A DNA stretch of 64,000 bases, taken from the NCBI RefSeq assembly GCF_001518815.1, contig NZ_CP013987.1, positions 4,672,501-4,736,500 on the forward strand. Direction: 5' to 3'. Source of the DNA: Pseudomonas oryzihabitans (GTDB lineage Bacteria > Pseudomonadota > Gammaproteobacteria > Pseudomonadales > Pseudomonadaceae). The position numbers were made by a program, and so were the translations under genes. Below are positions 1 through 64,000 of the stretch, in pieces. The notes below the pieces were generated by a model. That model ran no database searches, was not told the DNA's origin, and saw nothing but the letters and a program-made list of their open reading frames with translations. The first letter of the stretch is position 1. Every line of letters begins with the position of its first letter.

Positions 1-234
1 GTTCACGGTGCGTTGCAGGCGCAGTTCGACGCGTACGGGCACGTCGAAATCGTTGCGGACTTCGAAGATGCGACCCTCGCTGGCGTTGCGGACCTTGAGC
101 TTGACCTGCCCCTTGCGGGCCTGGCTCTTGGCAGAGGTCTTGGTCAGGGTCGCCGACTCGGCGGCCGGTGCAACGGCGGGCACGGCCAGGGCGAGGGTCA
201 GGCAGGTGATCAGGGCGGTCAGGCGTCGGTCCAT
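1..234 (-). CDS. Secreted protein N-terminus, probably M23-peptidase-related (partial)
   Basis: First 78 codons of a minus-strand gene that runs off the left edge. Residues 1-25 form a clear signal peptide (MDRR start, hydrophobic core, cut near APAAE). The next part is basic. It then contains EVRNDFDVPVRVELRL, which closely resembles VLEVRNDSFLPVTVTLRL in the complete M23 peptidase at 1413-2312. I infer that this is a second secreted protein of the same family, with a beta-rich pre-domain ahead of a peptidase domain outside the window. The catalytic part is not visible, so the peptidase call is by similarity of the N-terminal part only. Confidence 0.6.
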   Translation of the reverse strand, partial: MDRRLTALITCLTLALAVPAVAPAAESATLTKTSAKSQARKGQVKLKVRNASEGRIFEVRNDFDVPVRVELRLQRTVN

Positions 235-584
235 GGCATAGGGCCACCATGATGGGCAAGGACAGACGCTAACAAAGCCGCAGCGCGTGAGCGATGCCCA
301 AACCTTGGCTTTGTGAAGCCGCTGGCAAAGCATCGTCATGAATAAAAAAGCGAGGCACTCAAATCCCTGTGCCACGCTGTCACCGATCGGACGGTAGTTC
401 AAAATACAGGCCTGACGGTTCAGGCAGGTCAGCCAAGCGGCGGGTGTTCTGTGCGACACTCCCGCGAGAGGCATGTCTTCGGCGTGCAGAGGGATCACCC
501 CTGGGCTCGCCTAATGCTCCGGCCATAGTGCTGCAGGTTAGGCCCTAGCGCCTTGACGATGCCCAACCGAAACGGACAGCCGCT
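235..584. other. Intergenic region between divergent M23-like fragment and AraC gene
   Basis: 350 bases without a supported gene. It must hold the promoters of both divergent genes. The only structure I see is a small inverted repeat at 410-425 (GCCTGA, 4-base gap, TCAGGC), which could be an operator half-site pair or a weak hairpin. No RNA gene was recognised. Confidence 0.4.
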
Positions 585-1385
585 ATGCAGGAACAGACAA
601 TCGACCCGGCGCGGAGCGTGGCCGCGGACGCCCCCGTCCCCGCCGCCGGGCCCCTGGTGTCCCAGCTCAACACCTTCGTCCATGGCCAGGTGTGGCCGCC
701 GCATGTCCACGATCAGGCGCACCTGATGTACACGGTCAACGGTGTGCTGGAGGTCACCACTCACGAAGGGGTCTGGTACGTCCCGCCCAAGCAGGCGATC
801 TGGATTCCCCCGCGCATCGAGCACCAGGCGCGGGCCAATGGCGAAGCCACCCTGCAGGTGGTGGTGATCGAGCTGCCGAGCGGCCTGCCCTGCCCGCAGT
901 CGGCCACCCGCATGGTGCTCATCTCGCCGCTGCTGCGCGAACTGCTGCGCTGCCTGCGCCGGGGCGGCGCCTCCTATGGCGAGGCAGAGCTGGGCAGGCA
1001 TGTGCGGGCGCTGATGCTGGCGGAACTGGTGTTTCTCGAAGAGACCGCGCTGCACCTGCCGGCGCTGGCCGATCGCCGGCTGCAGACCATCCAGACCAGC
1101 CTGCACGCCGATCCCGCCAACGACACGGCGCTGGAGACCTGGGCGCAGCAGCTGCACCTCTGCTCGCGCAGCCTGGCGCGACTCTTCCTCAAGGAAACCG
1201 GCACCAGCTTCTCCACTTGGCGCCAGCACACCCGGCTGATGCTGGCCCTGCCACGCCTGGCCGCGGGCGAGCCGGTGACCCGCGTCGCCCTGGATCTGGG
1301 CTATGCCTCACCCTCGGCCTTTACCCGGATGTTTCGCCGGGTGCTGGGCGTATCGCCCAGCGAATATCTCAACGCCCAGGGCTAG
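585..1385 (+). CDS. AraC-family regulator with N-terminal cupin
   Basis: 266-residue DNA-binding regulator. Residues about 35-110 form a cupin-type sensor (WPPHVHDQAHLMYTVNG, then VPPKQAIWIPP and IEHQA). Residues about 165-262 carry two helix-turn-helix units ending in DLGYASPSAFTRMFRRVLGVSPSEY, the AraC signature. The layout is that of NimR-type AraC regulators, which control an adjacent efflux gene, but no transporter lies beside it here. It is convergent with the M23 peptidase gene downstream and divergent from the fragment upstream. The ligand is unknown. The start has only a weak ribosome-binding site. Confidence 0.85.
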   Translation: MQEQTIDPARSVAADAPVPAAGPLVSQLNTFVHGQVWPPHVHDQAHLMYTVNGVLEVTTHEGVWYVPPKQAIWIPPRIEHQARANGEATLQVVVIELPSGLPCPQSATRMVLISPLLRELLRCLRRGGASYGEAELGRHVRALMLAELVFLEETALHLPALADRRLQTIQTSLHADPANDTALETWAQQLHLCSRSLARLFLKETGTSFSTWRQHTRLMLALPRLAAGEPVTRVALDLGYASPSAFTRMFRRVLGVSPSEYLNAQG

Positions 1386-1412
1386 CGGGTTCTATCTGAC
1401 AAGCGCCGAGGA

Positions 1413-2312
1413 TCAGGGACCGCCGACGGCGAAATTCGGCAGGCTGTCCACCGCCTGGGCGAAGCGGAAGGGAATGGACTCGACGGCCTCGCCGGTATTG
1501 CGCTGGACCACGAAATGCAGGTGCGGCCCGGTGCTGCGTCCGGTGTTGCCGGAAGCGGCCAGCGCCTGTCCGGTGCGCACCCACTGCCCTTCGCTGACCT
1601 TGATCGAGCCGCGCTGCAGGTGCAGATAGACGCTCATGGTGCCGTCGTCATGGAGGATGCGGACGAAGTTGCCGGAAGGATGGTTGCCGCGGCCGTCCTG
1701 GCCGGTCTCCACCTCGACCACCTGGCCGCTGCGCGAGACCACGATGGGCGTACCCTCGGGCATGGCAATGTCCACCGCATAGCGACTCTTGGGGGTGTGG
1801 TGGCTGAAACCGCCGCCAGCGCCCTGGCTGACGCTGAAGGGCCCGCCCAGCCAGGGCAAGGGATAGGCGAAGCCCGCGGTGAAGACCGGCGTGGCGCTAC
1901 CCATCAGGGTGGTGAGCTGGGGGGTGTAGCGCTGCGGACGGCTTGGATCGGGGGCGACCAGGGTAGCCAGGCGGGTCAGGCTGCGCGCCGGCAGCACCTT
2001 GCGGATCGGCGCCTCGCCCACGCCGCTGACGTTCTGCAACGCCGAGAGGCGCAGGGTCACGGTCACCGGCAGGAAACTGTCGTTGCGCACCTCCAGCACC
2101 GTGCCACCGGCATAGTGCCGCGGCTGCAGCTTGACCCGCTGGTCCAGCCGCTCGATGGGGTCGTCGCTGAAGGTCATCACCTTGGCGCCCTTCTGCGCCT
2201 TGTCGGTGTAGGTGACCACGCCATTGGCATCGACGTACTTGTAGATGGGCGCCGCCAGGGCGGTACCGGACAGCGCGAGCGACAGCAGCAACAGGCGATG
2301 GACGAGGGGCAT
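1413..2312 (-). CDS. Secreted M23 peptidase with DUF4124 domain
   Basis: Periplasmic or outer-membrane zinc endopeptidase, 299 residues from the chosen start. MPLVHRLLLLSLALSGTALA is a textbook signal peptide. Next is a DUF4124 module (APIYKYVDANGVVTYTDKAQ), then a beta-rich linker. The C-terminal M23 lysostaphin-like domain shows the ligand pattern SRYAVD, then GPHLHF, with GNTGRSTG before it. Family members cut peptidoglycan cross-links. An earlier in-frame ATG at 2375 would add a charged 21-residue extension, and has a slightly better ribosome site (GGGTGG) and tighter spacing to the upstream regulator gene; either start is possible. It is last in the phoU-regulator-peptidase run, the same order as PAO1 PA5365-PA5363. 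Confidence 0.85.
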   Translation of the reverse strand: MPLVHRLLLLSLALSGTALAAPIYKYVDANGVVTYTDKAQKGAKVMTFSDDPIERLDQRVKLQPRHYAGGTVLEVRNDSFLPVTVTLRLSALQNVSGVGEAPIRKVLPARSLTRLATLVAPDPSRPQRYTPQLTTLMGSATPVFTAGFAYPLPWLGGPFSVSQGAGGGFSHHTPKSRYAVDIAMPEGTPIVVSRSGQVVEVETGQDGRGNHPSGNFVRILHDDGTMSVYLHLQRGSIKVSEGQWVRTGQALAASGNTGRSTGPHLHFVVQRNTGEAVESIPFRFAQAVDSLPNFAVGGP

Positions 2313-2389
2313 GGGCAGGACGTCAGAAATCCGCGGTATCACCGCCTCAAGCAGTCTCCGTGCCAGCCCCCTCATGGCGCCACCCTGCC

Positions 2390-3310
2390 CTAGGCGCCCG
2401 GCACGTAGTGCCGCTGGGCGGTGCCCTTGGCGATCAGCCGCGACAGATAGTCGAGCTTGGCCGGGTCACGGTCGATGAAGCGGAAATTGACCTGCACCCA
2501 CTCGCTGGCCGGCGTCGCTTCCACCGCGGTCAGCGAATGCAGGTAGCCGTTGAGACGTGCCACGTCACCGCCGTCTTCGCCCTGCTCCAGGTCGAGCACG
2601 GCAGTTTCCAGAATTTGCGGTAGCGGATCACCCCGACGGACCACCAGCAGGGCCTCCTTGATGCTAATGGCCTTGATCAGGCAGGCCATGCTGGCGTTGG
2701 GCAGACGCAGTTGCCCCTGACCGAAGTTGGGAGCGGCCTTGCCCCGGGTGGGAGCCGACGGCGCAGCGCCAGTGAGCAAGGCGGCACTGGAGGAAGCGAC
2801 CGGTGCGGCGGCGGGCGCGGCGGTCGGCTGGACCACCTCGCTACGGCCGGCGGTCAGGGCACCGAGAGAATCGTTGGCGAAACCGGTGGCCGGGCGCGGT
2901 TGGGCCCCGGCCTGCAGCTCGGCCAGCTTGCCGGTGCGCTGCAGGGCCTTCTTGACCTTGGCGGCCAGTTGCTCGTTGGAGAAGGGCTTGCCCATGTAGT
3001 CGGACACGCCGGCCTGGATGGCCTGGACGACGTTTTCCTTGTCGCCGCGGCTGGTGACCATGATGAAGGGCACGCCCTTGTGGTCCGGCTGGGCACGAAA
3101 CCAGGTCAGCAGTTCCAGGCCGGTCATGCCGGGCATTTCCCAATCGCAGAGGATGAGGTCGAAACGCTGCTTGCCGAGTATCGTCTGGGCGCGGCGACCA
3201 TCGGCCGCCTCATCCACCGCGAGCCCGGGAAACAGATTGCGCAGGCCCTTCTTGATCAGATCGCGGATGAAGGGCGCATCGTCCACAACCAGTACGTTCA
3301 ACTTGCTCAT
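2390..3310 (-). CDS. Response regulator: REC domain plus degenerate PilZ-like domain
   Basis: 306 residues. Residues 1-125 are a CheY-like receiver with every key residue: acidic pair D10/D11, phospho-acceptor D56 (LILCDWEMPG), T86 and K108 (GKPF). A low-complexity Ala/Pro linker follows (about 130-195). The last 110 residues look like a PilZ fold (ending VNFRFIDRDPAKLDYLSRLIAKG), but the c-di-GMP motifs RxxxR and D/NxSxxG are not intact; the second position reads KAISIKEA. I therefore infer a receiver coupled to a non-canonical PilZ module that may not bind c-di-GMP. It sits just after phoU, matching PAO1 PA5364. No kinase partner is in the window. Confidence 0.85.
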   Translation of the reverse strand: MSKLNVLVVDDAPFIRDLIKKGLRNLFPGLAVDEAADGRRAQTILGKQRFDLILCDWEMPGMTGLELLTWFRAQPDHKGVPFIMVTSRGDKENVVQAIQAGVSDYMGKPFSNEQLAAKVKKALQRTGKLAELQAGAQPRPATGFANDSLGALTAGRSEVVQPTAAPAAAPVASSSAALLTGAAPSAPTRGKAAPNFGQGQLRLPNASMACLIKAISIKEALLVVRRGDPLPQILETAVLDLEQGEDGGDVARLNGYLHSLTAVEATPASEWVQVNFRFIDRDPAKLDYLSRLIAKGTAQRHYVPGA

Positions 3311-3382
3311 CGGTCACTCCATGCCAAGTCTTGCAGCATAGCAGGCAGCTCCGGGACGCTACCCGGGGAGTGACCGGGCGGA

Positions 3383-4108
3383 TCATTCCCGCGACCGGTT
3401 GACCTCTTCGGCCATGCGCTTGAGGCCCATGTGCCGTACATCGGTACCCTGCACCAGGTAGATCACCAGTTCGGCGATGTTGCGCGCATGGTCACCGACC
3501 CGCTCCAGGGAGCGCAGTACCCAGATGATGCTCAGTACCCGGGAGATGGAGCGCGGGTCTTCCATCATGTAGGTGGCCAGCTCGCGCAGGGCGGACTTGT
3601 ACTCGCGGTCGATCAGCTTGTCGTACTGGGCCACCGACAGGGCCAGCTCGGCGTCGAAGCGGGCGAAGGCGTCCAGCGACTGGTGGACCATCTTGCGCAC
3701 CTGCTCGCCGATGTGGCGGACCTCGACGTAGCCACGCGGGGCCTCGCCGTCCTCGGTCAGCTCGATGGCACGGCGGGCAATCTTCGAGGCTTCGTCACCG
3801 ATGCGCTCCAGGTCGATCACCGACTTGGAGATGCTGATGATCAGGCGCAGGTCGGATGCCGCCGGCTGACGACGGGCCAGGATGCGCAGGCATTCCTCGT
3901 CGATGCCGCGCTCCATGATGTCGATCTGGTCGTCGATGGTGCGCACCTGGCGAGCCAGACCGGCATCGGCGTCGATCACCGCGCGCACGGCGTCGCTGAC
4001 CTGCTTTTCCACCAGACCGCCCATGGCCAGCAGGTGACTGCGGACCTCCTCCAGTTCGACGTTGTATTGCTGGGAGATGTGCTGCGTGTGACCGTCTTTG
4101 TTGATCAT
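3383..4108 (-). CDS. phoU: Phosphate signalling regulator PhoU
   Basis: Cytoplasmic negative regulator that links the Pst transporter to the PhoR/PhoB two-component system. The 241-residue length is normal for the family. Two PhoU repeats are visible, with acidic metal-binding motifs IDLERIGDEASKIARRA and LRSLERVGDHARNIAE. It lies 57 bases after pstB and is the last Pst gene of the operon. The start ATG at 4108 is followed by INKDGHTQHISQQYN, a typical PhoU N-terminus. Confidence 0.97.
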   Translation of the reverse strand: MINKDGHTQHISQQYNVELEEVRSHLLAMGGLVEKQVSDAVRAVIDADAGLARQVRTIDDQIDIMERGIDEECLRILARRQPAASDLRLIISISKSVIDLERIGDEASKIARRAIELTEDGEAPRGYVEVRHIGEQVRKMVHQSLDAFARFDAELALSVAQYDKLIDREYKSALRELATYMMEDPRSISRVLSIIWVLRSLERVGDHARNIAELVIYLVQGTDVRHMGLKRMAEEVNRSRE

Positions 4109-4165
4109 GCTGTCAGTCCTGCCTGAGAGGATCGAGTCGCCGGGTGGGCACCGGTCTGCCTGGAA

Positions 4166-4993
4166 CTAGCCGTAGCGGCCGGTGATGTAGTCTTCGGTCT
4201 GCCGCTTCGCCGGATTGGTGAAGAGGGTATCGGTGTCGCCGTGTTCGACCAGCTGGCCCATGTACATGAAGGCGGTGTAGTCGGACACCCGCGCCGCCTG
4301 CTGCATGTTGTGGGTGACGATGACGATGGTGTAGCGCTGTTTCAGTTCGTGGATCAGCTCTTCCACCTTGAGGGTGGAGATGGGGTCCAGCGCCGAGCAC
4401 GGCTCGTCGAGCAGCAGCACATCGGGCTGCACGGCGATGGTGCGGGCGATCACCAGCCGCTGCTGCTGGCCGCCGGAGAGGCCCAGGGCCGACTCGTGCA
4501 GACGGTCCTTGACCTCGTCCCACAGCGCCGCGCCGTGCAGCGCCCATTCCACCGCCTCGTCGAGCACCCGCTTCTGCTTGATGCCCTGGATGCGCAGGCC
4601 ATAGACCACGTTTTCGTAGATGCTTTTGGGAAAGGGATTGGGCTTCTGGAACACCATGCCCACCCGCCGCCGCAGCTCGGCGATCTCGGTGCCGCGGGCA
4701 TAGATGTTCTGGCCATCGAGCAGGATTTCGCCCTCGATGCGGCAGTCTTCCACCAGATCGTTCATGCGATTGAAGCAGCGCAGCAGGGTCGACTTGCCAC
4801 AGCCGCTGGGACCGATGAAGGCGGTGACGCGCTGGCGCGGGATCTCCAGGGCGATGTCCTGCAGCACCTGCTTCTTTCCATAAAAGAGGTTGAGCCGCGG
4901 CACCGACAGGGCCACGCCACCTTCGCTCGCCGCCGGCTGGGCGCTGGCCGCGTAGGCGGCGGCGGTTCTGAAGATGGAGGAATCGGAAGGCAT
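4166..4993 (-). CDS. pstB: Phosphate ABC transporter ATPase PstB
   Basis: 275-residue ATP-hydrolysing subunit of the high-affinity phosphate importer. Visible motifs are Walker [11 protein letters not shown]-loop FQKPNPFP, signature LSGGQQQR, Walker [13 protein letters not shown] and switch histidine VTHNM. The reading frame stays open upstream to 5077, but ATG at 4993 has AGGAG at good spacing and gives the expected N-terminus, so I chose it. It begins 22 bases after the pstA stop, in the pstCAB-phoU operon. Confidence 0.96.
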
Positions 4994-5015
4994 GGGGTCT
5001 CCTCGGCCGTAGCCG

Positions 5016-6728
5016 TTAATCTTCCAGCAGCCGGTATTTTTCGCGCAGCCGGTTGCGCAGCAACACGGCGGACACATTCAGCCCGGCGATCACCAGCACC
5101 AGCAATAGCGCGGTGGCGTAGACCAGCGGGCGGGCGGCTTCCACGTTGGGGCTCTGGAAGCCAACGTCATAGATGTGGAAGCCCAGGTGCATGATCTTCT
5201 GGTCCAGGTGCAGATAGGGATAGTTGCCGTCCAGCGGCAGCGAGGGCGCCAGCTTGACCACCCCCACCAGCATCAGCGGCGCCACCTCGCCGGCGGCCCG
5301 GGCCATCGCCAGGATCAGACCGGTCATCATCGCCGGGCTGGCCAGCGGCAGCACCACCTTCCACAGGGTCTCGGCCTGGGTGGCACCCAGCGCCAGGGAG
5401 CCTTCGCGGATGCTGCGGGGAATCCGTGCCAGGCCTTCCTCGGTGGCGACGATCACCACCGGTACGGCGAGGATCGCCAGGGTCAGCGAGGCCCATAGCA
5501 GGCCCGGGGTGCCAAAGGTCGGCGCGGGCAGGCTGGCCTGGAAGAACAGCTGGTCCAGGGAGCCGCCCAGCACATAGACGAAGAAGCCCAGGCCGAAGAC
5601 GCCATAGACGATGGCCGGCACCCCGGCGAGGTTGTTGACGGCGATGCGGATGGTGCGGGTCAGTGGCCCCTGGCGAGCGTATTCGCGCAGGTAGATGGCG
5701 GCGATGACGCCAAAGGGGGTGACGATCACCGCCATCAGCAGGGTCATCATCACGGTGCCGAAGATGGCCGGGAAGACGCCGCCCTCGGTGTTGGCCTCGC
5801 GCGGATCGGCGCTGAGGAACTCCCACAGCTTGCTGCCATAGAAGCCGAGCTTGGCGCCCACGCCCATGGCGTTGGGCTGGTAGGCGCGCACGATGCGAGC
5901 AAGGTTGAGCTCCAGGGTGCGGCCCTCGACGTCGCGCAGCACCACGCTGTCGCGCCGCCGCTCCTGGCGCAGGCCGGCCAGCTGGTCTTCCAGGTCGCTG
6001 TAACGCGCTTCGAGTTCGGTACGGCGCGCGGCGAGATCGGCCTGGGCGGTGGCATCGAGGCGGCCGTCCAGCTCCAGGCCACGGCCCTCCAGGCGCAGCC
6101 GCTCCAGCGCATGATTGACGCTGCCAATGTCATGCTTTTCCAGGCGCTCCAGGCGCTCGCTCAGGTCACGGGTGCGCAGCAGCCGGCGCTGCAATTCGGG
6201 CACGGCCGCCGCGCCCTTGGCCACCTGGCGCCCCTCTTCGCGCACCTCCAGCGCATAGCCGTAGAAGTTGCCCCATTCGCGGCGCTCCAGCACCAGGACG
6301 TCGGCGGGGGTCTGCGGATCCTGCAGCCAGTCACCGATCAGCCAGACGAAATCGCTGCCATAGAGGTCGCGATTGCCCAGCTTGAAGAGTTCGCGGGTCA
6401 GGGTTTCACCGCTGCCAGCCGGCAAGGTCATTCCGGCACTCTGCAGACGCGCCGCCGATACCGCTTCGCGCTCCACCACCTCGCCCAGCACCAGCCGCGG
6501 TTCGAGACCCGGCGGCGTGTAGCGCGCCTGTACCACCTCGGCCGGCCAGAAATGCGCCAGGCCGCGCACGGCGATGATGCCGATCAGCCCCAGGGTCATG
6601 AGCACGGCGATGGCCACGGCGCCGCCGCTGAGCCAGACGCCAGGCGCGCCGCCGCGCAGCCAGTGGCCAAGAGAGCGCCGCTTCACGACGCCTCGTCCCT
6701 GCGACGCGCTTGATTCAGAGCGCCGCAT
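5016..6728 (-). CDS. pstA: Phosphate ABC transporter permease PstA (long form)
   Basis: Inner-membrane permease, 570 residues against about 296 in E. coli. One membrane helix lies near residues 34-57. It is followed by about 240 residues of predicted periplasmic sequence with a coiled-coil-like stretch rich in Glu, Arg and Leu (around [20 protein letters not shown]). The six-helix permease core begins near residue 330 and contains the EAA-type loop ([18 protein letters not shown]). The ATG at 6728 overlaps the pstC end by 14 bases; a GTG at 6686 is an alternative start giving VKRRSLGHW. Long PstA forms are normal in pseudomonads. Confidence 0.94.
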
Positions 6729-9000
6729 ACTTTTTCCTCAGCCGCTGGCGGATCAGCTCGGCCAGGGTATTCATCAGGAAGGTGAAGCTGAGCAGCACCA
6801 GCGCGGCCAGGAACAGCAGCCGGTAATGGGTACCGCCCACCTCGGATTCGGGCATCTCGACGGCGATGTTGGCGGCCAGGGTACGCATGCCCTCGAACAG
6901 GTTGGCATCCATGATCGGGGTGTTGCCGGTGGCCATGAGCACGATCATGGTCTCGCCCACGGCGCGGCCCAGGCCGATCATCAGCGCTGAGAAGATGCCG
7001 GGGCTGGCGGTGAGCAGCACCACCCGCGTCAGGGTCTGCCAGGGGGTAGCGCCCAGGGCCAGGGAGCCCAGGGTCAGGCTGCGTGGCACGCTGTAGATGG
7101 CGTCCTCGGCGATGGAGAAGATGTTGGGAATGACGGCGAAGCCCATGGCCAGCCCGACGATCAGGGCGTTGCGCTGGTCGTAGGCGATGCCCAGCTCCTG
7201 GCTCAGCCAGAGACGCAGGTCGCCGGCGAACAGCAGCTCTTCCAGCCAGGGACTGAGCGAGAGTGCCAGCGCCGTGGTCAGCAGCACCACCGGGAGCAGC
7301 AGCAGGCTCTCCCAGCCCTCCGGGATCCGCTCGCGCAGACTTAGCGGCAGCCGCGACCAGCCGAAACCCGCCGCCAGGATGCCCAGCGGCAGGAGCAACA
7401 ACAGGCTGAACAGCCCCGGCAGGTGATTTTCCACGAAGGGTGCCAGGAACAGGCCGGCGAAGAAGCCGAGGATCACCGTGGGCAGGGCCTCCATCAGCTC
7501 GATGACCGGCTTGACCGTGCGCCTCATGCGCGGCGCCATGAAGTAGGCGGTGTAGACCGCCGCGGCGATGGCCAGGGGCGCGGCGAACAGCATGGCGTAG
7601 AAGGCCGCCTTGAGGGTGCCGAAGGTCAGCGGTGCCAGGCTCAGCTTGGGTTCGAAATCAGTGGTGGCCGCACTCGACTGCCAGACCCGCGCCGGCGCCT
7701 CGTAATTCTCGTACCAGACCTTGCCCCACAGCGCCGACCAGGAGACTTCCGGGTGCGGATTGTCCAGGTTGAAGCCGAGCAGCCGGCCGTCCGCTTCCAG
7801 CAGCAGGCGATCGGCCCGGGGCGACAGGGCCAGCATCCCGGCAGTCGGCGCGATCTGCTCGCGCAGCAGGGTACGCCCGGCGGTGCTGTGGAAGACGCCG
7901 AGCTCGCCTGTGGCGTCCAGCGCCAGAAAGCCCTTGCGCCGCTGTTCGGGCACCAGCTGGACGATGGGCGCAGCGCCCAGCTGGAAGCTGCGGATGTGCC
8001 GCAGCACCGGCTCGCCATCCGGGCCGCGGACCATGAACCATTGGCCGATGCCGCCCTTGGCGGTGCCCACCAGCAGCGACACGCCGCCAAGCAGCTGGGC
8101 GCTGGCGGTGATCTCGTCATCGGCTGCGTCGAGCAGCTTGTAGTGGCCGTTGAGACTGCCGTCGCGCAGATCGAAGACATCCGCCTGGGCGCGGCCATTG
8201 AGGGCATAGAGCCAATGGCCGCGCGGATCCAGGTAGAGGGCCTTGGCGGCGGCATTGAGCGGACCGAATTGGGTAGAGCTCCGCACCGGGCTCGCCGCGT
8301 CGCCGGTCACCGGTGGCGCCAGTCCGGCGAGTCGCAGCGCCGTTACCCGATTGCCCTGAGCGCCGGCGAGCACCAGCAGGTCATCGTCACCGGCGATGGC
8401 GACGCGGTCCAGGGCCGCGCGCGGAGCGCCCAGGTCCAGCGGCTCGCGCCCGTAGGGGAAGTCGAGCTCGGGGGTGATGACACGGCTACCCTGGGGATAG
8501 CGGGAGACATAGCGCTTGTGCGCCACCAGCACGCGGCCATCGGACAGGCCCAGGGCGATCAGCCCGCGGGGGGCGTCCTGGGCCTGGCTGGTGATGGCCA
8601 CCCCGGGCGGCAGCGGCAGGCGCTCGCGCGTGATCGGCTGGCCGTCGGCCAGGGTGAAGAACACCGCCTCGCCAGCGCGGGAGAGGTGCAGGCCGAGGCG
8701 ATTCTGCTCATCGATACCCAACAGCAGCGGTGCGCCAGCGGCGGCCAACCAGCTGGGCTGGGGCAGCGGCTGCGCTTCGAGACTGGCGCCGCGCAACAGC
8801 GGCAGTACCACATAGGCCAGATAGAAGAAGATCAGGGTGATGGTGGCCAGGACGGCAAGGCCGCCCACCAGCACGGACCCTCGTACCAGTCGATCCTGCA
8901 GGGCCCGCCAACGTCGCCGCCGGCGTAGTGCGGGCGTGTTGAAGTCCAGCCGAGCAGGGCCGCGAGGATCGGGCAGGGACGGGGGTACCGGGGATTTCAT
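6715..9000 (-). CDS. pstC: Phosphate ABC transporter permease PstC (long form)
   Basis: Partner permease of PstA, 761 residues against about 319 in E. coli. It starts MKSPVPPSLPD and contains LDFNTPALRRRRRWRALQDR before the first helix (about 44-72). Then comes roughly 380 residues of predicted periplasmic, beta-strand-rich sequence, possibly propeller-like. The permease core fills about 460-761, with the EAA loop SLALGATPWQTLTRVVL. ATG at 9000 is preferred to the upstream GTG at 9018. A Pho box and -10 hexamer lie immediately upstream and place the transcript start at about 9001, so translation may be leaderless. Confidence 0.94.
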   Translation of the reverse strand: MKSPVPPSLPDPRGPARLDFNTPALRRRRRWRALQDRLVRGSVLVGGLAVLATITLIFFYLAYVVLPLLRGASLEAQPLPQPSWLAAAGAPLLLGIDEQNRLGLHLSRAGEAVFFTLADGQPITRERLPLPPGVAITSQAQDAPRGLIALGLSDGRVLVAHKRYVSRYPQGSRVITPELDFPYGREPLDLGAPRAALDRVAIAGDDDLLVLAGAQGNRVTALRLAGLAPPVTGDAASPVRSSTQFGPLNAAAKALYLDPRGHWLYALNGRAQADVFDLRDGSLNGHYKLLDAADDEITASAQLLGGVSLLVGTAKGGIGQWFMVRGPDGEPVLRHIRSFQLGAAPIVQLVPEQRRKGFLALDATGELGVFHSTAGRTLLREQIAPTAGMLALSPRADRLLLEADGRLLGFNLDNPHPEVSWSALWGKVWYENYEAPARVWQSSAATTDFEPKLSLAPLTFGTLKAAFYAMLFAAPLAIAAAVYTAYFMAPRMRRTVKPVIELMEALPTVILGFFAGLFLAPFVENHLPGLFSLLLLLPLGILAAGFGWSRLPLSLRERIPEGWESLLLLPVVLLTTALALSLSPWLEELLFAGDLRLWLSQELGIAYDQRNALIVGLAMGFAVIPNIFSIAEDAIYSVPRSLTLGSLALGATPWQTLTRVVLLTASPGIFSALMIGLGRAVGETMIVLMATGNTPIMDANLFEGMRTLAANIAVEMPESEVGGTHYRLLFLAALVLLSFTFLMNTLAELIRQRLRKKYAAL

Positions 9001-9007
9001 GGCGCAG

Positions 9008-9041
9008 AGCCTAATCACGTCGTGTGACAGAAAGGTTACAG
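9008..9041 (-). promoter_or_regulatory. Pho box and -10 element of the pstCAB-phoU promoter
   Basis: Minus-strand 9041 to 9024 reads CTGTAACCTTTCTGTCAC, two 7-base PhoB half sites separated by 4 bases (consensus CTGTCAT-N4-CTGTCAT). Ten bases further on is TAGGCT (9013-9008), a plausible -10. The spacing from box to -10 is identical to that before pstS. The predicted transcript start is one base before the pstC ATG. PhoB activation of this promoter is inferred. Confidence 0.8.
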
Positions 9042-9094
9042 CGAATGGGCGGCCGCAGCCGCTACCACCGTGGCAGCGACCGGGCGCCAGGCGC

Positions 9095-10066
9095 TCAGTA
9101 GCCCAGGGTCTTCAACGCCTGCTGCACCACCGGGGCCGGCAAGGGAATGTAGCCATCCTTGACCACGGCCTCCTGCCCCTTGCGCGAGAGGATCAGCCGC
9201 AGGAATTCCCCTTCCAGGGGGTCGAGCGGGCGATTGGGCGCCTTGTTCACATAGACGTAGAGATAGCGCGCCAGGGGATAGCGCCCGGACAGGGTGTTTT
9301 CCTGGTTGTCCTCGACGTAGTCGGTGGTGCCTTGCCGGGCCAGGGCCACGGTGTGGACGCTGGCGGTCTGGTAGCCGATGCCGGAGTAGCCGATGCCACC
9401 GAGGGACTGGCTGATGGCCTGGACCACCGAGGCCGACCCGGGCTGTTCGTTGACGTTGGCGCGGAAGTCGCCACGGCACAGCGCCGCTTCCTTGAAATAG
9501 CCGTAGGTGCCCGACACCGAATTGCGACCGAATCGCTGGATCGGCCGCTTGGCCCAGTCACCGGTCAGCCCCAGGTCACCCCAGGTCTTGAGTTCGCGCG
9601 GGCCACCGCAGAGGCGGGTGCTGGAAAAGATCGCATCGACCTGCTCCAGGGTCAGCTGGCGCAGCGGGTTGTCCTTGTTGACGAAGATCGCCAGGGCATC
9701 GATGGCTACCGGCACCGCGGTGGGCTGGTAGCCGAAACGCTGCTCGAAGGCCTGCAACTCGGCGTCCTTCATCTTGCGACTCATGGGGCCGATGCTGGCC
9801 GTGCCCTCGATGAGCGCCGGCGGCGCGGTGGACGAGCCGGCCGCCTGGATCTGGATGTTGAGGTTGGGATACTCGCGCTTGTAGCTCTCGGCCCAGAGCG
9901 TCACCAGGTTGGCCAGGGTGTCGGAACCCACGCTCGACAGATTGCCGGAGACCCCGCTCACCTTCTGGTAGTCGGGGATGGCCGGGTCGACGCCCTCGGC
10001 CCGAGCGGTCGTGCCACTCAGCGCCAGAGCGAGCGCCACAGCGGTCAGCGGACCTTTGACGTACAT
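9095..10066 (-). CDS. pstS: Periplasmic phosphate-binding protein PstS
   Basis: 323 residues. The signal peptide covers residues 1-23 (cut near ARAEG). The mature protein shows PstS/PBP-like features: [16 protein letters not shown] near the N-terminus, [14 protein letters not shown], and [12 protein letters not shown], which supply phosphate-binding main-chain and Ser/Thr contacts in the family. It delivers phosphate to PstCAB. It has its own Pho-box promoter and is separated from pstC by 94 bases holding a second promoter, so pstS can be made in excess over the membrane complex. Confidence 0.96.
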
Positions 10067-10128
10067 GCCGGATTCCTCGCGGGGATGGGAGACGGGCCTG
10101 GGCCGCCGACGCTCAGGCGCAAGCGGGC

Positions 10129-10162
10129 ACTCTAGGCGGGCATTGTGACGGATTTATGAGAG
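10129..10162 (-). promoter_or_regulatory. Pho box and -10 element of pstS
   Basis: Minus-strand 10162 to 10145 reads CTCTCATAAATCCGTCAC, an excellent match to the PhoB box CTGTCAT-A(A/T)A(A/T)-CTGTCAC. Ten bases downstream lies TAGAGT (10134-10129) as -10, giving a transcript start near 10122 and a leader of about 56 bases before the pstS ATG. Confidence 0.88.
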
Positions 10163-10282
10163 AGCGCCAGCCGCACTCGGCGCTTCGACTAGGCTGCAAG
10201 GACGCCGCTTCCTGCACCAGGCTGGCGCAGGCAGCGACCACTCGTCCGGCGCCAGGGCTCTGCCTTGCGACTCTCGCGTACC

Positions 10283-10297
10283 GGACCATCATTTGCA
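10283..10297 (+). promoter_or_regulatory. Candidate sigma54 (-24/-12) promoter of the MHS transporter operon
   Basis: GG at 10283-10284 and GC at 10295-10296 are separated by exactly 10 bases, with a strong -12 element (TTTGCA). The -24 element (CGGACC) is a weaker match to TGGCAC. The predicted start is about 10308, 26 bases before the ATG. Sigma54 control fits an organic- or amino-acid uptake gene but is an inference. Confidence 0.45.
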
Positions 10298-10333
10298 TAG
10301 CTACGCATTCATCTCAGTGCAGAGGAACGCACC

Positions 10334-11632
10334 ATGGCCCAGGCTCTTCCGACGTCCTCCACCCCGGCCGCTCAGGCAACCACCGCCCCGCCCTCGCGCG
10401 CCAAGCTGATCGCCGCGGCCAGCCTCGGCAACGGCCTGGAGATGTTCGACTTCACGGTGTTCAGCTTTTTCGCCGCCATCATCGGCCAGCTCTATTTCCC
10501 CTCGGATACCCCCTACGGCTCCCTGCTGATGGCGGTCGGGGTCTTTGGCGTCGGCTTCGTCATGCGGCCGCTGGGCAGCATGGTGCTGGGCGCCTATGCC
10601 GACCGTCACGGCCGCAAGCAGGCCATGCTGCTGACCATCTCCCTGATGGGCCTGGGCAGCGCCCTGATCGCCTTTACCCCGACCCACGCCCAGATCGGCC
10701 TCGCCGCACCGCTGATCCTGCTCCTGGGGCGCCTACTGCAGGGCTTTTCCGCCGGCGGCGAGATAGGCGCCGCCACCACCCTGCTGCTGGAATCGGCCAG
10801 CCCCGGCCGGCGCGGCTTCCATGTCAGCTGGCAGGTGATCAGCCAGGGCGGCAGTGCCCTGCTCGGCGCCGCCTTGGGCGCCCTGCTCACCCGCAGCCTG
10901 TCCGAGGCCGAGCTGCACGCCTGGGGCTGGCGTATCCCCTTCCTGGTCGGGCTGCTGATCATCCCGGTCGGCCTCTATATCCGCCGCCAAGTGGTCGAGA
11001 CCTGGCGCGGCGCCGGCGCGGTCGAGGGCGGTCCGGTGCGCGCCTTCCTGCGCGAGCATCCGCGGCGCTTCGGCCTAGGTCTGTTGATCGTGATGTCGGC
11101 CACCCTGCTGACCTACCTGATGCAGTTCTACATGCCCACCTACATGACCCGCATCGTCGGCCTGCCGGCCACCAGCGCCTACCTGGCCGGGGTGGCCTCC
11201 AGCGCGGTACAGATGGCCGCCGCCCTGGCCGCCGGCCTGCTGCTGGACCGCTTCGGCCGCTACAAGCCGGTGGCCCTGGTCAGCCTGGCGGTGGCCCTGC
11301 TGGGCATCTACCCGGCCTTCGTCTGGTTGAACGACCCCACCACCCAGGGCCTGGCCTTCGCCGCTCGCTTCGTGGTGATCACCGCCATGAGCGTCAACAT
11401 GACCGCCGGTCTGCTGCTGATCCTCGCCGGATTGCCGCGGCCGGTGCGCGCCACGGGCCTGGCCATGACCTACGCCCTGGCGGTGACGTTGTTCGGCGGC
11501 ACCGCCCAGTTCATCGCCACCTGGCTGATCGAGGCCACCGGCAGCCCGCTCGCCCCGGCCTGGTACCTGATCGTCATGCTGCTGATAGGATGGCTGGCAT
11601 TGCTGAGCTATCCCGAACGCCACCTGGACTGA
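10334..11632 (+). CDS. MHS-family (metabolite:H+ symporter) MFS transporter
   Basis: 432-residue inner-membrane proton symporter with 12 predicted helices. The N-terminus LGNGLEMFDFTVFSFFA and the loop GAYADRHGRKQAML are typical of the citrate/dicarboxylate/betaine MHS branch; LLGRLLQGFSAGGEIGAATTLLLE is the helix 4-5 signature. The ATG has AGAGGAA at good spacing. An M20 hydrolase gene follows after 11 bases, so the pair probably imports a substrate and hydrolyses it. The exact substrate cannot be read from the sequence. Confidence 0.9.
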   Translation: MAQALPTSSTPAAQATTAPPSRAKLIAAASLGNGLEMFDFTVFSFFAAIIGQLYFPSDTPYGSLLMAVGVFGVGFVMRPLGSMVLGAYADRHGRKQAMLLTISLMGLGSALIAFTPTHAQIGLAAPLILLLGRLLQGFSAGGEIGAATTLLLESASPGRRGFHVSWQVISQGGSALLGAALGALLTRSLSEAELHAWGWRIPFLVGLLIIPVGLYIRRQVVETWRGAGAVEGGPVRAFLREHPRRFGLGLLIVMSATLLTYLMQFYMPTYMTRIVGLPATSAYLAGVASSAVQMAAALAAGLLLDRFGRYKPVALVSLAVALLGIYPAFVWLNDPTTQGLAFAARFVVITAMSVNMTAGLLLILAGLPRPVRATGLAMTYALAVTLFGGTAQFIATWLIEATGSPLAPAWYLIVMLLIGWLALLSYPERHLD

Positions 11633-11643
11633 GAGAGATCGCC

Positions 11644-12825
11644 ATGAGCCTTGCCACCGCTGCGGATCAAGACGCCACCGCCCGTCACATCGCCGGCTAC
11701 CTGCCGGAAATGGTCGCCCTGCGCCGCGACATCCACCGCCATCCCGAACTGGGCTACCAGGAGCAGCGCACCAGCGACCTGGTGGCTGCCGCCCTCGAAG
11801 GTTGGGGTTACGAAGTCCATCGCGGTCTGGGTGGTACCGGAGTGGTCGGTACCCTGCGCGCCGGCAGCGGCAGCAAGGTGCTGGGCATCCGCGCCGACAT
11901 GGACGCCCTGCCGATCCTGGAAACCACCGGGCTCGACTACGCCAGCCAGCACCCCGGACGCATGCACGCCTGCGGTCACGACGGCCACACCACCACCCTG
12001 CTCACCGCCGCCCGCTGCCTGGCCGAGACCCGCGCCTTCGACGGCACCCTGCACCTGATCTTCCAGCCAGCCGAGGAAGGCCTGGGCGGCGCCCTGAAGA
12101 TGATGCAGGACGGCCTCTTCGAGCTGTTCCCCTGCGACCAGGTATTCGGCCTGCACAACATGCCCGGCGTGCCCACCGGCAAGTTCTGCTTTGTCGACGG
12201 CGCCGCCATGGCCTCCTCGGATACCGCCCTGCTGCGCATCCGTGGCCAGGGCGGCCACGGCGCGGTACCGGACAAGGCCGTCGACCCCATCGTCGCCAGC
12301 GCGGCCACGGTGATGGCGCTGCAAACCGTGGTCTCGCGCAACGTGGCGCCGCTGGACACCGCGGTGGTCACCGTGGGCAGCATCCACGGCGGCGAGGCCT
12401 CCAACGTCATCCCCGACGCGGTGGAGATGAAGCTCACCATCCGCGCCTTCCAGGACAGCACCCGCGACCTGCTGGAGCAGCGCATCGGCGCCCTGGTGCG
12501 CGCCCAGGCGGAAAGCTTCGGCGCCACGGCCGAACTGGACTACCAGCGTGGCTATCCGGTGCTGGTCAACCATGACAGCCCCACCGCCTTCGCCCGCCAG
12601 GTGGCGGTCGAGCACTTCGGCGCCGAGGCCCTGCATCCCTTCGCGCCCATCCCGGCCAGCGAGGACTTCGCCTACATGCTGCAGCAGGTGCCCGGCTGCT
12701 ACCTGTTCGTCGGCAACGGGCCGAGCGCCAACCTGCACAACGCGGCCTACGACTTCAACGACGCCCTGCTGCCGGTGGGCGCGCGCTACTGGGTCAAGCT
12801 GACCGAGGCCTTCCTCACCGCCTGA
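11644..12825 (+). CDS. M20-family amidohydrolase (hippurate/N-acyl-amino-acid hydrolase type)
   Basis: 393-residue cytoplasmic metalloenzyme that cleaves an amide bond of an N-acylated amino acid. Metal ligands of the M20D group are visible: C110 and H112 (HACGHDGH), E144/E145 (PAEEG), H171 (GLHNMPG) and a C-terminal His (NLHNAAYDF). The lid domain contains GQGGHGAVPDKAVDP. The reading frame is open far upstream, but ATG at 11644 gives the family N-terminus (LRRDIHRHPELGYQE) and follows the transporter closely. Possible substrates include hippurate-like or indole-acetyl-amino-acid conjugates; I cannot choose between them. Confidence 0.9.
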   Translation: MSLATAADQDATARHIAGYLPEMVALRRDIHRHPELGYQEQRTSDLVAAALEGWGYEVHRGLGGTGVVGTLRAGSGSKVLGIRADMDALPILETTGLDYASQHPGRMHACGHDGHTTTLLTAARCLAETRAFDGTLHLIFQPAEEGLGGALKMMQDGLFELFPCDQVFGLHNMPGVPTGKFCFVDGAAMASSDTALLRIRGQGGHGAVPDKAVDPIVASAATVMALQTVVSRNVAPLDTAVVTVGSIHGGEASNVIPDAVEMKLTIRAFQDSTRDLLEQRIGALVRAQAESFGATAELDYQRGYPVLVNHDSPTAFARQVAVEHFGAEALHPFAPIPASEDFAYMLQQVPGCYLFVGNGPSANLHNAAYDFNDALLPVGARYWVKLTEAFLTA

Positions 12826-12835
12826 GGCGCCGCCC

Positions 12836-12864
12836 CGCCGGCACCCTCACCCAGGGTGCCGGCG
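12836..12864 (+). terminator. Hairpin after the M20 hydrolase gene
   Basis: Perfect 12-base arms CGCCGGCACCCT (12836-12847) and AGGGTGCCGGCG (12853-12864) with a 5-base loop, just after the stop codon. No U-run follows, so it could be a transcript-stabilising hairpin rather than an intrinsic terminator. Confidence 0.55.
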
Positions 12865-12926
12865 ACGGAATCTTCACGCGCGGGCCGCTAGACTGCAGGG
12901 TCATCCCCCAACCTCGAGAGGTCGCC

Positions 12927-13793
12927 ATGCGACGTGTTTCGCGCCTGGGCTGGCGCCAGGGTCTGGCGCTGGGTGTCGTTGTGCTGGCCGCGGGCTTCGC
13001 CTATCCGGCCTGGCGGCATTTCCATCCGGTGAGTGCCGCCGCGGGCTGGAGCTACCGGGAATTCGCCGCCGACATCCCCATGGTCAGTGCCCTGGCCGTG
13101 GATGCCGATGGCAGCCTGTTCGTCACCCAGGAGTTCTCCAGTCGCCGCGGCAGCCTGCTGCGCCTGCTGGCCAATGGCGAGCGCCAGCCGGTGCTGGGCG
13201 AGCTGTCCAAGCCGGATGGCCTGGTGATGTTCCAGGGCGGTCTGGTGGTCAGCCAGGAAGGCGGTCCGCTGCCGGTGTTTCTCCTGCGCGACGGGCATCG
13301 CGACGCCCTGTTCGACGGTAACGATGTCGAGGGCGTCGCCACCGATGGCCAGACCCTCTATGCCATCGAGGACCTGCCGCGCGGGCGTCTGCTCAGCTAC
13401 GACCCGGTACAGCGACGCCTGGCGGTGCTGCGCGAGGGCCTGGAAGAAGGCGAAGGGGTGGCGCGCTGCCCGGATGGCCGGCTGTTCTATACCGAAAAGG
13501 CCAAGGGCTGGGTCAAGCAGTGGCAACCCGGGGGTGCAGACACCCTGGTCGCCACGGGCCTCGACGCCCCCGGTTTCGTGCAGTGCTCGGCCGATGGCCT
13601 GTGGATCACCGAGGATGCCACCCACGGCGCCCGGGTGCTGCTGGTCGAGCCCGACGGCCACCTGGTCACGGTGCTCTCGCACCTGCGCTCGGCGCAGACC
13701 CTGATCCGCCGTGGCGACGGCCACTATCTGGTCGCCGAGCAGGGGCGCAACCGGATCCTGGAGTTCTCTCGAGAAGCTGGAGCCGACCGCTAG
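12927..13793 (+). CDS. Membrane-anchored SMP-30/NHL-type beta-propeller protein
   Basis: 288 residues, not assigned to a named gene. Residues about 8-27 form a signal anchor. The rest has repeated propeller-like motifs of the type ALAVDADGSLFVTQE, GVATDGQTLYAIED, GVARCPDGRLFYTEK and QCSADGLWITEDATHG, about six blades. SMP-30/gluconolactonase-like propellers are often lactonases or simple binding folds; catalytic metal ligands could not be confirmed. The ATG is preceded by GAGAGG. It converges on the arn operon and shares a bidirectional hairpin at its stop. Confidence 0.65.
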   Translation: MRRVSRLGWRQGLALGVVVLAAGFAYPAWRHFHPVSAAAGWSYREFAADIPMVSALAVDADGSLFVTQEFSSRRGSLLRLLANGERQPVLGELSKPDGLVMFQGGLVVSQEGGPLPVFLLRDGHRDALFDGNDVEGVATDGQTLYAIEDLPRGRLLSYDPVQRRLAVLREGLEEGEGVARCPDGRLFYTEKAKGWVKQWQPGGADTLVATGLDAPGFVQCSADGLWITEDATHGARVLLVEPDGHLVTVLSHLRSAQTLIRRGDGHYLVAEQGRNRILEFSREAGADR

Positions 13794-13808
13794 GGCGATC
13801 GGCTCCAG
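13777..13808. terminator. Bidirectional hairpin between convergent genes
   Basis: 10-base perfect arms (CTGGAGCCGA at 13777-13786, TCGGCTCCAG at 13799-13808) with a 12-base loop containing the propeller gene stop codon. It lies 5 bases from the end of the arn operon, so it may end transcription from both sides. There is no clear T-run on either strand. Confidence 0.5.
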
Positions 13809-13813
13809 GGGCC

Positions 13814-15496
13814 TCAGGGCAGGCGATACACCAGGCAGGGATTGCCGTTGAGATGGCGGCCCAGCACCGGGGTCAGGTCGGCCAAGGGGGTGCCGGCCAG
13901 CAGGCCGCGGTCGTCGCGGGCCAGGATGATCCAGGCGCCGGACGGCAGGTGCGCCAGGTCCGCGACCTGGGGCCGAGCGATGAAGATCGGCTGCTCGTCA
14001 TGGTCCAGGTTCATCATGTAGCGGATCGCCCAGCTGTCCTGGCCGAGGCCGAAGAACACCAGCGGACCCGGCTGCTGCTGACGCAGGCCTTCCACCTGCT
14101 GGACGAAGCCGCGGGTGTCGTACTGCAGGTCCTGCGCCGGCTCCACCACCGCGACCAGCATCAGCCACTGGGCGGCCAGCGCCAGGGCGCTCAGGGCCAG
14201 CAGCTGGCGGCTACCGGTCAGCCGACGCCAGCCGACCAGGGCGGCGATCTGCAGGGCGACGAAGACCGGCACCAGCAGCACCAGGGAGACGTCCGGCCAG
14301 TAGCCGTGGCGCTGCCAGAGGTGACGGCAGACCAGCATGGCGATCAGGGCGAGCCCCGGCAGGGCCAGTACCAGCGCCGTGTAGAGCGGCGCGACCCGGC
14401 GGAACCAGCTCTCCGCACGCAGCAGGCCATGGGCGGCGATGGCGGCCAGGAAGGGCACCATGGGCACCACATAATAGGCCCGCTTGAAGTGCGGGATGGA
14501 CAGCCCGATCAGGATCAGCAGGCCACTGCCGGCGAGTCCCAGCAGCAGACGACGCTGGGCGGTGTGTGGCCAGCTCAGCAGGCGGCGGCGCTCGGCGATC
14601 AGCACCAGCAGCGCCAGGGGCAGCACCGGCAGATAGCGATACAGACCCAGTTGCAGATAGAACCAGAACGGCTTGCCGCTCTCGTCCAGCCGGCCGGTGA
14701 CCTGCATGTGCCAGACCTCGGCGGCGAAATCCGCGCCGCCTTCATGGTGGGCCAGCTGGATCAGCGTCCACCAGCCCAGGACGAGCAGGGCCAGACCGGC
14801 CAGGCCATAGCCAAACAGGCGTTGCAGGGCGAAGGTGCGGCGCGCCGGCTCGCCCCAGGCCACCACCAGCCAGTAGAGACAGACCACGCCGCAGGGCTCG
14901 ATCAGCCCGAGCGGGCCACGGATGGCGAAGCCCAGGGCGAACAGCGGCAGCACCAGCAGCCGGCGCAGCGGACGACCGTCGCGGTCGGCGCTGTGCATCA
15001 GATAGAAGCAGGCCAGCACCACCAGGGCGACCAGCTGGTCGAGGCAGACCGCGCGGGCCTTTTCCAGCCACTGTGGGGTCAGGGCCACCAGCAGCACCGT
15101 GAGCAGCGCCCAGGTGCGGCGGGTGTCGGCCAGCAGCCGATAGGTCAGCGCCAGCACGCCGGCCGAGGCCAGGGCCGTGGGCAGGACATTCGCCAGGTGA
15201 TTGGGCGCGCCGATCACCCGCGCCGCCAGCCAGCTCAGCCAGGTGGCAGTGCCGGGATAGTCCGGATAGGGCTGGCCGTAGGTGGTGGCGAAAAAGGATG
15301 GACCATGGCGGAACATCTCGCCGAGAAACACCGCCCAGCGGCCGTCGAAGCCCTGGGGCGCCTGGTTCCAGATGCCGAGGGTGAACATCAGGGTGGCGAC
15401 CAGTCCGAGCAGCAGGCTTTCACGGCGCAGGCGACTGGCCGCCGGCAGCGTGGCCATGGGCGCGCTGCGTGGGGTCAGGGGCATGGGCGAGACCAT
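13814..15496 (-). CDS. GT39/PMT-like membrane glycosyltransferase at the end of the arn operon
   Basis: 560-residue polytopic inner-membrane protein, about 11-13 predicted helices. The first periplasmic loop has FDGRWAVFLGEMFRHG, with the conserved acidic residue of polyprenyl-phosphate-sugar transferases such as ArnT (compare DESRYA in arnT here). Family members move a sugar from a lipid carrier onto a periplasmic acceptor. The start ATG (15496) overlaps the ugd stop by one base (TGATG), so it is translationally coupled to the arn operon; a second ATG at 15484 is possible. It is not part of the canonical arnBCADTEF-ugd set. Acceptor and sugar are unknown. Confidence 0.75.
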   Translation of the reverse strand: MVSPMPLTPRSAPMATLPAASRLRRESLLLGLVATLMFTLGIWNQAPQGFDGRWAVFLGEMFRHGPSFFATTYGQPYPDYPGTATWLSWLAARVIGAPNHLANVLPTALASAGVLALTYRLLADTRRTWALLTVLLVALTPQWLEKARAVCLDQLVALVVLACFYLMHSADRDGRPLRRLLVLPLFALGFAIRGPLGLIEPCGVVCLYWLVVAWGEPARRTFALQRLFGYGLAGLALLVLGWWTLIQLAHHEGGADFAAEVWHMQVTGRLDESGKPFWFYLQLGLYRYLPVLPLALLVLIAERRRLLSWPHTAQRRLLLGLAGSGLLILIGLSIPHFKRAYYVVPMVPFLAAIAAHGLLRAESWFRRVAPLYTALVLALPGLALIAMLVCRHLWQRHGYWPDVSLVLLVPVFVALQIAALVGWRRLTGSRQLLALSALALAAQWLMLVAVVEPAQDLQYDTRGFVQQVEGLRQQQPGPLVFFGLGQDSWAIRYMMNLDHDEQPIFIARPQVADLAHLPSGAWIILARDDRGLLAGTPLADLTPVLGRHLNGNPCLVYRLP

Positions 15497-16893
15497 CAGG
15501 CGGCATCCACGCGGCGGGCGACCTGGGGACCGCCCAGGGCGGCGCCACGACCGATGGCGAAGTATTCGATGCCGCGGCGCTCCATGCGCTCGGGATCGAA
15601 CAGGTTGCGGCCATCGAAGATCACCGGCTGGTTGAGCTGGCGGGCGATGAGGTCGAAGTCCGGTGCCTTGAACTGTTGCCACTCGGTGCAGATGACCAGG
15701 GCATCGGCACCGGCCAGGGCCGCCTCGGGGGTGCCCATCAGCGCCAGGCGCTCGTCATGGCCATAGAGGCGCTGGGCCTCGGCCATGGCCACCGGATCGA
15801 AGGCGCGCACCTTGGCGCCAGCAGCCCAGAGGGCTTCCATCAGCACCCGGCTGGGCGCATCGCGCATGTCGTCGGTGTTGGGCTTGAAGGCCAGGCCCCA
15901 GAGGGCGAAGGTGCGACCGCGCAGGTCACCGTCGAAGTAGGTGTTGATGCGCTCGAACAGCTTGGTCTTCTGGCGCACGTTGATGGCCTCCACGGCGCGC
16001 AGCAGATCCAGCTCCACGGCATTTTCTTCGCCGGTGCGGATCAGCGCCTGCAGGTCCTTGGGGAAGCAGGAGCCGCCGTAGCCGCAACCCGGGTAGATGA
16101 AGTGGTGGCCGATGCGCGGATCGGCGCCGATGGCCTGGCGCACCGCCTCGATGTCAGCGCCGACGTGCTCGGCGAGTTCAGCGATCTGGTTGATGAAGCT
16201 GATCTTGACTGCCAGCAGGCTATTGGCGGCGTACTTGGCCAGCTCGGCACTGCGCAGGTCCATGCACTGGATACGGTCATGGTTGCGGTTGAAGGGCGCA
16301 TAGAGTTCGCGCATCACGTCGCGGGCCACCGGCGAGTCGGTGCCCACCACGATGCGATCGGGCTTCTTGCAGTCGGCGATGGCGGCGCCTTCCTTGAGGA
16401 ATTCCGGGTTGGAGACCACCTCCACGTGCAGGGTGCGGCCCTCTTCGGCCAGCACCTCGTGGATCAGCGCGCGAACGCGGTCGCCGGTGCCCACCGGCAC
16501 GGTGGACTTGTTCACCACCAGCAGCGGATCGCGGGAGACCGGCTGGCCGATCAGCGGCTCGCGCCGCAGGCGGGCGATGGTCTCGGCCACGGCGAAGACG
16601 GCGGACAGATCGGCCGAGCCATCGGCGGCCGGCGGGGTGCCCACGGCGATGAATTGCACGGCGCCATGGGCCACGGCCTCGGCGGCCTCGTGGGTGAACA
16701 CCAGGCGACCGGCAGCCAGGTTGCTGCGCACCAGCTCTTCCAGACCCGGCTCGTAGAGGGTTACCTCGCCGCGCTTGAGCTTGTCGATCTTGGTGCGGTC
16801 GATGTCCATGCACACCACCTGGTGGCCGACTTCTGCCAGCACGGCGGCCTGCACCAGACCCACGTAGCCGATGCCGAAAACGCTGATGTTCAT
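15496..16893 (-). CDS. ugd: UDP-glucose 6-dehydrogenase
   Basis: Oxidises UDP-glucose to UDP-glucuronate, the precursor for 4-amino-4-deoxy-L-arabinose. 465 residues. The NAD-binding motif is at the very N-terminus (ISVFGIGYVGLVQA), the catalytic cysteine is in YPGCGYGGSCFPKD, and the central KISFINQIAEL helix and C-terminal UDP-binding domain are intact. The ATG at 16893 forms an ATGA overlap with the arnF stop, so the long upstream extension of the frame is not coding. In pseudomonads this gene (pmrE) closes the arn operon, as here. Confidence 0.95.
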   Translation of the reverse strand: MNISVFGIGYVGLVQAAVLAEVGHQVVCMDIDRTKIDKLKRGEVTLYEPGLEELVRSNLAAGRLVFTHEAAEAVAHGAVQFIAVGTPPAADGSADLSAVFAVAETIARLRREPLIGQPVSRDPLLVVNKSTVPVGTGDRVRALIHEVLAEEGRTLHVEVVSNPEFLKEGAAIADCKKPDRIVVGTDSPVARDVMRELYAPFNRNHDRIQCMDLRSAELAKYAANSLLAVKISFINQIAELAEHVGADIEAVRQAIGADPRIGHHFIYPGCGYGGSCFPKDLQALIRTGEENAVELDLLRAVEAINVRQKTKLFERINTYFDGDLRGRTFALWGLAFKPNTDDMRDAPSRVLMEALWAAGAKVRAFDPVAMAEAQRLYGHDERLALMGTPEAALAGADALVICTEWQQFKAPDFDLIARQLNQPVIFDGRNLFDPERMERRGIEYFAIGRGAALGGPQVARRVDAA

Positions 16894-17291
16894 AGGGTAT
16901 TCCTCAGGGTGGGAGTGGCGCTGGCCCGTGGCCCGCCGACAAGGGCGACGCCGGCCACGACCAGCGCGACGCCCAGGGTTTTCCAGGGGGTGAAGGATTC
17001 GGCGGCGCCTGGCAGCCAGGCCGCGCCGAGGTGGACGAACACATAGGAGAGGCCCAGCGCTGCATAGGCGCGGCCCAGCGGCAGGCGCGCCAGGGCCGCC
17101 AGCCAGGCCAGCAGCGACAGGCCATAGCAGAGGATGCCCAGGGCCAGCAGCAGACCGGCCGCGCCGAACAGCGCCGACGGCGTGCTCAGCCACGTGGCCA
17201 TCGCCGGCAGCCGCACCAGGGCGGCGCGCAGGGACAGTTGCGCGAGGGTGGTGAGCAGGATGCTCAGGCCGAGCGGGAACAGGCCGTTCAT
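16890..17291 (-). CDS. arnF: Aminoarabinose-lipid flippase subunit ArnF
   Basis: 133-residue small multidrug-resistance-like membrane protein with four helices (MNGLFPLGLSILLTTLAQ onward). With ArnE it is proposed to flip undecaprenyl-phosphate-L-Ara4N to the periplasm. It overlaps arnE upstream and ugd downstream by ATGA junctions. The assignment rests on operon position and EamA/SMR-like topology, since such small proteins diverge quickly. Confidence 0.88.
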   Translation of the reverse strand: MNGLFPLGLSILLTTLAQLSLRAALVRLPAMATWLSTPSALFGAAGLLLALGILCYGLSLLAWLAALARLPLGRAYAALGLSYVFVHLGAAWLPGAAESFTPWKTLGVALVVAGVALVGGPRASATPTLRNTL

Positions 17292-17629
17292 GCCTGGCCC
17301 CCCAGCAGCGCGGCGCCGGCGACGATGCAAAGGCAGCCGCACCAGGCGCGGGCATCCACCCTCTCGCCAAACACCAGCCGGGCCAGCAGGGTCACCGCCA
17401 GGGTGTTGAGCGAGAGCAAGGGATAGGCGACGCCCACCGGCACCCGCTGCAGCACCGCGCACCAGACCAGCAGAGCCACGCCCAGGCAGACCAGCGCGCC
17501 CCACAGCCAGGGCGAACGCAGTCGCGCGGCCAGGGCACCGCCCGCAGCCACCGCGCGCTTCTGGCCCAGTTGGCCGGCGCTGGTGAGCAGGATCACCAGG
17601 GCGATCAGCAGGCCGTCGACGGCGCTCAT
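17288..17629 (-). CDS. arnE: Aminoarabinose-lipid flippase subunit ArnE
   Basis: 113 residues, four hydrophobic helices, with the SMR/EamA motif GVAYPLLSLNTLAVTLLARLVFGE. Partner of ArnF. It is joined to arnT and arnF by 4-base ATGA overlaps. Size and position match the arn operon of P. aeruginosa. Confidence 0.9.
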   Translation of the reverse strand: MSAVDGLLIALVILLTSAGQLGQKRAVAAGGALAARLRSPWLWGALVCLGVALLVWCAVLQRVPVGVAYPLLSLNTLAVTLLARLVFGERVDARAWCGCLCIVAGAALLGGQA

Positions 17630-19281
17630 TGCCCGGTCCTCGGATAGACCAGCAAGACCAGGCGCTCGCTGGCGATGCTCTCGCCTGGCTCGGGCAGGCT
17701 GTCGAGCAGCTGGCGGTCACTGGGGCCGTCCACCCGCAGCAGGATGGCCACCGGGCCCTGGTCGCGATGGGCGGCGAGCCAGCCGGCCAGGTCGCGCTCT
17801 TCGATCAGGCGCCCGCTGTCGGGTTCACGGGCGAAGCCGTACTTGAGTTCGCCCGGACCGCCTACCAGCACCACGTCGTCGCGGTGGGTGGCCCAGGCCA
17901 GGCTGGCGGCCACGCCGAGGTCGTTGCTGACCAGCAGGCCGGCGTGCTTGAAGTGGCCGAGCTGGGCCTGGATGAAGCTGCTCGGCAGCTTATTGTCGAC
18001 CAGGCCGTTGGGCAGCGCGACGGACAGCAGCGGCAACAGCACCCAGAGCGCCAGGGCCGGCGCCAACAGGGTACGCCGCGGCCAGACCAGCGCCGCCAGA
18101 CCGGCCAGCAGCAGGGCCAGGGGCGCCAGCAGGGCCAGGCCATGGGTCAGGCCATGGGTTAGGCCTTCACCGGCCGCGTAGAGGCGACCGCCGTAGATCA
18201 GCAGGGCCACCAGCCCCGCCAGGCCCAGGAGCAGGTTGCACAGGCCGTTCAGGCGCAGCGCGCCGGTGGCACCGCGGCGTCCGGCCTCCAGCAGGGTACG
18301 CGCCAGCAGCGGTACCAGAGCGGCCAGGACGGGCAGCAGGTAGGTGGGCAACTTGCCCCGGCTGAGGCTGAAGAACAGCAGCTGGCCGACCACGGCGATG
18401 CCCAGGAAGGCGGTGCCGACATGCCGGCGTTCCTGCCAGGTACGTCCCAGGGTACGCGGCAGGAGGCCGGCCCAGGGCAGGATGGCCACCAGCAGGATGG
18501 GGCCATAGAACCAGAAGGGCCGCTCGTGCTGGGCGTCCTGGCCAGCGAAACGCTGGATGTGTTCGTGCCAGAAGAAGAAATTCCAGAAGTCCGGATCGCG
18601 ATGGGCCACCAGCAGCGCCCAGGGGGCGACCACCAGAGCGGCCACCAGCACCGCGAGGGGACCGCGGCAGAGCAACTCGCCCAGGCGTCCCTGCAGCAGG
18701 AAGAAAGGCACGGCGACCAGCACCGGCAACACCAGGGCGAGAAACCCCTTGGTCAGCAGACCACAGCCACAGGCCAGGCCCAGCAGTGCCCACTGGGCCA
18801 GGGCCGCGCTACGGGTTTCGGCGGCCTGCGCCTGCCAGAGGGCGAGCAGCGCCAGTGCCATCCAGAAGGCGAACTGGGCATCGAGGGTCACATAGGTGGC
18901 CAGCCCCGCCACGGCCATGCAGGAGAGATAGAGCACCCCGGCGAGCAGCGCCAGGGAACGGTCCTGCCAGATCAGCCGGGTCAGACGCACCACTAGGGCG
19001 GCGGTGGCGAGACTGGCCAGCAAGGGCACCAGGCGCACGCTGAACAGCGAATCGCCTAGCCAGGCTTGGGCGATGGCCTGGGTCCAGTAGCCGCCGATGG
19101 GTTTCTCGAAATACGGCAGGCCGAGGAAGTGCGGCACCACCCAGTCGCCGCGGCGCCAGAGTTCCTGGGCGATCTGCGCATAGCGCGACTCGTCCGGGAT
19201 CCACAGCCCGCGCCAGCCCAGCGGCAAGGCATAGGCCAGTAGCGCCAGCGGCAGCAGCATCCAGAACCGACGTTGACTCAT
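17626..19281 (-). CDS. arnT: Lipid A L-Ara4N transferase ArnT
   Basis: 551-residue polytopic transferase that moves L-Ara4N from undecaprenyl phosphate to lipid A phosphates on the periplasmic side, which lowers binding of polymyxin and cationic peptides. The N-terminal signature [29 protein letters not shown]... and [10 protein letters not shown] are well conserved. About a dozen helices precede a soluble C-terminal domain. It overlaps the arnD stop by 4 bases. Confidence 0.95.
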
Positions 19282-20171
19282 GCCTGCACGCCCAGCCAGC
19301 CCTGGCGTCCGGCCAGGCTGCCCCGCACCAGGTTGCCCGCGGGCAACTGGCGCGGGTCGGCCGGCAGGCGGTCACCCAGGGTCAGAAAGAGAATGCCCTC
19401 CTCCCGCGCCGCCTTGAGCAGGGCGCGGAAGTCCTCGGCGAAGGCGATGCCTTCCACCTCGGCGTGCAGGGTGTAGACGTTTAGCGCGCCCGGACGGAAG
19501 CGCTTGAGCAGGTAGCTGTTCCAGTTGGCGGCAGCGAGTTCAGGGCCGACCACTTCGTCGAAGGTCGGCATGTCCACCGGTACCTGAGGGGTGCCGTGGC
19601 CGCCGTTGCCCAGCCGCGGCCGGAACAGGGCGCTGCCGCGGCAATCGCTGTTGTATCTGAGGCCGAAGGCCTCCTTGGCCAGCACCACGCGCGGATCGGC
19701 GCGCCAGCCAGCGGCGGCGGAGCAGTCCACCTTGGCACCGAGGATGTCTTCCAGGGCCTGCAGACCGCGACCGAACTCCTCGCCCAGTCGCTCCAGGCTC
19801 CAGTTGCCGGTGTGGGCCTGCCAGGCGTGGTGATCCCAGGCGTGCAGCCCGACTTCGTGGCCGCGGGCGCGGGTCTCGCGCATCAGGTGGCCGAGGTCGC
19901 GGCCGATGGGCCGACCCGGCCAGGCAGTGCCGGCCAGCAGGATGTCCCAGCCATAGAGGCTGGCGGCCTTGGACCTGAGCATCTTCCACAGGAAGGTGGG
20001 CTTCACCAGGCGCCAGAGGTGGCGCCCCATGTTGTCCGGTCCGACGCTGAAGAAGAAGGTGGCCTTGACCCCGGCCTCGTCCAGCAGGTCGAGCAGCCGC
20101 GGTACCCCTTCGCGGGTGCCGCGATAGGTGTCCACGTCGATGCGCAGGCTGGCCGGGATCAAGGTGTTCAT
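19278..20171 (-). CDS. arnD: Undecaprenyl-phosphate-L-Ara4FN deformylase ArnD
   Basis: 297-residue polysaccharide-deacetylase-like enzyme that removes the formyl group from the lipid-linked sugar. Metal and catalytic residues are visible in [15 protein letters not shown] (Asp), [14 protein letters not shown] (two His) and TLHAEVEG. Its start overlaps the arnA stop by one base (TGATG), in operon order. Confidence 0.95.
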
Positions 20172-22150
20172 CAGGCCTCCCGCTGCGCCATGGCTTCGCG
20201 CAGGAAGAAGTCCAGCGTCTTGCCGACGGTGGCGGCCATGGCGGTGCTCGGCTGCCAGTCGATCAGGCGGCGGGCGTTCTCCACGCTGGGCTTGCGGTGG
20301 GCCACGTCCTGGTAACCGTCGCCATAGAAGCTCTTGCTCTCCACCTCGCGGAAGCCGGCGAAGGGCGGGAACTCGTGGCGCAGCGGATGGGCCTCGAACT
20401 GGGCCAGCAGCTCCTCGGCCAGCTCGCGAATGCTCGCTTCGTTGTCCGGGTTGCCGATGTTGATGATCTGGCCGTCACAGCGACCGCCCTGGTTCTCGAT
20501 GATGCGGAACAGCGCCTCGATGCCGTCGTCGACGTCGGTGAAGCAGCGCTTCTGGGCGCCGCCGTCCACCAGCTTGATCGGGGTGCCTTCCACCAGGTTG
20601 AGGATCAGTTGGGTGATGGCTCGGGAGCTGCCGATGCGCGCCGAGTCCAGGCGATCCAGGCGCGGGCCCATCCAGTTGAACGGGCGGAACAGGGTGAATT
20701 TCAGGCCCTTGGCGCCATAGGCCCAGATGACCCGGTCGAGCAGCTGCTTAGAGACCGAGTAGATCCAGCGCTGCTTGTTGATCGGGCCGACCACCAGGTT
20801 GGAGCGGTCTTCGTCGAAGCGCTCGTCCTGGCACATGCCGTACACCTCGGAGGTGGACGGGAAGATCACGCGCTTTCCGTACTTCACGCAGTGGCGAACG
20901 ATCTTGAGGTTTTCCTCGAAGTCCAGTTCGAACACGCGCAGCGGATTGCGGGTGTATTCGATGGGGGTGGCGATGGCCACCAGCGGCAGCACCACGTCGC
21001 ACTTCTTGATGTGGTATTCCAGCCACTCGGTGTGGATGGAGATGTCGCCTTCCACATAGTGGAAATTCGGATCGACCTTGAGCCGCTCGATGGCGTCGGA
21101 GCCGATGTCCAGGCCATAGACCTCATACTCGCCGTCGGCCAGCAGGCGCTCGGAGAGGTGGTTGCCGATGAAACCGTTGACGCCCAGGATCAGCACCCGG
21201 GTACGGCGCTTGGCGCGGCGATCCTGGCGGTGCAGGCGGGCACCGGCCACCAGGCCGGCTTCGCGGGCCAGTTGCGGACCGGACAGATAGAGGCCGTTGT
21301 CGCCCAGCTGGCCGGCCTGGATTTCCAGGACGCCCTCGCCACAGGCGATGCGCAGGGGCTCCAGGCTCAGTACGCTGCCGGGGGCCTGGCCATGGGCTTC
21401 CTGGCGCGCCAGCGCGCTCCAGACGATCAGCTTGCGATCACCGATCCAGCCGAAGGCGCCCGGATAGGGTTGGGTCACGGCGCGCACCAGGTTGTTCAGC
21501 TCCACGGCCGGACGGCTCCACTCCAGCTCGCCATCGGCGGCGCTGCGGCGGCCATAGGTCGTGGCCTGGCTCTCGTCCTGCTCGCGCTCGGTCAGGCGGC
21601 CTTCGGCCAGGGCCGGCAGGGCGTCGCGCAAGAGCGTCTGGCTGGCTTCGCGCAGCTTGGCGTGCAGGGTCAGGGCGGTGTCGTCGGCGGCGATGGCGAC
21701 GCGCTGCTGGGCGACGATGGCGCCGGCGTCGGCGCGCTGGACCATGCGGTGCAGGGTCACGCCGGTCTCGGTCTCGCCGTTGACCAGCACCCAGTTGGCC
21801 GGGGCGCGACCGCGATAGCGCGGCAGCAGCGAGCCGTGCAGGTTGTAGGCGCCGCGCGTGGCGCAGGCCAGGACGTCGTTGGACAGCAGGTTGCGGTAGT
21901 AGAAGGAGAAGATGAAATCCGGCTCCAGGGCGCGGATGCGCTCGACCCAGATCGGGTGGTTGACGTCTTCCGGGGCATGCACCGGGATACCGTGGCGGGC
22001 GCAGAGCTGGGCCACCGAACCAAAGAAGCGGTTCTCGCTCGGGTCATCCGGGTGGGTGAAGACGGCGGCGATGGGATAGCCGGCCTGGATCAGCGCGGCG
22101 AGGCCGGCGCAGCCGATGTCGTGGTAGGCGAAGACGATGGCGGTTTTCAT
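20171..22150 (-). CDS. arnA: Bifunctional UDP-Ara4N formyltransferase / UDP-GlcA C4''-decarboxylase ArnA
   Basis: 659 residues, the same size as E. coli ArnA (660). The N-terminal formyltransferase half has [18 protein letters not shown] and the catalytic Asp in ADAGAIVAQ. The C-terminal half is an SDR decarboxylase with [20 protein letters not shown] and catalytic YSVSK. The frame is open upstream to 23188, but ATG at 22150 gives the true N-terminus [14 protein letters not shown]. The linker begins near residue 300. Confidence 0.96.
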
Positions 22151-22164
22151 CAGGGGCTTTCCTG

Positions 22165-23154
22165 TTACTGGACCTGGCGCAGCGGCGCCGGCGAAGGAGA
22201 AAGGGTGGCGGCGCGGATCACTTGTTCCACGTGGAACCGGGGCCGGGCACGGACGTCGTGGTACACCCGGCCGAGGTACTCGCCAAGCAGACCGAGGCCG
22301 ACGAACTGGGCGCCGGTAAAGATGAACAGCACGGCGAACAGCGAGAACACGCCATCGGCCGCCCACTCGGCGCCGTGGGTGACGCGCAGGACCAGCAGCA
22401 GTGCGGCGAATAGGAAGCCGAAGACGGCCAGGCCGCCGCCGAACAGGCTGAGCATGCGCAGCGGGGTGGTGGTCATGCAGGTCAGCAGGTCGAACATCAG
22501 GTTGATCAGCTTGAGGAAGCCGTACTTGGAATCCCCGTGTTCGCGCTCGGCGTGGCCCACCTCGATCTCGGTGGTGTGGCGGGCGAAACTGTTGGCCAGG
22601 ATCGGGATGAAGGTGCTGCGCTCGTGGCAGGCCAGCATCGACTGCACCACCTGGCGGCGGTAGGCGCGCAGCATGCAGCCGTAGTCGCGCATGGCGACGC
22701 CGGTAGAGCGCTGCACGGCGCGATTGATCAGCCGCGACGGCAGGGTGCGCAGGTAGGAATCCTGGCGCTGCTGGCGCACGGTGCCGACCACGTCGTAGCC
22801 CTGGGCGGCGGTGTGCACCAGGCGCGGGATCTCTTCCGGCGGGTTCTGCAGATCGGCGTCCAGGGTGATGATCAGATCGCCCCTGGCCTGCTCGAAGCCG
22901 GCGAGGATCGCCGAGTGCTGGCCGTAGTTGCGATTGAGCAGCACCGCCACGACGGGACTGTCCGGCTCGCTGGCGGCCTGCTGCAGCAGTTCGGCGCTGC
23001 GGTCGCGGCTGCCGTCGTCGACCAGGATGATCTCCACCTGGCAATCCAGCAGGCGGCAGGCGGCGCGGGTGCGGCGCAGCAGTTCCGGCAGGCTGGCTTC
23101 TTCGTTGTAGACGGGAATCACCACGGATACCCGGTCGATGGCATAGGGCTTCAT
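22165..23154 (-). CDS. arnC: Undecaprenyl-phosphate Ara4FN transferase ArnC
   Basis: 329-residue GT2 transferase that loads formylated Ara4N onto undecaprenyl phosphate. The nucleotide-sugar motifs [23 protein letters not shown] and [14 protein letters not shown] are present. Two C-terminal membrane helices follow (about 235-300). The start overlaps the arnB stop (ATGA). The codons for FHVEQ near the C-terminus (22223-22238) form a perfect parS-type palindrome, an unusual constraint inside a gene. Confidence 0.95.
22223..22238. promoter_or_regulatory. parS-type ParB-binding palindrome inside arnC
   Basis: TGTTCCACGTGGAACC; the core GTTCCACGTGGAAC (22224-22237) is a perfect 14-base palindrome and equals the chromosomal parS consensus of Pseudomonas. 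ParB nucleates here to organise the origin region in the species studied. The function at this place is inferred from sequence identity. Confidence 0.8.
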
Positions 23155-24335
23155 GCGCCTTTCTCCAGCAGGTCTTCGATGGCGCCAACCACGCGGTCGA
23201 CGTCGGCGAGGGTCATGTCGGGAAACAGCGGGATGGAGCACAGCCGTGCCGAATTCCATTCGCTGTTGGGCAGCGCCAGCGCCGGCCAGCGCTCGCGGTA
23301 CCAGGGGTGCAGGTGGGTGGCGGTGAAATGGATGCCGGTGCCGATGCCGCGCGCCTTGAGGCCGGCCATGAAGGCTTCGCGCTCCAGCCCGCAACGCTCG
23401 GGGCAGATGCGCAGGATGTAGAGGTGCCAGGCGTGGGTCTGGGCGTAGTCGGGCAGCGCCAGAGGGGCGACCGGCAGATGCGCCAGGCGCTGGGTGTAGG
23501 CCTGGGCCAGCAGCCGCCGGCGGCTGTTGATGTCGCCCAGGCGATCCAGCTGCACCAGGGCCAGGGCGGCGTGGATGTCCGAGAGGTTGTACTTGAAGCC
23601 GGGCTCCTGCACCTGAGCCTGGGGCTTGCGGCCCAGGGCGTGGCGGTCGAAGGCATCCACCGCCAGGCCATGGAATTTCAGCCGACGCACGCGCTCGGCC
23701 AGGGTGGCGTCGTCGGTCACCAGCATGCCGCCTTCGGCGCAGGTCAGATTCTTGATGGCGTGAAAGCTGAAGATGGCGGTGCCGCGCTGGCCGATGGACT
23801 CGCCCTGGTAGCGGGTGCCAGCGGCGTGGGCGGCGTCTTCGATCAGCGCCACGCCATGCTCGCGGGCCAGGGCGCGCAGCGGGGTCAGGTCGCAGCTGGC
23901 ACCGGCGTAATGCACCGGCACGATGGCCTTGGTGCGCGGGGTGATGGCGGCGGCCACCTGCTCGGCAGAGACCATCAGGGTGTCGCGGTCGACGTCGACG
24001 AACACCGGGGTGGCGCCGATCAGGGTGATCATGTTGGCGGTAGAAACCCAGGTCAGCGAGGGGGTGATCACCTCGTCGCCCGGGCCGATGTCCAGCGCCA
24101 GCAGGGTCACGTGCATGGCGGCGGTGGCCGAGCACAGGGCCACGGCATGGGCGGCGCCCACGGAATCGGCGAAACGCTCTTCCAGCAGGTTGGCCTGGGG
24201 GCCGGTGGTGATCCAGCCCGAGGTCAGCACCTTGCTCACCGCGGCCACTTCCTCGGCGCCGATGCTGGGACGGGAGAACGGCAGGAATGGCTCGTCCAGC
24301 AAACGCGAGGCGGGGCTCTGGGACAGATCGGTCAT
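23151..24335 (-). CDS. arnB: UDP-Ara4O aminotransferase ArnB
   Basis: 394-residue PLP-dependent aminotransferase (DegT/DnrJ family) making UDP-L-Ara4N. The N-terminal part [30 protein letters not shown] is a close ArnB match. The PLP lysine is in [15 protein letters not shown] and the cofactor-contact motif is [13 protein letters not shown]. It is the first gene of the minus-strand arn operon. The start region faces a 264-base gap shared with the divergent zap pair. Confidence 0.96.
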
Positions 24336-24407
24336 GGCGGCTCATCCGAAGCGAGGGGCGCCGGAACAGGACAGCCGACGCGATGAGCCCAGGCTAAGGC
24401 GCCTTGC

Positions 24408-24424
24408 CTTACGGCCCCCTTAGC
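24408..24424 (-). promoter_or_regulatory. Candidate response-regulator box upstream of arnB
   Basis: CTTACG-N5-CTTAGC resembles the PmrA box (YTTAAK-N5-YTTAAK), with 4 of 6 core matches per half. It lies about 75 bases before the arnB start. A 10-base palindrome AAGGCGCCTT is adjacent (24396-24405). PmrA/PhoP control of arn is established in P. aeruginosa; this particular box is only a suggestion. Confidence 0.35.
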
Positions 24425-24599
24425 GCAACCTGACAACTGCCTGACAGCCCGTCAGTTGCCTGGCCACCCCCGTGAACCCCTTGGCAAAACAAGGGCTTAG
24501 CCCGTGATGAATGGGGTGCCGGTGGTCGGCGAGAGGCCTAGAATGCACACCCTGCCCCCACCGGCAGCCCTGAACCTGACACGAGAGACGACCGCGCCC

Positions 24600-24872
24600 A
24601 TGCTGGACAAGACCCTGAGCGAACTGGAAACCGCGATCCGCGACCTGCTGCAACGCAACCAGCGCCTGACCGCCCGCACCCACGAGCTGGAGCAGGCCCT
24701 GCAAGCCGCGCGCGAGGAAAACGACACCCTGCAACTGAGTCTGATGGAGCAGGAAGAACACGGCGCCAGCACCCGTCAGCGAGTGGAAGGCCTGCTGGCC
24801 CTGCTGTCGGCTCAGTCGGTCGAGCACCAGGCCGCGGCCGAGGTCGAGCAGCGCCACGTGGCCGTCGAGTGA
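24600..24872 (+). CDS. ZapB-like small coiled-coil protein (TIGR02449 type)
   Basis: 90 residues, almost entirely heptad-like coiled coil (LDKTLSELETAIRDLLQRNQ, then HELEQALQAAREEN). In pseudomonads this family lies directly before zapA, as here, and is thought to act with ZapA at the division ring. ATG at 24600 follows a -10-like TAGAAT (24539-24544). The earlier ATGs in frame give non-conserved sequence and lie before that -10, so they are rejected. Confidence 0.8.
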   Translation: MLDKTLSELETAIRDLLQRNQRLTARTHELEQALQAAREENDTLQLSLMEQEEHGASTRQRVEGLLALLSAQSVEHQAAAEVEQRHVAVE

Positions 24873-25159
24873 AGACCGCCAACGCGGGCGCCGACGACGA
24901 GGTGGAGGTGCTCGGTCGCCGCTACCGCTTCAAGGTGGCCGAAGGTGACCGCGCCGCCCTGCAACAGGCCGCCGCCCGCCTGCGCGACGAACTGGTCGCC
25001 ATCCAGGGCGACCGCCGCCGCGGCGATGCCATCGAACTGCTGGTGCTGGCCGCCTTGCGCCTGAGCCTGGACACCGCCGCCGATGCCGGCGCCCTGAACG
25101 CCCTCGACGCCCGCCTTCAGGCCCTGACCGCCGAGGTACGGGCGGCGCAGGAGGCTTAA
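24869..25159 (+). CDS. zapA: Cell division protein ZapA
   Basis: 96-residue FtsZ-bundling protein. The N-terminal part EVEVLGRRYRFKVAEGDRAALQQAAARL is the ZapA beta-hairpin and helix; the C-terminus is coiled coil. The start is a GTG overlapping the TGA of the upstream gene (GTGA), so translation is coupled. In most pseudomonads the 6S RNA gene follows zapA; here repeats begin within about 25 bases and I see no 6S-like sequence. Confidence 0.88.
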   Translation: MKTANAGADDEVEVLGRRYRFKVAEGDRAALQQAAARLRDELVAIQGDRRRGDAIELLVLAALRLSLDTAADAGALNALDARLQALTAEVRAAQEA

Positions 25160-26157
25160 GGCCTCTCCCCTCCCCTGATACGCTGATCCGCTCTCTCCTG
25201 AGGTGAGGGAAGGACGCCAGTCGCAGCCACGCCTTATGCTCGAATCCGCCTTGTTGGGCTTCGACGTTAGCGCCGTCTCAACCCAAGCTACGAGGAGTTC
25301 GTAGGTTGGGTTGAGCGCAGCGAAGCCCAACACTGGTGAGCACCTATGCTCAGGCACCCGCCCGGAAAACGCTGCGCGGTTTTCCACCCTACGCCTCCCT
25401 CACCTCCCACGCCGATCCGCTCCCTCTCCTGGGGTAAGGGAAGGACGCCAGTCGCGGTCACGCCCTGTGCTCAAATCCGCTTTGTTGGGCTTCGACGATA
25501 GCGCCGTCTCAACCCAACCTACGAGGAGTTCGTAGGTGGGGTTGAGCGTAGCGAAGCCCAACACTGGTGAGCACCTATGCGCAGGCACCCGCGTGTAAAA
25601 CGCTGCGCGGTTTTCCACCCTACGCCTCCTCACCTCCCACGCCGATCCGCTCCCTCTCCTGGGGTGAGGGAAAGACACCGGTCGCGGCCACGCCCTGTGC
25701 TCGAATCCGCCTTGTTGGGCTTCGACGATAGCGCCGTCTCAACCCAACCTACGAGGAGTTCGTAGGTTGGGTTGAGCGCAGCGAAGCCCAACACTGGTGA
25801 GCACCTATGCACGGGCGCCCGCGCGGAAAACGCTGCGCGGTTTTCCACCCTACGCCTCCCTCACCTCCCACGCCGATCCGCTCCCTCTCCCGCCGGGAGA
25901 GGGCTGGGGTGAGGGAAGCCCGGTCGCGTTCCAGAACACCCGCCAGGTGGAGATGCGTAGGTGACGGCACTCGCGCACCTGAGCCTGATACGCACGCTAC
26001 CTACCTCGGTTGGGAGCTGGAGGCTATCCAGGGTACTCCGCGCCGCACGAGCTGCTCTAGAATGCAGGTTTCAGGCCCACCCATCCTGGGTGACGAAACC
26101 ACACCTTCACGTGCCCCCTGTAAATTTCACTCCCCGCGCCTGTTCCTGGAGATCGCC
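25160..26157. repeat. Gene-free region: tandem array of about 230-bp composite repeats (25182-25920) and aroQ upstream region
   Basis: Three near-identical units begin at about 25182, 25411 and 25641, and a partial fourth begins at about 25872, so the period is 229-231 bases. Each unit contains (a) a CCTCTCCTGGGGTGAGGG block, (b) a long imperfect inverted repeat: TTGGGCTTCG and CTCAACCCAACCTACGA facing TCGTAGGTTGGGTTGAG and CGAAGCCCAA around GGAGT, and (c) GGAAAACGCTGCGCGGTTTTCC, shown here in two parts as the palindrome GGAAAACGCTGCG / CGGTTTTCC. Short open frames in the array change with the repeat phase and have no ribosome sites, so they are not genes. Bases 25921-26157 carry the aroQ promoter; TAGAAT at 26058-26063 is a possible -10. 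Confidence 0.85.
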
Positions 26158-26715
26158 ATGCGTCATCTACGTGTGCTCAGCCTGTCCTTGCTCTCTCTCG
26201 CCCTGAGTGGCCCATTGCACGCTGCGGCCAACCCCCTGCCGACGTTGATCGATGCCGTCAGCCAACGCCTGGCGATAGCCGACCAGGTCGCCCGCAGCAA
26301 GCTCGATACGGGCAAACCCGTGCTCGACGAGACTCGCGAGCAGCAGGTACTGCAGTCGGTGCAACGCGCGGCAGCCGCCCGGGGAGTTCCGACCGCCACG
26401 GCCCGGACCTTCTTCAGCATCCAGATGGAAGCCAACAAGCTGATCCAATACGGCCTGCTGGATGCCTGGCGGCGCCAGCACCATATTCCGCCGCCAGACA
26501 AACCGGACCTGAGCAAACTTCGCAGCCGCCTGGACGAGCTGCAGGGACGCCTGCTCGACGGCCTGGCCGCCACCGCGCCCCTGCGCCAGGACAAGGACTG
26601 CCAGGCCAAGGTCGATCAGGCGTTGACCCGCTACCAGCTCCAGCACTGGCAGGACAGCCTGCATCGCCTGGCCCAGGTGCGCGCCCTGGGCGACTTCTGC
26701 AACCTACCGGACTGA
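26158..26715 (+). CDS. aroQ: Secreted (periplasmic) chorismate mutase, AroQ gamma class
   Basis: 185 residues. Signal peptide 1-22 (LSLALSGPLHAA). The mature protein is an all-helical AroQ domain: LIDAVSQRLAIADQVARSKLDTGKPV carries the active-site Arg and Lys, FFSIQMEANKLIQYGLLDAW the second helix, and the last helices carry a Cys pair (KDCQAK, LGDFCNL). It converts chorismate to prephenate outside the cytoplasm, as PAO1 PA5184 does; the physiological reason is unclear. ATG at 26158 is chosen because it starts the signal peptide; the open frame upstream runs through the repeats. Confidence 0.92.
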   Translation: MRHLRVLSLSLLSLALSGPLHAAANPLPTLIDAVSQRLAIADQVARSKLDTGKPVLDETREQQVLQSVQRAAAARGVPTATARTFFSIQMEANKLIQYGLLDAWRRQHHIPPPDKPDLSKLRSRLDELQGRLLDGLAATAPLRQDKDCQAKVDQALTRYQLQHWQDSLHRLAQVRALGDFCNLPD

Positions 26716-26808
26716 ACGCGCCAGCGGGCAGCGGCGCGGTCTGCGACAGACCTCGGCGGCGGACGCTACACTCTGCGGCAGACCGTACTCACCGCTTGAG
26801 GAATGCCC

Positions 26809-27486
26809 ATGCACATCCTGCTCGTCGAAGACGACGCCACCCTGGCCGACGGCATCCGCCGGGTCCTGGAAGGGCATGGCATGCAGGTCGATCTGCTGCG
26901 TAACGGCGCCGAGGCCGATGCCTGGCTGCGCACTACCCGCTTCGCCGTGGTGGTGCTGGACATCGGCCTGCCTGGCGGCCTGGACGGCTTCGAGGTGGTG
27001 CGGCGGCTGCGCCAGCGGGGCAGTGACCAGCCGGTGCTGCTGCTCACCGCCCGCGACGCCATCGACGACCGGGTGCACGGCTTCGAGGTGGGCGCCGACG
27101 ACTATCTGGTCAAGCCCTTCGCCGTGCCCGAACTGGTGGCACGTATCAAGGCGCTGGTCCGCCGCGCCGGTGGCCAGAACAGCGCCGACCTCACCCTTGG
27201 CGCCCTGCGCCTGGACACCGCTGCTCACCAGACACGCGTCGGCGACACGCCGCTGGATCTCTCGGCACGCGAGTGGGCCGTACTCGAACACCTGCTGCGC
27301 CAGGCCGGCAAGGTGGTCTCCAAGCAGCAGATCATCGACGCCCTGGCGCCCTGGGGTAGCGAGGACCTGACCCACAACGCCGTGGAGGTCTATGTCTCGC
27401 GTCTGCGCTTGAAGCTGGCCGACTCGGGCGTCGGCATCCGCACCGTGCGCGGCTTCGGCTATCGCCTGGAGGAAGCCGCGCCATGA
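26809..27486 (+). CDS. OmpR-family response regulator
   Basis: 225 residues. Receiver with E7/D8/D9, phospho-acceptor D51 (VVLDIGLPGGLDG), T and K (LLTARD, LVKPF); winged-helix output domain with ALRLDTAAHQTRVGD and YVSRLRLKLADSGVGIRTVRGFGYRLE. ATG at 26809 sits 7 bases after GAGG, better than the ATG at 26803, which is too close. The kinase gene overlaps its end by ATGA. The closest groups are TctD/QseB/PmrA-type regulators. No target gene is obvious nearby. Confidence 0.9.
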   Translation: MHILLVEDDATLADGIRRVLEGHGMQVDLLRNGAEADAWLRTTRFAVVVLDIGLPGGLDGFEVVRRLRQRGSDQPVLLLTARDAIDDRVHGFEVGADDYLVKPFAVPELVARIKALVRRAGGQNSADLTLGALRLDTAAHQTRVGDTPLDLSAREWAVLEHLLRQAGKVVSKQQIIDALAPWGSEDLTHNAVEVYVSRLRLKLADSGVGIRTVRGFGYRLEEAAP

Positions 27487-28877
27487 CCGCCACCGCGCCC
27501 AGCCTGCGTCGGCGGCTGCTCAAGTGGCTGGTGCTGCCCGTACTGCTGGTCAACCTCGGCGGCGCAGTGGTCAGCTACCAGTTCGCCCGCAAGCCGGCGT
27601 TCAGCGCCCTGGACGGCGATCTCACCGACGCGGCGATCCTGCTGGTCGAGCAGCTGGAAATGGACGGCAATGGCCGCCTGTGGCTGCCGGCGGAGGCCGA
27701 CTACCTGCTGCGGCACAACAGCCACGATCATGTCTGGCTGGCGGTGAGGAGCCTGGACGGTCAGCTGCTGTTCGGCGACGCCGCCATGCCGGTCCAGGAG
27801 ATCACCGACGAGATGCGCGACGGCCACACCACCGCCCTGCGCACCCACATCAATGACCGCTCGGTGTTCATGGTCGGCCGGCTAGGCAACGTGGCGGGGC
27901 AGCCGGTGGTGGCCAGCGTGGCCCAGACCCTGAGTCGCCACACCGCCGCCCTGCAGCGCATGGTGCTGACCCTGGTGGCGGTGCAGATCCTGGTCGCCCT
28001 GCTGATCGCCGCCCAGCTGCTGTGGGCGGTACGTCGCGGCCTGAAGCCGCTGGAACGGCTGGAGCGCCAGCTCGACAGCCGCCACTACGATGACCTTGCC
28101 CCGCTGCGCGAAGAAGGGGCACCCCGCGAGCTGGGCACCTTCGTCACCGCGCTCAACGGTCTGCTGCTGCGCATCCGCGAGGGCGCGCGCAACCAGCGCG
28201 CCTTTCTCGACGACATGGCCCATCAGCTGCGCACCCCGCTGGCCGGCATCAGCACCCTGACCCAGTGGCTGCGCCAGCGGCACGCCGGCGATGCCGAGAG
28301 CGCCGCGGCCCTGGCGCAACTCCAGGCTGCCACCGAGCGCATGACCCGCCAGACCAACCAGTTGCTGACCCTGGCCCGCGCCGCCACCGCGCGCCTGGAG
28401 AGTCCGCCGCGCGAACCCCTGCGGCTGGACGAACTCATCGGCGAAGCCATGCCCAGCCAGCTGTCCCAGGCCGATTGCCACGGCATCGACCTGGGCTATG
28501 AACTGGAGCCGCAGACGGTACTGGGCAACGTCTTCCAGCTGCGCGACCTGCTCGACAACCTGGTGGACAACGCCCTGAGATATACCCCGCAGGGCGGTCA
28601 GGTCACGGTTCGGCTGCACGGTCAGGCCGGGGCGACGGTGCTGGAAGTGGAAGACGACGGCCCGGGCATCCCCGAGGCGGAACGCGAACGCATCTTCGAG
28701 CGCTTCTATCGCCTCGACCGCGGCATCCACGGCACGGGTCTGGGGCTGGCCATCGTCCGCGACATCGCCACCGCCCACGACGCCGGCATCGAACTGGCGA
28801 CCGCGACCGGCGGCCAGGGTCTGCGGGTGGCCATCCATTTCCCGCCCCTGGCCTTGCCGCCAGCGGAGGCTTCGTAG
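27483..28877 (+). CDS. TctE-like sensor histidine kinase
   Basis: 464-residue membrane kinase. Helices at about 14-32 and 160-182 flank a periplasmic 2CSK-type domain (residues 35-155). Then come a HAMP-like linker and the phospho-accepting H247 in FLDDMAHQLRTPLAG, with Gln in place of the common Glu after His, as usual for this subgroup. ATP-binding boxes N (DNLVDNALRYTP), G1 (EDDGPGIPEAE), F (ERFYRLD) and G2 (GTGLGLAIV) are intact. The TctDE group often senses tricarboxylates, but no tctC-type binding protein is present. The signal is unknown. Confidence 0.9.
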   Translation: MTATAPSLRRRLLKWLVLPVLLVNLGGAVVSYQFARKPAFSALDGDLTDAAILLVEQLEMDGNGRLWLPAEADYLLRHNSHDHVWLAVRSLDGQLLFGDAAMPVQEITDEMRDGHTTALRTHINDRSVFMVGRLGNVAGQPVVASVAQTLSRHTAALQRMVLTLVAVQILVALLIAAQLLWAVRRGLKPLERLERQLDSRHYDDLAPLREEGAPRELGTFVTALNGLLLRIREGARNQRAFLDDMAHQLRTPLAGISTLTQWLRQRHAGDAESAAALAQLQAATERMTRQTNQLLTLARAATARLESPPREPLRLDELIGEAMPSQLSQADCHGIDLGYELEPQTVLGNVFQLRDLLDNLVDNALRYTPQGGQVTVRLHGQAGATVLEVEDDGPGIPEAERERIFERFYRLDRGIHGTGLGLAIVRDIATAHDAGIELATATGGQGLRVAIHFPPLALPPAEAS

Positions 28878-29133
28878 GTTGGGTTGAAAGCTACCCTCTC
28901 CCCAACCCTCTCCCCAACACATCTGAGCCTATGCCCTCACCCCAACCCTCTCCCCGAGGGAGAGGGGGCTGTCCGGCACATCCTGCACCTTCGTAGGTTG
29001 GGCTGAGCGCAGCGAAGCCCAACACGCCGGAGCCTATCCCTCACCCCAGCCCTCTCCCCGCGGGAGAGGAGGCAATCCGGCACACCCTGCACCTCCGTAG
29101 GTTGGGCTGAGCCCCGCGAAGCTCAACACGCCC
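28875..29133. repeat. Alternating dispersed repeats between kinase and thiolase genes
   Basis: Three copies of a GTAGGTTGGGYTGAGC-type element (from about 28876, 28991 and 29097; the second continues GCAGCGAAGCCCAACA) alternate with two copies of a CCCTCACCCCARCCCTCTCC-type element that continues CCGMGGGAGAGG (about 28931-28967 and 29038-29071). The period is about 105-115 bases. The same two families occur in the 25.2-25.9 kb array and singly elsewhere in the window. Each can form a hairpin and both lie only between genes. Confidence 0.8.
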
Positions 29134-29151
29134 CGGCCAACCCCCTGCACC

Positions 29152-30396
29152 TCAAAGCCCCCGCCACCCCGGATTCTCCAGCAGCACCGCCATACCTTGC
29201 CCACCACCAATGCACACCGCCGCAATGCCATACCTGAGCCCCTCGGTACGCAGCTGGCGCGCCAGGGTGATGGCCAGACGCAGACCGGTGGCGGCCAGCG
29301 GATGGCCGAGGGCGATGGCGCCGCCGTGGACATTGAGATGCGCCGGATCCAGCTCCAAGGCGCGCTGTACCGCCAGCAGCTGGGCGCCCTGGGCTTCGTT
29401 GATCTCCAAGCGGTCGATGGCGTCCAGCGTCAGGCCGGCACGGTCGAGCAGGCCCTGGATGGCTGGCACCGGACCGCTGCCCATGAGGTCCGGCGGCACT
29501 CCGACCACGCAGCTACCCCGGACCCAGGCCAGTGCCCGTTCCGGTGCGGCGACCGCACCGCGCGTCAGCAGCACGGCGGCAGCGCCATCGGCCACCGCGC
29601 AGCTGTTGCCGGCGGTCTGGACCCCGCCCGTATGCACCGGCGTCAGCCGTGCCAGGGCTTCCCGCGAGGTTTCCCGTGGATGGCTGTCATGCTCGACCAC
29701 CGCGCAGCCCCGCGGCAGGCGCAACTCCCGCGGCGCCAGGCCCTCGGCCTCGAAGCGCGCCGCCGCCACTGGCACGATCTCTTCCGCGAACCAGCCCTGA
29801 CGTTGGGCGGCCAGAGCCCGCTCGAAACTGCGCAGGGCCCAGGCATCGACGTCTTCCCGCGTGACGCCATGGCGCTGCGCCAGCCGCTCGGCGGTGGCGA
29901 TCATGTCCATCCCCGCCGCCGGGTCCTTGAGCGCCTCCCAGAGAAAGTCGTGGAATTCCACCGGCGCACCGAGGCGAAAGCCGCTGCGGTGGGTATAGGC
30001 GGCGATGGGATTGCGAGTCATGGACTCGGCCGCCACGCACAGCACCTGGCTGGCCTGGCCGCTCTGCAACTGATCGCCGGCCTGGCGCAGGAGTTCGAGG
30101 CCGGTGCCGCAGACCCGCTGCACCTGCAGCGCCGGCACCGCCTCGGGTACCCCGGCATAGAGGCCGATGTGGCGTGGCAGCAGATAGGCATCGAAGCTGG
30201 CCTGGGCCACCGACCCGGCCAGCACGGAATCCACCGCCCCAGCGTCGTGACCGCGCGCCAGCAGTGCGCGGGCCACGGCGATGCCCAGGTCGGTGGGCGA
30301 TACCTGCCCCAGGGCGCCATTCAGATCGGTCCAGGGCGTGCGCACGCCATCCAGCAGCAGGACATCGTCGTAGAGCGCACTCATTCCGGTAGCCAT
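29152..30396 (-). CDS. Thiolase family acetyl-CoA acyltransferase
   Basis: 414 residues. Catalytic residues of thiolase are present: nucleophilic Cys in QVQRVCGTGLELL, His in NVHGGAIALGHPLAATG and the second Cys in AAVCIGGGQGMAVLLE. It either condenses acetyl-CoA units or cleaves a 3-ketoacyl-CoA. ATG at 30396 has GAGGAG at 6-7 bases; the ATG at 30384 is an alternative. It is the last gene of the porin-transporter-DUF3237 cassette, where a degradative role is more likely (inference). Confidence 0.88.
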   Translation of the reverse strand: MATGMSALYDDVLLLDGVRTPWTDLNGALGQVSPTDLGIAVARALLARGHDAGAVDSVLAGSVAQASFDAYLLPRHIGLYAGVPEAVPALQVQRVCGTGLELLRQAGDQLQSGQASQVLCVAAESMTRNPIAAYTHRSGFRLGAPVEFHDFLWEALKDPAAGMDMIATAERLAQRHGVTREDVDAWALRSFERALAAQRQGWFAEEIVPVAAARFEAEGLAPRELRLPRGCAVVEHDSHPRETSREALARLTPVHTGGVQTAGNSCAVADGAAAVLLTRGAVAAPERALAWVRGSCVVGVPPDLMGSGPVPAIQGLLDRAGLTLDAIDRLEINEAQGAQLLAVQRALELDPAHLNVHGGAIALGHPLAATGLRLAITLARQLRTEGLRYGIAAVCIGGGQGMAVLLENPGWRGL

Positions 30397-30407
30397 CGGG
30401 TACTCCT

Positions 30408-30956
30408 CTATTGCAGCAGATAGGCGTCGTAGACCACCGCCTTGCCCAGGCGCATGGCGCTGCCCACGCCCAGGGCGCGGTTGAGCCAGGCATAGGCCGG
30501 GGCGGCGGTCTCGAAGGTCAGGGTGACGCGAAAGAAATAGCGCCGCGGGTCCACTGGTTTGCCTGCCGCCACCTCGCGCATCACCTCCGGCGGGCCATAG
30601 CGATAACCCTTGGTCTGCAGATAGATCAGGGCGCCGTCGTCGGTCTGGAGCAGATAGCGGGTGTCGATGATGGCCAGGCCATCGGCGGTCACCACCTGCC
30701 AGTCGGCGCCATCGTTGAGGATCCGTCCGTGCAGGCGCTGGCCGTCGAAGCGGCCACCGGTAATGGGGATGATGCGCCGCTTGCCCAGGTCGCTGGTCTG
30801 GCCCAGCTCCCACACCGGGGCGTCGAGGGCTACTTCGAAGCGCGCCAGGGGTTCGAGCTGCAGCGGCGGCGGCGTGGCGGTGGCCGGATCGCCGTCCGCC
30901 GTGGCCGCGCGGGCCAGGCCGGTCAGCAGCAGCATGACCAGCAGCAGGCTACGCAT
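30408..30956 (-). CDS. Secreted DUF3237 protein
   Basis: 182 residues with a signal peptide (MRSLLLVMLLLTGLARAA). The mature part matches the DUF3237 pattern: LEPLARFEVALDAPVWELG, RRIIPITGGRFDG, GADWQVVTADGLAIIDTRYLL, TKGYRYGPPEVM, YFFRVTLTFET. Family members are small beta-barrel proteins, often near aromatic catabolic genes; their biochemical role is unsettled. It starts within the 3' end of the transporter gene (8-base overlap). Most relatives I recall are cytoplasmic, so export is notable. Confidence 0.8.
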   Translation of the reverse strand: MRSLLLVMLLLTGLARAATADGDPATATPPPLQLEPLARFEVALDAPVWELGQTSDLGKRRIIPITGGRFDGQRLHGRILNDGADWQVVTADGLAIIDTRYLLQTDDGALIYLQTKGYRYGPPEVMREVAAGKPVDPRRYFFRVTLTFETAAPAYAWLNRALGVGSAMRLGKAVVYDAYLLQ

Positions 30957-32181
30957 GACCGGGAGCCTCCACGCGGGCGGTAGCGGCCGGCGCCGGTGCC
31001 CGGCGTTGCAGCAGGGCCAGCACCGCGCCCGCCGCCACCAGTACCGCCGGGGTGGTGGCCACCACCAGGGTCGCCGCACCGCCGCCGACGGCCAACACCT
31101 GGCCGGCCAGCAAGGGGCCGGCCATGGCGCCCAGGCGCCCCACCGCCACCGCCGCACCGGTCCCGGTGGCCCGTACCGCCGCCGGATAGAGTTGCGGTGC
31201 CAGGGCATAGAGCACCAGTTGGCCGCCGACCACGAACAACCCGGCGGCGAAGCCGGCCAGGGCCACCAGCGGATAGTCCTTCGCCAGGCCCAGTCCGGCC
31301 AGGCCCAGCAGGATGCCCAGGTAGATGGCCAGCACCGTCAGGCGTGGCCGCCAGCGATCCATGAGCAGGCCGAACAGCACCGAGCCGATGCCGCCGCCCA
31401 GGTTGAAGAGAATCTGCACCCCCACCGCCTGGCCGCGGCTGAAGCCCTGGCCCACCAGCAGCGAGGGCAACCAGTTGAGCAGCATGTACATCACCGTGAG
31501 GGTGAAGAAGTAGCCCAGCCACAGCAGCAGGGTGGTCGACAGCGGCACCGCTCCCAGCCAGGCTCCGCGCCTGCTGCCTGCCTGAGCCGCTTCGTGGCCG
31601 CGGAGAAAACCGGCGGTCTCCGCCAGGTAACGTCCAAGCAGGGGCGCCACCAGCAGCGGCGCCAGACCGCCGACATAGAACACCGTCTGCCAGCGGCCGA
31701 CATCCAGCAGCCCCACCACCGCCGCCAGGGCACCGCCCAGGGGCACGCCGCAGTACATCAGGCTGACCGCCGTGGCGCGGGCACGCTCGTCCACCGACTC
31801 GGCGGACAGGGCGATCAGGTTGGGCAGGGCACCGCCCAGGCCGATGCCGGTGAGCAGCCGCGCCAGCAAGAGGCTTTCCAGACTCCAGACATGGGCGGTG
31901 GCCACCGAAAAGACACCAAAGATCAGCACGCAGGCGATCAGCACCTTCTTGCGGCCGATACGGTCGGCACACCAGCCGCCAATGAAGGCGCCAGGCAGGA
32001 GGCCAAGGATGCTGGCGCTGAACACCAGGCCCATCTGCCCTGGCTGGAAGCCGAAGGTCTTGGCCATGGCCGGGGCGGCGATGCCCATGGCCTGGAGGTC
32101 CATGCCCTCCAGCAGGGCGACGATGAAGCACAGCATGAGGGTCAGGCGGGCCCCGGAGGGGGCGTTGGCGAACAGACGCAT
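30949..32181 (-). CDS. AAHS-family MFS transporter (aromatic acid:H+ symporter type)
   Basis: 410 residues, 12 predicted helices. The first helix has LMLCFIVALLEGMDLQAMGIAAPAM, with the acidic residue of AAHS aromatic-acid importers (GxDxQ-like), and the loop 2-3 motif is GGWCADRIGRKKVLI. ATG at 32181 has GAGGAA and gives MRLFANAPSGARL; the longer frame is unlikely. It follows the porin gene by 10 bases. The likely substrate is a small aromatic or related acid. Confidence 0.87.
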   Translation of the reverse strand: MRLFANAPSGARLTLMLCFIVALLEGMDLQAMGIAAPAMAKTFGFQPGQMGLVFSASILGLLPGAFIGGWCADRIGRKKVLIACVLIFGVFSVATAHVWSLESLLLARLLTGIGLGGALPNLIALSAESVDERARATAVSLMYCGVPLGGALAAVVGLLDVGRWQTVFYVGGLAPLLVAPLLGRYLAETAGFLRGHEAAQAGSRRGAWLGAVPLSTTLLLWLGYFFTLTVMYMLLNWLPSLLVGQGFSRGQAVGVQILFNLGGGIGSVLFGLLMDRWRPRLTVLAIYLGILLGLAGLGLAKDYPLVALAGFAAGLFVVGGQLVLYALAPQLYPAAVRATGTGAAVAVGRLGAMAGPLLAGQVLAVGGGAATLVVATTPAVLVAAGAVLALLQRRAPAPAATARVEAPGHA

Positions 32182-32191
32182 GGCGGATTCC

Positions 32192-33652
32192 TCAGAAACG
32201 GAAGGTGGTGGCGGCCGACAGGTAGCTCGTACTGTCGCCATCGGCCTGGCGGATCGCAGCGCCGGCCTGGAAGTAGCTGTATTCCAGGTCCAGGGTCAGG
32301 TAGGGCAAGGGGCGCCAGCGCAGGTTGTTGCGCCAGAGGTTGCCGGTCTTGCGCGCGCTGCTGGCGGCGGAGCCCGGCACCGTCACCATGCCCGGCAGAT
32401 AGACGCCGTCGTTGGTGTTCTGCCGCCAGACGGCGAACAGCCCGCTCTCCAGCTGCAGCGTGGGTTGGGGCGCAAGGGTCAACAGCGGACCGACCAGGTA
32501 GAGGTTGGCCAAGGTGGTGAGGCCGGAGTTGCCGTAGACGCCGTTCTTCGGATACAGCGGATCGAAGGTACCGGCCCGGTCATCGCCGGGCCGGTCGTCA
32601 CCGCTGGCGGCATCCAGGCGCATGGCCAGGCGCGGCTTCCAGGCGCCGGCAAGTCGGTAGCCGGTCTCGCTGCTCACCGCCCAGGCGCGGATCTGGGCAC
32701 CATCGAGATGCCCTCCCTGCCCCATCAGATCCCAGCTCCAATCCCAGCCGTCGGCCTTGCCGAACAGCCGCACGCCGCCGGTGTAGCGCTGCTCCGCGCC
32801 GCTCAGGCCGTTCAGGCTGCGCTGATCCTTCTCCTGGCCGAAGCCATAGACGTCCAGCTGCAGCGATCCTGCCAGCGGCAGGGTGCCGTAGAGGCCATAG
32901 AACTTGACCGCGTTGTCGGAGCCGTCGTCGAAACTGTCCTCGCCGGTCACCACCGGCCGCAGGGCGAAGGCATCCAGGCGATAGCCGCCTGGCTGGTTCC
33001 AGGACAGGCGTAGGCCGTCGAAATTGATGCGGATGTTGGGGCCGTCGCGGTAGGTGACCAGGACCTGCTCGCCATAGCCCAGCTCCTGGCGGCCGATCCG
33101 GGTCATCAGTTTGCCGCCGGCCAGCGGCGTGTTGAGGTCGATGAAGGCCTGGTGCAGCTCGGTGCGACTCTGGTCGAAGGGGCCATAGATCGCCTTGTTC
33201 CAGGTCCGGGTGTTCTCCAGCTGGACGAAGGTACGCACCGCATCGTCGAACAGGTGCAGGTCGGCGTGCAGCTGCAGACGCTGCTGGATGTAGTGGTCGG
33301 TGTTCACCCCGCGCCGACCAAAGACCGGATCACGAAAGGTATCGAAGCGATAGCGCGCCTCGCCACCGGTCTGCAGCCAGGCCGACTCACTCAGGCGCTG
33401 GTAGCGCAGGCCATCGAAGGGATCGGTGCGCTTGGCGGGATCGTCGAGGAAGCGGTAGTCCTCGATCCAGCGCGGCGGACCGGGCGGTAGCGGCCGTTCC
33501 ACCTCCAATCTGTTGAGCGGCTTTGGCGGTTGCTCCAGATTGAGCGAGGGTGCGGCGGCAATGCCTTGGCTGAAAAGCAAAGAAGCGAGAGAGGCAAATG
33601 CAAGGCACGAGCGGGCCCGTGCGCAGGCCTGGGGCGAGCGCGATGTCGACAT
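32192..33652 (-). CDS. Outer-membrane beta-barrel protein, alginate-export family
   Basis: 486 residues with a signal peptide (cut near IAAAPS). The sequence shows PPRWIEDYRFLDDPAKRTDPFDGLRY near the N-terminus, alternating amphipathic strands, and a terminal Phe (SAATTFRF), as in outer-membrane barrels. RIGRQELGYGEQVLVTYRDGPNIRINFDGLRLSW is typical of the Alginate_exp family (AlgE-like). In catabolic cassettes such barrels act as substrate-specific channels, which fits the AAHS transporter next door. Confidence 0.85.
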   Translation of the reverse strand: MSTSRSPQACARARSCLAFASLASLLFSQGIAAAPSLNLEQPPKPLNRLEVERPLPPGPPRWIEDYRFLDDPAKRTDPFDGLRYQRLSESAWLQTGGEARYRFDTFRDPVFGRRGVNTDHYIQQRLQLHADLHLFDDAVRTFVQLENTRTWNKAIYGPFDQSRTELHQAFIDLNTPLAGGKLMTRIGRQELGYGEQVLVTYRDGPNIRINFDGLRLSWNQPGGYRLDAFALRPVVTGEDSFDDGSDNAVKFYGLYGTLPLAGSLQLDVYGFGQEKDQRSLNGLSGAEQRYTGGVRLFGKADGWDWSWDLMGQGGHLDGAQIRAWAVSSETGYRLAGAWKPRLAMRLDAASGDDRPGDDRAGTFDPLYPKNGVYGNSGLTTLANLYLVGPLLTLAPQPTLQLESGLFAVWRQNTNDGVYLPGMVTVPGSAASSARKTGNLWRNNLRWRPLPYLTLDLEYSYFQAGAAIRQADGDSTSYLSAATTFRF

Positions 33653-33680
33653 GGTGTGAGTCCTGACGAAGGAAGCGGAA

Positions 33681-33694
33681 GCGCCTTGGGGCGC
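33681..33694 (-). other. Hairpin between the 19-codon ORF and the porin start
   Basis: GCGCC-TTGG-GGCGC, a 5-base-pair stem with a 4-base loop, lying 13 bases after the small ORF stop and 29 bases before the porin ATG. It is short and lacks a U-run. It could be a leader structure coupled to translation of the small ORF (inference). Confidence 0.35.
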
Positions 33695-33706
33695 GAGGAT
33701 CAGGGC

Positions 33707-33766
33707 CTAGCGGGCGCGGATCGGCTGATCGTCAGGAGGGAAAGCGGCGGGATAGCGAGCTGACAT
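33707..33766 (-). CDS. Possible 19-residue leader peptide upstream of the porin cassette
   Basis: ATG at 33766 opens MSARYPAAFPPDDQPIRAR and stop TAG ends at 33707. AAAGGAA lies 8-9 bases before the ATG, a good ribosome site and better than many longer genes here have. It precedes the porin gene by 54 bases on the same strand. The peptide is rich in Pro and Asp (PPDD), a composition that can slow or destabilise ribosomes. I do not recognise the family. It may be a regulatory leader ORF, a small protein or chance. Confidence 0.45.
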   Translation of the reverse strand: MSARYPAAFPPDDQPIRAR

Positions 33767-34043
33767 GGCGGGTGTTCCTTTCTTGTTGTTGTCATCACCG
33801 TAAGAGGCCGTATGGCCCTGGTTCGATGATGGTCGATGCCAAAAATGGATCAAGCCGTGCCACCCGAATTTGGCCGATTACCGAACGTTATATTTGTTAA
33901 CTTTATCCCTGGGAGATGACTGGTCACCTGCGCCTATCAACGTCGCCTGACTCGCGATTTGTAACAATGCCCACCCCAGAGGGGTCCATGCAGAGGCCCG
34001 TACGGGTTAAGGTTCCTTCCCCCACGATCGAAAAGGCGAACTC
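33767..34043. other. Intergenic region between divergent porin cassette and lipoprotein gene
   Basis: 277 bases, AT-richer than the surroundings near 33880-33905 (a run around TTATATTTGTTAAC), so the promoters of both directions are probably here. TGGCACGGCTTGATCC on the minus strand (33862-33847) looks like a sigma54 -24 element but has no GC at -12. No other structure was recognised. Confidence 0.4.
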
Positions 34044-34376
34044 ATGAGCTCCAAGTCCCCTCTCCTGCTGGCCAGTGCCGCCCTCTTCACCCTGCTGGCC
34101 GGTTGCAGCTCGCATGAAACCCAGGACAGCCCGGCGGCCTCCTCGACCACGAGCGGCGCCGTCAGCAGCAGTGGCCGTTGCAACTCCGATGCGGTCCAGG
34201 ACCTGGTTGGCAAGGCCCTCTCCCCGGCCCTGGCCGAGGAAGGCCGTCAGCGCGCCGGTGCCCAGGTCGTCCGCGTGGTCCGTCCGCAGGACCCCATGAC
34301 CATGGACTTCAATTCCCAGCGCCTGACCATCACCACCAGCGCCAGTCTGGTAGTGCAGACCGCCACCTGCGGCTGA
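34044..34376 (+). CDS. Lipoprotein, peptidase-inhibitor I78-like
   Basis: 110 residues. Lipobox LLAGC at about residues 18-22 predicts a lipoprotein. After a Ser/Thr-rich spacer the domain reads RCNSDAVQDLVGKALSPALAEEGRQRAGA, VVRVVRPQDPMTMDFNSQRLTI and ends TATCG. The order Cys - VRVVRPQDPMTMDF - RL - terminal Cys-Gly fits the I78 serine-protease inhibitor (elastase inhibitor) family. The protein is probably periplasmic or outer-membrane attached and protects against host or own proteases. It converges with the HAD gene. Confidence 0.75.
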   Translation: MSSKSPLLLASAALFTLLAGCSSHETQDSPAASSTTSGAVSSSGRCNSDAVQDLVGKALSPALAEEGRQRAGAQVVRVVRPQDPMTMDFNSQRLTITTSASLVVQTATCG

Positions 34377-34389
34377 TCCCCGCGCCCCT

Positions 34390-34418
34390 CGACCTGCCGG
34401 CCCAGGCCGCGCAGGTCG
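34390..34418. terminator. Hairpin between convergent lipoprotein and HAD genes
   Basis: 8-base arms CGACCTGC (34390-34397) and GCAGGTCG (34411-34418) with a 13-base loop in the 52-base gap between converging stops. No T-run follows. Confidence 0.4.
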
Positions 34419-34428
34419 GCACACTCCA

Positions 34429-35076
34429 CTAGAGGCCGAAACCCTGGCGCAGGGCTGCCACGCTGTGGAAGTGAAAGGCCGGGCGCTGGCGCTCCAGTTC
34501 TTCCCGGCTGCCGAAGCCATAGCCCAGGGCCACCGCCGCCACGCCGTTTTCACGTGCGGCGATCAGGTCGTGCTCGCGATCGCCCAGCATCAGGCAACTT
34601 TCCGGCGCCAGCCCTTCGGTTTCCAGCACGAAACGCAGCAGCTCGGTCTTGTCGGCGCGGGTGCCATCCAACTCGCTGCCATGCAGGGCGGTGAAGAACT
34701 CCGTCAGGGCGAAGTGCCTGAGGATCTCCACGGCGAACACCCGCGGCTTGGCCGTCACCAGATAGAGTCGCCGCCCGGCCGCCTGCAGATCGGCCAGCAC
34801 GTCGCGGATGCCCGCGTAGACCTCGTTCTCATAGAGGCCGGTGGCGCGGAAATACACCCGATACGCCTCTACCGCGCGCCAGGCCCGCGCCTGGTCGAAG
34901 CCGTAGTGGGTCATGAAGCTCTGCAGCAGCGGCGGGCCAATAAAGACCTCCAGCCTGCGCAGATCGGGCTCCTCGATCCCCTCGGCGCGCAGCGCCACCT
35001 GGATCGCCCGCGTGATGCCCAGGCGCGAATCGGTCAGGGTGCCATCGAGATCGAACAGCAGATGGGGGTGATGCAT
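34429..35076 (-). CDS. HAD-superfamily phosphatase (phosphoglycolate phosphatase-like)
   Basis: 215 residues. HAD motif I LLFDLDGTLTDS, motif II LVTAKP, motif III K in RADKTELL and motif IV LMLGDREHDLIAARENG are all present, with a helical C1 cap. The cap and length fit Gph-like enzymes, but this subgroup includes 5'-nucleotidases and other small-phosphate phosphatases, so the substrate is open. ATG at 35076 (MHHPHLL) has AGGA at 7 bases and is preferred to the upstream TTG. Confidence 0.85.
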   Translation of the reverse strand: MHHPHLLFDLDGTLTDSRLGITRAIQVALRAEGIEEPDLRRLEVFIGPPLLQSFMTHYGFDQARAWRAVEAYRVYFRATGLYENEVYAGIRDVLADLQAAGRRLYLVTAKPRVFAVEILRHFALTEFFTALHGSELDGTRADKTELLRFVLETEGLAPESCLMLGDREHDLIAARENGVAAVALGYGFGSREELERQRPAFHFHSVAALRQGFGL

Positions 35077-35173
35077 GGGGTGTCCTGGCAACGGGAAATC
35101 CTGGCCAGTATGGCGAGCGGGAACAGAGATCGGTAGGCTCGACCGCTCTACTGGAAATGAGTCTTGTTCGCTG

Positions 35174-36070
35174 ATGTCGCTTTCGCCACGTTTCGCCCGT
35201 CAGAGCGCCTGGCTGGCCCTGCCGCTGCTGCTCGCCCTCGCCGCTCCCGGCCAGGCCCGCCCCATTGATCAGCCCATGGACGCCCAGGTGCTCCAGCAAC
35301 CGGGCCACGGCTATGCCTTCAGCGAGCTCAAGCTGGATTCCGTCGATGGCGCCCGCCACTACCAGGTATGGATCGCCCGACCCGCCACTCCGGCACCGGC
35401 TGCCGGCTATCCGGTGCTCTATCTGCTCGACGGCAACGCTGCCCTAGGCGGCCTGAACGCCGAGTTGCTCGACACCCTGGCCAAGCGGCCTAATCCGCCC
35501 GTGCTGGTCGCGGTGGGTTACACGGGCGGTAAGCGCATCGACGGCCCCGGACGGGCCTACGATTACACGCCGTCAGCGCCTACCAGCGAACGCTTTCGCG
35601 AGATGGCCACTGGCGGCGCCGACGTCTTTCTCGCCTGGCTGCTGGAGCGCCTGGAGCCGGCAGTTGGCCGTCAGGTGCCGTTGGATCCCGGCCAGCGCGC
35701 GCTCTGGGGTCACTCCCTGGGCGGGCTGTTCGTCCTCCACGCCCTGCTCACCCGGCCGGACGCCTTCGCCCAGGGCTACGCCGTGAGCCCCTCGCTGTGG
35801 TGGAGCCCTACCGTGCTGCCCCAGAGTGACGAGCAGCTCAAGGAGCGCTTCAGGGCACACCCGGCCCACCTGGTGCTGCTGCAGGGCGGCGCCGAACGCG
35901 AGCTGCCCGCGCATTTCCAGAGCGAGGTCCCCGCCGACGCCACCCGGCGCCTGGCCGATCGCCTCGACCAGATCCCTGGCATCCAGGTGCGCTACGAGGT
36001 CCTTGAAGGCCTTGGCCACGGACCCATGCTGCCGGCCTCGCTGAAAGCCGTGCTGAGCGAGTGGCGCTAG
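35174..36070 (+). CDS. Secreted alpha/beta hydrolase, siderophore-esterase (Fes/IroE/PfeE) type
   Basis: 298 residues with signal peptide (residues 1-28, cut near GQARPI). The esterase fold shows YQVWIARPA, YPVLYLLDGNAAL, VAVGYTG, the nucleophile elbow GHSLGG and catalytic His in LEGLGHGPM. These features match esterases that open enterobactin-type trilactones in the periplasm, or related D-family serine esterases. No siderophore receptor is adjacent, so the substrate assignment is tentative. Its stop overlaps that of the convergent acetyltransferase (shared CTAG). Confidence 0.78.
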   Translation: MSLSPRFARQSAWLALPLLLALAAPGQARPIDQPMDAQVLQQPGHGYAFSELKLDSVDGARHYQVWIARPATPAPAAGYPVLYLLDGNAALGGLNAELLDTLAKRPNPPVLVAVGYTGGKRIDGPGRAYDYTPSAPTSERFREMATGGADVFLAWLLERLEPAVGRQVPLDPGQRALWGHSLGGLFVLHALLTRPDAFAQGYAVSPSLWWSPTVLPQSDEQLKERFRAHPAHLVLLQGGAERELPAHFQSEVPADATRRLADRLDQIPGIQVRYEVLEGLGHGPMLPASLKAVLSEWR

Positions 36071-36555
36071 TCCGCCAGCCAGCGATACATAACCAGGCAA
36101 TCCACCAGCCCCAGGCTGGCATGGCGATAGGCCCTGGGCAGGGTGCCGACGATCTCGAAGCCATGCTTTTGCCAGAGCCGCACCGCTACCTGATTGCTGG
36201 CCACCACCGAGTTGAATTGCATGGCCTGGAAGCCGAGTTCGCGGCCCACCTGCAAGGAGTGCTCGCAAAGGGCGCCGGCCACGCCCTGGCCGCGGGCGGC
36301 GGGGGCGACCATGTAACCGCAGTTGCAGACATGATCGCCCGGGCCCATGGCATTGGCCTTGAGGTAGTAGCTGCCGAGAATCTGGCCATCGCGTTCGGCG
36401 ACGAAGGTTGCCCGGGGCAATTCCACCCAGAGCCGCCAGGCGTCGTCGCGGCTCATGTCCGGATCGTAGGCGTAGGTTTCCCGGGCCTGGGCAACCTGCT
36501 GGATCAGCGGCCAGACCTGGTCGAAATCGGCGGCTTCGAGGGGACGAATCTGCAT
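36067..36555 (-). CDS. GNAT-family N-acetyltransferase
   Basis: 162 residues: IRPLEAADFDQVWPLIQ start, YLKANAMGPGDHVCNCGYMVAPAARGQGVAGAL (acetyl-CoA loop R/Q-x-x-G-x-G/A) and FNSVVASNQVAVRLWQKHGFEIVGTLPRAYRH. The substrate is unknown. ATG at 36555 is chosen from the conserved N-terminus; the upstream frame is not conserved. Transcription converges on the esterase gene, the two stop codons interleaving in one CTAG. Confidence 0.87.
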   Translation of the reverse strand: MQIRPLEAADFDQVWPLIQQVAQARETYAYDPDMSRDDAWRLWVELPRATFVAERDGQILGSYYLKANAMGPGDHVCNCGYMVAPAARGQGVAGALCEHSLQVGRELGFQAMQFNSVVASNQVAVRLWQKHGFEIVGTLPRAYRHASLGLVDCLVMYRWLAD

Positions 36556-36592
36556 GGGTGACTCCGGCGGACAAGAGAGGCGCCAGTGTCGC

Positions 36593-37183
36593 CTAGCCGG
36601 CCGCCGCTGCCAAATCCTCGCCCGCGTCCAATAGCCCCTGACCGCCCTGGCGACAGGCCGCCAGCAATTCCTCGGCGAGCCCCTCGTCATCCAGCGCCCG
36701 CGCCAGGGCCACGCCGCCGATCAGGGTGGTGGCCAGTTGCAGCGCCTGGGTACGCCGTTGCGCCGGCGGCCCTGGTAGATCCTGTTCCAGACGGGCGACG
36801 AAGCGCGCGAAGAAACGGGTATAGCTGCTACGGATGGCGGCCTCCCGATGGGTGACGTCGGCCGCCAGAAAGGCCAGGGGACAGCGTAGCGACTCGCCCT
36901 CGGCGTGCGCGCGACTCAGGTAATGCTCGACCAGCTGGCCAAGGCCCTCGCCACCCAGGCTGTCGAGCCGGGCGCTGCCTACCTGGGCGGCATGGGCGAT
37001 AGCCTGGTCATAGAGCTCGGTCTTGGTGCGGAAGTGGTGGTAGAAGGCACCTCGGGTGAGACCGGCGTCGGTCATCAGTTCGTCGAGCCCGACGGCGTCG
37101 AAGCCCTTCAGCGCGAACAGGCGGGCGGCGCTGTCGAGGATGCGCTGGCGGGTCTGCGCGCGCTGATCAAGGGGCCAGGCCAT
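36593..37183 (-). CDS. TetR-family regulator
   Basis: 196 residues. The N-terminal helix-turn-helix is TRQRILDSAARLFALKGFDAVGLDELMTDAGLTRGAFYHHFRTKTELY. The ligand-binding half (70-190) shows CPLAFLAADVTHRE, a TetR_C subgroup that often responds to electrophiles or xenobiotics. It is divergent from a GST gene with an 18-base palindrome between them, so it probably represses that gene and itself. Confidence 0.9.
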   Translation of the reverse strand: MAWPLDQRAQTRQRILDSAARLFALKGFDAVGLDELMTDAGLTRGAFYHHFRTKTELYDQAIAHAAQVGSARLDSLGGEGLGQLVEHYLSRAHAEGESLRCPLAFLAADVTHREAAIRSSYTRFFARFVARLEQDLPGPPAQRRTQALQLATTLIGGVALARALDDEGLAEELLAACRQGGQGLLDAGEDLAAAAG

Positions 37184-37195
37184 GAAAACTCCAGA

Positions 37196-37213
37196 TTATG
37201 TTCTTGAACATAA
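37196..37213. promoter_or_regulatory. TetR operator palindrome between tetR and GST genes
   Basis: TTATGTTCTTGAACATAA: perfect 8-base arms TTATGTTC / GAACATAA around a TT centre, 13 bases from the regulator start and 47 from the GST start. Size and place are typical of an autoregulated TetR operator. Confidence 0.75.
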
Positions 37214-37259
37214 GGTCCCCTTTGCCAGCATCAGGCCTTCTTTGCAAGGAGCCTGATCC

Positions 37260-37895
37260 ATGACGCCCTATCTCTTCGGTCCCGCCTTCAGCACCCTGGT
37301 ACGCAGCGTACGCCTTCATGCCCTGGAAGGAGGCCTTGAACTACCCTGCGGCCTGGCCCCCGGTAGTCAGGCCGTCGCCTGGCGCAGCGAGGCCCATCTG
37401 GCACTGCATCCCTTCGGCCAGGTCCCCGTACTGCTGCATGGCGAGCAGCGGGTCTTCGAGACCCTCGCCATCTGCCGGTATCTCGACCGTCAGCTGCTAC
37501 CGCCCCGTGAGGCGGTCGACGACCCGGAGCAGGACGCCTGGGCCAGTGCCCTGCTGACCACCGTGGACACCCGCCTGATCCGCCACTATCTGCTGCGCGT
37601 GGCCGGCCCTCGTCCTCGTCCCTACCAGACGCCGGAAGAACAGCAGCGGGCCGTGGCCGAGGTCGACGCGACCCTGGCGGTGCTCGATCGCCAGCTGGGT
37701 GACAGGGGCTTTCTCTGCGGTTCCCGCTTCGGCCTGAACGATGCCCTGCTGGCACCGATGCTGGACTACCTGGAGCGCCTGCCGGAGCCGCGCTGGCTGG
37801 CTACCTGGCCGCGCCTGGACGCCTACCTCGCCCGCCTGCGCGCGCGGCCATCCGGCCAGGCGATCCTGGTGGCAACCGACTTCGCCCTGCGTTAA
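37260..37895 (+). CDS. Glutathione S-transferase family protein
   Basis: 211 residues. The N-terminal thioredoxin-like domain starts YLFGPAFSTLVRSVRLHALEGGL and contains the cis-Pro region FGQVPVLLHGEQRVFETLAICRYLD with the glutathione-contacting E-T/S pair (FETLAI). The C-terminal all-helical domain has FLCGSRFGLNDALLAPML. Likely a detoxification enzyme induced when the divergent TetR protein binds its ligand. Confidence 0.88.
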   Translation: MTPYLFGPAFSTLVRSVRLHALEGGLELPCGLAPGSQAVAWRSEAHLALHPFGQVPVLLHGEQRVFETLAICRYLDRQLLPPREAVDDPEQDAWASALLTTVDTRLIRHYLLRVAGPRPRPYQTPEEQQRAVAEVDATLAVLDRQLGDRGFLCGSRFGLNDALLAPMLDYLERLPEPRWLATWPRLDAYLARLRARPSGQAILVATDFALR

Positions 37896-37907
37896 GCCAG
37901 TCTTAAC
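37891..37907 (+). promoter_or_regulatory. Candidate response-regulator box before the mgtA leader
   Basis: GTTAAG-N5-CTTAAC: 6-base arms on a 5-base spacer, resembling the two-half-site boxes of OmpR-type regulators such as PmrA/PhoP. It overlaps the GST stop. A weak -10 (GCAATC at 37919-37924) would give a start near 37931. Mg2+-responsive control is an inference. Confidence 0.35.
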
Positions 37908-37985
37908 CCACCTCTGGTGCAATCGCCCCGCGCCACCGGCCTGCCCGGTGCGCACCCCCTTTCCAGACGGAGGCCACCGCGCCTG

Positions 37986-38024
37986 ATGAACCCCGACCCT
38001 AGTCCGTTACTCAGCGCCAGGTAG
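37986..38024 (+). CDS. mgtL: MgtL-like leader peptide of mgtA
   Basis: 12-residue ORF MNPDPSPLLSAR ending in TAG at 38024, 88 bases before mgtA. Salmonella/E. coli MgtL is [17 protein letters not shown] (from memory), so M-x-PDP-x-PL is conserved in sequence, spacing and gene position. In enterics the Asp/Pro-rich start makes translation sensitive to Mg2+ and proline and controls Rho-dependent termination before mgtA. A GGAGG lies 12 bases upstream, slightly far. Confidence 0.7.
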   Translation: MNPDPSPLLSAR

Positions 38025-38031
38025 CCCCGTA

Positions 38032-38057
38032 CGGCCGCCTGGCTTGCCAGGCGGCCG
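38032..38057 (+). promoter_or_regulatory. Strong hairpin in the mgtA leader
   Basis: Perfect 12-base arms CGGCCGCCTGGC (38032-38043) and GCCAGGCGGCCG (38046-38057) with TT at the tip, 7 bases after the leader ORF stop and 55 bases before the mgtA ATG. No U-run follows, so it may act as a Rho-linked or anti-structure element. Confidence 0.6.
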
Positions 38058-38112
38058 CGACTCTCGCGTGCCGCAGCCCGCTTATCGTGGCCCCGGCCAC
38101 GGGGAGTTCGCC

Positions 38113-40806
38113 ATGTTCAAAACCCTGACCCAACCCCTGCTGGAGTTCTTCAGCCAGCGCCTCGACCACCGCCTGTTCCGCCGCCCCGTCCTCTGGCAAC
38201 ACCTGCCCACGGGCCACGGCCGCAGCGAACCCCAGGCCGACTTCAGCCGCCGCCTGCACGAGGCCGCCAGCCTCGCCGAAGGCGACCTGTTGCGCCGCCA
38301 TCGCAGCAGCCCCCTGGGCCTGTCCGCGGCCGAGGCCGCCGAGCGCCGCGGCAGCGACGGCTACAACGAGGTCGAGCAGGACCAGAAGCTCAGCGCCTGG
38401 CGTCACCTCTGGCTGAGCTATCGCAATCCCTTCAACCTGCTGCTGACCCTGCTGGCCATCGTCTCGGCGCTTACCGACGACCTGCCCGGCGCCACCGTGA
38501 TCGGCACCATGGTGCTGGTGTCCACGGTGCTGCGTTTCGTCCAGGAATCGCGCTCCAACCGCGCCGCCGAGCGGCTCAAGGCGCTGGTCAGCACCACCGC
38601 CACGGTACTGCGGCCGGAGGCCGGCAATCCCTTCGGCGTCGAGGTACCGATCCGCGAACTGGTGCCGGGCGACGTGGTGCGCCTGGCCGCCGGCGACATG
38701 ATCCCGGCAGACCTGCGCCTGCTCAGCGCCCGCGACCTCTTCGTCGGCCAGGCCGCCCTCACCGGCGAATCCCTGCCGGTGGAAAAGCGCGCCCTCACCC
38801 TGACCGCCGCCGGCAGCGCGCTGGAGCTGGACAACCTCTGCTTCATGGGCACCAACGTGGTCAGCGGCGCTGCCACCGCCGTGGTCATCGGCACCGGTGT
38901 CGGTACCTATTTCGGTAGCCTGGCCGAGCGGGTGACCCGCGTCACCGAGGAACCCAACGCCTTCCAGCAGGGGGTCAACAAGGTCAGCTGGCTGCTGATC
39001 CGCTTCATGCTGGTGATGGCCCCGCTGGTGCTGCTGATCAACGGCCTGACCAAGGGTGACTGGCTGGAAGCGGCACTGTTCGCCCTCTCGGTGGCGGTCG
39101 GCCTGACCCCCGAGATGCTGCCGATGATCGTCACCTCCACCCTGGCCAAGGGTGCGGTGGTGCTGGCCCGGCAGAAGGTGGTGGTCAAGCGCCTGGACGC
39201 CATCCAGAACTTCGGTGCCATGCAGGTGCTGTGCACCGACAAGACCGGCACCCTGACCCAGGACCGCATCGTCCTGGAACGCCATACCGATGCCCGCGGC
39301 CGGCCCAGCGATGCCGTGCTGGAGTACGCCTATCTCAACAGCCACTACCAGACCGGGCTGAAGAACCTGCTCGACGTGGCGGTGCTGCAGCACGCTGAAC
39401 TGCGTGGCCTGAGCCTGGCCTATCGCAAGGTGGACGAACTGCCCTTCGACTTCGAGCGCCGGCGCATGTCGGTGGTGGTGGCCGACGGTCAGCGCCATCT
39501 GCTGGTGTGCAAGGGCGCCCTGGAGGAGATGCTCGCCGCCTGCACCCGGGTCCGCGAAGACGGCGTCGACCTGCCACTCACCGCCGAGCGCCTGGCGCAC
39601 ATCCGCACGCTCACCGCCGAACTCAATGACGAAGGCCTGCGCGTGGTGGCCGTGGGAATTCGCGAACTGCCCGGCGCCAGCCTCGACTACAGCGTCGCCG
39701 ACGAGCGCGATCTGGTGTTGATCGGCTACATCGCCTTTCTCGATCCGCCCAAGGAGACCGCGGTGGCCGCCCTGCGCGCCCTCGCCGCCCAGGGCGTCGC
39801 GGTCAAGGTGCTCACCGGCGACAACGAGCGCGTGACCCGGCGTGTCTGCCAAGAGGTCGGCCTGGAGGTGGACGGCCTGCTCACCGGCGCCGAGATCGAG
39901 ACGCTGGACGACCGCGCCCTCACCGCGCGGCTGGCCACCACCACGGTCTTCGCCCGCCTCACCCCGGCGCACAAGGAGCGCCTGGTCCGGCTGCTGCGTG
40001 ACCAGGGCCTGGTGGTGGGCTTTCTCGGCGACGGCATCAACGACGCCCCGGCGCTGCGTGCGGCCGACATCGGCATCTCGGTGGATTCGGCGGTGGACAT
40101 CGCCAAGGAAGCCGCCGACATCATCCTGCTGGAGAAGAGCCTGCTGGTGCTGGAAGAAGGCGTGCTGCAAGGCCGCAAGACCTTCGCCAACATGCTCAAG
40201 TACATCAAGATGACCGCCAGCTCCAACTTCGGCAACGTCTTCAGCGTGCTGGCGGCGAGTGCCTTCCTGCCCTTTCTGCCGATGCTGCCGCTGCACCTGC
40301 TGGTGCAGAACCTGCTGTACGACCTGTCGCAGACCGCCATTCCCTTCGACCACGTCGATGACGACCTGCTGACCCGCCCGCAGCGCTGGAAGGTGGAGGA
40401 CATCGGCCGCTTCATGCTGTTCTTCGGCCCGCTGAGCTCCATCTTCGACATCCTGACCTTTTTGGTCATGTGGCACGTCTTCGGCGCCAACACCCCAGCC
40501 CACGAGACGCTGTTCCAGACCGGCTGGTTCGTCGAAGGCCTGTTGTCCCAGACCCTGGTGGTGCACCTGATCCGCACCCGCCGCCTGCCCTTCGTGCAGA
40601 GCCGCGCCGCGGCCCCGCTGCTGATCATGACCGGCGTCATCGTCGCCATCGGCCTGCTGCTGCCTTTCTCGCCGCTGGCCGGCTACTTCCGCCTGCAGCC
40701 GTTACCGCTGGGCTACTTCCCCTGCCTGGTGCTCCTGCTGGCAGGCTACGCCCTGGTGGTCCAGGGCATGAAGGGCTGGTTCATCCGGCGCTACGGCTGG
40801 CAGTAG
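38113..40806 (+). CDS. mgtA: Magnesium-importing P-type ATPase MgtA
   Basis: 897-residue inner-membrane P-type ATPase (type IIIB) that imports Mg2+ with ATP hydrolysis. Motifs: actuator TGES (about 217-220), helix 4 [12 protein letters not shown], phosphorylated D376 in CTDKTGTLT, nucleotide-binding [19 protein letters not shown] and hinge [11 protein letters not shown] (about 640). C-terminal helices include [17 protein letters not shown], typical of MgtA/MgtB. ATG at 38113 ([13 protein letters not shown]) is chosen. The leader upstream encodes an MgtL-like peptide. Confidence 0.95.
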
Positions 40807-40829
40807 GGGACGCGGCCAAGGCTCCCACC

Positions 40830-40870
40830 CGCGCCCTCTCCTGCGGGGAGAGAGCTGGGCAAGGGGCGCC
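40830..40870 (+). repeat. Single CCCTCTCC-type repeat / terminator after mgtA
   Basis: The sequence around CCCTCTCCTGCGGGGAGAGAG forms a 6-7 base-pair hairpin and then continues CTGGGCAAGGGGCG. It is a diverged copy of the CCCTCTCC...GGGAGAGGG repeat family seen at 28.9-29.1 kb and 25.9 kb. Placed directly after the stop, it may end the mgtA transcript. Confidence 0.6.
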
Positions 40871-40930
40871 CACCACCCCGGCGCGCGACCTGCTAGCCTT
40901 GAGGCACCCTTTCCGCCCCAAGGATCGCCC

Positions 40931-41689
40931 ATGACCACCACCCGCCCCATCGCCCTCGTCACCGGTGCCTCCCAGGGTATCGGCCGCGCCGTCGCCCTCG
41001 GCCTGCTCGCGGACGGTTTCCGCGTGGTCCTCGCAGCGCGCCGCGCCGAGCCCTTGGAAGCCCTGGTGGAAGAAGCCCGGCAGCAGGGTGGCGAAGCCCT
41101 GGCGGTCCCCTGCGACGTCACCGACGCCGCCAGCGTCGAGGCGCTCTTCGCCCGGATTCGGGACACCTATGGCCGTCTCGATCTGCTGTTCAACAACGCC
41201 GGCGTCGGCGCCCCGGCGGTGCCCATCGACGAGCTGGAACTGGATGCCTGGCACCGGGCAGTCAACACCAACCTCACCGGCGTCTTCCTCTGCAGCCGCG
41301 CCGCCTTCGCCCTGATGCGCGAGCAGTCGCCGCGTGGCGGGCGGATCATCAACAACGGCTCCATCTCGGCCCATACCCCGCGTCCCTTCAGCGCGCCCTA
41401 TACCGCCACCAAGCACGCCGTGGCCGGTCTGACCAAGGCCCTGGCCCTGGATGGCCGCGCCTTCGACATCGCCTGCGGCCAGATCGACATCGGCAACGCC
41501 GCTACCGAGATGACCGAGCGCATGGCCAACGGCGTGCTCCAGGCCGACGGCAGTACCGCCGTGGAACCGCGCATGGACGTCAGGCACGTCGCCGACGCCG
41601 TCCGCTACATGGCCAGCCTGCCGCTGGACGCCAACGTCCAGACGCTGACGGTGATGGCGACCAAGATGCCCTACGTCGGTCGCGGCTGA
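40931..41689 (+). CDS. Short-chain dehydrogenase/reductase
   Basis: 252 residues, classical SDR. NAD(P)-binding [19 protein letters not shown], catalytic Ser in [11 protein letters not shown] and YTATKHA with Tyr and Lys. The cofactor loop after beta-2 (AARRAEPLE) has Arg residues that favour NADP(H). The C-terminus [11 protein letters not shown] is typical of a large uncharacterised SDR group. The substrate is unknown. It is followed by a parS-type palindrome. Confidence 0.88.
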
Positions 41690-41691
41690 GC

Positions 41692-41707
41692 GGTTCCACG
41701 TGGAACC
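41692..41707. promoter_or_regulatory. parS-type ParB-binding palindrome between SDR and DUF924 genes
   Basis: GGTTCCACGTGGAACC, a perfect 16-base palindrome containing the parS core GTTCCACGTGGAAC (41693-41706), 2 bases after the SDR stop. It is identical in core to the site at 22224-22237, 19.5 kb away. Confidence 0.8.
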
Positions 41708-41740
41708 CGATCAGGCCAACTCTTACCCGAGGAGTGCGAC

Positions 41741-42274
41741 ATGACCCCAGCGGACATGGTCACCTTCTGGCGCACCGCCGGGCGCCACCAATGGTTCAAC
41801 GGTGGCGCCGCCTTCGACGCCAGCTGCCGTGCACGTTTCCAGGCAGCGCACCTTGCCGCCAGTCGCCGCGAGTTCGATGACTGGGCCACCAGCGCCGAAG
41901 GCGCCCTGGCCCTGTGCCTGTTGCTCGATCAGATCCCGCGCAACATCTTTCGTCACAGCGGCCATGCCTTCGCCACCGACGGCCTGGCCCTGAGCCATGC
42001 CCGGCAGGCGATCGAGGCCGGTCTGGACCTGCAGGTCGAACCCGAACTGCGAGCCTTCTGCTACCTGCCGTTCGAGCACTCCGAGGTGCTGGCCGACCAG
42101 CAGCGCTCGCTCGAATTGTTCGCGGCCCTGGGCATCGAGCACTACCTTCGCTACGCAAAGGCGCATCTGGAGGTGATCGTCCGCTTCGGTCGCTTTCCCC
42201 ATCGCAATCGGGCGCTGGGCCGCATCAATACGCCGGACGAACAGGCCTGGCTGGATGCTGGTGGCGGTTTCTAA
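41741..42274 (+). CDS. DUF924 family protein
   Basis: 177 residues, helical, TPR-like. Family motifs: VTFWRTAGRHQWFNGGAAFD, LLLDQIPRNIFRHSGHAFATD, CYLPFEHSEVLADQQRS and VRFGRFPHRNRALGR. Related proteins are widespread in proteobacteria, with no agreed function. Convergent with the kinase gene. Confidence 0.85.
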   Translation: MTPADMVTFWRTAGRHQWFNGGAAFDASCRARFQAAHLAASRREFDDWATSAEGALALCLLLDQIPRNIFRHSGHAFATDGLALSHARQAIEAGLDLQVEPELRAFCYLPFEHSEVLADQQRSLELFAALGIEHYLRYAKAHLEVIVRFGRFPHRNRALGRINTPDEQAWLDAGGGF

Positions 42275-42344
42275 CCAGGCCCTTACGGACGAGGCCCGCA
42301 ACCCTGTCGGTCGGCAGGGAAGCAGACCTTTCGTCCTTGCCGGA

Positions 42345-43010
42345 CTATAGGGCCGCCGCCCCGTCGCGCCACTCCACCACCAGATCCGCCCGTGCCCGAT
42401 CGCCGTCGATCAGCTGTGCATTGGGCTCGTCGGTGCTGGCCACCCAGGCTTCGGCGTCTGCCCGGCTCCGGCCGAAGTGCATGTGCCGGGCGACCAGGCG
42501 TTCGCGACGCTCCTCGGGGTCGACGCGAACGTACCAGCACTCGTCGAACACCTCGGCGACATCGCTCCAGGGCGCCTGGGTCAGCAACAGGTAATTGCCC
42601 TCGCTGATCACCAGCTGGGTCTCGGCCGGCACTGGAATGGCGTTGGCGATAGGCTCCTCGATCTCGCGATTGAACAGCGGCGCATAGACGATTTCCCCGG
42701 CTACCGGCGTCTTGAGTCGCTTCAGCAGGGCGCGATAGCCCCGGGCGTCGAAGGTGTCCGGCGCCCCTTTGCGCTGAGCGCGTCCCAGGCGGGCCAACTC
42801 ACGATTAGCCAGATGGTAGCCGTCCATGGGCACCACCACGGCGCGCTCGCCCAGCGCCGCCGCCAGCAGCTCGGCCACGGTCGACTTGCCCGCACCCGGG
42901 GTGCCGGCGATGCCCAGCAGGCGGCGTCCGCCCTGGGCCAGCAGCGCCTCGGCGCGGGCCAGGAGTTCGGCGGGTAGTTGCAAGCCCGCTACCGGACGCT
43001 GACTGCTCAT
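42345..43010 (-). CDS. P-loop nucleoside/sugar kinase-like protein (uridine kinase / PanK fold)
   Basis: 221 residues. Walker A GIAGTPGAGKSTVAELL, then VVPMDGYHLANRELARLG, DTFDARGYRALLKRL, YAPLFNREIEEP and VISEGNYLLLTQAPW, which together are the signature of the nucleoside/nucleotide kinase family close to fructose/uridine kinases. ATG at 43010 (MSSQRPVAG) is chosen because the frame before it is not conserved. The substrate is not determinable from the sequence. Confidence 0.82.
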   Translation of the reverse strand: MSSQRPVAGLQLPAELLARAEALLAQGGRRLLGIAGTPGAGKSTVAELLAAALGERAVVVPMDGYHLANRELARLGRAQRKGAPDTFDARGYRALLKRLKTPVAGEIVYAPLFNREIEEPIANAIPVPAETQLVISEGNYLLLTQAPWSDVAEVFDECWYVRVDPEERRERLVARHMHFGRSRADAEAWVASTDEPNAQLIDGDRARADLVVEWRDGAAAL

Positions 43011-43279
43011 GCTGGCACCCCCGGCAGCAAGACGGTAGCGAAGACAGGCAGGCATGGGAGAGCAGTCATGGCGGATGTTCCGGCAATGGGGATCGCGGCA
43101 CGCTAGCACCCACCGGAGCGGCCGTCGACTCGGGGGATGCGCCGGCGGAAAGCGATCACAGTCGGCACCCCATTCGACCGGATGGCCGAGTGCCCCCTCG
43201 GCATCCGCCCAAGGCTCTCGTACACTCCGCCTCCACTCGGCGCGGGTTGCTGCGCTACCTACAAAGGGATTTGGTCTCC

Positions 43280-44740
43280 ATGAAGAAGCCGCTACTTACC
43301 ACCCTCGCCGGACTGGTCCTGGTCGCCGTCGGCACCGCCGTGGGGGGCGCCTGGTACACCGGCACCCGGCTGGAAAGCGAATTGCGCCAGGCCGCGAGCC
43401 AGGCCCAGGTGGCCCTGCAGGCGCAACTGCCCGAGTACCCCTTGCAGCTCCAGCTGGTCGAGCTGCAGCGCGGTGTGTTCAGCAGCACCGCCACCTTCAG
43501 CCTGACGGTGCAGGCCGAGGATCGACCGCCGGTGGAGGTGCTGCGGCTGCAGGACGACATCCAGCATGGCCCCTTCCCGCTGACCCGCCTCAAGTCCCTG
43601 CAGCTGGCGCCGGTCATGGCGGTCAACCGCTTCACCCTGGCGCGCACGCCGGTCACGGCCGATCTCTTCACCCTGGCCAAGGGCGCCGAACCCGTACAGC
43701 TCGACGCCACCCTGGGCTACGACCGCGGGGTGGACGGCGGCCTGACCCTGGCCGCCCTGCACCTGGACCAGCCCCAGGGCGCGGTGGCCTTCTCCGGCCT
43801 GAACGCTACCTTCCACACCGACATGGAGGCCAGCCGGCTACGCCTGGACAGTTCAGTGGGGCAATTCAGCCTCAACGTCCGCACCCCCGACGGCTGGGCC
43901 AAGCTAGAGACCGAAGGCTTCGCCCTGACCGGCGACAATCGCCGCAATGCCGATGGCTTCTGGCTAGGCCCAGGCCAGCTGCGGCTGACACGCCTGTTGC
44001 TGGCCATGCCCGGCAAGCCGGCGGTCGAACTGCAGGATCTGCAGCTGCGTGGCGATACCCAGCAACAGGGCCAGCAGCTGTCCGGGACAATCGACGCCAG
44101 CCTCGGCCGGCTCGACGTCGCCGGCCAGACCCTGGGCAAGGCGACCCTGAGCGGGCGCTACACCAACCTCGACAGCCCCGCCCTGGCCCAGCTCAACGCC
44201 TTGCTGCAGCACCTGCAGCTGGATGCCGAAGAGGGTCTCGATCCCACCACCCAGGCCACGCTGCGGCAGCACCTCAATGATGTGCTCGCGGCTCGGCCGC
44301 ACCTGGTGGTGGATGATCTGCGCCTCCACACCCCCAGCGGCAGCAGCCATCTGCGCCTGGACCTGACCCTGGACAAGCCGACGACCTTCGATCTGCCACC
44401 GGAGCAGCTCACTGCCCAGCTGCTGTCTCGGCTTGATGCTCGCCTGTCGGTCGCACGCGGTAGCCTGGTGGATGGCGTCCTCTTTCAGGCCGGTGCTCAG
44501 CGCACGCAGCCGGCGATGCAGCAACAGGCCCAGGCCACTGCCGAAGCCCTGGCCGGCATCGGCCTGAACAGCGGCCTGCTCAAGGCCGAAGGCGACGACC
44601 TGGTGGCTACCCTGGCCTATGCCGCGGGCCGCTTGACGCTCAACGGCCAGGAGGTGCCACCGGAACAGCTGCTGGCCCTGCTGGAGCGCCCGCAGCCGGC
44701 GGCCCCGACGCCACCCCAGGGCAAGACACCGAAGCGATAA
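43280..44740 (+). CDS. DUF945 (YdgA-like) envelope protein
   Basis: 486 residues. Signal anchor 1-25 (MKKPLLTTLAGLVLVAVGTAVGG) followed by WYTGTRLESELRQA, the conserved start of the DUF945 family. Then a long beta-rich periplasmic region with repeated amphipathic strands, and a Pro-rich tail. Family members are periplasmic or outer-membrane-facing proteins of uncertain function. ATG at 43280 is chosen; upstream in-frame sequence is not conserved. It converges on the DUF4105 gene with a hairpin repeat between. Confidence 0.82.
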   Translation: MKKPLLTTLAGLVLVAVGTAVGGAWYTGTRLESELRQAASQAQVALQAQLPEYPLQLQLVELQRGVFSSTATFSLTVQAEDRPPVEVLRLQDDIQHGPFPLTRLKSLQLAPVMAVNRFTLARTPVTADLFTLAKGAEPVQLDATLGYDRGVDGGLTLAALHLDQPQGAVAFSGLNATFHTDMEASRLRLDSSVGQFSLNVRTPDGWAKLETEGFALTGDNRRNADGFWLGPGQLRLTRLLLAMPGKPAVELQDLQLRGDTQQQGQQLSGTIDASLGRLDVAGQTLGKATLSGRYTNLDSPALAQLNALLQHLQLDAEEGLDPTTQATLRQHLNDVLAARPHLVVDDLRLHTPSGSSHLRLDLTLDKPTTFDLPPEQLTAQLLSRLDARLSVARGSLVDGVLFQAGAQRTQPAMQQQAQATAEALAGIGLNSGLLKAEGDDLVATLAYAAGRLTLNGQEVPPEQLLALLERPQPAAPTPPQGKTPKR

Positions 44741-44749
44741 GCGCGGCAG

Positions 44750-44781
44750 GTAGGTTGGGTTGAGCGCAGCGAAGCCCAACA
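44750..44781. repeat. Single GTAGGTTGGGTTGAGC-type repeat between convergent genes
   Basis: One copy of the element that forms the arms of the 25.2-25.9 kb array: GTAGGTTGGGTTGAGC followed by GCAGCGAAGCCCAACA. TTGGG and CCCAA ends can pair as a hairpin. It lies 9 bases after the DUF945 stop and 13 before the DUF4105 stop, so it may terminate both transcripts. Confidence 0.75.
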
Positions 44782-44794
44782 GGCCCCAACCGCC

Positions 44795-46756
44795 CTACTT
44801 CAGCTCCAGCCCACCGCTGGCCTTGTTCAGCTCGCGCAAGTGCTTGCCGAGCAGATCCAGGTTGGCTTCGGTCAGGTCCAGGCCGTCGCGGGCCTCCGGC
44901 GAGAGCAGCTGCCGGACCTCGTTGTTGAGCGTATCCCTGAGGCTGCGCAGATGGGCCTGGCGCTTCTGGCTCTCGGCAGTCAGCTGTTCCCACTCGCCCG
45001 GTTGCGGCAGGCCGTAGCCGTCGGTGCCCAGCAGCTCGGCCGGGCGGCTCAGGTAGCCGCTGTCCTTGAGGATCTGCTCCAGGGCGCCACCGGCCTTGCC
45101 GAAGCGCGCCTTGTCCACGGCATCCTGACCCAGGTAGCGATCCTTGAGCTCGGTCTGCGCCTGCAGCAGCGCCCGGCGATAGGCCGCTTGCTCCAGCAGC
45201 AGCAAGGCGGCGCTGGCGCGCAGGTCGGCGCGCTGGAATTGCTCGCGACGCTGCTGCGGGGTCTGCGCCAGCCAGGCCTCGACGTCCGCCTGGGGCAGGT
45301 TCAGGCGCTCCCTGGCCACCTTGAACATGGCCTGGAAGCGTTCGCGGAAGCTGTCGAAGCGATAGCCCAGCCGCAGCGCCTCGCGCGGATCATCCAGCAC
45401 CGAGGTGTCCACCAGGTCCTTGAACCTGAGCGCATCCATGAGTCCGGTGGGGGTGATGACATCGAGCTGGGCATCGGCCAGACGCGGCACGCCGTCGTGC
45501 AACAGCTTGAAGGTTTCCACCGCGCAGTTGTTAGTGACGAAGTAGTACTGGCCGTCATAGCTCCAGTGCACCTGGGCGGTGCGTTCGAGAAAATCGGCGA
45601 TCTCCGGGCGGGTCAGCTTGAGCGGCACCGATTGCAGGCCGCGCAGCTCCACCTTGGTGTACTCGTCCACCACCTGGGCCAGCGGCAGCACGAACAGCCG
45701 CGAGGGGTAGGAGCCGGTCAGGCCACGCCAGCTGGAGAGCTGGACGTCGTTGACGAAGGCCCGGAACGACAGCACCAGGTGGTATTGCAGGTCCAGCCGG
45801 CAATCCGGGCCGCGTGGCCGACCGGGGGCGCAGACCACCAAGCGCAGCATGCTGTGGCCCCAGCGGCTCATGACTTTTTCGTTGCCCTCGGCCAGCAGGT
45901 AGTCGACCGCATAGACCCGCTCCGGATCGAGCCAACCCAGGGGCGCCTCGCCGAAGTCGTTGCCGGCGTTGAGATAGGGATAGCGACCCGGACAGGCATC
46001 GTGCGCCGGTGACCAGCCGAAGTGCTCGGCGAAGTAGCGCTGCAGCGCCGGCCGGCGACAGGCGTAGCTGGGATCGAGCAGGAAATACTCCATGTTCACC
46101 GCCACGAATTCCTTCGGGTTGGTGACTTCATAGAGATCGGGACTGCGCGCGATAAAGAGGTTCTTCGACTCGCGATTGCCGTGCTTGCGCGTCTTCACCT
46201 GCCAGCCGGCCAGGTCCAGCAACCGTGGATCATCGGACAGGGTATAGCTGCGCCCGGCCTGGCCCTGGCATTTCACCGGCAACTGGTCGGAAGTCAGCCC
46301 CAGGCCGCCGCAGGACAGGATCAGCTGGCGCTGCTCGGGCGTCCAGACGCGCTCGCGGTCATAGAAGTGGGTCAGCTCATGCAGCACCGTGGCCAGCAGC
46401 TCGCGGTGCTGGGTGCCATGGGGTCGACCGGTCTGGATGCGGGTGTCGCTGCCGTCCACCAGACTGGGCAGCAGGCGGCGATTGAGCAGCAGATTGCGCC
46501 GATCCGCCTCGCCATAGGCTTCTTTCAGCAGCTCGCTGCTCCAGCGCACCGGAATGCGTTCGTCGAGCGCCGCCTTGAATTTGGGTGGCAGCAACGCCTG
46601 GGCCTCATCCAGCAACTGCTGGGTGGCCTGGATCTGCGCGGGCGTCAGGCCCTGGGTGTCGAGTTCGAGGTGCAGGGCGGCCTGAGCCCCACCGAGGGCC
46701 AGGCCGGCCGCGAGGCCAGCCAGCCACTGCCGCAGCCGGCCGGCGCGGTTCTTCAC
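44795..46756 (-). CDS. Secreted DUF4105 protein with HExxH zinc-peptidase motif
   Basis: 653 residues. Signal peptide 1-26. The N-terminal half has ATVLHELTHFYDRE (HExxH) and EFVAVNMEYFLLDPSYACRRP with a downstream Glu, which looks like a zinc-metallopeptidase. The second half fits DUF4105: RWGHSMLRLVV, SFRAFVNDVQLSSWRGLTGSYPSRLF and the Asn-Cys motif FVTNNCAVETFKLL, a NlpC/P60-like His-Cys arrangement. The C-terminus is coiled-coil-like. Two possible active centres in one chain are unusual. Its start overlaps the first DUF2388 gene by ATGA. Confidence 0.8.
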   Translation of the reverse strand: MKNRAGRLRQWLAGLAAGLALGGAQAALHLELDTQGLTPAQIQATQQLLDEAQALLPPKFKAALDERIPVRWSSELLKEAYGEADRRNLLLNRRLLPSLVDGSDTRIQTGRPHGTQHRELLATVLHELTHFYDRERVWTPEQRQLILSCGGLGLTSDQLPVKCQGQAGRSYTLSDDPRLLDLAGWQVKTRKHGNRESKNLFIARSPDLYEVTNPKEFVAVNMEYFLLDPSYACRRPALQRYFAEHFGWSPAHDACPGRYPYLNAGNDFGEAPLGWLDPERVYAVDYLLAEGNEKVMSRWGHSMLRLVVCAPGRPRGPDCRLDLQYHLVLSFRAFVNDVQLSSWRGLTGSYPSRLFVLPLAQVVDEYTKVELRGLQSVPLKLTRPEIADFLERTAQVHWSYDGQYYFVTNNCAVETFKLLHDGVPRLADAQLDVITPTGLMDALRFKDLVDTSVLDDPREALRLGYRFDSFRERFQAMFKVARERLNLPQADVEAWLAQTPQQRREQFQRADLRASAALLLLEQAAYRRALLQAQTELKDRYLGQDAVDKARFGKAGGALEQILKDSGYLSRPAELLGTDGYGLPQPGEWEQLTAESQKRQAHLRSLRDTLNNEVRQLLSPEARDGLDLTEANLDLLGKHLRELNKASGGLELK

Positions 46757-47073
46757 AGCGCCAGGATGGCCTGAGCCAGCTGCAGGTCGTTGGCCTGACG
46801 CGCGGCCGGGAACTGGTCGCGCAGGCTGCGGAAGGCTTCTTCCAGCTGCACGCCGCGGATGTCGCCGTCGGTGGCGACAAAGCTGGCGGCATCGCCACGG
46901 GCAGCCTGGACCACCTTGGCGTCACGGATGGAGGTGGTGGTGTCGGAAGTGAAGTCGATGCTGCGCTGCAGCGCCCGCACCACGATGTTACTGGTGGCCA
47001 CCAGGGTCTGGGCCTGAGCCAGGCTCGAAACGCCCAAGGTCAGGGCAGCGGCGATAAGCAGGGAACGGCGCAT
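46753..47073 (-). CDS. DUF2388 small secreted protein (copy 1)
   Basis: 106 residues, signal peptide 1-21 (SSLAQAQ). Mature part: TSNIVVRALQRSIDFTSDTTTSIRDAKVVQAARGDAASFVATDGDIRGVQLEEAF, ending QLAQAILAL. This is the Pseudomonas DUF2388 (TIGR02448) family; function unknown. It is one of three paralogues in a row, coupled by ATGA to the DUF4105 gene, which suggests a shared envelope role. Confidence 0.85.
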   Translation of the reverse strand: MRRSLLIAAALTLGVSSLAQAQTLVATSNIVVRALQRSIDFTSDTTTSIRDAKVVQAARGDAASFVATDGDIRGVQLEEAFRSLRDQFPAARQANDLQLAQAILAL

Positions 47074-47107
47074 GGATACTCCAGGGATGTCACGGAATTG
47101 AAACGGA

Positions 47108-47407
47108 CTACTGACTCAGAATGGCCTGGGCGAGTTCCCGGTCGGAAGCGTGCAACCCAGGATCGGCCGCGCGCAGGGCTCTTAAGGTTTCTTCCAGCTG
47201 AGCGCCGCGCAGGGCGCCGTCGGTGGCGACGAAAGCCGCGGCATCGTCACGGGCCGCCAGGACCAGTTTGTTCTGGAAGGGGCCGGTGGTGAGCTGGCTG
47301 GTGCCGTAGATGGTCTTGACCAGACCTTCGGTGGTGGAGTCGAACGCCAGAACCGGCGTGGCAAGACAGAGCCCGAGCAACAGCCCGGCAGAACGGCGGA
47401 AATACAT
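47108..47407 (-). CDS. DUF2388 small secreted protein (copy 2)
   Basis: 99 residues, signal peptide cut near VLAFDS. Shares KLVLAARDDAAAFVATDGALRGAQLEETLRAL and the terminal LAQAILSQ with its neighbours, but lacks part of the TSDTTSSI segment (has STTEGLVKTIYGTSQ instead), so it is the most divergent of the three copies. 34 bases separate it from copy 1. Confidence 0.83.
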   Translation of the reverse strand: MYFRRSAGLLLGLCLATPVLAFDSTTEGLVKTIYGTSQLTTGPFQNKLVLAARDDAAAFVATDGALRGAQLEETLRALRAADPGLHASDRELAQAILSQ

Positions 47408-47509
47408 GGATGACGACCCTCCGGTGGCAGATGGTCGCCAAGGCTAACGCAGCCCCCCGCTCCGGGCTAGCAGACAGGCGGCGCAGGGGGTATTTCGTGG
47501 TGTTGCGGT

Positions 47510-47830
47510 CTAGATCGCCAGGATCGCCTGAGCCAGCTGGTCGTCGCTGGCCTGACGCAGTTCTGGCGCCTGGCTGCGCAGGTGGTCCAGCGCCGCTTCC
47601 AAACGTACACCGCGGATGTCACCGGAGCTGCCGACGAAGCTGGCCGCATCGTCGCGGGCGTCCAGCACCAGCTTGTCGTTCTTGAAGGACCCGGTGATGG
47701 ACGACGTCGTATCAGAGGTCGCATCGATGGCGTTGACGATGATGTCGGTGGTGACATAGAAGCTCGACGCCGACGCGGCGGTGGACAGGCAGAACAGCGC
47801 CGCAGCGGCGCTCAGGTGCAAGGTTTTCAT
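47510..47830 (-). CDS. DUF2388 small secreted protein (copy 3)
   Basis: 106 residues, signal peptide cut near ASASSF. Mature part: YVTTDIIVNAIDATSDTTSSITGSFKNDKLVLDARDDAASFVGSSGDIRGVRLEAALDHL, ending LAQAILAI. First gene of the run DUF2388-DUF2388-DUF2388-DUF4105 on the minus strand. Confidence 0.85.
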   Translation of the reverse strand: MKTLHLSAAAALFCLSTAASASSFYVTTDIIVNAIDATSDTTSSITGSFKNDKLVLDARDDAASFVGSSGDIRGVRLEAALDHLRSQAPELRQASDDQLAQAILAI

Positions 47831-47903
47831 GGGTGGCTCCCGTCTGGATATGCCTGAGTGAGACTACTGCCAGCCGGCGGAAGTCTCACCTCGCCGCATA
47901 ATT

Positions 47904-48113
47904 TCACTCCTGCCAGAAGGACTTGCTTCCTTCCCGATACTGATCGGCCAGGTTCAAGCCCAGATCGCCCAGCGCTCGGGGATCCAGCCGCTGCAGTTGG
48001 CGACGGCCGATCGATCGTCGCCGCCAGCGGGCGAAGAGCTGCAACAGTCGGCGAAAGCCGCGACAGCAGACCAGAGACCGCACGGGGGCAGAACTGAAGG
48101 TCAGGGGATCCAT
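47904..48113 (-). CDS. DUF1127 small basic protein
   Basis: 69 residues. The C-terminal DUF1127 block is FRRLLQLFARWRRRSIGRRQLQRLDPRALGDLGLNLADQYREGSKSFW. Members are small Arg-rich proteins linked in some bacteria to RNA turnover and phosphate or stress control. ATG at 48113 is chosen; upstream in-frame sequence is not conserved. Upstream lie two direct ATCYGTAC motifs (48196-48203 and 48221-48228, 25 bases apart), possibly regulator half-sites. Confidence 0.8.
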   Translation of the reverse strand: MDPLTFSSAPVRSLVCCRGFRRLLQLFARWRRRSIGRRQLQRLDPRALGDLGLNLADQYREGSKSFWQE

Positions 48114-48374
48114 GGCGCATTCCGGTGTAGTGGCAGGAAGACTCCAGCTTCGCCGCCACAGGCAGAGCAGACCACTTACAGCTATGGAACACTGTATCCG
48201 TACAAAACTTGCCAATTTGGATCTGTACCTCTATCAATCAGGGAGAGGACGCTGGCGCGTCCGGCTGCGCTGGTCTGACAGGCCCTGGCTGTAACCCTGA
48301 CCTCCGGCGTATGCCTGCTGTGCCCGAGTCGCTACAATCGATGCTTTCAGCGCCCATCCGCGAGAGGCACCGCC

Positions 48375-49328
48375 ATGAGCTTCAAAGTTTTCGTCGACGG
48401 CCAGGAAGGCACCACCGGCCTGCGCCTGCTGGACTATCTGACCGGCCGTTCGGATATCGAGCTGCTGCGCATCGACGAGAGCAAGCGCAAGGACCCGGCC
48501 GAGCGTGCGCGCTTCCTCAATGCCGCCGATGTGGCCTTCCTCTGCCTGCCCGATGCCGCCTCCCGGGAAGCGGTCAGCCTGGTGACCAATCCGAACACCT
48601 GCATCATCGACGCCAGCACCGCCTTCCGCACCGACAGCGGCTGGACCTACGGCCTGCCCGAACTCGCTCCCGGGCAACGCGAGGCGCTGCGCGCCAGCAA
48701 GCGCATCGCCAACCCGGGCTGCCACGCCAGCGCCTTCATCCTGCTGGCTCGCCCGCTGGTGGATGCCGGCCTGCTGGCCCCGGAAACCCCGCTGTCGGCC
48801 TTTTCCCTGACCGGCTACAGCGGCGGCGGCAAGCAGATGATCGCCGCCTACGAAGCCGGCGGCGATGCACGCCTGCAGAGCCCGCGTCCCTATGCCATGG
48901 GCCAGGGCCACAAGCACCTGCCGGAAATGCGCGTGCAGAGCGGCCTGGCCGCCGCGCCGGTGTTCAGCCCCATCGTCGGTCCCTTCCTCAAGGGCCTGGC
49001 AGTCACTATCCCCCTGCACGCCAGCCAGTTGCGTCCCGGCACCACGGCGGCCGACCTGCAGGCGGCGCTGGCCCGGCACTATGATGGCGAAGCCTTCATT
49101 CGCGTGGCGTCGGTAGCGGCCGAGGAGGAACTGGACAATGGCTTCTTCGACGTCCAGGCCAGCAACGACACCAACCGCGCCGATCTTTTCGTCTATGGCA
49201 ATGCCGAGCGGATGACGCTGGTAGCGCGCCTCGACAACCTGGGCAAGGGCGCGGCCGGTGCCGCCGTTCAGTGCATGAACGTACACCTAGGGGTCGACGA
49301 GGGCCTGGGACTCGCCAGCGGCCGCTAG
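48375..49328 (+). CDS. argC: N-acetyl-gamma-glutamyl-phosphate reductase (type 2)
   Basis: 317-residue NADPH enzyme of arginine synthesis, reducing N-acetylglutamyl-phosphate to the semialdehyde. Short type 2 form: [20 protein letters not shown]-terminus, catalytic C116 in [18 protein letters not shown] and [15 protein letters not shown] (-10-like) lies about 45 bases upstream. In PAO1 polA occupies the place beside the sRNA and engB; here argC does. Confidence 0.95.
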
Positions 49329-49359
49329 TCAGGGCGCCGGCTTTCTTCCCGGGTAGGGC

Positions 49360-49386
49360 GAACCTTTCTCAAGGCGCCCCGTCTGA
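49360..49386 (+). promoter_or_regulatory. Sigma22/AlgU-type promoter of the sRNA
   Basis: GAACCT (49360-49365), exactly 16 bases, then TCTGA (49382-49386), against the consensus GAACTT-N16/17-TCTGA. Predicted start near 49391. Envelope-stress sigma control is established for ErsA in P. aeruginosa. Confidence 0.8.
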
Positions 49387-49390
49387 ATTG

Positions 49391-49519
49391 CTGAACGGTT
49401 CGGATAACCGTTCAGCTCCTTTGCTGTTTAGTGTTGGCAGATGCTGGACCCCTGCTTTGGCGGTCCAGTCTTGAACTCCGGACTTCTCCCCTCCCCCGAT
49501 GGAAGTCCGGAGTTTTTTT
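49391..49519 (+). ncRNA. ersA: ErsA-like small regulatory RNA (Spot 42 position)
   Basis: About 129 nt. Three successive stems: 49391-49400/49406-49415 (10 bp, 5-nt loop), 49444-49450/49462-49468 (7 bp), and the terminator 49474-49486/49502-49514 (13 bp) followed by seven T. The last loop is C-rich (TCCCCTCCCCC), as expected for a seed that pairs with G-rich ribosome sites. It lies next to engB, on the opposite strand, as ErsA does in P. aeruginosa and Spot 42 does in E. coli. ErsA there is about 132 nt and sigma22-dependent, and targets include algC and oprD. Identity is inferred from place, promoter, length and structure. Confidence 0.82.
49474..49519 (+). terminator. Intrinsic terminator of the ErsA-like sRNA
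   Basis: Perfect 13-base stem (AACTCCGGACTTC / GAAGTCCGGAGTT) with a 15-base loop and T run 49513-49519. The T run overlaps the TAA stop of engB on the other strand. Confidence 0.93.
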
Positions 49520-50156
49520 ATGCCTCGGCGACGGGCTCGTCGAGCCCCAGCCAGCCGGCCAGCACCCGCTGCGCATCTTCCACGCCCTGGCGCTTGGGCG
49601 CCGAGAACAGCTGGATACTGGCGGTATCGCCCCAGCCCTGACGTATTTCACGTTGCACCTTGAGCAGGGCATTCTTCTGCGCGCCGAAGGCCAGCTTGTC
49701 GGCCTTGGTCAGCAGGATGTGCAGCGGCATGGAGCTGGCCTGGGCCCAGTCCAGCATCAGGCGGTCGAACTCGGTCAGCGGATGGCGGATGTCCATCATC
49801 AGCACCACGCCACTGAGCGAATTGCGGCTGCTCAGATAGGCCTCCAGGTGCTCCTGCCAGTGCTGCTTGAGCGGGATCGGTACCTTGGCGTAGCCATAGC
49901 CGGGCAGGTCCACCAGGCGCCGCTCCTCGTCGAGGCTGAAGAAGTTGAGCAGCTGGGTGCGCCCCGGCGTCTTGGAGGTACGCGCCAGGTTGGCATGGGT
50001 CAGGGTGTTGAGCGCGCTGGACTTGCCGGCGTTGGAGCGACCGGCGAAGGCCACTTCCAGGCCGCTGTCGAACGGGCACTGATCGACCTTGGCGGCGCTG
50101 ATGAGAAAGGACGCCTGCTGGCACAGACCGACGATGGGATTCTTGAAGCTGGACAT
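49518..50156 (-). CDS. engB: Ribosome-biogenesis GTPase EngB (YihA/YsxC)
   Basis: 212-residue GTPase for large-subunit assembly. G1 [16 protein letters not shown]2 TPGRTQ, G3 DLPGYGYA, G4 TKADKL and G5 FSA are present in order. N-terminal [19 protein letters not shown] is typical. Its stop lies in the sRNA terminator. It is divergent from dsbA; the cytochrome c genes found between these two in PAO1 are absent. Confidence 0.95.
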
Positions 50157-50358
50157 GGGGGTACTCGCGAGCGCGCGGCAAAGCCAGCAGTATATCGGAT
50201 GCGCCGGACGAGAGCCTTGCCCGCCGGCAACCTGAACGAAGCCTGAACATGGCCGGCCTCGGCCGCTCTGGCGACTAGGCGCGGCGATGCACCCGGCTAC
50301 AATGCCCGCAATCCGTCATGCCCGGTTGGTGGGCGTGCCTTCTTCCAGGAGTAGTCCC

Positions 50359-50988
50359 ATGCGCAACCTGCTTTTCTCCGCCGTGTTCGCCGCCGCCAGT
50401 CTGTTCGGCGCGGCCGCCCATGCCGACGACATCCAGGCCGGCAAGCAGTACACCGAACTGAGCAGTCCGGTTCCGGTGTCCGAGCCCGGCAAGATCGAAG
50501 TGGTTGAGCTGTTCTGGTACGGCTGCCCGCACTGCTACGCCTTCGAACCCACCCTCAACGCCTGGTCCAAGAAGCTGCCCGACGACGTTACCTTCAAGCG
50601 CGTGCCGGCCATGTTCGGTGGCGTCTGGAACGTCCACGGTCAGCTGTTCGTGACCCTGGAAGCCATGGGCGTGGAAGCCAAGGTGCATGACGCCGTCTTC
50701 GCCGCCATCCACAAGGAACACAAGAAGCTCGCCACCCCCGAAGAGATGGCCGACTTCCTCGCCACCCAGGGCGTGGATCGCGACAAGTTCCTTAGCACCT
50801 ACAATTCCTTCGCCGTGAAGGGTCAGGTGGAAAAGGACAAGAAACTGGCCATGGCCTATCAGATCACCGGCGTGCCGACCATGGTGGTCAATGGCAAGTA
50901 CCGCTTCGACCTGGGCTCCTCGGGTGGTCCGGACGAGACCCTGAAGGTCGCCGACTTCCTGATCCAGAAAGAACGCGCCGCCAAGTAA
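50359..50988 (+). CDS. dsbA: Periplasmic thiol:disulfide oxidoreductase DsbA
   Basis: 209 residues. Signal peptide 1-22 (AAAHADD). Active site C56-P-H-C59 in FWYGCPHCYAFEP and cis-Pro in TGVPTMVVNGKYRF. It introduces disulfides into exported proteins. ATG at 50359 is chosen over the earlier in-frame ATG at 50287 since it starts the signal peptide. TACAAT about 60 bases upstream is a possible -10. Confidence 0.95.
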   Translation: MRNLLFSAVFAAASLFGAAAHADDIQAGKQYTELSSPVPVSEPGKIEVVELFWYGCPHCYAFEPTLNAWSKKLPDDVTFKRVPAMFGGVWNVHGQLFVTLEAMGVEAKVHDAVFAAIHKEHKKLATPEEMADFLATQGVDRDKFLSTYNSFAVKGQVEKDKKLAMAYQITGVPTMVVNGKYRFDLGSSGGPDETLKVADFLIQKERAAK

Positions 50989-50994
50989 TACCCC

Positions 50995-51021
50995 GCCGCC
51001 GCCGCGTCCTGCGGCGGCGGC
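50995..51021 (+). terminator. Hairpin after dsbA
   Basis: Perfect 11-base arms GCCGCCGCCGC (50995-51005) and GCGGCGGCGGC (51011-51021), loop GTCCT, 6 bases after the dsbA stop. There is no U-run, but the stem is very stable. Confidence 0.6.
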
Positions 51022-51165
51022 TCCTCAGTTCGTCCCTCTCAAGCGGCCTCCGGTCGTCCTGCTCAAACTTTCGCCGAAACCGCCGATACCCTAGCGACTA
51101 TCAAGTGGGCTGGCCGCCTTGTCGCGCCTGCCTGCTGGCCACCCTCAAGCCTCTGGAGCAGGCGG

Positions 51166-52935
51166 ATGGAGCGCGCGGACGTCGAACGCTGGAAAAGCAA
51201 ATACCTGGAAAGCCTCGAGAACCTCGAACGCCTGGAAAGCCGGTGGGAAAACCGCCTGGATCTGGTGCGTCGTGGTCTCGTGCGCAGCAGCCTGGCCGCC
51301 GAAGGCAACGACGCGGCGGTGGACGCCTGCCTGGTGGAATTGCGTGACATCCTCCGCCGTGACGACAGCGACGCCGACCTCGCCAAGCTGATTCCGCGCC
51401 TGGAGCGCACCGTACTCGATTCCGAGCAGCGTCGGGAACTGCGTGCACGCCAAGTGGCCGACGCCTTCGCCGAACTCTGCCGCCTGTTGCAGACCCTGGA
51501 GCTGCCGCGCGATCTGCGCAAGGCCCTCAAGAGCTTCGCCAAGCGCGCCCAGGCCGCTGCCGGCCAACCGGGCGAACTGCCCGCGCTGCTGGGAGAGTTC
51601 AGCCGTCTGCAGCAACAGGCCCTGAACCAGCTGCACCCCGAGCAGCCCGCCCGCGCCGGCTTCCTGCAGCGGCTGCTGGGCGGTCGGGGCGAGTCCGCGG
51701 AAGAAGCGCCACGGGCGCCGAGTCCGATAGCGGAAGAGCCCCCGGCAGCAGCGACGCCAGAAGCCCTGGCAACGCCCGAACACTTGCCGCCGGTCGAGGT
51801 TGTGCCCGCTGCACCGTCTGCAACCGCCATCGAGCCCCTGGCGACCCAGGCCGATCCGGCCTATGCCCTGCCTCCCGTTCCCGAGCCGGGCTACAGCGCC
51901 ATCGCCCCGCACCTGGAAGCCACCCTGCTACGGCTGCTCGACGATCTGGCCCTGCCCGATAGCCACAAGCCCCAGGCCGAACACCTGCGCCAGCGGATCC
52001 AGGGCAGCCTGAACTGGTACGAACTCGTCCCGGTGCTCGACGACCTGTCGGTGCTGGTGCTGGCCCTCAACCATTCCGGGCAGAGCGAATTCCAGCTCTA
52101 CCTGCGCCGCCTCAACGAACGTCTCGCCGCCTTTCAGAGCGGCCTGCAGGACGTCCACGAGCAGCGTCAGGACGGCCAGACCCAGGAGCGCGCCTTTGGC
52201 GAAGTCCTGCGCGGTCAGGTCAACGACCTGCAGAGCGAGGTGCAGGACGCCACCGACCTGGACAGCCTCAAGCTGTCTCTGGATAGTCGCCTGGAAGGCC
52301 TGCTGGCCAGCCTGGCCGAGCAGCAGACCCAGCGCGAGACTCGTGAACAGGAGGCCAGCGACCAGCTCAGCGCCCTCACCGAGCGCGTCGCCGGCATGGA
52401 ACGCGAAGCCAAGCAGTATCGCGGCCACCTGGAAGAACAGCGGCTGAAGGCCCTCTGCGACCCGCTCACGGGGCTGCCCAACCGCGCCGCCTGGAGCGAG
52501 CGCCTGGACCTGGAGGTAGCCCGCTGGCAACGCCATGGCGGCGACCTGCTCATGGCCGTGCTCGACGTCGATCTGTTCAAGCGCATCAACGACGGATACG
52601 GCCACCTGGCTGGCGACAAGGTGCTCAAGATCATCGCCAACGAATTGCAACGCCGCCTGCGCAAGACCGACTTCATCGCCCGCTTCGGGGGCGAGGAGTT
52701 CGTCGTGCTACTGGGCGCCACGCCCCTTGCCGGCGGGGTCACCCTGATCGAGCAACTCCGCGCCGCGGTCGCGGCCTGCCCCTTCCATTTCAAGGGTGAA
52801 CGGGTGGTGGTCACCCTGTCCGCCGGTCTTGCCGCCTTTGCGCCAGGCGAGGATGCCGATACCGTATTCGAACGTGCCGACCAGGCGCTCTACCGCGCCA
52901 AGCGCGCCGGACGCGATCGCCTGGACGTGGCCTGA
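51166..52935 (+). CDS. dgcH: Diguanylate cyclase DgcH-like (GGDEF)
   Basis: 589 residues, cytoplasmic. About 400 residues of helical, coiled-coil-rich N-terminus with an Ala/Pro linker (170-230), then a GGDEF domain from about 440 ([12 protein letters not shown]). The active site GGEEF (508-512) is intact, so it should make c-di-GMP; the inhibitory I-site RKTD (499-502) is five residues before it. Position between dsbA and ampDh2 matches PAO1 PA5487 (DgcH). Confidence 0.9.
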
Positions 52936-52960
52936 CCCTTCCGCCGTTCGCGAGGTAACC

Positions 52961-53746
52961 GTGCGAAATCCCTTCAAGCTCCTTCCCTGGCTGCTCTGCG
53001 GCCTGCTCCTGGCCGGCTGCTCCAGCGGTCCGCGCATCAATGACGACTACACCGCTCGCGACCAGGACAGCCGGGTGCAATACATCGTGCTGCACTACAC
53101 CGCGGCCGGCTCGCAGCAATCGCTCAAGCTGCTGACCCAGGCCGGCGTCAGTGCCCACTACCTGATCGACACCGATGGCACCATCTATCGCCTGGTGGAC
53201 GAAAATCGCCGCGCCTGGCACGCCGGCGTCAGCGAATGGGAGGGGCGGACCTGGCTCAACTCCACCTCCATCGGCATCGAGATGGTCAACCTGGGCTTTC
53301 GCGACACCCCGGCCGGACGCCAGTGGTATCCCTTCAGCGAAGCCCAGATCAAGGCACTGATTCCGCTGCTCAAGGACATCGAACAACGCCATGGACTGGA
53401 TCGCCGCGCTATCGTCGGGCACAGCGACATCGCTCCTGGGCGCAAGCAGGATCCGGGTCCGCTGTTTCCCTGGGCTCGTCTGGCCGCGGCGGGCCTGATC
53501 AACTGGCCGGATCAGAACGTGGTCGCTCAGCGCCAGGCCAGCCTGGGCGGCGTGTTGCCGCCTCCGGCCTGGTTCCAGGATCAACTGGCACGAATTGGTT
53601 ACGCGGTACCCCGCACTGGCGTGCTCGACCAGGGCACCCGCGATGTCATCGGCGCCTTCCAGATGAAGTACCGGCCAGGCCGTTTCGACGGCCAGCCGGA
53701 TCTGCAGACGGCGGCGTTGCTGCTCAGCCTGCCCAGCGGTCGCTAG
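52961..53746 (+). CDS. ampDh2: N-acetylmuramoyl-L-alanine amidase AmpDh2-like lipoprotein
   Basis: 261 residues. GTG start at 52961 gives MRNPFKLLPWLLCGLLLAGCSS with lipobox LAGC. The amidase_2 domain has zinc ligands H45 (VLHYT), H154 (VGHSDIAPG) and D164 (KQDPG). A C-terminal peptidoglycan-binding-like domain follows (LARIGYAVPRTGVLDQGTRDVIGAFQMKY). It cleaves the amide between MurNAc and the stem peptide in the periplasm. In PAO1 the orthologue PA5485 follows dgcH closely, as here. Confidence 0.92.
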   Translation: MRNPFKLLPWLLCGLLLAGCSSGPRINDDYTARDQDSRVQYIVLHYTAAGSQQSLKLLTQAGVSAHYLIDTDGTIYRLVDENRRAWHAGVSEWEGRTWLNSTSIGIEMVNLGFRDTPAGRQWYPFSEAQIKALIPLLKDIEQRHGLDRRAIVGHSDIAPGRKQDPGPLFPWARLAAAGLINWPDQNVVAQRQASLGGVLPPPAWFQDQLARIGYAVPRTGVLDQGTRDVIGAFQMKYRPGRFDGQPDLQTAALLLSLPSGR

Positions 53747-53761
53747 GCGCTGTGAGGCGGC

Positions 53762-54859
53762 TTACAGCCGCACGCTGGCAAAGGTGGATTCGCCCTGGGC
53801 CTGGCTCAGGGCGGCCAGTGCCGAAGACGCCGGCATCAGCGACAGCTCCTGGGACAGCGGCATCAGCGCGATGGGCTGCTGGATGGTCGGTCCCTGACGC
53901 TCGTCGCGCGGCGGAATGCCGAAGTACTCGCGGTAGCACTTGGAGAAGTGCGGGGTGGAGACGAAGCCGCACACCGAGGCCACCTCGATGATCGACAGGG
54001 TGGTCTGCTTGAGCAGCTGCCGGGCGCGGATCAGGCGCAGCTTGAGGTAGTAGCGCGACGGCGAGCAGTGCAGGTACTTCTGGAACAGGCGCTCCAGCTG
54101 GCGCCGGGACACATCCACATAGACCGCCAGCTCGTCGAGATCGATGGGCTCTTCGAGATTAGCCTCCATCAGCGCCACGATCTCCTGCAGCTTGGGCTGG
54201 TTGGTGCCCAGCATGTGCTTGAGCGGGACGCGCTGGTGATCCTGCTCGTTGCGGATGCGCTCGTAGATGAACATTTCCGAGATCGCCGCCGACAGCTCAC
54301 GACCATGCTCGCGACCGATCAGGTGCAGCATCATGTCCATCGGCGCCGTGCCGCCCGAAGCGGTGCAGCGGTTGCGGTCGATGGTGAACAGGCGGGTGCT
54401 GAGCACCACGCGCGGATAGGCTTCCTGCAGCGCTGCCAGGGTTTCCCAGTGCACGCTGCAATCGTAACCGTCGAGCAGGCCGGCGCGGGCCAGGGCCCAG
54501 CTGCCAGTACAGACCGCGCCCAGTTTGCGACCTTGACGCGCCTGGCTCTGCAGCCAGGTGCAGTGTTCGCGAGACACGCTGCGCTGGATGCCCACGCCGC
54601 CACAGACGATCACCATGTCCATTGCCGGGGCGGCGCTCACGGCGCTGTCCGGGGTGATCTGCAAGCCGTCGCTCGCCCGCACCGGCCGACCGTCCAGGCT
54701 CAGGGTGCACCAGCGATAGAGTTCCCGTCCTGACAGCTGATTGGCCATGCGCAGCGGCTCCACGACCGAAGCCAGGGAGATGAGCGTGAAATTATCCAGT
54801 AGCAGAAAGCCGATGGACTGGATCGCACGGGCCTGTGACGAGGTGGGAATGGGCGACAT
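53762..54859 (-). CDS. gbdR: Choline/glycine betaine regulator GbdR
   Basis: 365 residues. N-terminal GATase1/DJ-1-like ligand domain (SIGFLLLDNFTLISLASVVEPLRMAN; VCGGVGIQRS; LGAVCTGSWALARAGLLDG) and C-terminal AraC helix-turn-helix (ELAVYVDVSRRQLERLFQKYLHCSPSRYYLKLRLIRARQLL split here as two motifs, then VCGFVSTPHFSKCYREYFG). ATG at 54859 has AAGGAG. GbdR activates genes for choline, betaine and dimethylglycine use. It is divergent from a Cbc-type importer. A sigma54-type promoter is upstream. Confidence 0.93.
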   Translation of the reverse strand: MSPIPTSSQARAIQSIGFLLLDNFTLISLASVVEPLRMANQLSGRELYRWCTLSLDGRPVRASDGLQITPDSAVSAAPAMDMVIVCGGVGIQRSVSREHCTWLQSQARQGRKLGAVCTGSWALARAGLLDGYDCSVHWETLAALQEAYPRVVLSTRLFTIDRNRCTASGGTAPMDMMLHLIGREHGRELSAAISEMFIYERIRNEQDHQRVPLKHMLGTNQPKLQEIVALMEANLEEPIDLDELAVYVDVSRRQLERLFQKYLHCSPSRYYLKLRLIRARQLLKQTTLSIIEVASVCGFVSTPHFSKCYREYFGIPPRDERQGPTIQQPIALMPLSQELSLMPASSALAALSQAQGESTFASVRL

Positions 54860-55324
54860 GGTTTGAATCTCCTTCACGCAGGCTAAGGCCCTTGGCTGGG
54901 CTCTAATGAGGTGCGGCAGACGACTGTGGGCGAAGAATGTGTCGCGGACGCATAAGTCATGTCGCAATTCCCATGCCGAAAATAGGTGAACCCAGTGACG
55001 ACGAGGCTGTCTGGGCCGAATAACCCATTCAGCAGCAGCCAATAGCCTTGATTAGATAGGTTTTTTAATTACGACCCTTCTGATCCGAGACCGACCTCTG
55101 GGCAGTAGCACTTCGCCGCATGTATTCCATTGGTAACACCAGGACGTAACCGGCCCGCGCCAAAATGTGGCATGGCGACTCAGTGGGCACAGTCGTAGGT
55201 CAGCCGATCGACCGTTTGTCGCCCCTCTGGTGACACATGGCGAAAAGCCAGTAAAGCCCGGGCTAGACGGACCGGTACGTGCAACGGTCAGGCCCCTCAC
55301 CGTCGCGATCCGTTGGAGTCCAGG
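54860..55324. other. Regulatory region between gbdR and the importer genes
   Basis: 465 bases without a gene. It contains a minus-strand sigma54-type promoter (54964-54978) for gbdR and a direct repeat TGTCGC at 54940-54945 and 54960-54965, 20 bases apart (two DNA turns), as AraC-family regulators use. A further TTGTCGCC lies near 55217. Promoters of the importer genes must be here too. Confidence 0.6.
54964..54978 (-). promoter_or_regulatory. Sigma54-type promoter of gbdR
   Basis: Minus strand reads CGGCATGGGAATTGCG: GG and GC separated by exactly 10 bases, with TTGC at -12 and GGCAT at -24. The predicted start is about 54952, 93 bases before the gbdR ATG. Control of gbdR by NtrC/CbrB has been reported in P. 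aeruginosa, which fits. Confidence 0.7.
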
Positions 55325-56266
55325 ATGAAGATCTCCCAAGCGCTGTGGCTGTCCGGCCTGTTGCTGTGCTCGGCTGCGCAGGCAACAAGCGAACCCGAAA
55401 GCTGCCATGAGGTACGTCTGGCCGATGTCGGCTGGTCGGATCTCAATGTCACCAACGCCATGACCCGCTATCTGCTCAGCGCCTTGGGTTACGAGACCGA
55501 GGTGCTGCGACTTTCCCTGCCGCAGACCTACGAAGCCCTGGCCAGGAACGAGGCCGATGTCTTCCTTGGCAACTGGATGCCCGCCCAGACCAAACTCAGC
55601 CAGGCCTATATCGATGGCGGCACGCTCGAACGCCTGCACGCCAACCTGGAAGGTGCTCGCTACACCCTGGCCGTGCCCCAGTACGTCTATGACGCCGGGG
55701 TGAAGAACGTCGCCGATATCGCCCGCTACGCTAATCGCTTCGGCCACACCCTCTACGGCATCGAGCCGGGCAACGATGGCAATGCCCTGCTCAAGAAGAT
55801 GATCGCCAACAACGCCTTTGGCCTGGGCGGCTTCACCCTCGACGAATCCAGCGAACAGGGCATGCTGGCCCAGGTGCGGATGAAAGAGCTGCTGGACCGG
55901 CAGTGGATCGTCTTTCTCGGCTGGGAACCGCACCCGATGAACATCCGGCACAAGCTGGCCTATCTCGATGGCGGTGACGACTACTTCGGCCCCCATCAGG
56001 GCGGTGCCACGGTCTACACGGTGGTGCGCAAGGGCTATGCCCAGCAGTGCCCCAACGTGGCCCGGCTGCTGGGCAACCTGGTGTTTTCCCTGGACATGGA
56101 AAACCAGCTGATGGACAGGGTGCTCAACGAAAAGGACAACCCGCGCCGCGCCGCGCGCCTTTGGCTACAGCGCAATCCCGAGCAGCTCGAAACCTGGCTC
56201 AAGGGCGTTGTCACCCGCGGCGGAACTCCTGGCAACCTGGCGATCAAGGCCAGTCTGGCCCAGTGA
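55325..56266 (+). CDS. Quaternary-amine ABC transporter binding protein (first copy)
   Basis: 313 residues with signal peptide (1-20). OpuAC-type binding protein: VRLADVGWSDLNVTNAMT, VFLGNWMPAQ, LAVPQYVYDAGVKNVADI, YGIEPGNDGN and IVFLGWEPHPMN hold the aromatic-box residues that bind trimethylammonium groups. It is very similar to the second copy at 56535-57473. It could be a CaiX-like (carnitine) or a second choline/betaine receptor for the CbcWV core. GGAG lies 6 bases before the ATG. Confidence 0.88.
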   Translation: MKISQALWLSGLLLCSAAQATSEPESCHEVRLADVGWSDLNVTNAMTRYLLSALGYETEVLRLSLPQTYEALARNEADVFLGNWMPAQTKLSQAYIDGGTLERLHANLEGARYTLAVPQYVYDAGVKNVADIARYANRFGHTLYGIEPGNDGNALLKKMIANNAFGLGGFTLDESSEQGMLAQVRMKELLDRQWIVFLGWEPHPMNIRHKLAYLDGGDDYFGPHQGGATVYTVVRKGYAQQCPNVARLLGNLVFSLDMENQLMDRVLNEKDNPRRAARLWLQRNPEQLETWLKGVVTRGGTPGNLAIKASLAQ

Positions 56267-56534
56267 CCATCCACCTTGGAACGCTCGCCAACACCTCTGG
56301 CCTGGGTTTTACCGCACGAGCCCGTGTAGCCGGCGGACCAACCGATGCGCTCTGCCGCAACCGCCGCGAAAGCGCCCTGGACCCCATGCTGGATACGACA
56401 TTTCCGCTTCTGGTTACGACGCCGCGTACACTGGTAGCGACGCAGGCGGTAGGCGCGCCTGGGGGGATGAGTTACAGATAAATACACGTGGGGCGCACCG
56501 AAAGGTACCCCACCAAACGCAAGGAGATGTGTCC

Positions 56535-57473
56535 ATGAAAGGTTGTTCCCGTTGGCTCTGGAGTGCCGCCCTGCTGGCGCCACTTTTTGTTCAGGCAGCC
56601 GAGCCGGCCTCTTGTGCCAAGGTACGCTTCGCGGATGTCGGCTGGACCGACATCACGGTAACCACGGCCGTGACCAGCGAGGTGCTGCACGCCCTGGGCT
56701 ACCAGACCACGACCAACATGATCTCCGTACCGGTCACCTATAAGTCCTTGCAGAACAAGGACATAGACGTCTTTCTCGGCAACTGGATGCCGAGCATGGC
56801 AGCGGACATCAAGCCCTATGCGGACAATGGCAGCGTCGAGACCGTACGCGCCAACCTGGAGGGCGCCAAGTACACCCTGGCCGTCCCCCAGTACGTCTAT
56901 GACGCCGGGGTCAAGAGCTTCGCCGACATCGCCAAGAATGCCGACAAGTTCGACGGCAAGATCTACGGCATAGAGCCGGGCAACGACGGCAACCGCCTGA
57001 TCCAGGGCATGATCGACAAGAATGCCTTCGACCTGGGCAAGTTCAAGCTGGTGGAGTCCAGCGAGGCCGGGATGCTGTCGCAGATCCAGCGCGCCGAGCG
57101 ACGCAAGCAGTGGGTGGTATTCCTCGGCTGGGAACCCCATCCGATGAACACCCGCTTCAAGATGGCCTACCTCCAGGGCGGCGACGACGTCTTCGGCCCC
57201 AACTACGGCGGCGCCACCATCTACACCAATGTGCGCAAGGGCTACGTCCAGGAATGCTCCAACGTGGGCAAGCTGCTGACCAACCTGTCCTTTACCCTGG
57301 ACATGGAAAACCAGCTGATGGACAAGGTCCTCAACGAAAAACAATCCGCGAGCGCGGCCGCCAAGGTGTGGCTCAAGGCGCATCCGCAGGTGCTCGACCA
57401 GTGGCTGGCCGGCGTGACCACACGCGACGGCAAGCCTGCGCTAGAAGCGGCCAAAGCCGCCTTGGCACCCTGA
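56535..57473 (+). CDS. cbcX: Choline/betaine ABC transporter binding protein CbcX-like
   Basis: 312 residues with signal peptide (1-21). Same fold and motifs as the preceding copy (VRFADVGWTDITVTTAVT, VFLGNWMPSM, LAVPQYVYDAGVKSFADI, FLGWEPHPMN). Strong ribosome site AAGGAG. It is directly before cbcW and cbcV, as PA5378 is in PAO1, so it is the likely cbcX. The 268-base gap before it could hold its own promoter. Confidence 0.9.
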   Translation: MKGCSRWLWSAALLAPLFVQAAEPASCAKVRFADVGWTDITVTTAVTSEVLHALGYQTTTNMISVPVTYKSLQNKDIDVFLGNWMPSMAADIKPYADNGSVETVRANLEGAKYTLAVPQYVYDAGVKSFADIAKNADKFDGKIYGIEPGNDGNRLIQGMIDKNAFDLGKFKLVESSEAGMLSQIQRAERRKQWVVFLGWEPHPMNTRFKMAYLQGGDDVFGPNYGGATIYTNVRKGYVQECSNVGKLLTNLSFTLDMENQLMDKVLNEKQSASAAAKVWLKAHPQVLDQWLAGVTTRDGKPALEAAKAALAP

Positions 57474-57589
57474 CGGAACAATAACATTCGACTGTCCCGC
57501 GCCACTTCGGGCGGGTACTGCCACAGCCGAAGCACGAATCAGCGTTTCTCGTGCTTCGACCTGTCCACTCCTACCTGACGGGCACCGTT

Positions 57590-58432
57590 ATGTTAATAAC
57601 AGACCACAAACTCCCTCTCGGTCAGCAGATCGCCGACTTCATCGACTGGTTGACGCTGCATGGCGCCAGCGTCTTCGACAAGATCTCCGATGTGCTGTCC
57701 GGCCTTATCCATGGCCTCACCGCCGGCCTGATGTGGTTCAACCCGCTGGCCTTCATCGCGCTGGTGGCGGTGGGCGTCTATCTGCTGCAACGCAGCATCG
57801 GCCTGGTGATCTTCGCCCTCATCTCCCTGCTGCTGATCCTCAATCTGGGGTACTGGCAGGAAACCATGGAAACCCTGGCCCAGGTGGTCTTCGCCACCCT
57901 GGTCTGCATCGCCGTCGGCGTGCCGCTGGGCATCATCGCCGCGCACAAACCCTGGTTCTACACCGGCCTGCGCCCGGTCCTGGACCTGATGCAGACGGTC
58001 CCCACCTTCGTCTATCTGATTCCGACCCTGACTCTGTTCGGCCTGGGCGTAGTGCCCGGACTGATCTCCACGGTGGTATTCGCCGTGGCCGCGCCGATCC
58101 GCCTGACCTGCCTGGGCATCCAGGACGTTCCCGCCGAGCTGATGGACGCCGGCAAGGCCTTCGGCTGCTCGCGCTGGCAGCTGCTGACCCGCATCGAACT
58201 GCCCCACGCCATGCCCAGCATCGGCGCCGGTATCACCCAGTGCATCATGCTGTCGCTGTCCATGGTGGTGATCGCTGCCCTGGTGGGCGCCGACGGCCTC
58301 GGCAAGCCAGTGGTGAACGCCCTCAACACCGCGGACATCGCCCTGGGCTTCGAGGCGGGACTGTCCATCGTCCTGATCGCCATCCTGCTCGACCGGGTGT
58401 GCAAGCAACCCGCCCCACGCGAGGTTAAATAA
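57590..58432 (+). CDS. cbcW: Choline/betaine ABC transporter permease CbcW
   Basis: 280 residues, about six helices, BPD_transp_1 fold. N-terminal PLGQQIADFIDWLTLHGASVFDKIS is typical of ProW/OpuAB/CbcW, and the EAA loop is LMDAGKAFGCSRWQLLTRIELPHAMPS (ending in the conserved ELP). ATG at 57590 gives the conserved start MLITDHKLPLG; the earlier in-frame ATG at 57551 is less likely. 3 bases before cbcV. Confidence 0.93.
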   Translation: MLITDHKLPLGQQIADFIDWLTLHGASVFDKISDVLSGLIHGLTAGLMWFNPLAFIALVAVGVYLLQRSIGLVIFALISLLLILNLGYWQETMETLAQVVFATLVCIAVGVPLGIIAAHKPWFYTGLRPVLDLMQTVPTFVYLIPTLTLFGLGVVPGLISTVVFAVAAPIRLTCLGIQDVPAELMDAGKAFGCSRWQLLTRIELPHAMPSIGAGITQCIMLSLSMVVIAALVGADGLGKPVVNALNTADIALGFEAGLSIVLIAILLDRVCKQPAPREVK

Positions 58433-58435
58433 GTC

Positions 58436-59668
58436 ATGACCGCCATTCGTTTCGAACATGTCGACGTCATCTTCGGCAAGCAGAACAAGCGCGCCCTGGA
58501 AATGCTCGACCAGGGCAAGGGCCGCAGCGATATCCTCCAGGAAACCGGCCAGGTGCTGGGCGTCGAGGACGCCTGCCTGGAGGTCCAGAAGGGCGAGATC
58601 TGCGTGCTGATGGGCCTGTCCGGCTCAGGCAAGTCCAGCCTGCTGCGCTGCATCAACGGCCTCAATACCGTGAGTCGCGGCAAGCTGCTGATCGAGCACA
58701 AAGGCAGCGAAGTGGACATCGCCAACTGCTCGCCCGCGGTACTCAAGGACATGCGTACCACCCGCATCGCCATGGTGTTCCAGAAGTTCGCCCTGATGCC
58801 CTGGCTGACCGTGGCCGAGAACGTCGGCTTCGGTCTTGAGATGCAGGGTCGCTCGGCCGCCGAGCGCAAGAAGCTGGTTGACGAGAAGCTGGAACTGGTC
58901 GGCCTGACCCAGTGGCGCAACAAGAAGCCCGACTCCCTCTCCGGCGGCATGCAGCAGCGCGTGGGCCTGGCTCGCGCCCTGGCCATGGATGCCGACATCC
59001 TGTTGATGGACGAACCCTTCTCCGCCCTCGACCCGCTCATTCGCCAGCAGCTGCAGGACGAATTGCTGCAGCTGCAGGCCAAGGTCAACAAGACCATCGT
59101 CTTCGTCAGTCACGACCTGGACGAAGCCCTCAAGATCGGCACCAACATCGCCATCATGAAGGACGGCCGCATCATCCAGCACGGCCGCCCCGAGGACATC
59201 GTGCTCAATCCGGCGGACGAATACGTACGCACCTTCGTCGCCCACACCAATCCGCTCAACGTGCTCAGCGGCTATAGCCTGATGCGTGGCCTGGACAAGT
59301 GCGGTCGTGAAGGCAACGAGATCTGCCTGGAGCGCAGCCACGACATCTGGCTGGCCCTGGAAAACCAGACGGTCAAGGCCCTGCGCCGCGGCGGCGAAAG
59401 CCTGGCCCTGCAACGCTGGACCCCGGGTATGCCGGTCACCAGCCTGCAGCGTCAACCGACCCTGGCACCGGCCGACATCCGTATGCGCGATGCCCTGGAG
59501 ATCCGCTACCACACCGGGCACAAGCTGGTACTGGAGACCGATGGCCGTGCCGTGGGCATCCTCGGTGACAAGGAGCTCTACCACGCCTTGCTGGGCAAGA
59601 ACCTGGAGAAGGCCGGCGAAGACGTCGCCCCGCCCGCCGTGCGCTCCACCCTGTCCCAGGCGGGCTGA
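58436..59668 (+). CDS. cbcV: Choline/betaine ABC transporter ATPase CbcV
   Basis: 410 residues. Walker A GLSGSGKSS, Q-loop VFQKFALMPW, signature LSGGMQQR, Walker B ILLMDEPFSALDP and switch His FVSHDLDEA. After residue about 270 comes a longer C-terminal part with a degenerate CBS-like region (DALEIRYHTGHKLVLETDGRAVGILGDKELYHALL), as in ProV-type ATPases. It powers uptake through CbcW with either binding protein. Confidence 0.94.
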   Translation: MTAIRFEHVDVIFGKQNKRALEMLDQGKGRSDILQETGQVLGVEDACLEVQKGEICVLMGLSGSGKSSLLRCINGLNTVSRGKLLIEHKGSEVDIANCSPAVLKDMRTTRIAMVFQKFALMPWLTVAENVGFGLEMQGRSAAERKKLVDEKLELVGLTQWRNKKPDSLSGGMQQRVGLARALAMDADILLMDEPFSALDPLIRQQLQDELLQLQAKVNKTIVFVSHDLDEALKIGTNIAIMKDGRIIQHGRPEDIVLNPADEYVRTFVAHTNPLNVLSGYSLMRGLDKCGREGNEICLERSHDIWLALENQTVKALRRGGESLALQRWTPGMPVTSLQRQPTLAPADIRMRDALEIRYHTGHKLVLETDGRAVGILGDKELYHALLGKNLEKAGEDVAPPAVRSTLSQAG

Positions 59669-59980
59669 TCGCCTGCCCCGCCGCCCGCCTCCCCCCTGCG
59701 GAGGCGGGTGCGCCCCGCCCTCCTGCTCCCCCCGCCGGCAGAGCCAGCCAGGCTCCCTTCCCGGCCCCCTCTCCTCATCCATAGCTACCTCTCTATCCCG
59801 GCCATCACCCAGCCTGACGCTGTTCGTCTGGTACGGCCAAAGGACGCGCGAACGTCTCCGGGCAGCGCCTGATAGGTGCGCTGCCGAGCTGATAGGAAAG
59901 ATGATCGAGGTGGCGCAGGCCAGGCAGGCTGCGAACGCCTTGGCGATCTCGCAGCCTGCCAGGAGGGATAGCGAGAAGGG
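59669..59980. other. Intergenic region between convergent cbcV and purU
   Basis: 312 bases with two strong hairpins and no supported gene. CCCGCCTCC / GGAGGCGGG (59684-59692 and 59700-59708) follows cbcV. GGCAGGCTGCGA / TCGCAGCCTGCC (59923-59934 and 59949-59960, 14-base gap) precedes the purU stop on the other side. Neither is followed by a T-run, but together they probably separate the two converging transcripts. Confidence 0.6.
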
Positions 59981-60838
59981 TTAGAGCACCACCGTCCGCC
60001 CGGCATTGAGGAAGACGCGGCGCTCCAGGTGATAGCCCACCCCGCGCGCCAGGGTCAGGCACTCGATGTCACGGCCGCGGGCCACCAGGTCCTCGGCATA
60101 GTGGGCATGGTCCACGGACTCGACGCCCTGGGCGATGATGGGGCCCTCATCGAGGTCGTTGTTGATGTAGTGCGCGGTGGCGCCCACCAGCTTGACGCCC
60201 TTGGCGTAGGCCTGGTGATAGGGCCGCGCGCCCTTGAAGCCCGGCAGCAGGGAGTGGTGGATGTTGATCGCCCAGCCATCGAGGCGGCGGCAGAGTTCGG
60301 GCGACAGCACCTGCATGTAGCGGGCGAGGATCACCAGTTCCGCACCGGTTTCCTGCAGCACCTGCCAGACCTTGGCCTCCTGGGCCGGCTTGTCCTGGGG
60401 ATCCAGGGGGAAATGGTGATAGGGAATGCCGTGCCAGGCCGCCAGGGGCTCCAGGTCGGGGTGGTTGGAGATCACCGCCACCACGTCCATGGGCAACTGG
60501 CCGATGCGCTGGCGATAGAGCAGGTCGTTCAGGCAGTGGTCCGCCTTGGAGACCATGATGGCGACCTTGGCCCGATAGGCCGGCGGGGTCAGCTCGAAGG
60601 TCATGTCGAAGGGGGTGAAGCGCAGGTCGAGGCCGACGCGGAACAGCCCCTCGTTGAAATCGCCGGGCACCTGGAATTCCACCCGGATGAAGAAGCGTTG
60701 GGCTTCGCGATCATCGAAGCTGTGGTGCTGGGTGACATAGCAGCCCTGCTCGAAGAGATAGCGAGTGACCACGTCCACGGTGCCGAGGCGACTCGGGCTC
60801 TGGGCGGTGAGAATCCAGGTATCGGGCGTGCGGCTCAT
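59981..60838 (-). CDS. purU: Formyltetrahydrofolate deformylase PurU
   Basis: 285 residues. N-terminal ACT domain (TWILTAQSPSRLGTVDVVTRYLFEQGCYV) and C-terminal formyltransferase-fold hydrolase with AINIHHSLLPGFKGARPY, NDLDEGPIIAQ and NHPDLEPLA. It releases formate from 10-formyl-THF. Beside soxA/soxG it removes one-carbon units produced by sarcosine oxidation, as with the second purU of P. aeruginosa (PA5420). ATG at 60838 is chosen (MSRTPDTW). Confidence 0.94.
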   Translation of the reverse strand: MSRTPDTWILTAQSPSRLGTVDVVTRYLFEQGCYVTQHHSFDDREAQRFFIRVEFQVPGDFNEGLFRVGLDLRFTPFDMTFELTPPAYRAKVAIMVSKADHCLNDLLYRQRIGQLPMDVVAVISNHPDLEPLAAWHGIPYHHFPLDPQDKPAQEAKVWQVLQETGAELVILARYMQVLSPELCRRLDGWAINIHHSLLPGFKGARPYHQAYAKGVKLVGATAHYINNDLDEGPIIAQGVESVDHAHYAEDLVARGRDIECLTLARGVGYHLERRVFLNAGRTVVL

Positions 60839-60877
60839 GTTGAATTCCTTTGCATAGAGATGAAGCCAAAACCACAA

Positions 60878-60908
60878 AACCCGACCTGCGCGTCACGCAG
60901 GTCGGGTT
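60878..60908 (-). terminator. Intrinsic terminator after soxG
   Basis: 13-base perfect stem (60878-60890 with 60896-60908) and 5-base loop. On the minus strand the stem is followed by TTTTGTGGTTTT, so it ends transcription coming from soxG before purU; some read-through is likely since the genes function together. Confidence 0.8.
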
Positions 60909-60938
60909 CGCTAGAACGGGACTGAACGTAGGCCGTGA

Positions 60939-61568
60939 TCAGGCCTCGATGCGCAGTCCGTACTCGGCACTCGCGTCCTGCAGCCACAGCCAGACGTAGT
61001 CGGCGAAGCTCCGGCGCACCACCAGCTCCCAGGTGTCCTCCGCGGTGTGGCGGATGATCAGCTGGGACTTGGCGAATACCGTCCCCACTGCCTTGCCTAC
61101 CGGGAAGTTGTCCGGATGGACATCGTAGGACGTGGACTTCATCAGCACTTCACGCACCTTGGGTCCCTTGAGCTCGACCAGCGTCTGGCCGCCACCGACG
61201 TTGACGATGGCGACGTGGCGCTCGCCCAGGGCCTGGCGCAGCGCCTGCTCGGTGGCGAATTCGCTGCCACCGGGCACGACCAGCAGCCATTCGTCCGGAC
61301 CGAGCCACTGCAGCGAGCTCTCGCCCTTCTGGGTGATCGCCAGCGGACCGGGCACTTCCAGGCCGACCACGCTCTGCACGGCGCCGGTGAAGCCTTCGTC
61401 ATGGGCATCGCCACGGAGCACCAGGTGACCTAGCAGGGCCCGCTCGCGCAGGGTTACCCCGGCGGTGGCCGGGCCCCGTCCGGCGAGCTTGCTCAGCTCG
61501 GCATGGAACAGCGGGGATTCGGCGCGCGCCTTGGCGGAGTATTGGTCGTACACATTGATGTTGTTCAT
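60939..61568 (-). CDS. soxG: Sarcosine oxidase gamma subunit
   Basis: 209 residues. Starts MNNINVYDQYSAKARAESPL; contains LQWLGPDEWLLVVPGG, IVNVGGGQTLVELKGPKVREVLMKSTSYDVHP and the C-terminal SFADYVWLWLQDASAEYGL, typical of SoxG. Smallest folate-fold-related subunit of the heterotetrameric enzyme. ATG at 61568, 16 bases after the soxA stop. Confidence 0.94.
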   Translation of the reverse strand: MNNINVYDQYSAKARAESPLFHAELSKLAGRGPATAGVTLRERALLGHLVLRGDAHDEGFTGAVQSVVGLEVPGPLAITQKGESSLQWLGPDEWLLVVPGGSEFATEQALRQALGERHVAIVNVGGGQTLVELKGPKVREVLMKSTSYDVHPDNFPVGKAVGTVFAKSQLIIRHTAEDTWELVVRRSFADYVWLWLQDASAEYGLRIEA

Positions 61569-61584
61569 GGGGGCGCTATCCTCG

Positions 61585-64000
61585 TTAGGCGACGTTCTGC
61601 CGCTCACCCTTGGGGTCGTAGAACACCGGCGAGACGATCTCGGCAGCGATGTAGCGGCCGTCGGCCAGCGGGGCGTAGACGGTCTGCCCCATGCGGCCCA
61701 GACCACCCTTGACCATGGCCATGGCGAAGCCGTAGCCCAGGGTCGCGCTGTAGTAGCTGGAGGTCACGTGGCCCACCATGTCCATGGGGATCGGCTGGTT
61801 GCGTTCGAACACCAGCTGCGTACCCTCCGGCAGGACATCGCGTGCATCCAGCGGCTTGAGGCCGACCAGTTGCTTGCGATTCTCGCGGACGCAGTCCTGG
61901 CGATGCATGCCGCGCTTGCCAACGAAGGAGAAGCTCTTGTTCAGGCTGACCGCCCAGCCCATGCCCAGGTCCTGCGGCGTGACCGAACCGTCGGTATCCT
62001 GGCCGATGATGATGAAGCCCTTCTCCGCCCGCAGTACGTGCATGGTCTCGGTGCCGTAGGGGGTGAGGTCGAACTCCTTGCCCGCGGCGACCACCTGCTC
62101 CAGTACGCCCATGGCGTAGTTGGCCGGCACGTTGATCTCGTAGGACAGTTCACCGGTGAAGGAGATACGGAACACCCGTGCCGGCACCCCACCCACCTGG
62201 CCTTCCTTCCAGGCCATGAAGGGGAAGGCGGCGTTGTCCAGATCGATGTCGGTCAGCTTGGCCAACAGCTTGCGGCTGTTGGGACCGGACAGCGTCAGGG
62301 TCGCCCAATGGTCGGTGACCGAGGTGAAGTACACCTCCAGCTCCGGCCATTCGGTCTGGTGGTAGAGCTCCAGCCATTCGAAGACGCGTGCGGCGCCGCC
62401 GGTGGTGGTGGTCATCAGGAAGTGGTTGTCGCCGAGACAGGCGGTGACGCCGTCGTCGAAGACCATGCCGTCTTCCTTGCACATCAGGCCGTAACGGGCC
62501 TTGCCGATGTCCAGCTTGGTCCAGGCGTTGGTGTAGACGCGATTGAGGAACTCGCGCGCATCCTTGCCCTGGATGTCGATCTTGCCCAGGGTGGAGGCGT
62601 CGAGCAGACCGACGCTACGGCGCACGGCCAGGCACTCGCGGTTGACCGCGGCATGCAGGTCCTCGCCCGCCTTGGGGAAGTACCAGGGACGCTTCCACTG
62701 GCCGACGTCCTCGAACAGGGCGCCCTGCTTGAGGTGCCAGGCGTGCAGCGCGGTGTAGCGCTTGGGCTCGAACAGGTGGCCGCAATGCCGTCCGGCGATG
62801 GCGCCGAAGGTGATGGGCGTGTAGTTCGGGCGGAACATGGTGGTGCCGACTTCCGGGATGGCCTTGCTCTGCACGCGGGCGGCGATGGCCAGGCCGTTGA
62901 TGTTGCCCAGCTTGCCCTGGTCGGTACCGAAGCCCATGGCGGTGTAGCGCTTGACGTGCTCGATGGACTCGAAGCCCTCGCGGCAGGCCAGCTCGATACC
63001 AGCGGCGGTCACGTCGTTCTGCAGGTCGACGAACTGCTTGGGAGCCCGCGACGACGGCTTGTCGTGGGGCACCTGGAACAGCGCCAGACTCGGCTCTTCC
63101 TGGCGGAATTCGGCCTGGGGCAGTTCACCACTGACGACCTTGGCACCCGCTTCAGCCGCCGCGGTAGCGCCGGCCTCGAAACCATCGGCGAGGACGTCAC
63201 CCAGGGCGAAGACCCCGTTCACCCCACCGGCGCAGACACGCTTCTGCGGGGCCGGGCCGGGTACGAAGGCCTGGATGTCATCGCGCCACAGCGGACGACC
63301 GCCCAGGTGCGAGGCCAGGTGGACCACCGGGCTGTAGCCGCCGGAGGTGGCGATCAGGTCGCAGTCGAGCCACTCGCCGCCACCCAGGGTACGGAAGGCA
63401 GTCAGGTCGATGGTGGCGATCTTGGCGCCGGTCACGCGGGTGTTGCCGCGGGCTTCGCTCACGGCCGTTCCGCCCATGACGCGCACGCCACGCTTGCGCA
63501 CTTCCTCGACCCAGGCACCGCGCGGATTGGGACGCGCGTCGGCCACGGCCACCACCTGGCGACCGGCTTCGAGCCAGTCCAGCGCCACGCGGTAGGCATA
63601 ATCGTTGTTGGTGGACAGCACCAGCCGCTGGCCCGGGGCCACGGCATAGCGGCGGATGTAGGTGGAGACGGCGCCGGCCACCATGTTGCCCGGCAGGTCG
63701 TTGTTGCCGTACACCAGCGGCCGCTCGTGGGCGCCGGTCGCCAGTACCACGCGAGTGGCGCGGACACGGTGCAAGCGCTGACGCACCTGGCCATGGGGCG
63801 CGCGATCACCCAGGTGATCGGTCAGCCGCTCGTGAATGGTGAGGAAGTTGTGGTCGTGATAGCCGTTGACCGTGGCACGCGGCAGCAGCACCACGTTGTC
63901 CAGGCCCTGCAGTTCGGCGACCGCCTTGGCCGCCCAGTCGGCAGCCGGGGCGCCGTCGAGACGCTCGCGGCTGTCCAGCAGGCTGCCACCGAATTCTTCC
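61585..64000 (-). CDS. soxA: Sarcosine oxidase alpha subunit (5' truncated by window)
   Basis: 805 residues of the roughly 1000-residue alpha subunit; the N-terminus lies to the right of the window. Visible: FAD/NAD(P)-binding middle part (VVLATGAHERPLVYGNNDLPGN, then a second dinucleotide-fold segment), a hinge, and the C-terminal GcvT-like aminomethyltransferase half (TLGKIDIQGKDAREFLNRVYTNAW; LSYEINVPANYAMGVLEQV). It oxidatively demethylates sarcosine to glycine, passing the methyl group to tetrahydrofolate. The end matches soxA-soxG-purU order of pseudomonads. Confidence 0.95.
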   Translation of the reverse strand, partial: EEFGGSLLDSRERLDGAPAADWAAKAVAELQGLDNVVLLPRATVNGYHDHNFLTIHERLTDHLGDRAPHGQVRQRLHRVRATRVVLATGAHERPLVYGNNDLPGNMVAGAVSTYIRRYAVAPGQRLVLSTNNDYAYRVALDWLEAGRQVVAVADARPNPRGAWVEEVRKRGVRVMGGTAVSEARGNTRVTGAKIATIDLTAFRTLGGGEWLDCDLIATSGGYSPVVHLASHLGGRPLWRDDIQAFVPGPAPQKRVCAGGVNGVFALGDVLADGFEAGATAAAEAGAKVVSGELPQAEFRQEEPSLALFQVPHDKPSSRAPKQFVDLQNDVTAAGIELACREGFESIEHVKRYTAMGFGTDQGKLGNINGLAIAARVQSKAIPEVGTTMFRPNYTPITFGAIAGRHCGHLFEPKRYTALHAWHLKQGALFEDVGQWKRPWYFPKAGEDLHAAVNRECLAVRRSVGLLDASTLGKIDIQGKDAREFLNRVYTNAWTKLDIGKARYGLMCKEDGMVFDDGVTACLGDNHFLMTTTTGGAARVFEWLELYHQTEWPELEVYFTSVTDHWATLTLSGPNSRKLLAKLTDIDLDNAAFPFMAWKEGQVGGVPARVFRISFTGELSYEINVPANYAMGVLEQVVAAGKEFDLTPYGTETMHVLRAEKGFIIIGQDTDGSVTPQDLGMGWAVSLNKSFSFVGKRGMHRQDCVRENRKQLVGLKPLDARDVLPEGTQLVFERNQPIPMDMVGHVTSSYYSATLGYGFAMAMVKGGLGRMGQTVYAPLADGRYIAAEIVSPVFYDPKGERQNVA

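Follow-up and report, generated by a model that had tools for sequence, protein, structure and literature searches.

Whether a pseudomonad controls a magnesium-transporter gene through a ribosome-destabilizing leader peptide is the question raised by a 12-codon open reading frame before mgtA in Pseudomonas oryzihabitans. MgtL is a prominent case of ion sensing by a nascent peptide, which destabilizes the ribosome that makes it, and the MgtL work met in our literature search concerns enteric bacteria. Among the literature matches listed (titles and abstract openings from non-subscription literature), none describes an MgtL-like peptide in Pseudomonas. The Salmonella mgtA leader is reported to serve as an Mg2+ reporter in P. 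aeruginosa (PMC11218974), so a read-out of this type can work in a pseudomonad. The locus is analyzed here within a stretch of 64,000 nucleotides (the window) and compared with mgtA leaders from close and distant relatives.

The mgtA gene (38113..40806, + strand) encodes a magnesium-translocating P-type ATPase of 897 aa, which scores 1320 bits with TIGR01524 (cut-off, 611); the name mgtA is used although the family models do not distinguish MgtA from MgtB, both models matching E. coli MgtA and the others tested. The gene upstream is not mgtC but a GST-like gene (37260..37895, + strand; family matches below curated cut-offs), and no MgtC family match is found in the window's genome. PF08918, the PhoQ sensor family, also has no match in this genome, a weakly informative result as the control matches in E. 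coli only. mgtA of this kind occurs in only four of 13 genomes of the window's genus which, with the absence of MgtC, gives a patchy distribution of Mg2+ genes.

The upstream open reading frame (uORF; 37986..38024, + strand) encodes MNPDPSPLLSAR, starts with ATG at 37986 and ends with TAG at 38024, leaving 88 nt before the mgtA ATG at 38113; sequence, shuffles and cross-leader comparison mark it as a candidate MgtL-like leader peptide. The frame and its distance from mgtA agree with the initial annotation, and the N-terminus of enteric MgtL quoted there matches that of E. coli MgtL, which has 17 residues. GGAGG (37969..37973, + strand), a possible ribosome-binding site kept in three of the four genus sequences described below, lies 12 nt from the ATG. 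This spacing is long; counting likewise gives 11 nt for three Serratia leaders, 10 for Ewingella and for Hafnia, 9 for Rahnella and 4 for E. coli. When the 217-nt leader is shuffled with dinucleotides preserved, an ATG-led M-x-P-D-P frame of 5–25 codons appears once in 20,000 shuffles and an MNPDP frame in none of 20,000. Rfam searches of 37000–38500 with E up to 5 yield one match, on the other strand and far below the gathering score, and plasmid searches with the window leader and with the P. huaxiensis N-terminus find nothing.

OmpR-family regulators bind repeats of period 11. The palindromic box that had been proposed at the likely mgtA promoter is present: GTTAAGCCAGTCTTAAC (37891..37907, either strand) is an exact palindrome of the form GTTAAG-N5-CTTAAC that can equally be read as TTAA repeated with a period of 11, takes in the stop codon of the GST-like gene and is invariant in 16 of 17 columns of the four genus sequences. 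A possible −10 element, TGCAAT (37918..37923, + strand), follows 10 nt after the box. This arrangement looks like an OmpR-family promoter, which would drive a leader of about 185 nt from the putative start site. In the window's genome, GTTAAG-N6-TTAAS with at most one mismatch has 28 matches, versus 13 for the reversed control, and its two mismatch-free occurrences are at mgtA and at one further place. The same genome has boxes of the TTAAG type, likewise of period 11, at loci L159–L180, before frames that resemble, by eye, small exported proteins and, at L180, a response regulator.

Comparison within the genus covers the window, L055 (Pseudomonas sp. EpS/L25), L056 (MAG S3C122) and L003 (G010). 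At the aligned place the peptide is MRLAPCPSSTAR in L055, MRPDSSSSSIAR in L056 and IDSAPRSLSRAR in L003, where ATC stands for ATG; a PDP is thus present in one of the four sequences (the window), a start in three and a stop in all four. The initial annotation had counted a lack of PDP in close relatives against its own regulatory claim, and PDP is indeed absent from all three congeners with mgtA, one of which also lacks the ATG. Invariant columns number 8 of 27 in uORF codons 2–10, 9 of 11 in the uORF tail GCCAGGTAGCC and 19 of 25 in the arms and loop of the hairpin further downstream (Fisher p versus the uORF body, 0.005 for the tail and 0.001 for the hairpin). By codon position, invariant sites number 3 of 11 (first), 5 of 11 (second) and 5 of 11 (third), so that no coding constraint is visible among the four. 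Judged by the invariant columns, the four sequences conserve RNA segments more closely than the peptide. The three PDP-less congeners form a clade beside the window, which branches off before them (bootstrap 98 and 96), so a single loss would suffice there.

More distant pseudomonads retain what these congeners lack. The first seven residues of the window peptide, MNPDPSP, are common to uORFs that precede mgtA by about 160 nt in P. huaxiensis (L057, with the same sequence in L156) and G1239 (L157), both with MNPDPSPVSPRPGPDGG, and in G174 (L031), with MNPDPSPASPRPGPDGS. The gene before the uORF has MgtC domains in P. huaxiensis and G174, and G1239 aligns with P. huaxiensis there. Between P. 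huaxiensis and G174 the uORF is identical at 48 of 54 nt; the MNPDPSP codons match at 20 of 21, the sole change being silent, two codons of the tail encode different residues (V/A and G/S), and the stop is TGA versus TAG. Between the uORF stop and mgtA there are 83 matches, 21 mismatches and three gaps (p 0.09 versus the uORF), and the gap between mgtC and the uORF has 33 matches, 10 mismatches and 19 gaps (p 3e-5, gaps counted). P. huaxiensis and G1239 are identical throughout the uORF (54/54) and at 99 of 106 positions after it. This small sample suggests constraint on the uORF in these three genomes.

The pattern GGAG-N4..14-ATGRANCCNGAYCCNNNNCC has two matches in 398 Pseudomonadaceae genomes, in the window and in G174, both before mgtA; since the reversed control has three matches in the same 398 genomes, it is the position before mgtA, not the count, that carries the weight. 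P. huaxiensis and G1239 are not among these pattern matches, G1239 having first been met in another sample. P. otitidis, of the same MgtA clade, has a short mgtC–mgtA gap with no such uORF, and the second mgtA of G174 (L138) is without an MNPDPSP uORF. Nor is an acid-proline frame found in the main mgtA type of genus g8 or in the fluorescens-group leaders shown. The fluorescens-type leaders (L107, L112, L113, L051 and L053) are long, share a stretch around CAGTGGGTACTTGTTC and have no PDP frame. In L131 and L134 (Pseudomonas sp. 7P and P. helleri), a short frame, MTDGSRLRPPV or MNDGTRLRPPA, lies about 75–85 nt before the mgtA match and ends inside a GCCGCCTG...CAGGCGGC hairpin that adjoins the ribosome-binding site of mgtA; this frame may be a leader that stalls at Pro-Pro.

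Beyond Pseudomonas, uORFs were scored as acid-proline when GGAG, GAGG or AGGA lies upstream and P[DE]P or [DE]PxP falls within 12 residues, a motif set after the first loci had been seen. In 84 upstream regions, such uORFs occur in four of eight members of the pseudomonad MgtA clade, 26 of 28 enterics, one of two Achromobacter and none of 46 other MgtA loci, where shuffles predict 0.03, 0.07, 0.00 and 0.20, respectively; near kin within groups (L057 and L157; Serratia; Herbaspirillum and Collimonas) mean that the cases are not independent. The comparison draws on 80 loci that are the best of 573 and not a random sample, and L082, with too little upstream sequence, is excluded from the count. 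PDP is present in 18 of the 26 enteric uORFs and MDP(V/A)P in the other eight, all from Yersinia; Rouxiella L091 and L127, the two enterics that did not score, have MDPDP frames without the required Shine-Dalgarno (SD) sequence, and in the Achromobacter miss (L128) the peptide lies at the edge of the region. These leader comparisons support the view that one group of MgtA leaders is distinguished by acid-proline uORFs. An assignment of the enteric uORFs to MgtQ instead of MgtL was considered and set aside: in four loci (three Serratia, one Ewingella) the longest same-strand upstream frame, which may not be a real gene, has no Pfam match. Five ATPases from Serratia, Ewingella, Hafnia and Rouxiella are 72–74% identical to E. 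coli MgtA, and one from Yersinia is 71% identical.

In family f35, of the same class but another order, nine of 198 genomes match, and eight of these nine have M-DPDP uORFs; the peptide begins MDPDPAGR in six and MDPDPDGR in two, with GGAG 6–7 nt upstream, and lies 495–784 nt before mgtA. Across the six, 22 of 24 nt in the first eight codons do not vary, compared with 39 of 63 in the remainder (p 0.008). In L151 and L152, a 99-codon frame separates the uORF from mgtA. MgtA of the ninth genome (G890) is of a different type and no M-DPDP frame is present there, and two other distant matches (G425 and G751) have no such frame with ATG and SD. A palindrome, GCTATACC-AA-GGTATAGC, is conserved in six loci (L146 and L151–L155), where it precedes the M-DPDP uORF by about 100 nt. 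Both Achromobacter loci (L110 and L128) have a uORF reading MPSALDPEPRLRPVRG(I/S)GMP(V/I), with GGAG upstream, 370–410 nt before the mgtA match.

In MgtA trees, computed without Salmonella MgtB, the pseudomonad clade (window, three congeners, P. huaxiensis, G174 and P. otitidis) is firm (100/99 and 100/100), as is the grouping of enterics with E. coli MgtA. The joining of these two with Achromobacter has support of 71/97 and 73/97, and 23 in a quick run; another run moves Achromobacter to the opposite side. MgtA of f35 joins at a different point, which implies a separate gain or many losses, and the uORF label then needs at least four changes. The trees, whose deep branches are weak or shift between runs, do not support a single origin of the uORF or, with f35 included, the proposal that the peptide is the ancestral sensing element; an old origin with losses and repeated gain could each account for the distribution. 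Acid-proline PDP-type uORFs may be a recurrent Mg2+-sensing module of mgtA leaders well beyond enterics, which at least four lineages (enterics, one pseudomonad MgtA clade, f35 and Achromobacter) would have retained or evolved anew while the surrounding RNA is replaced; the destabilizing nascent peptide would then be the conserved sensor and the RNA read-out interchangeable, a reading that we find quite possible though just short of probable.

The RNA downstream of the window uORF contains complementary segments. The perfect 12-bp hairpin without a U-run described in the initial annotation is found at 38032..38057 (+ strand) as a GC-rich 12+12 palindrome with 2 nt between its arms (38032–38043 and 38046–38057), which in RNA gives 11 bp and a 4-nt loop; lacking a U-run, it has none to serve intrinsic termination. 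The uORF tail with its stop codon, GCCAGGTAGCC (38016..38026, + strand), is complementary to arm 1. A possible anti-SD segment, GACTCTC (38059..38065, + strand; missing in one of the four genus sequences), faces in predicted folds the mgtA SD, GGGGAG (38101..38106, + strand).

In the RNAalifold consensus of the four genus sequences, arm 1 has the uORF tail as its partner and not arm 2. When the tail is tested against arm 1, a target picked after the fold had been seen, the shuffled uORFs that pair as well number, of 2000, one for the window, one for L055, 25 for L056, 118 for L003 and none for P. huaxiensis or G174. Against the whole 60 nt downstream, shuffles as good number, of 1000, 66 for the window, 181 for L055, 93 for L056, 37 for P. 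huaxiensis and 18 for G174; nine enteric loci and E. coli give 36 to 840, with 158 for E. coli, where a switch is known. In partition functions of the window, the arm 1–arm 2 pairing has a probability of 1.00 in ribosome-free RNA, 0.62 when a ribosome occupies the stop codon and 0.96 when one sits at PDP, and tail–arm 1 pairing stays at 0.00–0.04, not being favored at equilibrium. Folding does not favor a tail/arm 1 switch in the window: the pairing is strong against arm 1 alone, weak and not significant against the whole downstream stretch (66 of 1000 shuffles as good) and not seen in the partition functions. The mgtA SD is predicted to be paired (0.94–0.98) in every ribosome position tried. 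For anti-SD/SD pairing, in which the segment was chosen after folding, mononucleotide shuffles as good number 30 of 1000 in the window and 42, 101 and 657 in three congeners. An SD–tail stem is equaled by 363 of 1000 shuffles in the window, and the E. coli stem by 310 of 1000 in the same test.

We infer that the uORF is translated and responds to Mg2+ through ribosome drop-off, with an output that would be either transcriptional (MgtL-like) or translational (MgtQ-like). Ribosomes on MNPDPSP would be prone to stall or fall off at Pro-Asp-Pro when Mg2+, or charged tRNA-Pro, is low; their progress on the uORF would set the state of the uORF tail, the 38032–38057 hairpin and the anti-SD segment over the mgtA ribosome-binding site, and failed translation of the uORF would allow mgtA to be made. 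On the sequence evidence, the window frame is somewhat more probably than otherwise such a translated, ribosome-destabilizing regulatory leader of the MgtL/MgtQ kind, kept in the window and lost in its sisters. The initial claim of an MgtL-like PDP peptide in a pseudomonad is supported in part: three other pseudomonads (P. huaxiensis, G1239 and G174) have MNPDPSP ahead of mgtA, but residue 2 is Asn and PDP is gone from all three congeners.

That loss, together with the better conservation of tail (9/11) and hairpin (19/25) than of the uORF body (8/27), would also fit a decaying relic, in which the ancestor had an MgtL-like uORF and control in the window's genus has passed to RNA structure (hairpin and anti-SD) while the peptide is being lost; yet in the window MNPDPSP, GGAGG and both the start and the stop codon are intact, and its branch departs ahead of the three PDP-less congeners. 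Decay is regarded as unlikely. A chance frame in a GC-rich leader would account for the long SD spacing and for the variable amino acids among congeners, but would have to arise at a frequency of one in 20,000 shuffles and, by coincidence, carry the heptapeptide that stands before mgtA in other pseudomonads; it is very unlikely. The MgtL-like uORF of the window is real; it draws more support from distant than from close relatives and is most likely a variant of the known ribosome-destabilizing leader peptides.

Two further readings are sub-cases of the MgtL/MgtQ leader, so that their probabilities overlap with it. Aborted uORF translation might free the mgtA ribosome-binding site instead of preventing termination, as the acidic codons of Salmonella mgtQ are reported to do in the mgtC–mgtB gap (PMC8092293). 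The position of the P. huaxiensis and G174 uORFs in the mgtC–mgtA gap is in keeping with this translational switch, as are the anti-SD pairing of the window (30/1000) and its paired SD (0.94–0.98). It is nonetheless rather doubtful, given that the anti-SD segment was chosen after folding and performs variably in congeners (42, 101 and 657 of 1000), that the SD is paired whatever the ribosome position tried, and that the window's mgtA has no mgtC before it and its genome no MgtC family match. Alternatively, the peptide might sense proline or EF-P through Pro3, Pro5 and Pro7, and not act through acidic residues: all three prolines are kept and an acidic residue 2 is not, and the proline codons of Salmonella mgtL are reported to be required for the EF-P effect (PMC6460261). 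Asp4, however, belongs to each MNPDPSP detected, and the enteric and f35 peptides have a further acidic residue at position 2; this alternative appears unlikely. For the MgtL/MgtQ-type leader as a whole, the natural variants, in which residue 2, tail and RNA differ, show which parts are kept, namely Pro3-Asp4-Pro5, the start and the position before mgtA, and which are swapped. They provide ready-made test constructs, and the loss in sister species provides a natural comparison.

Set beside MgtL of E. coli and Salmonella, the window uORF is likewise a short frame in the leader of an Mg2+ P-type ATPase gene, with M-x-PDP-x-P, prolines at 3, 5 and 7, Asp4 and hairpins downstream. In E. coli MgtL, changing Glu2 and Asp4 together to Gln and Asn is reported to abolish mgtA expression (PMC11282234), and in Salmonella mgtL the prolines are reported to matter for EF-P (PMC6460261). 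Residue 2 is Asn in the window, whereas enterics have Glu or Asp there, and residue 9 is Leu, whereas prolines alternate at 3, 5, 7 and 9 in MgtL (PMC6460261); the frame has 12 codons versus 17, and the leader sequences, compared by eye, are not alike. The enteric mgtA leader is reported to form two exclusive structures, and Rho is reported not to have been detected for E. coli mgtA (PMC11552253). MgtQ of Salmonella, which is reported to free the mgtB ribosome-binding site through Asp2 and Glu5 (PMC8092293), resembles the window uORF as an acid-residue frame before an Mg2+ ATPase with possible sequestration of the ribosome-binding site, and the mgtC–uORF–ATPase order is the same in P. huaxiensis and G174. 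It differs in having 8 aa with Asp2, Pro4 and Glu5 (PMC8092293), and the window gene is not beside mgtC. The f35 M-DPDP and Achromobacter MPSALDPEPRLRPV uORFs found in this analysis have longer leaders than the window, with the 99-codon frame intervening in L151 and L152, but are like the window uORF in their acid-proline character, their upstream GGAG and their place in the region before mgtA.
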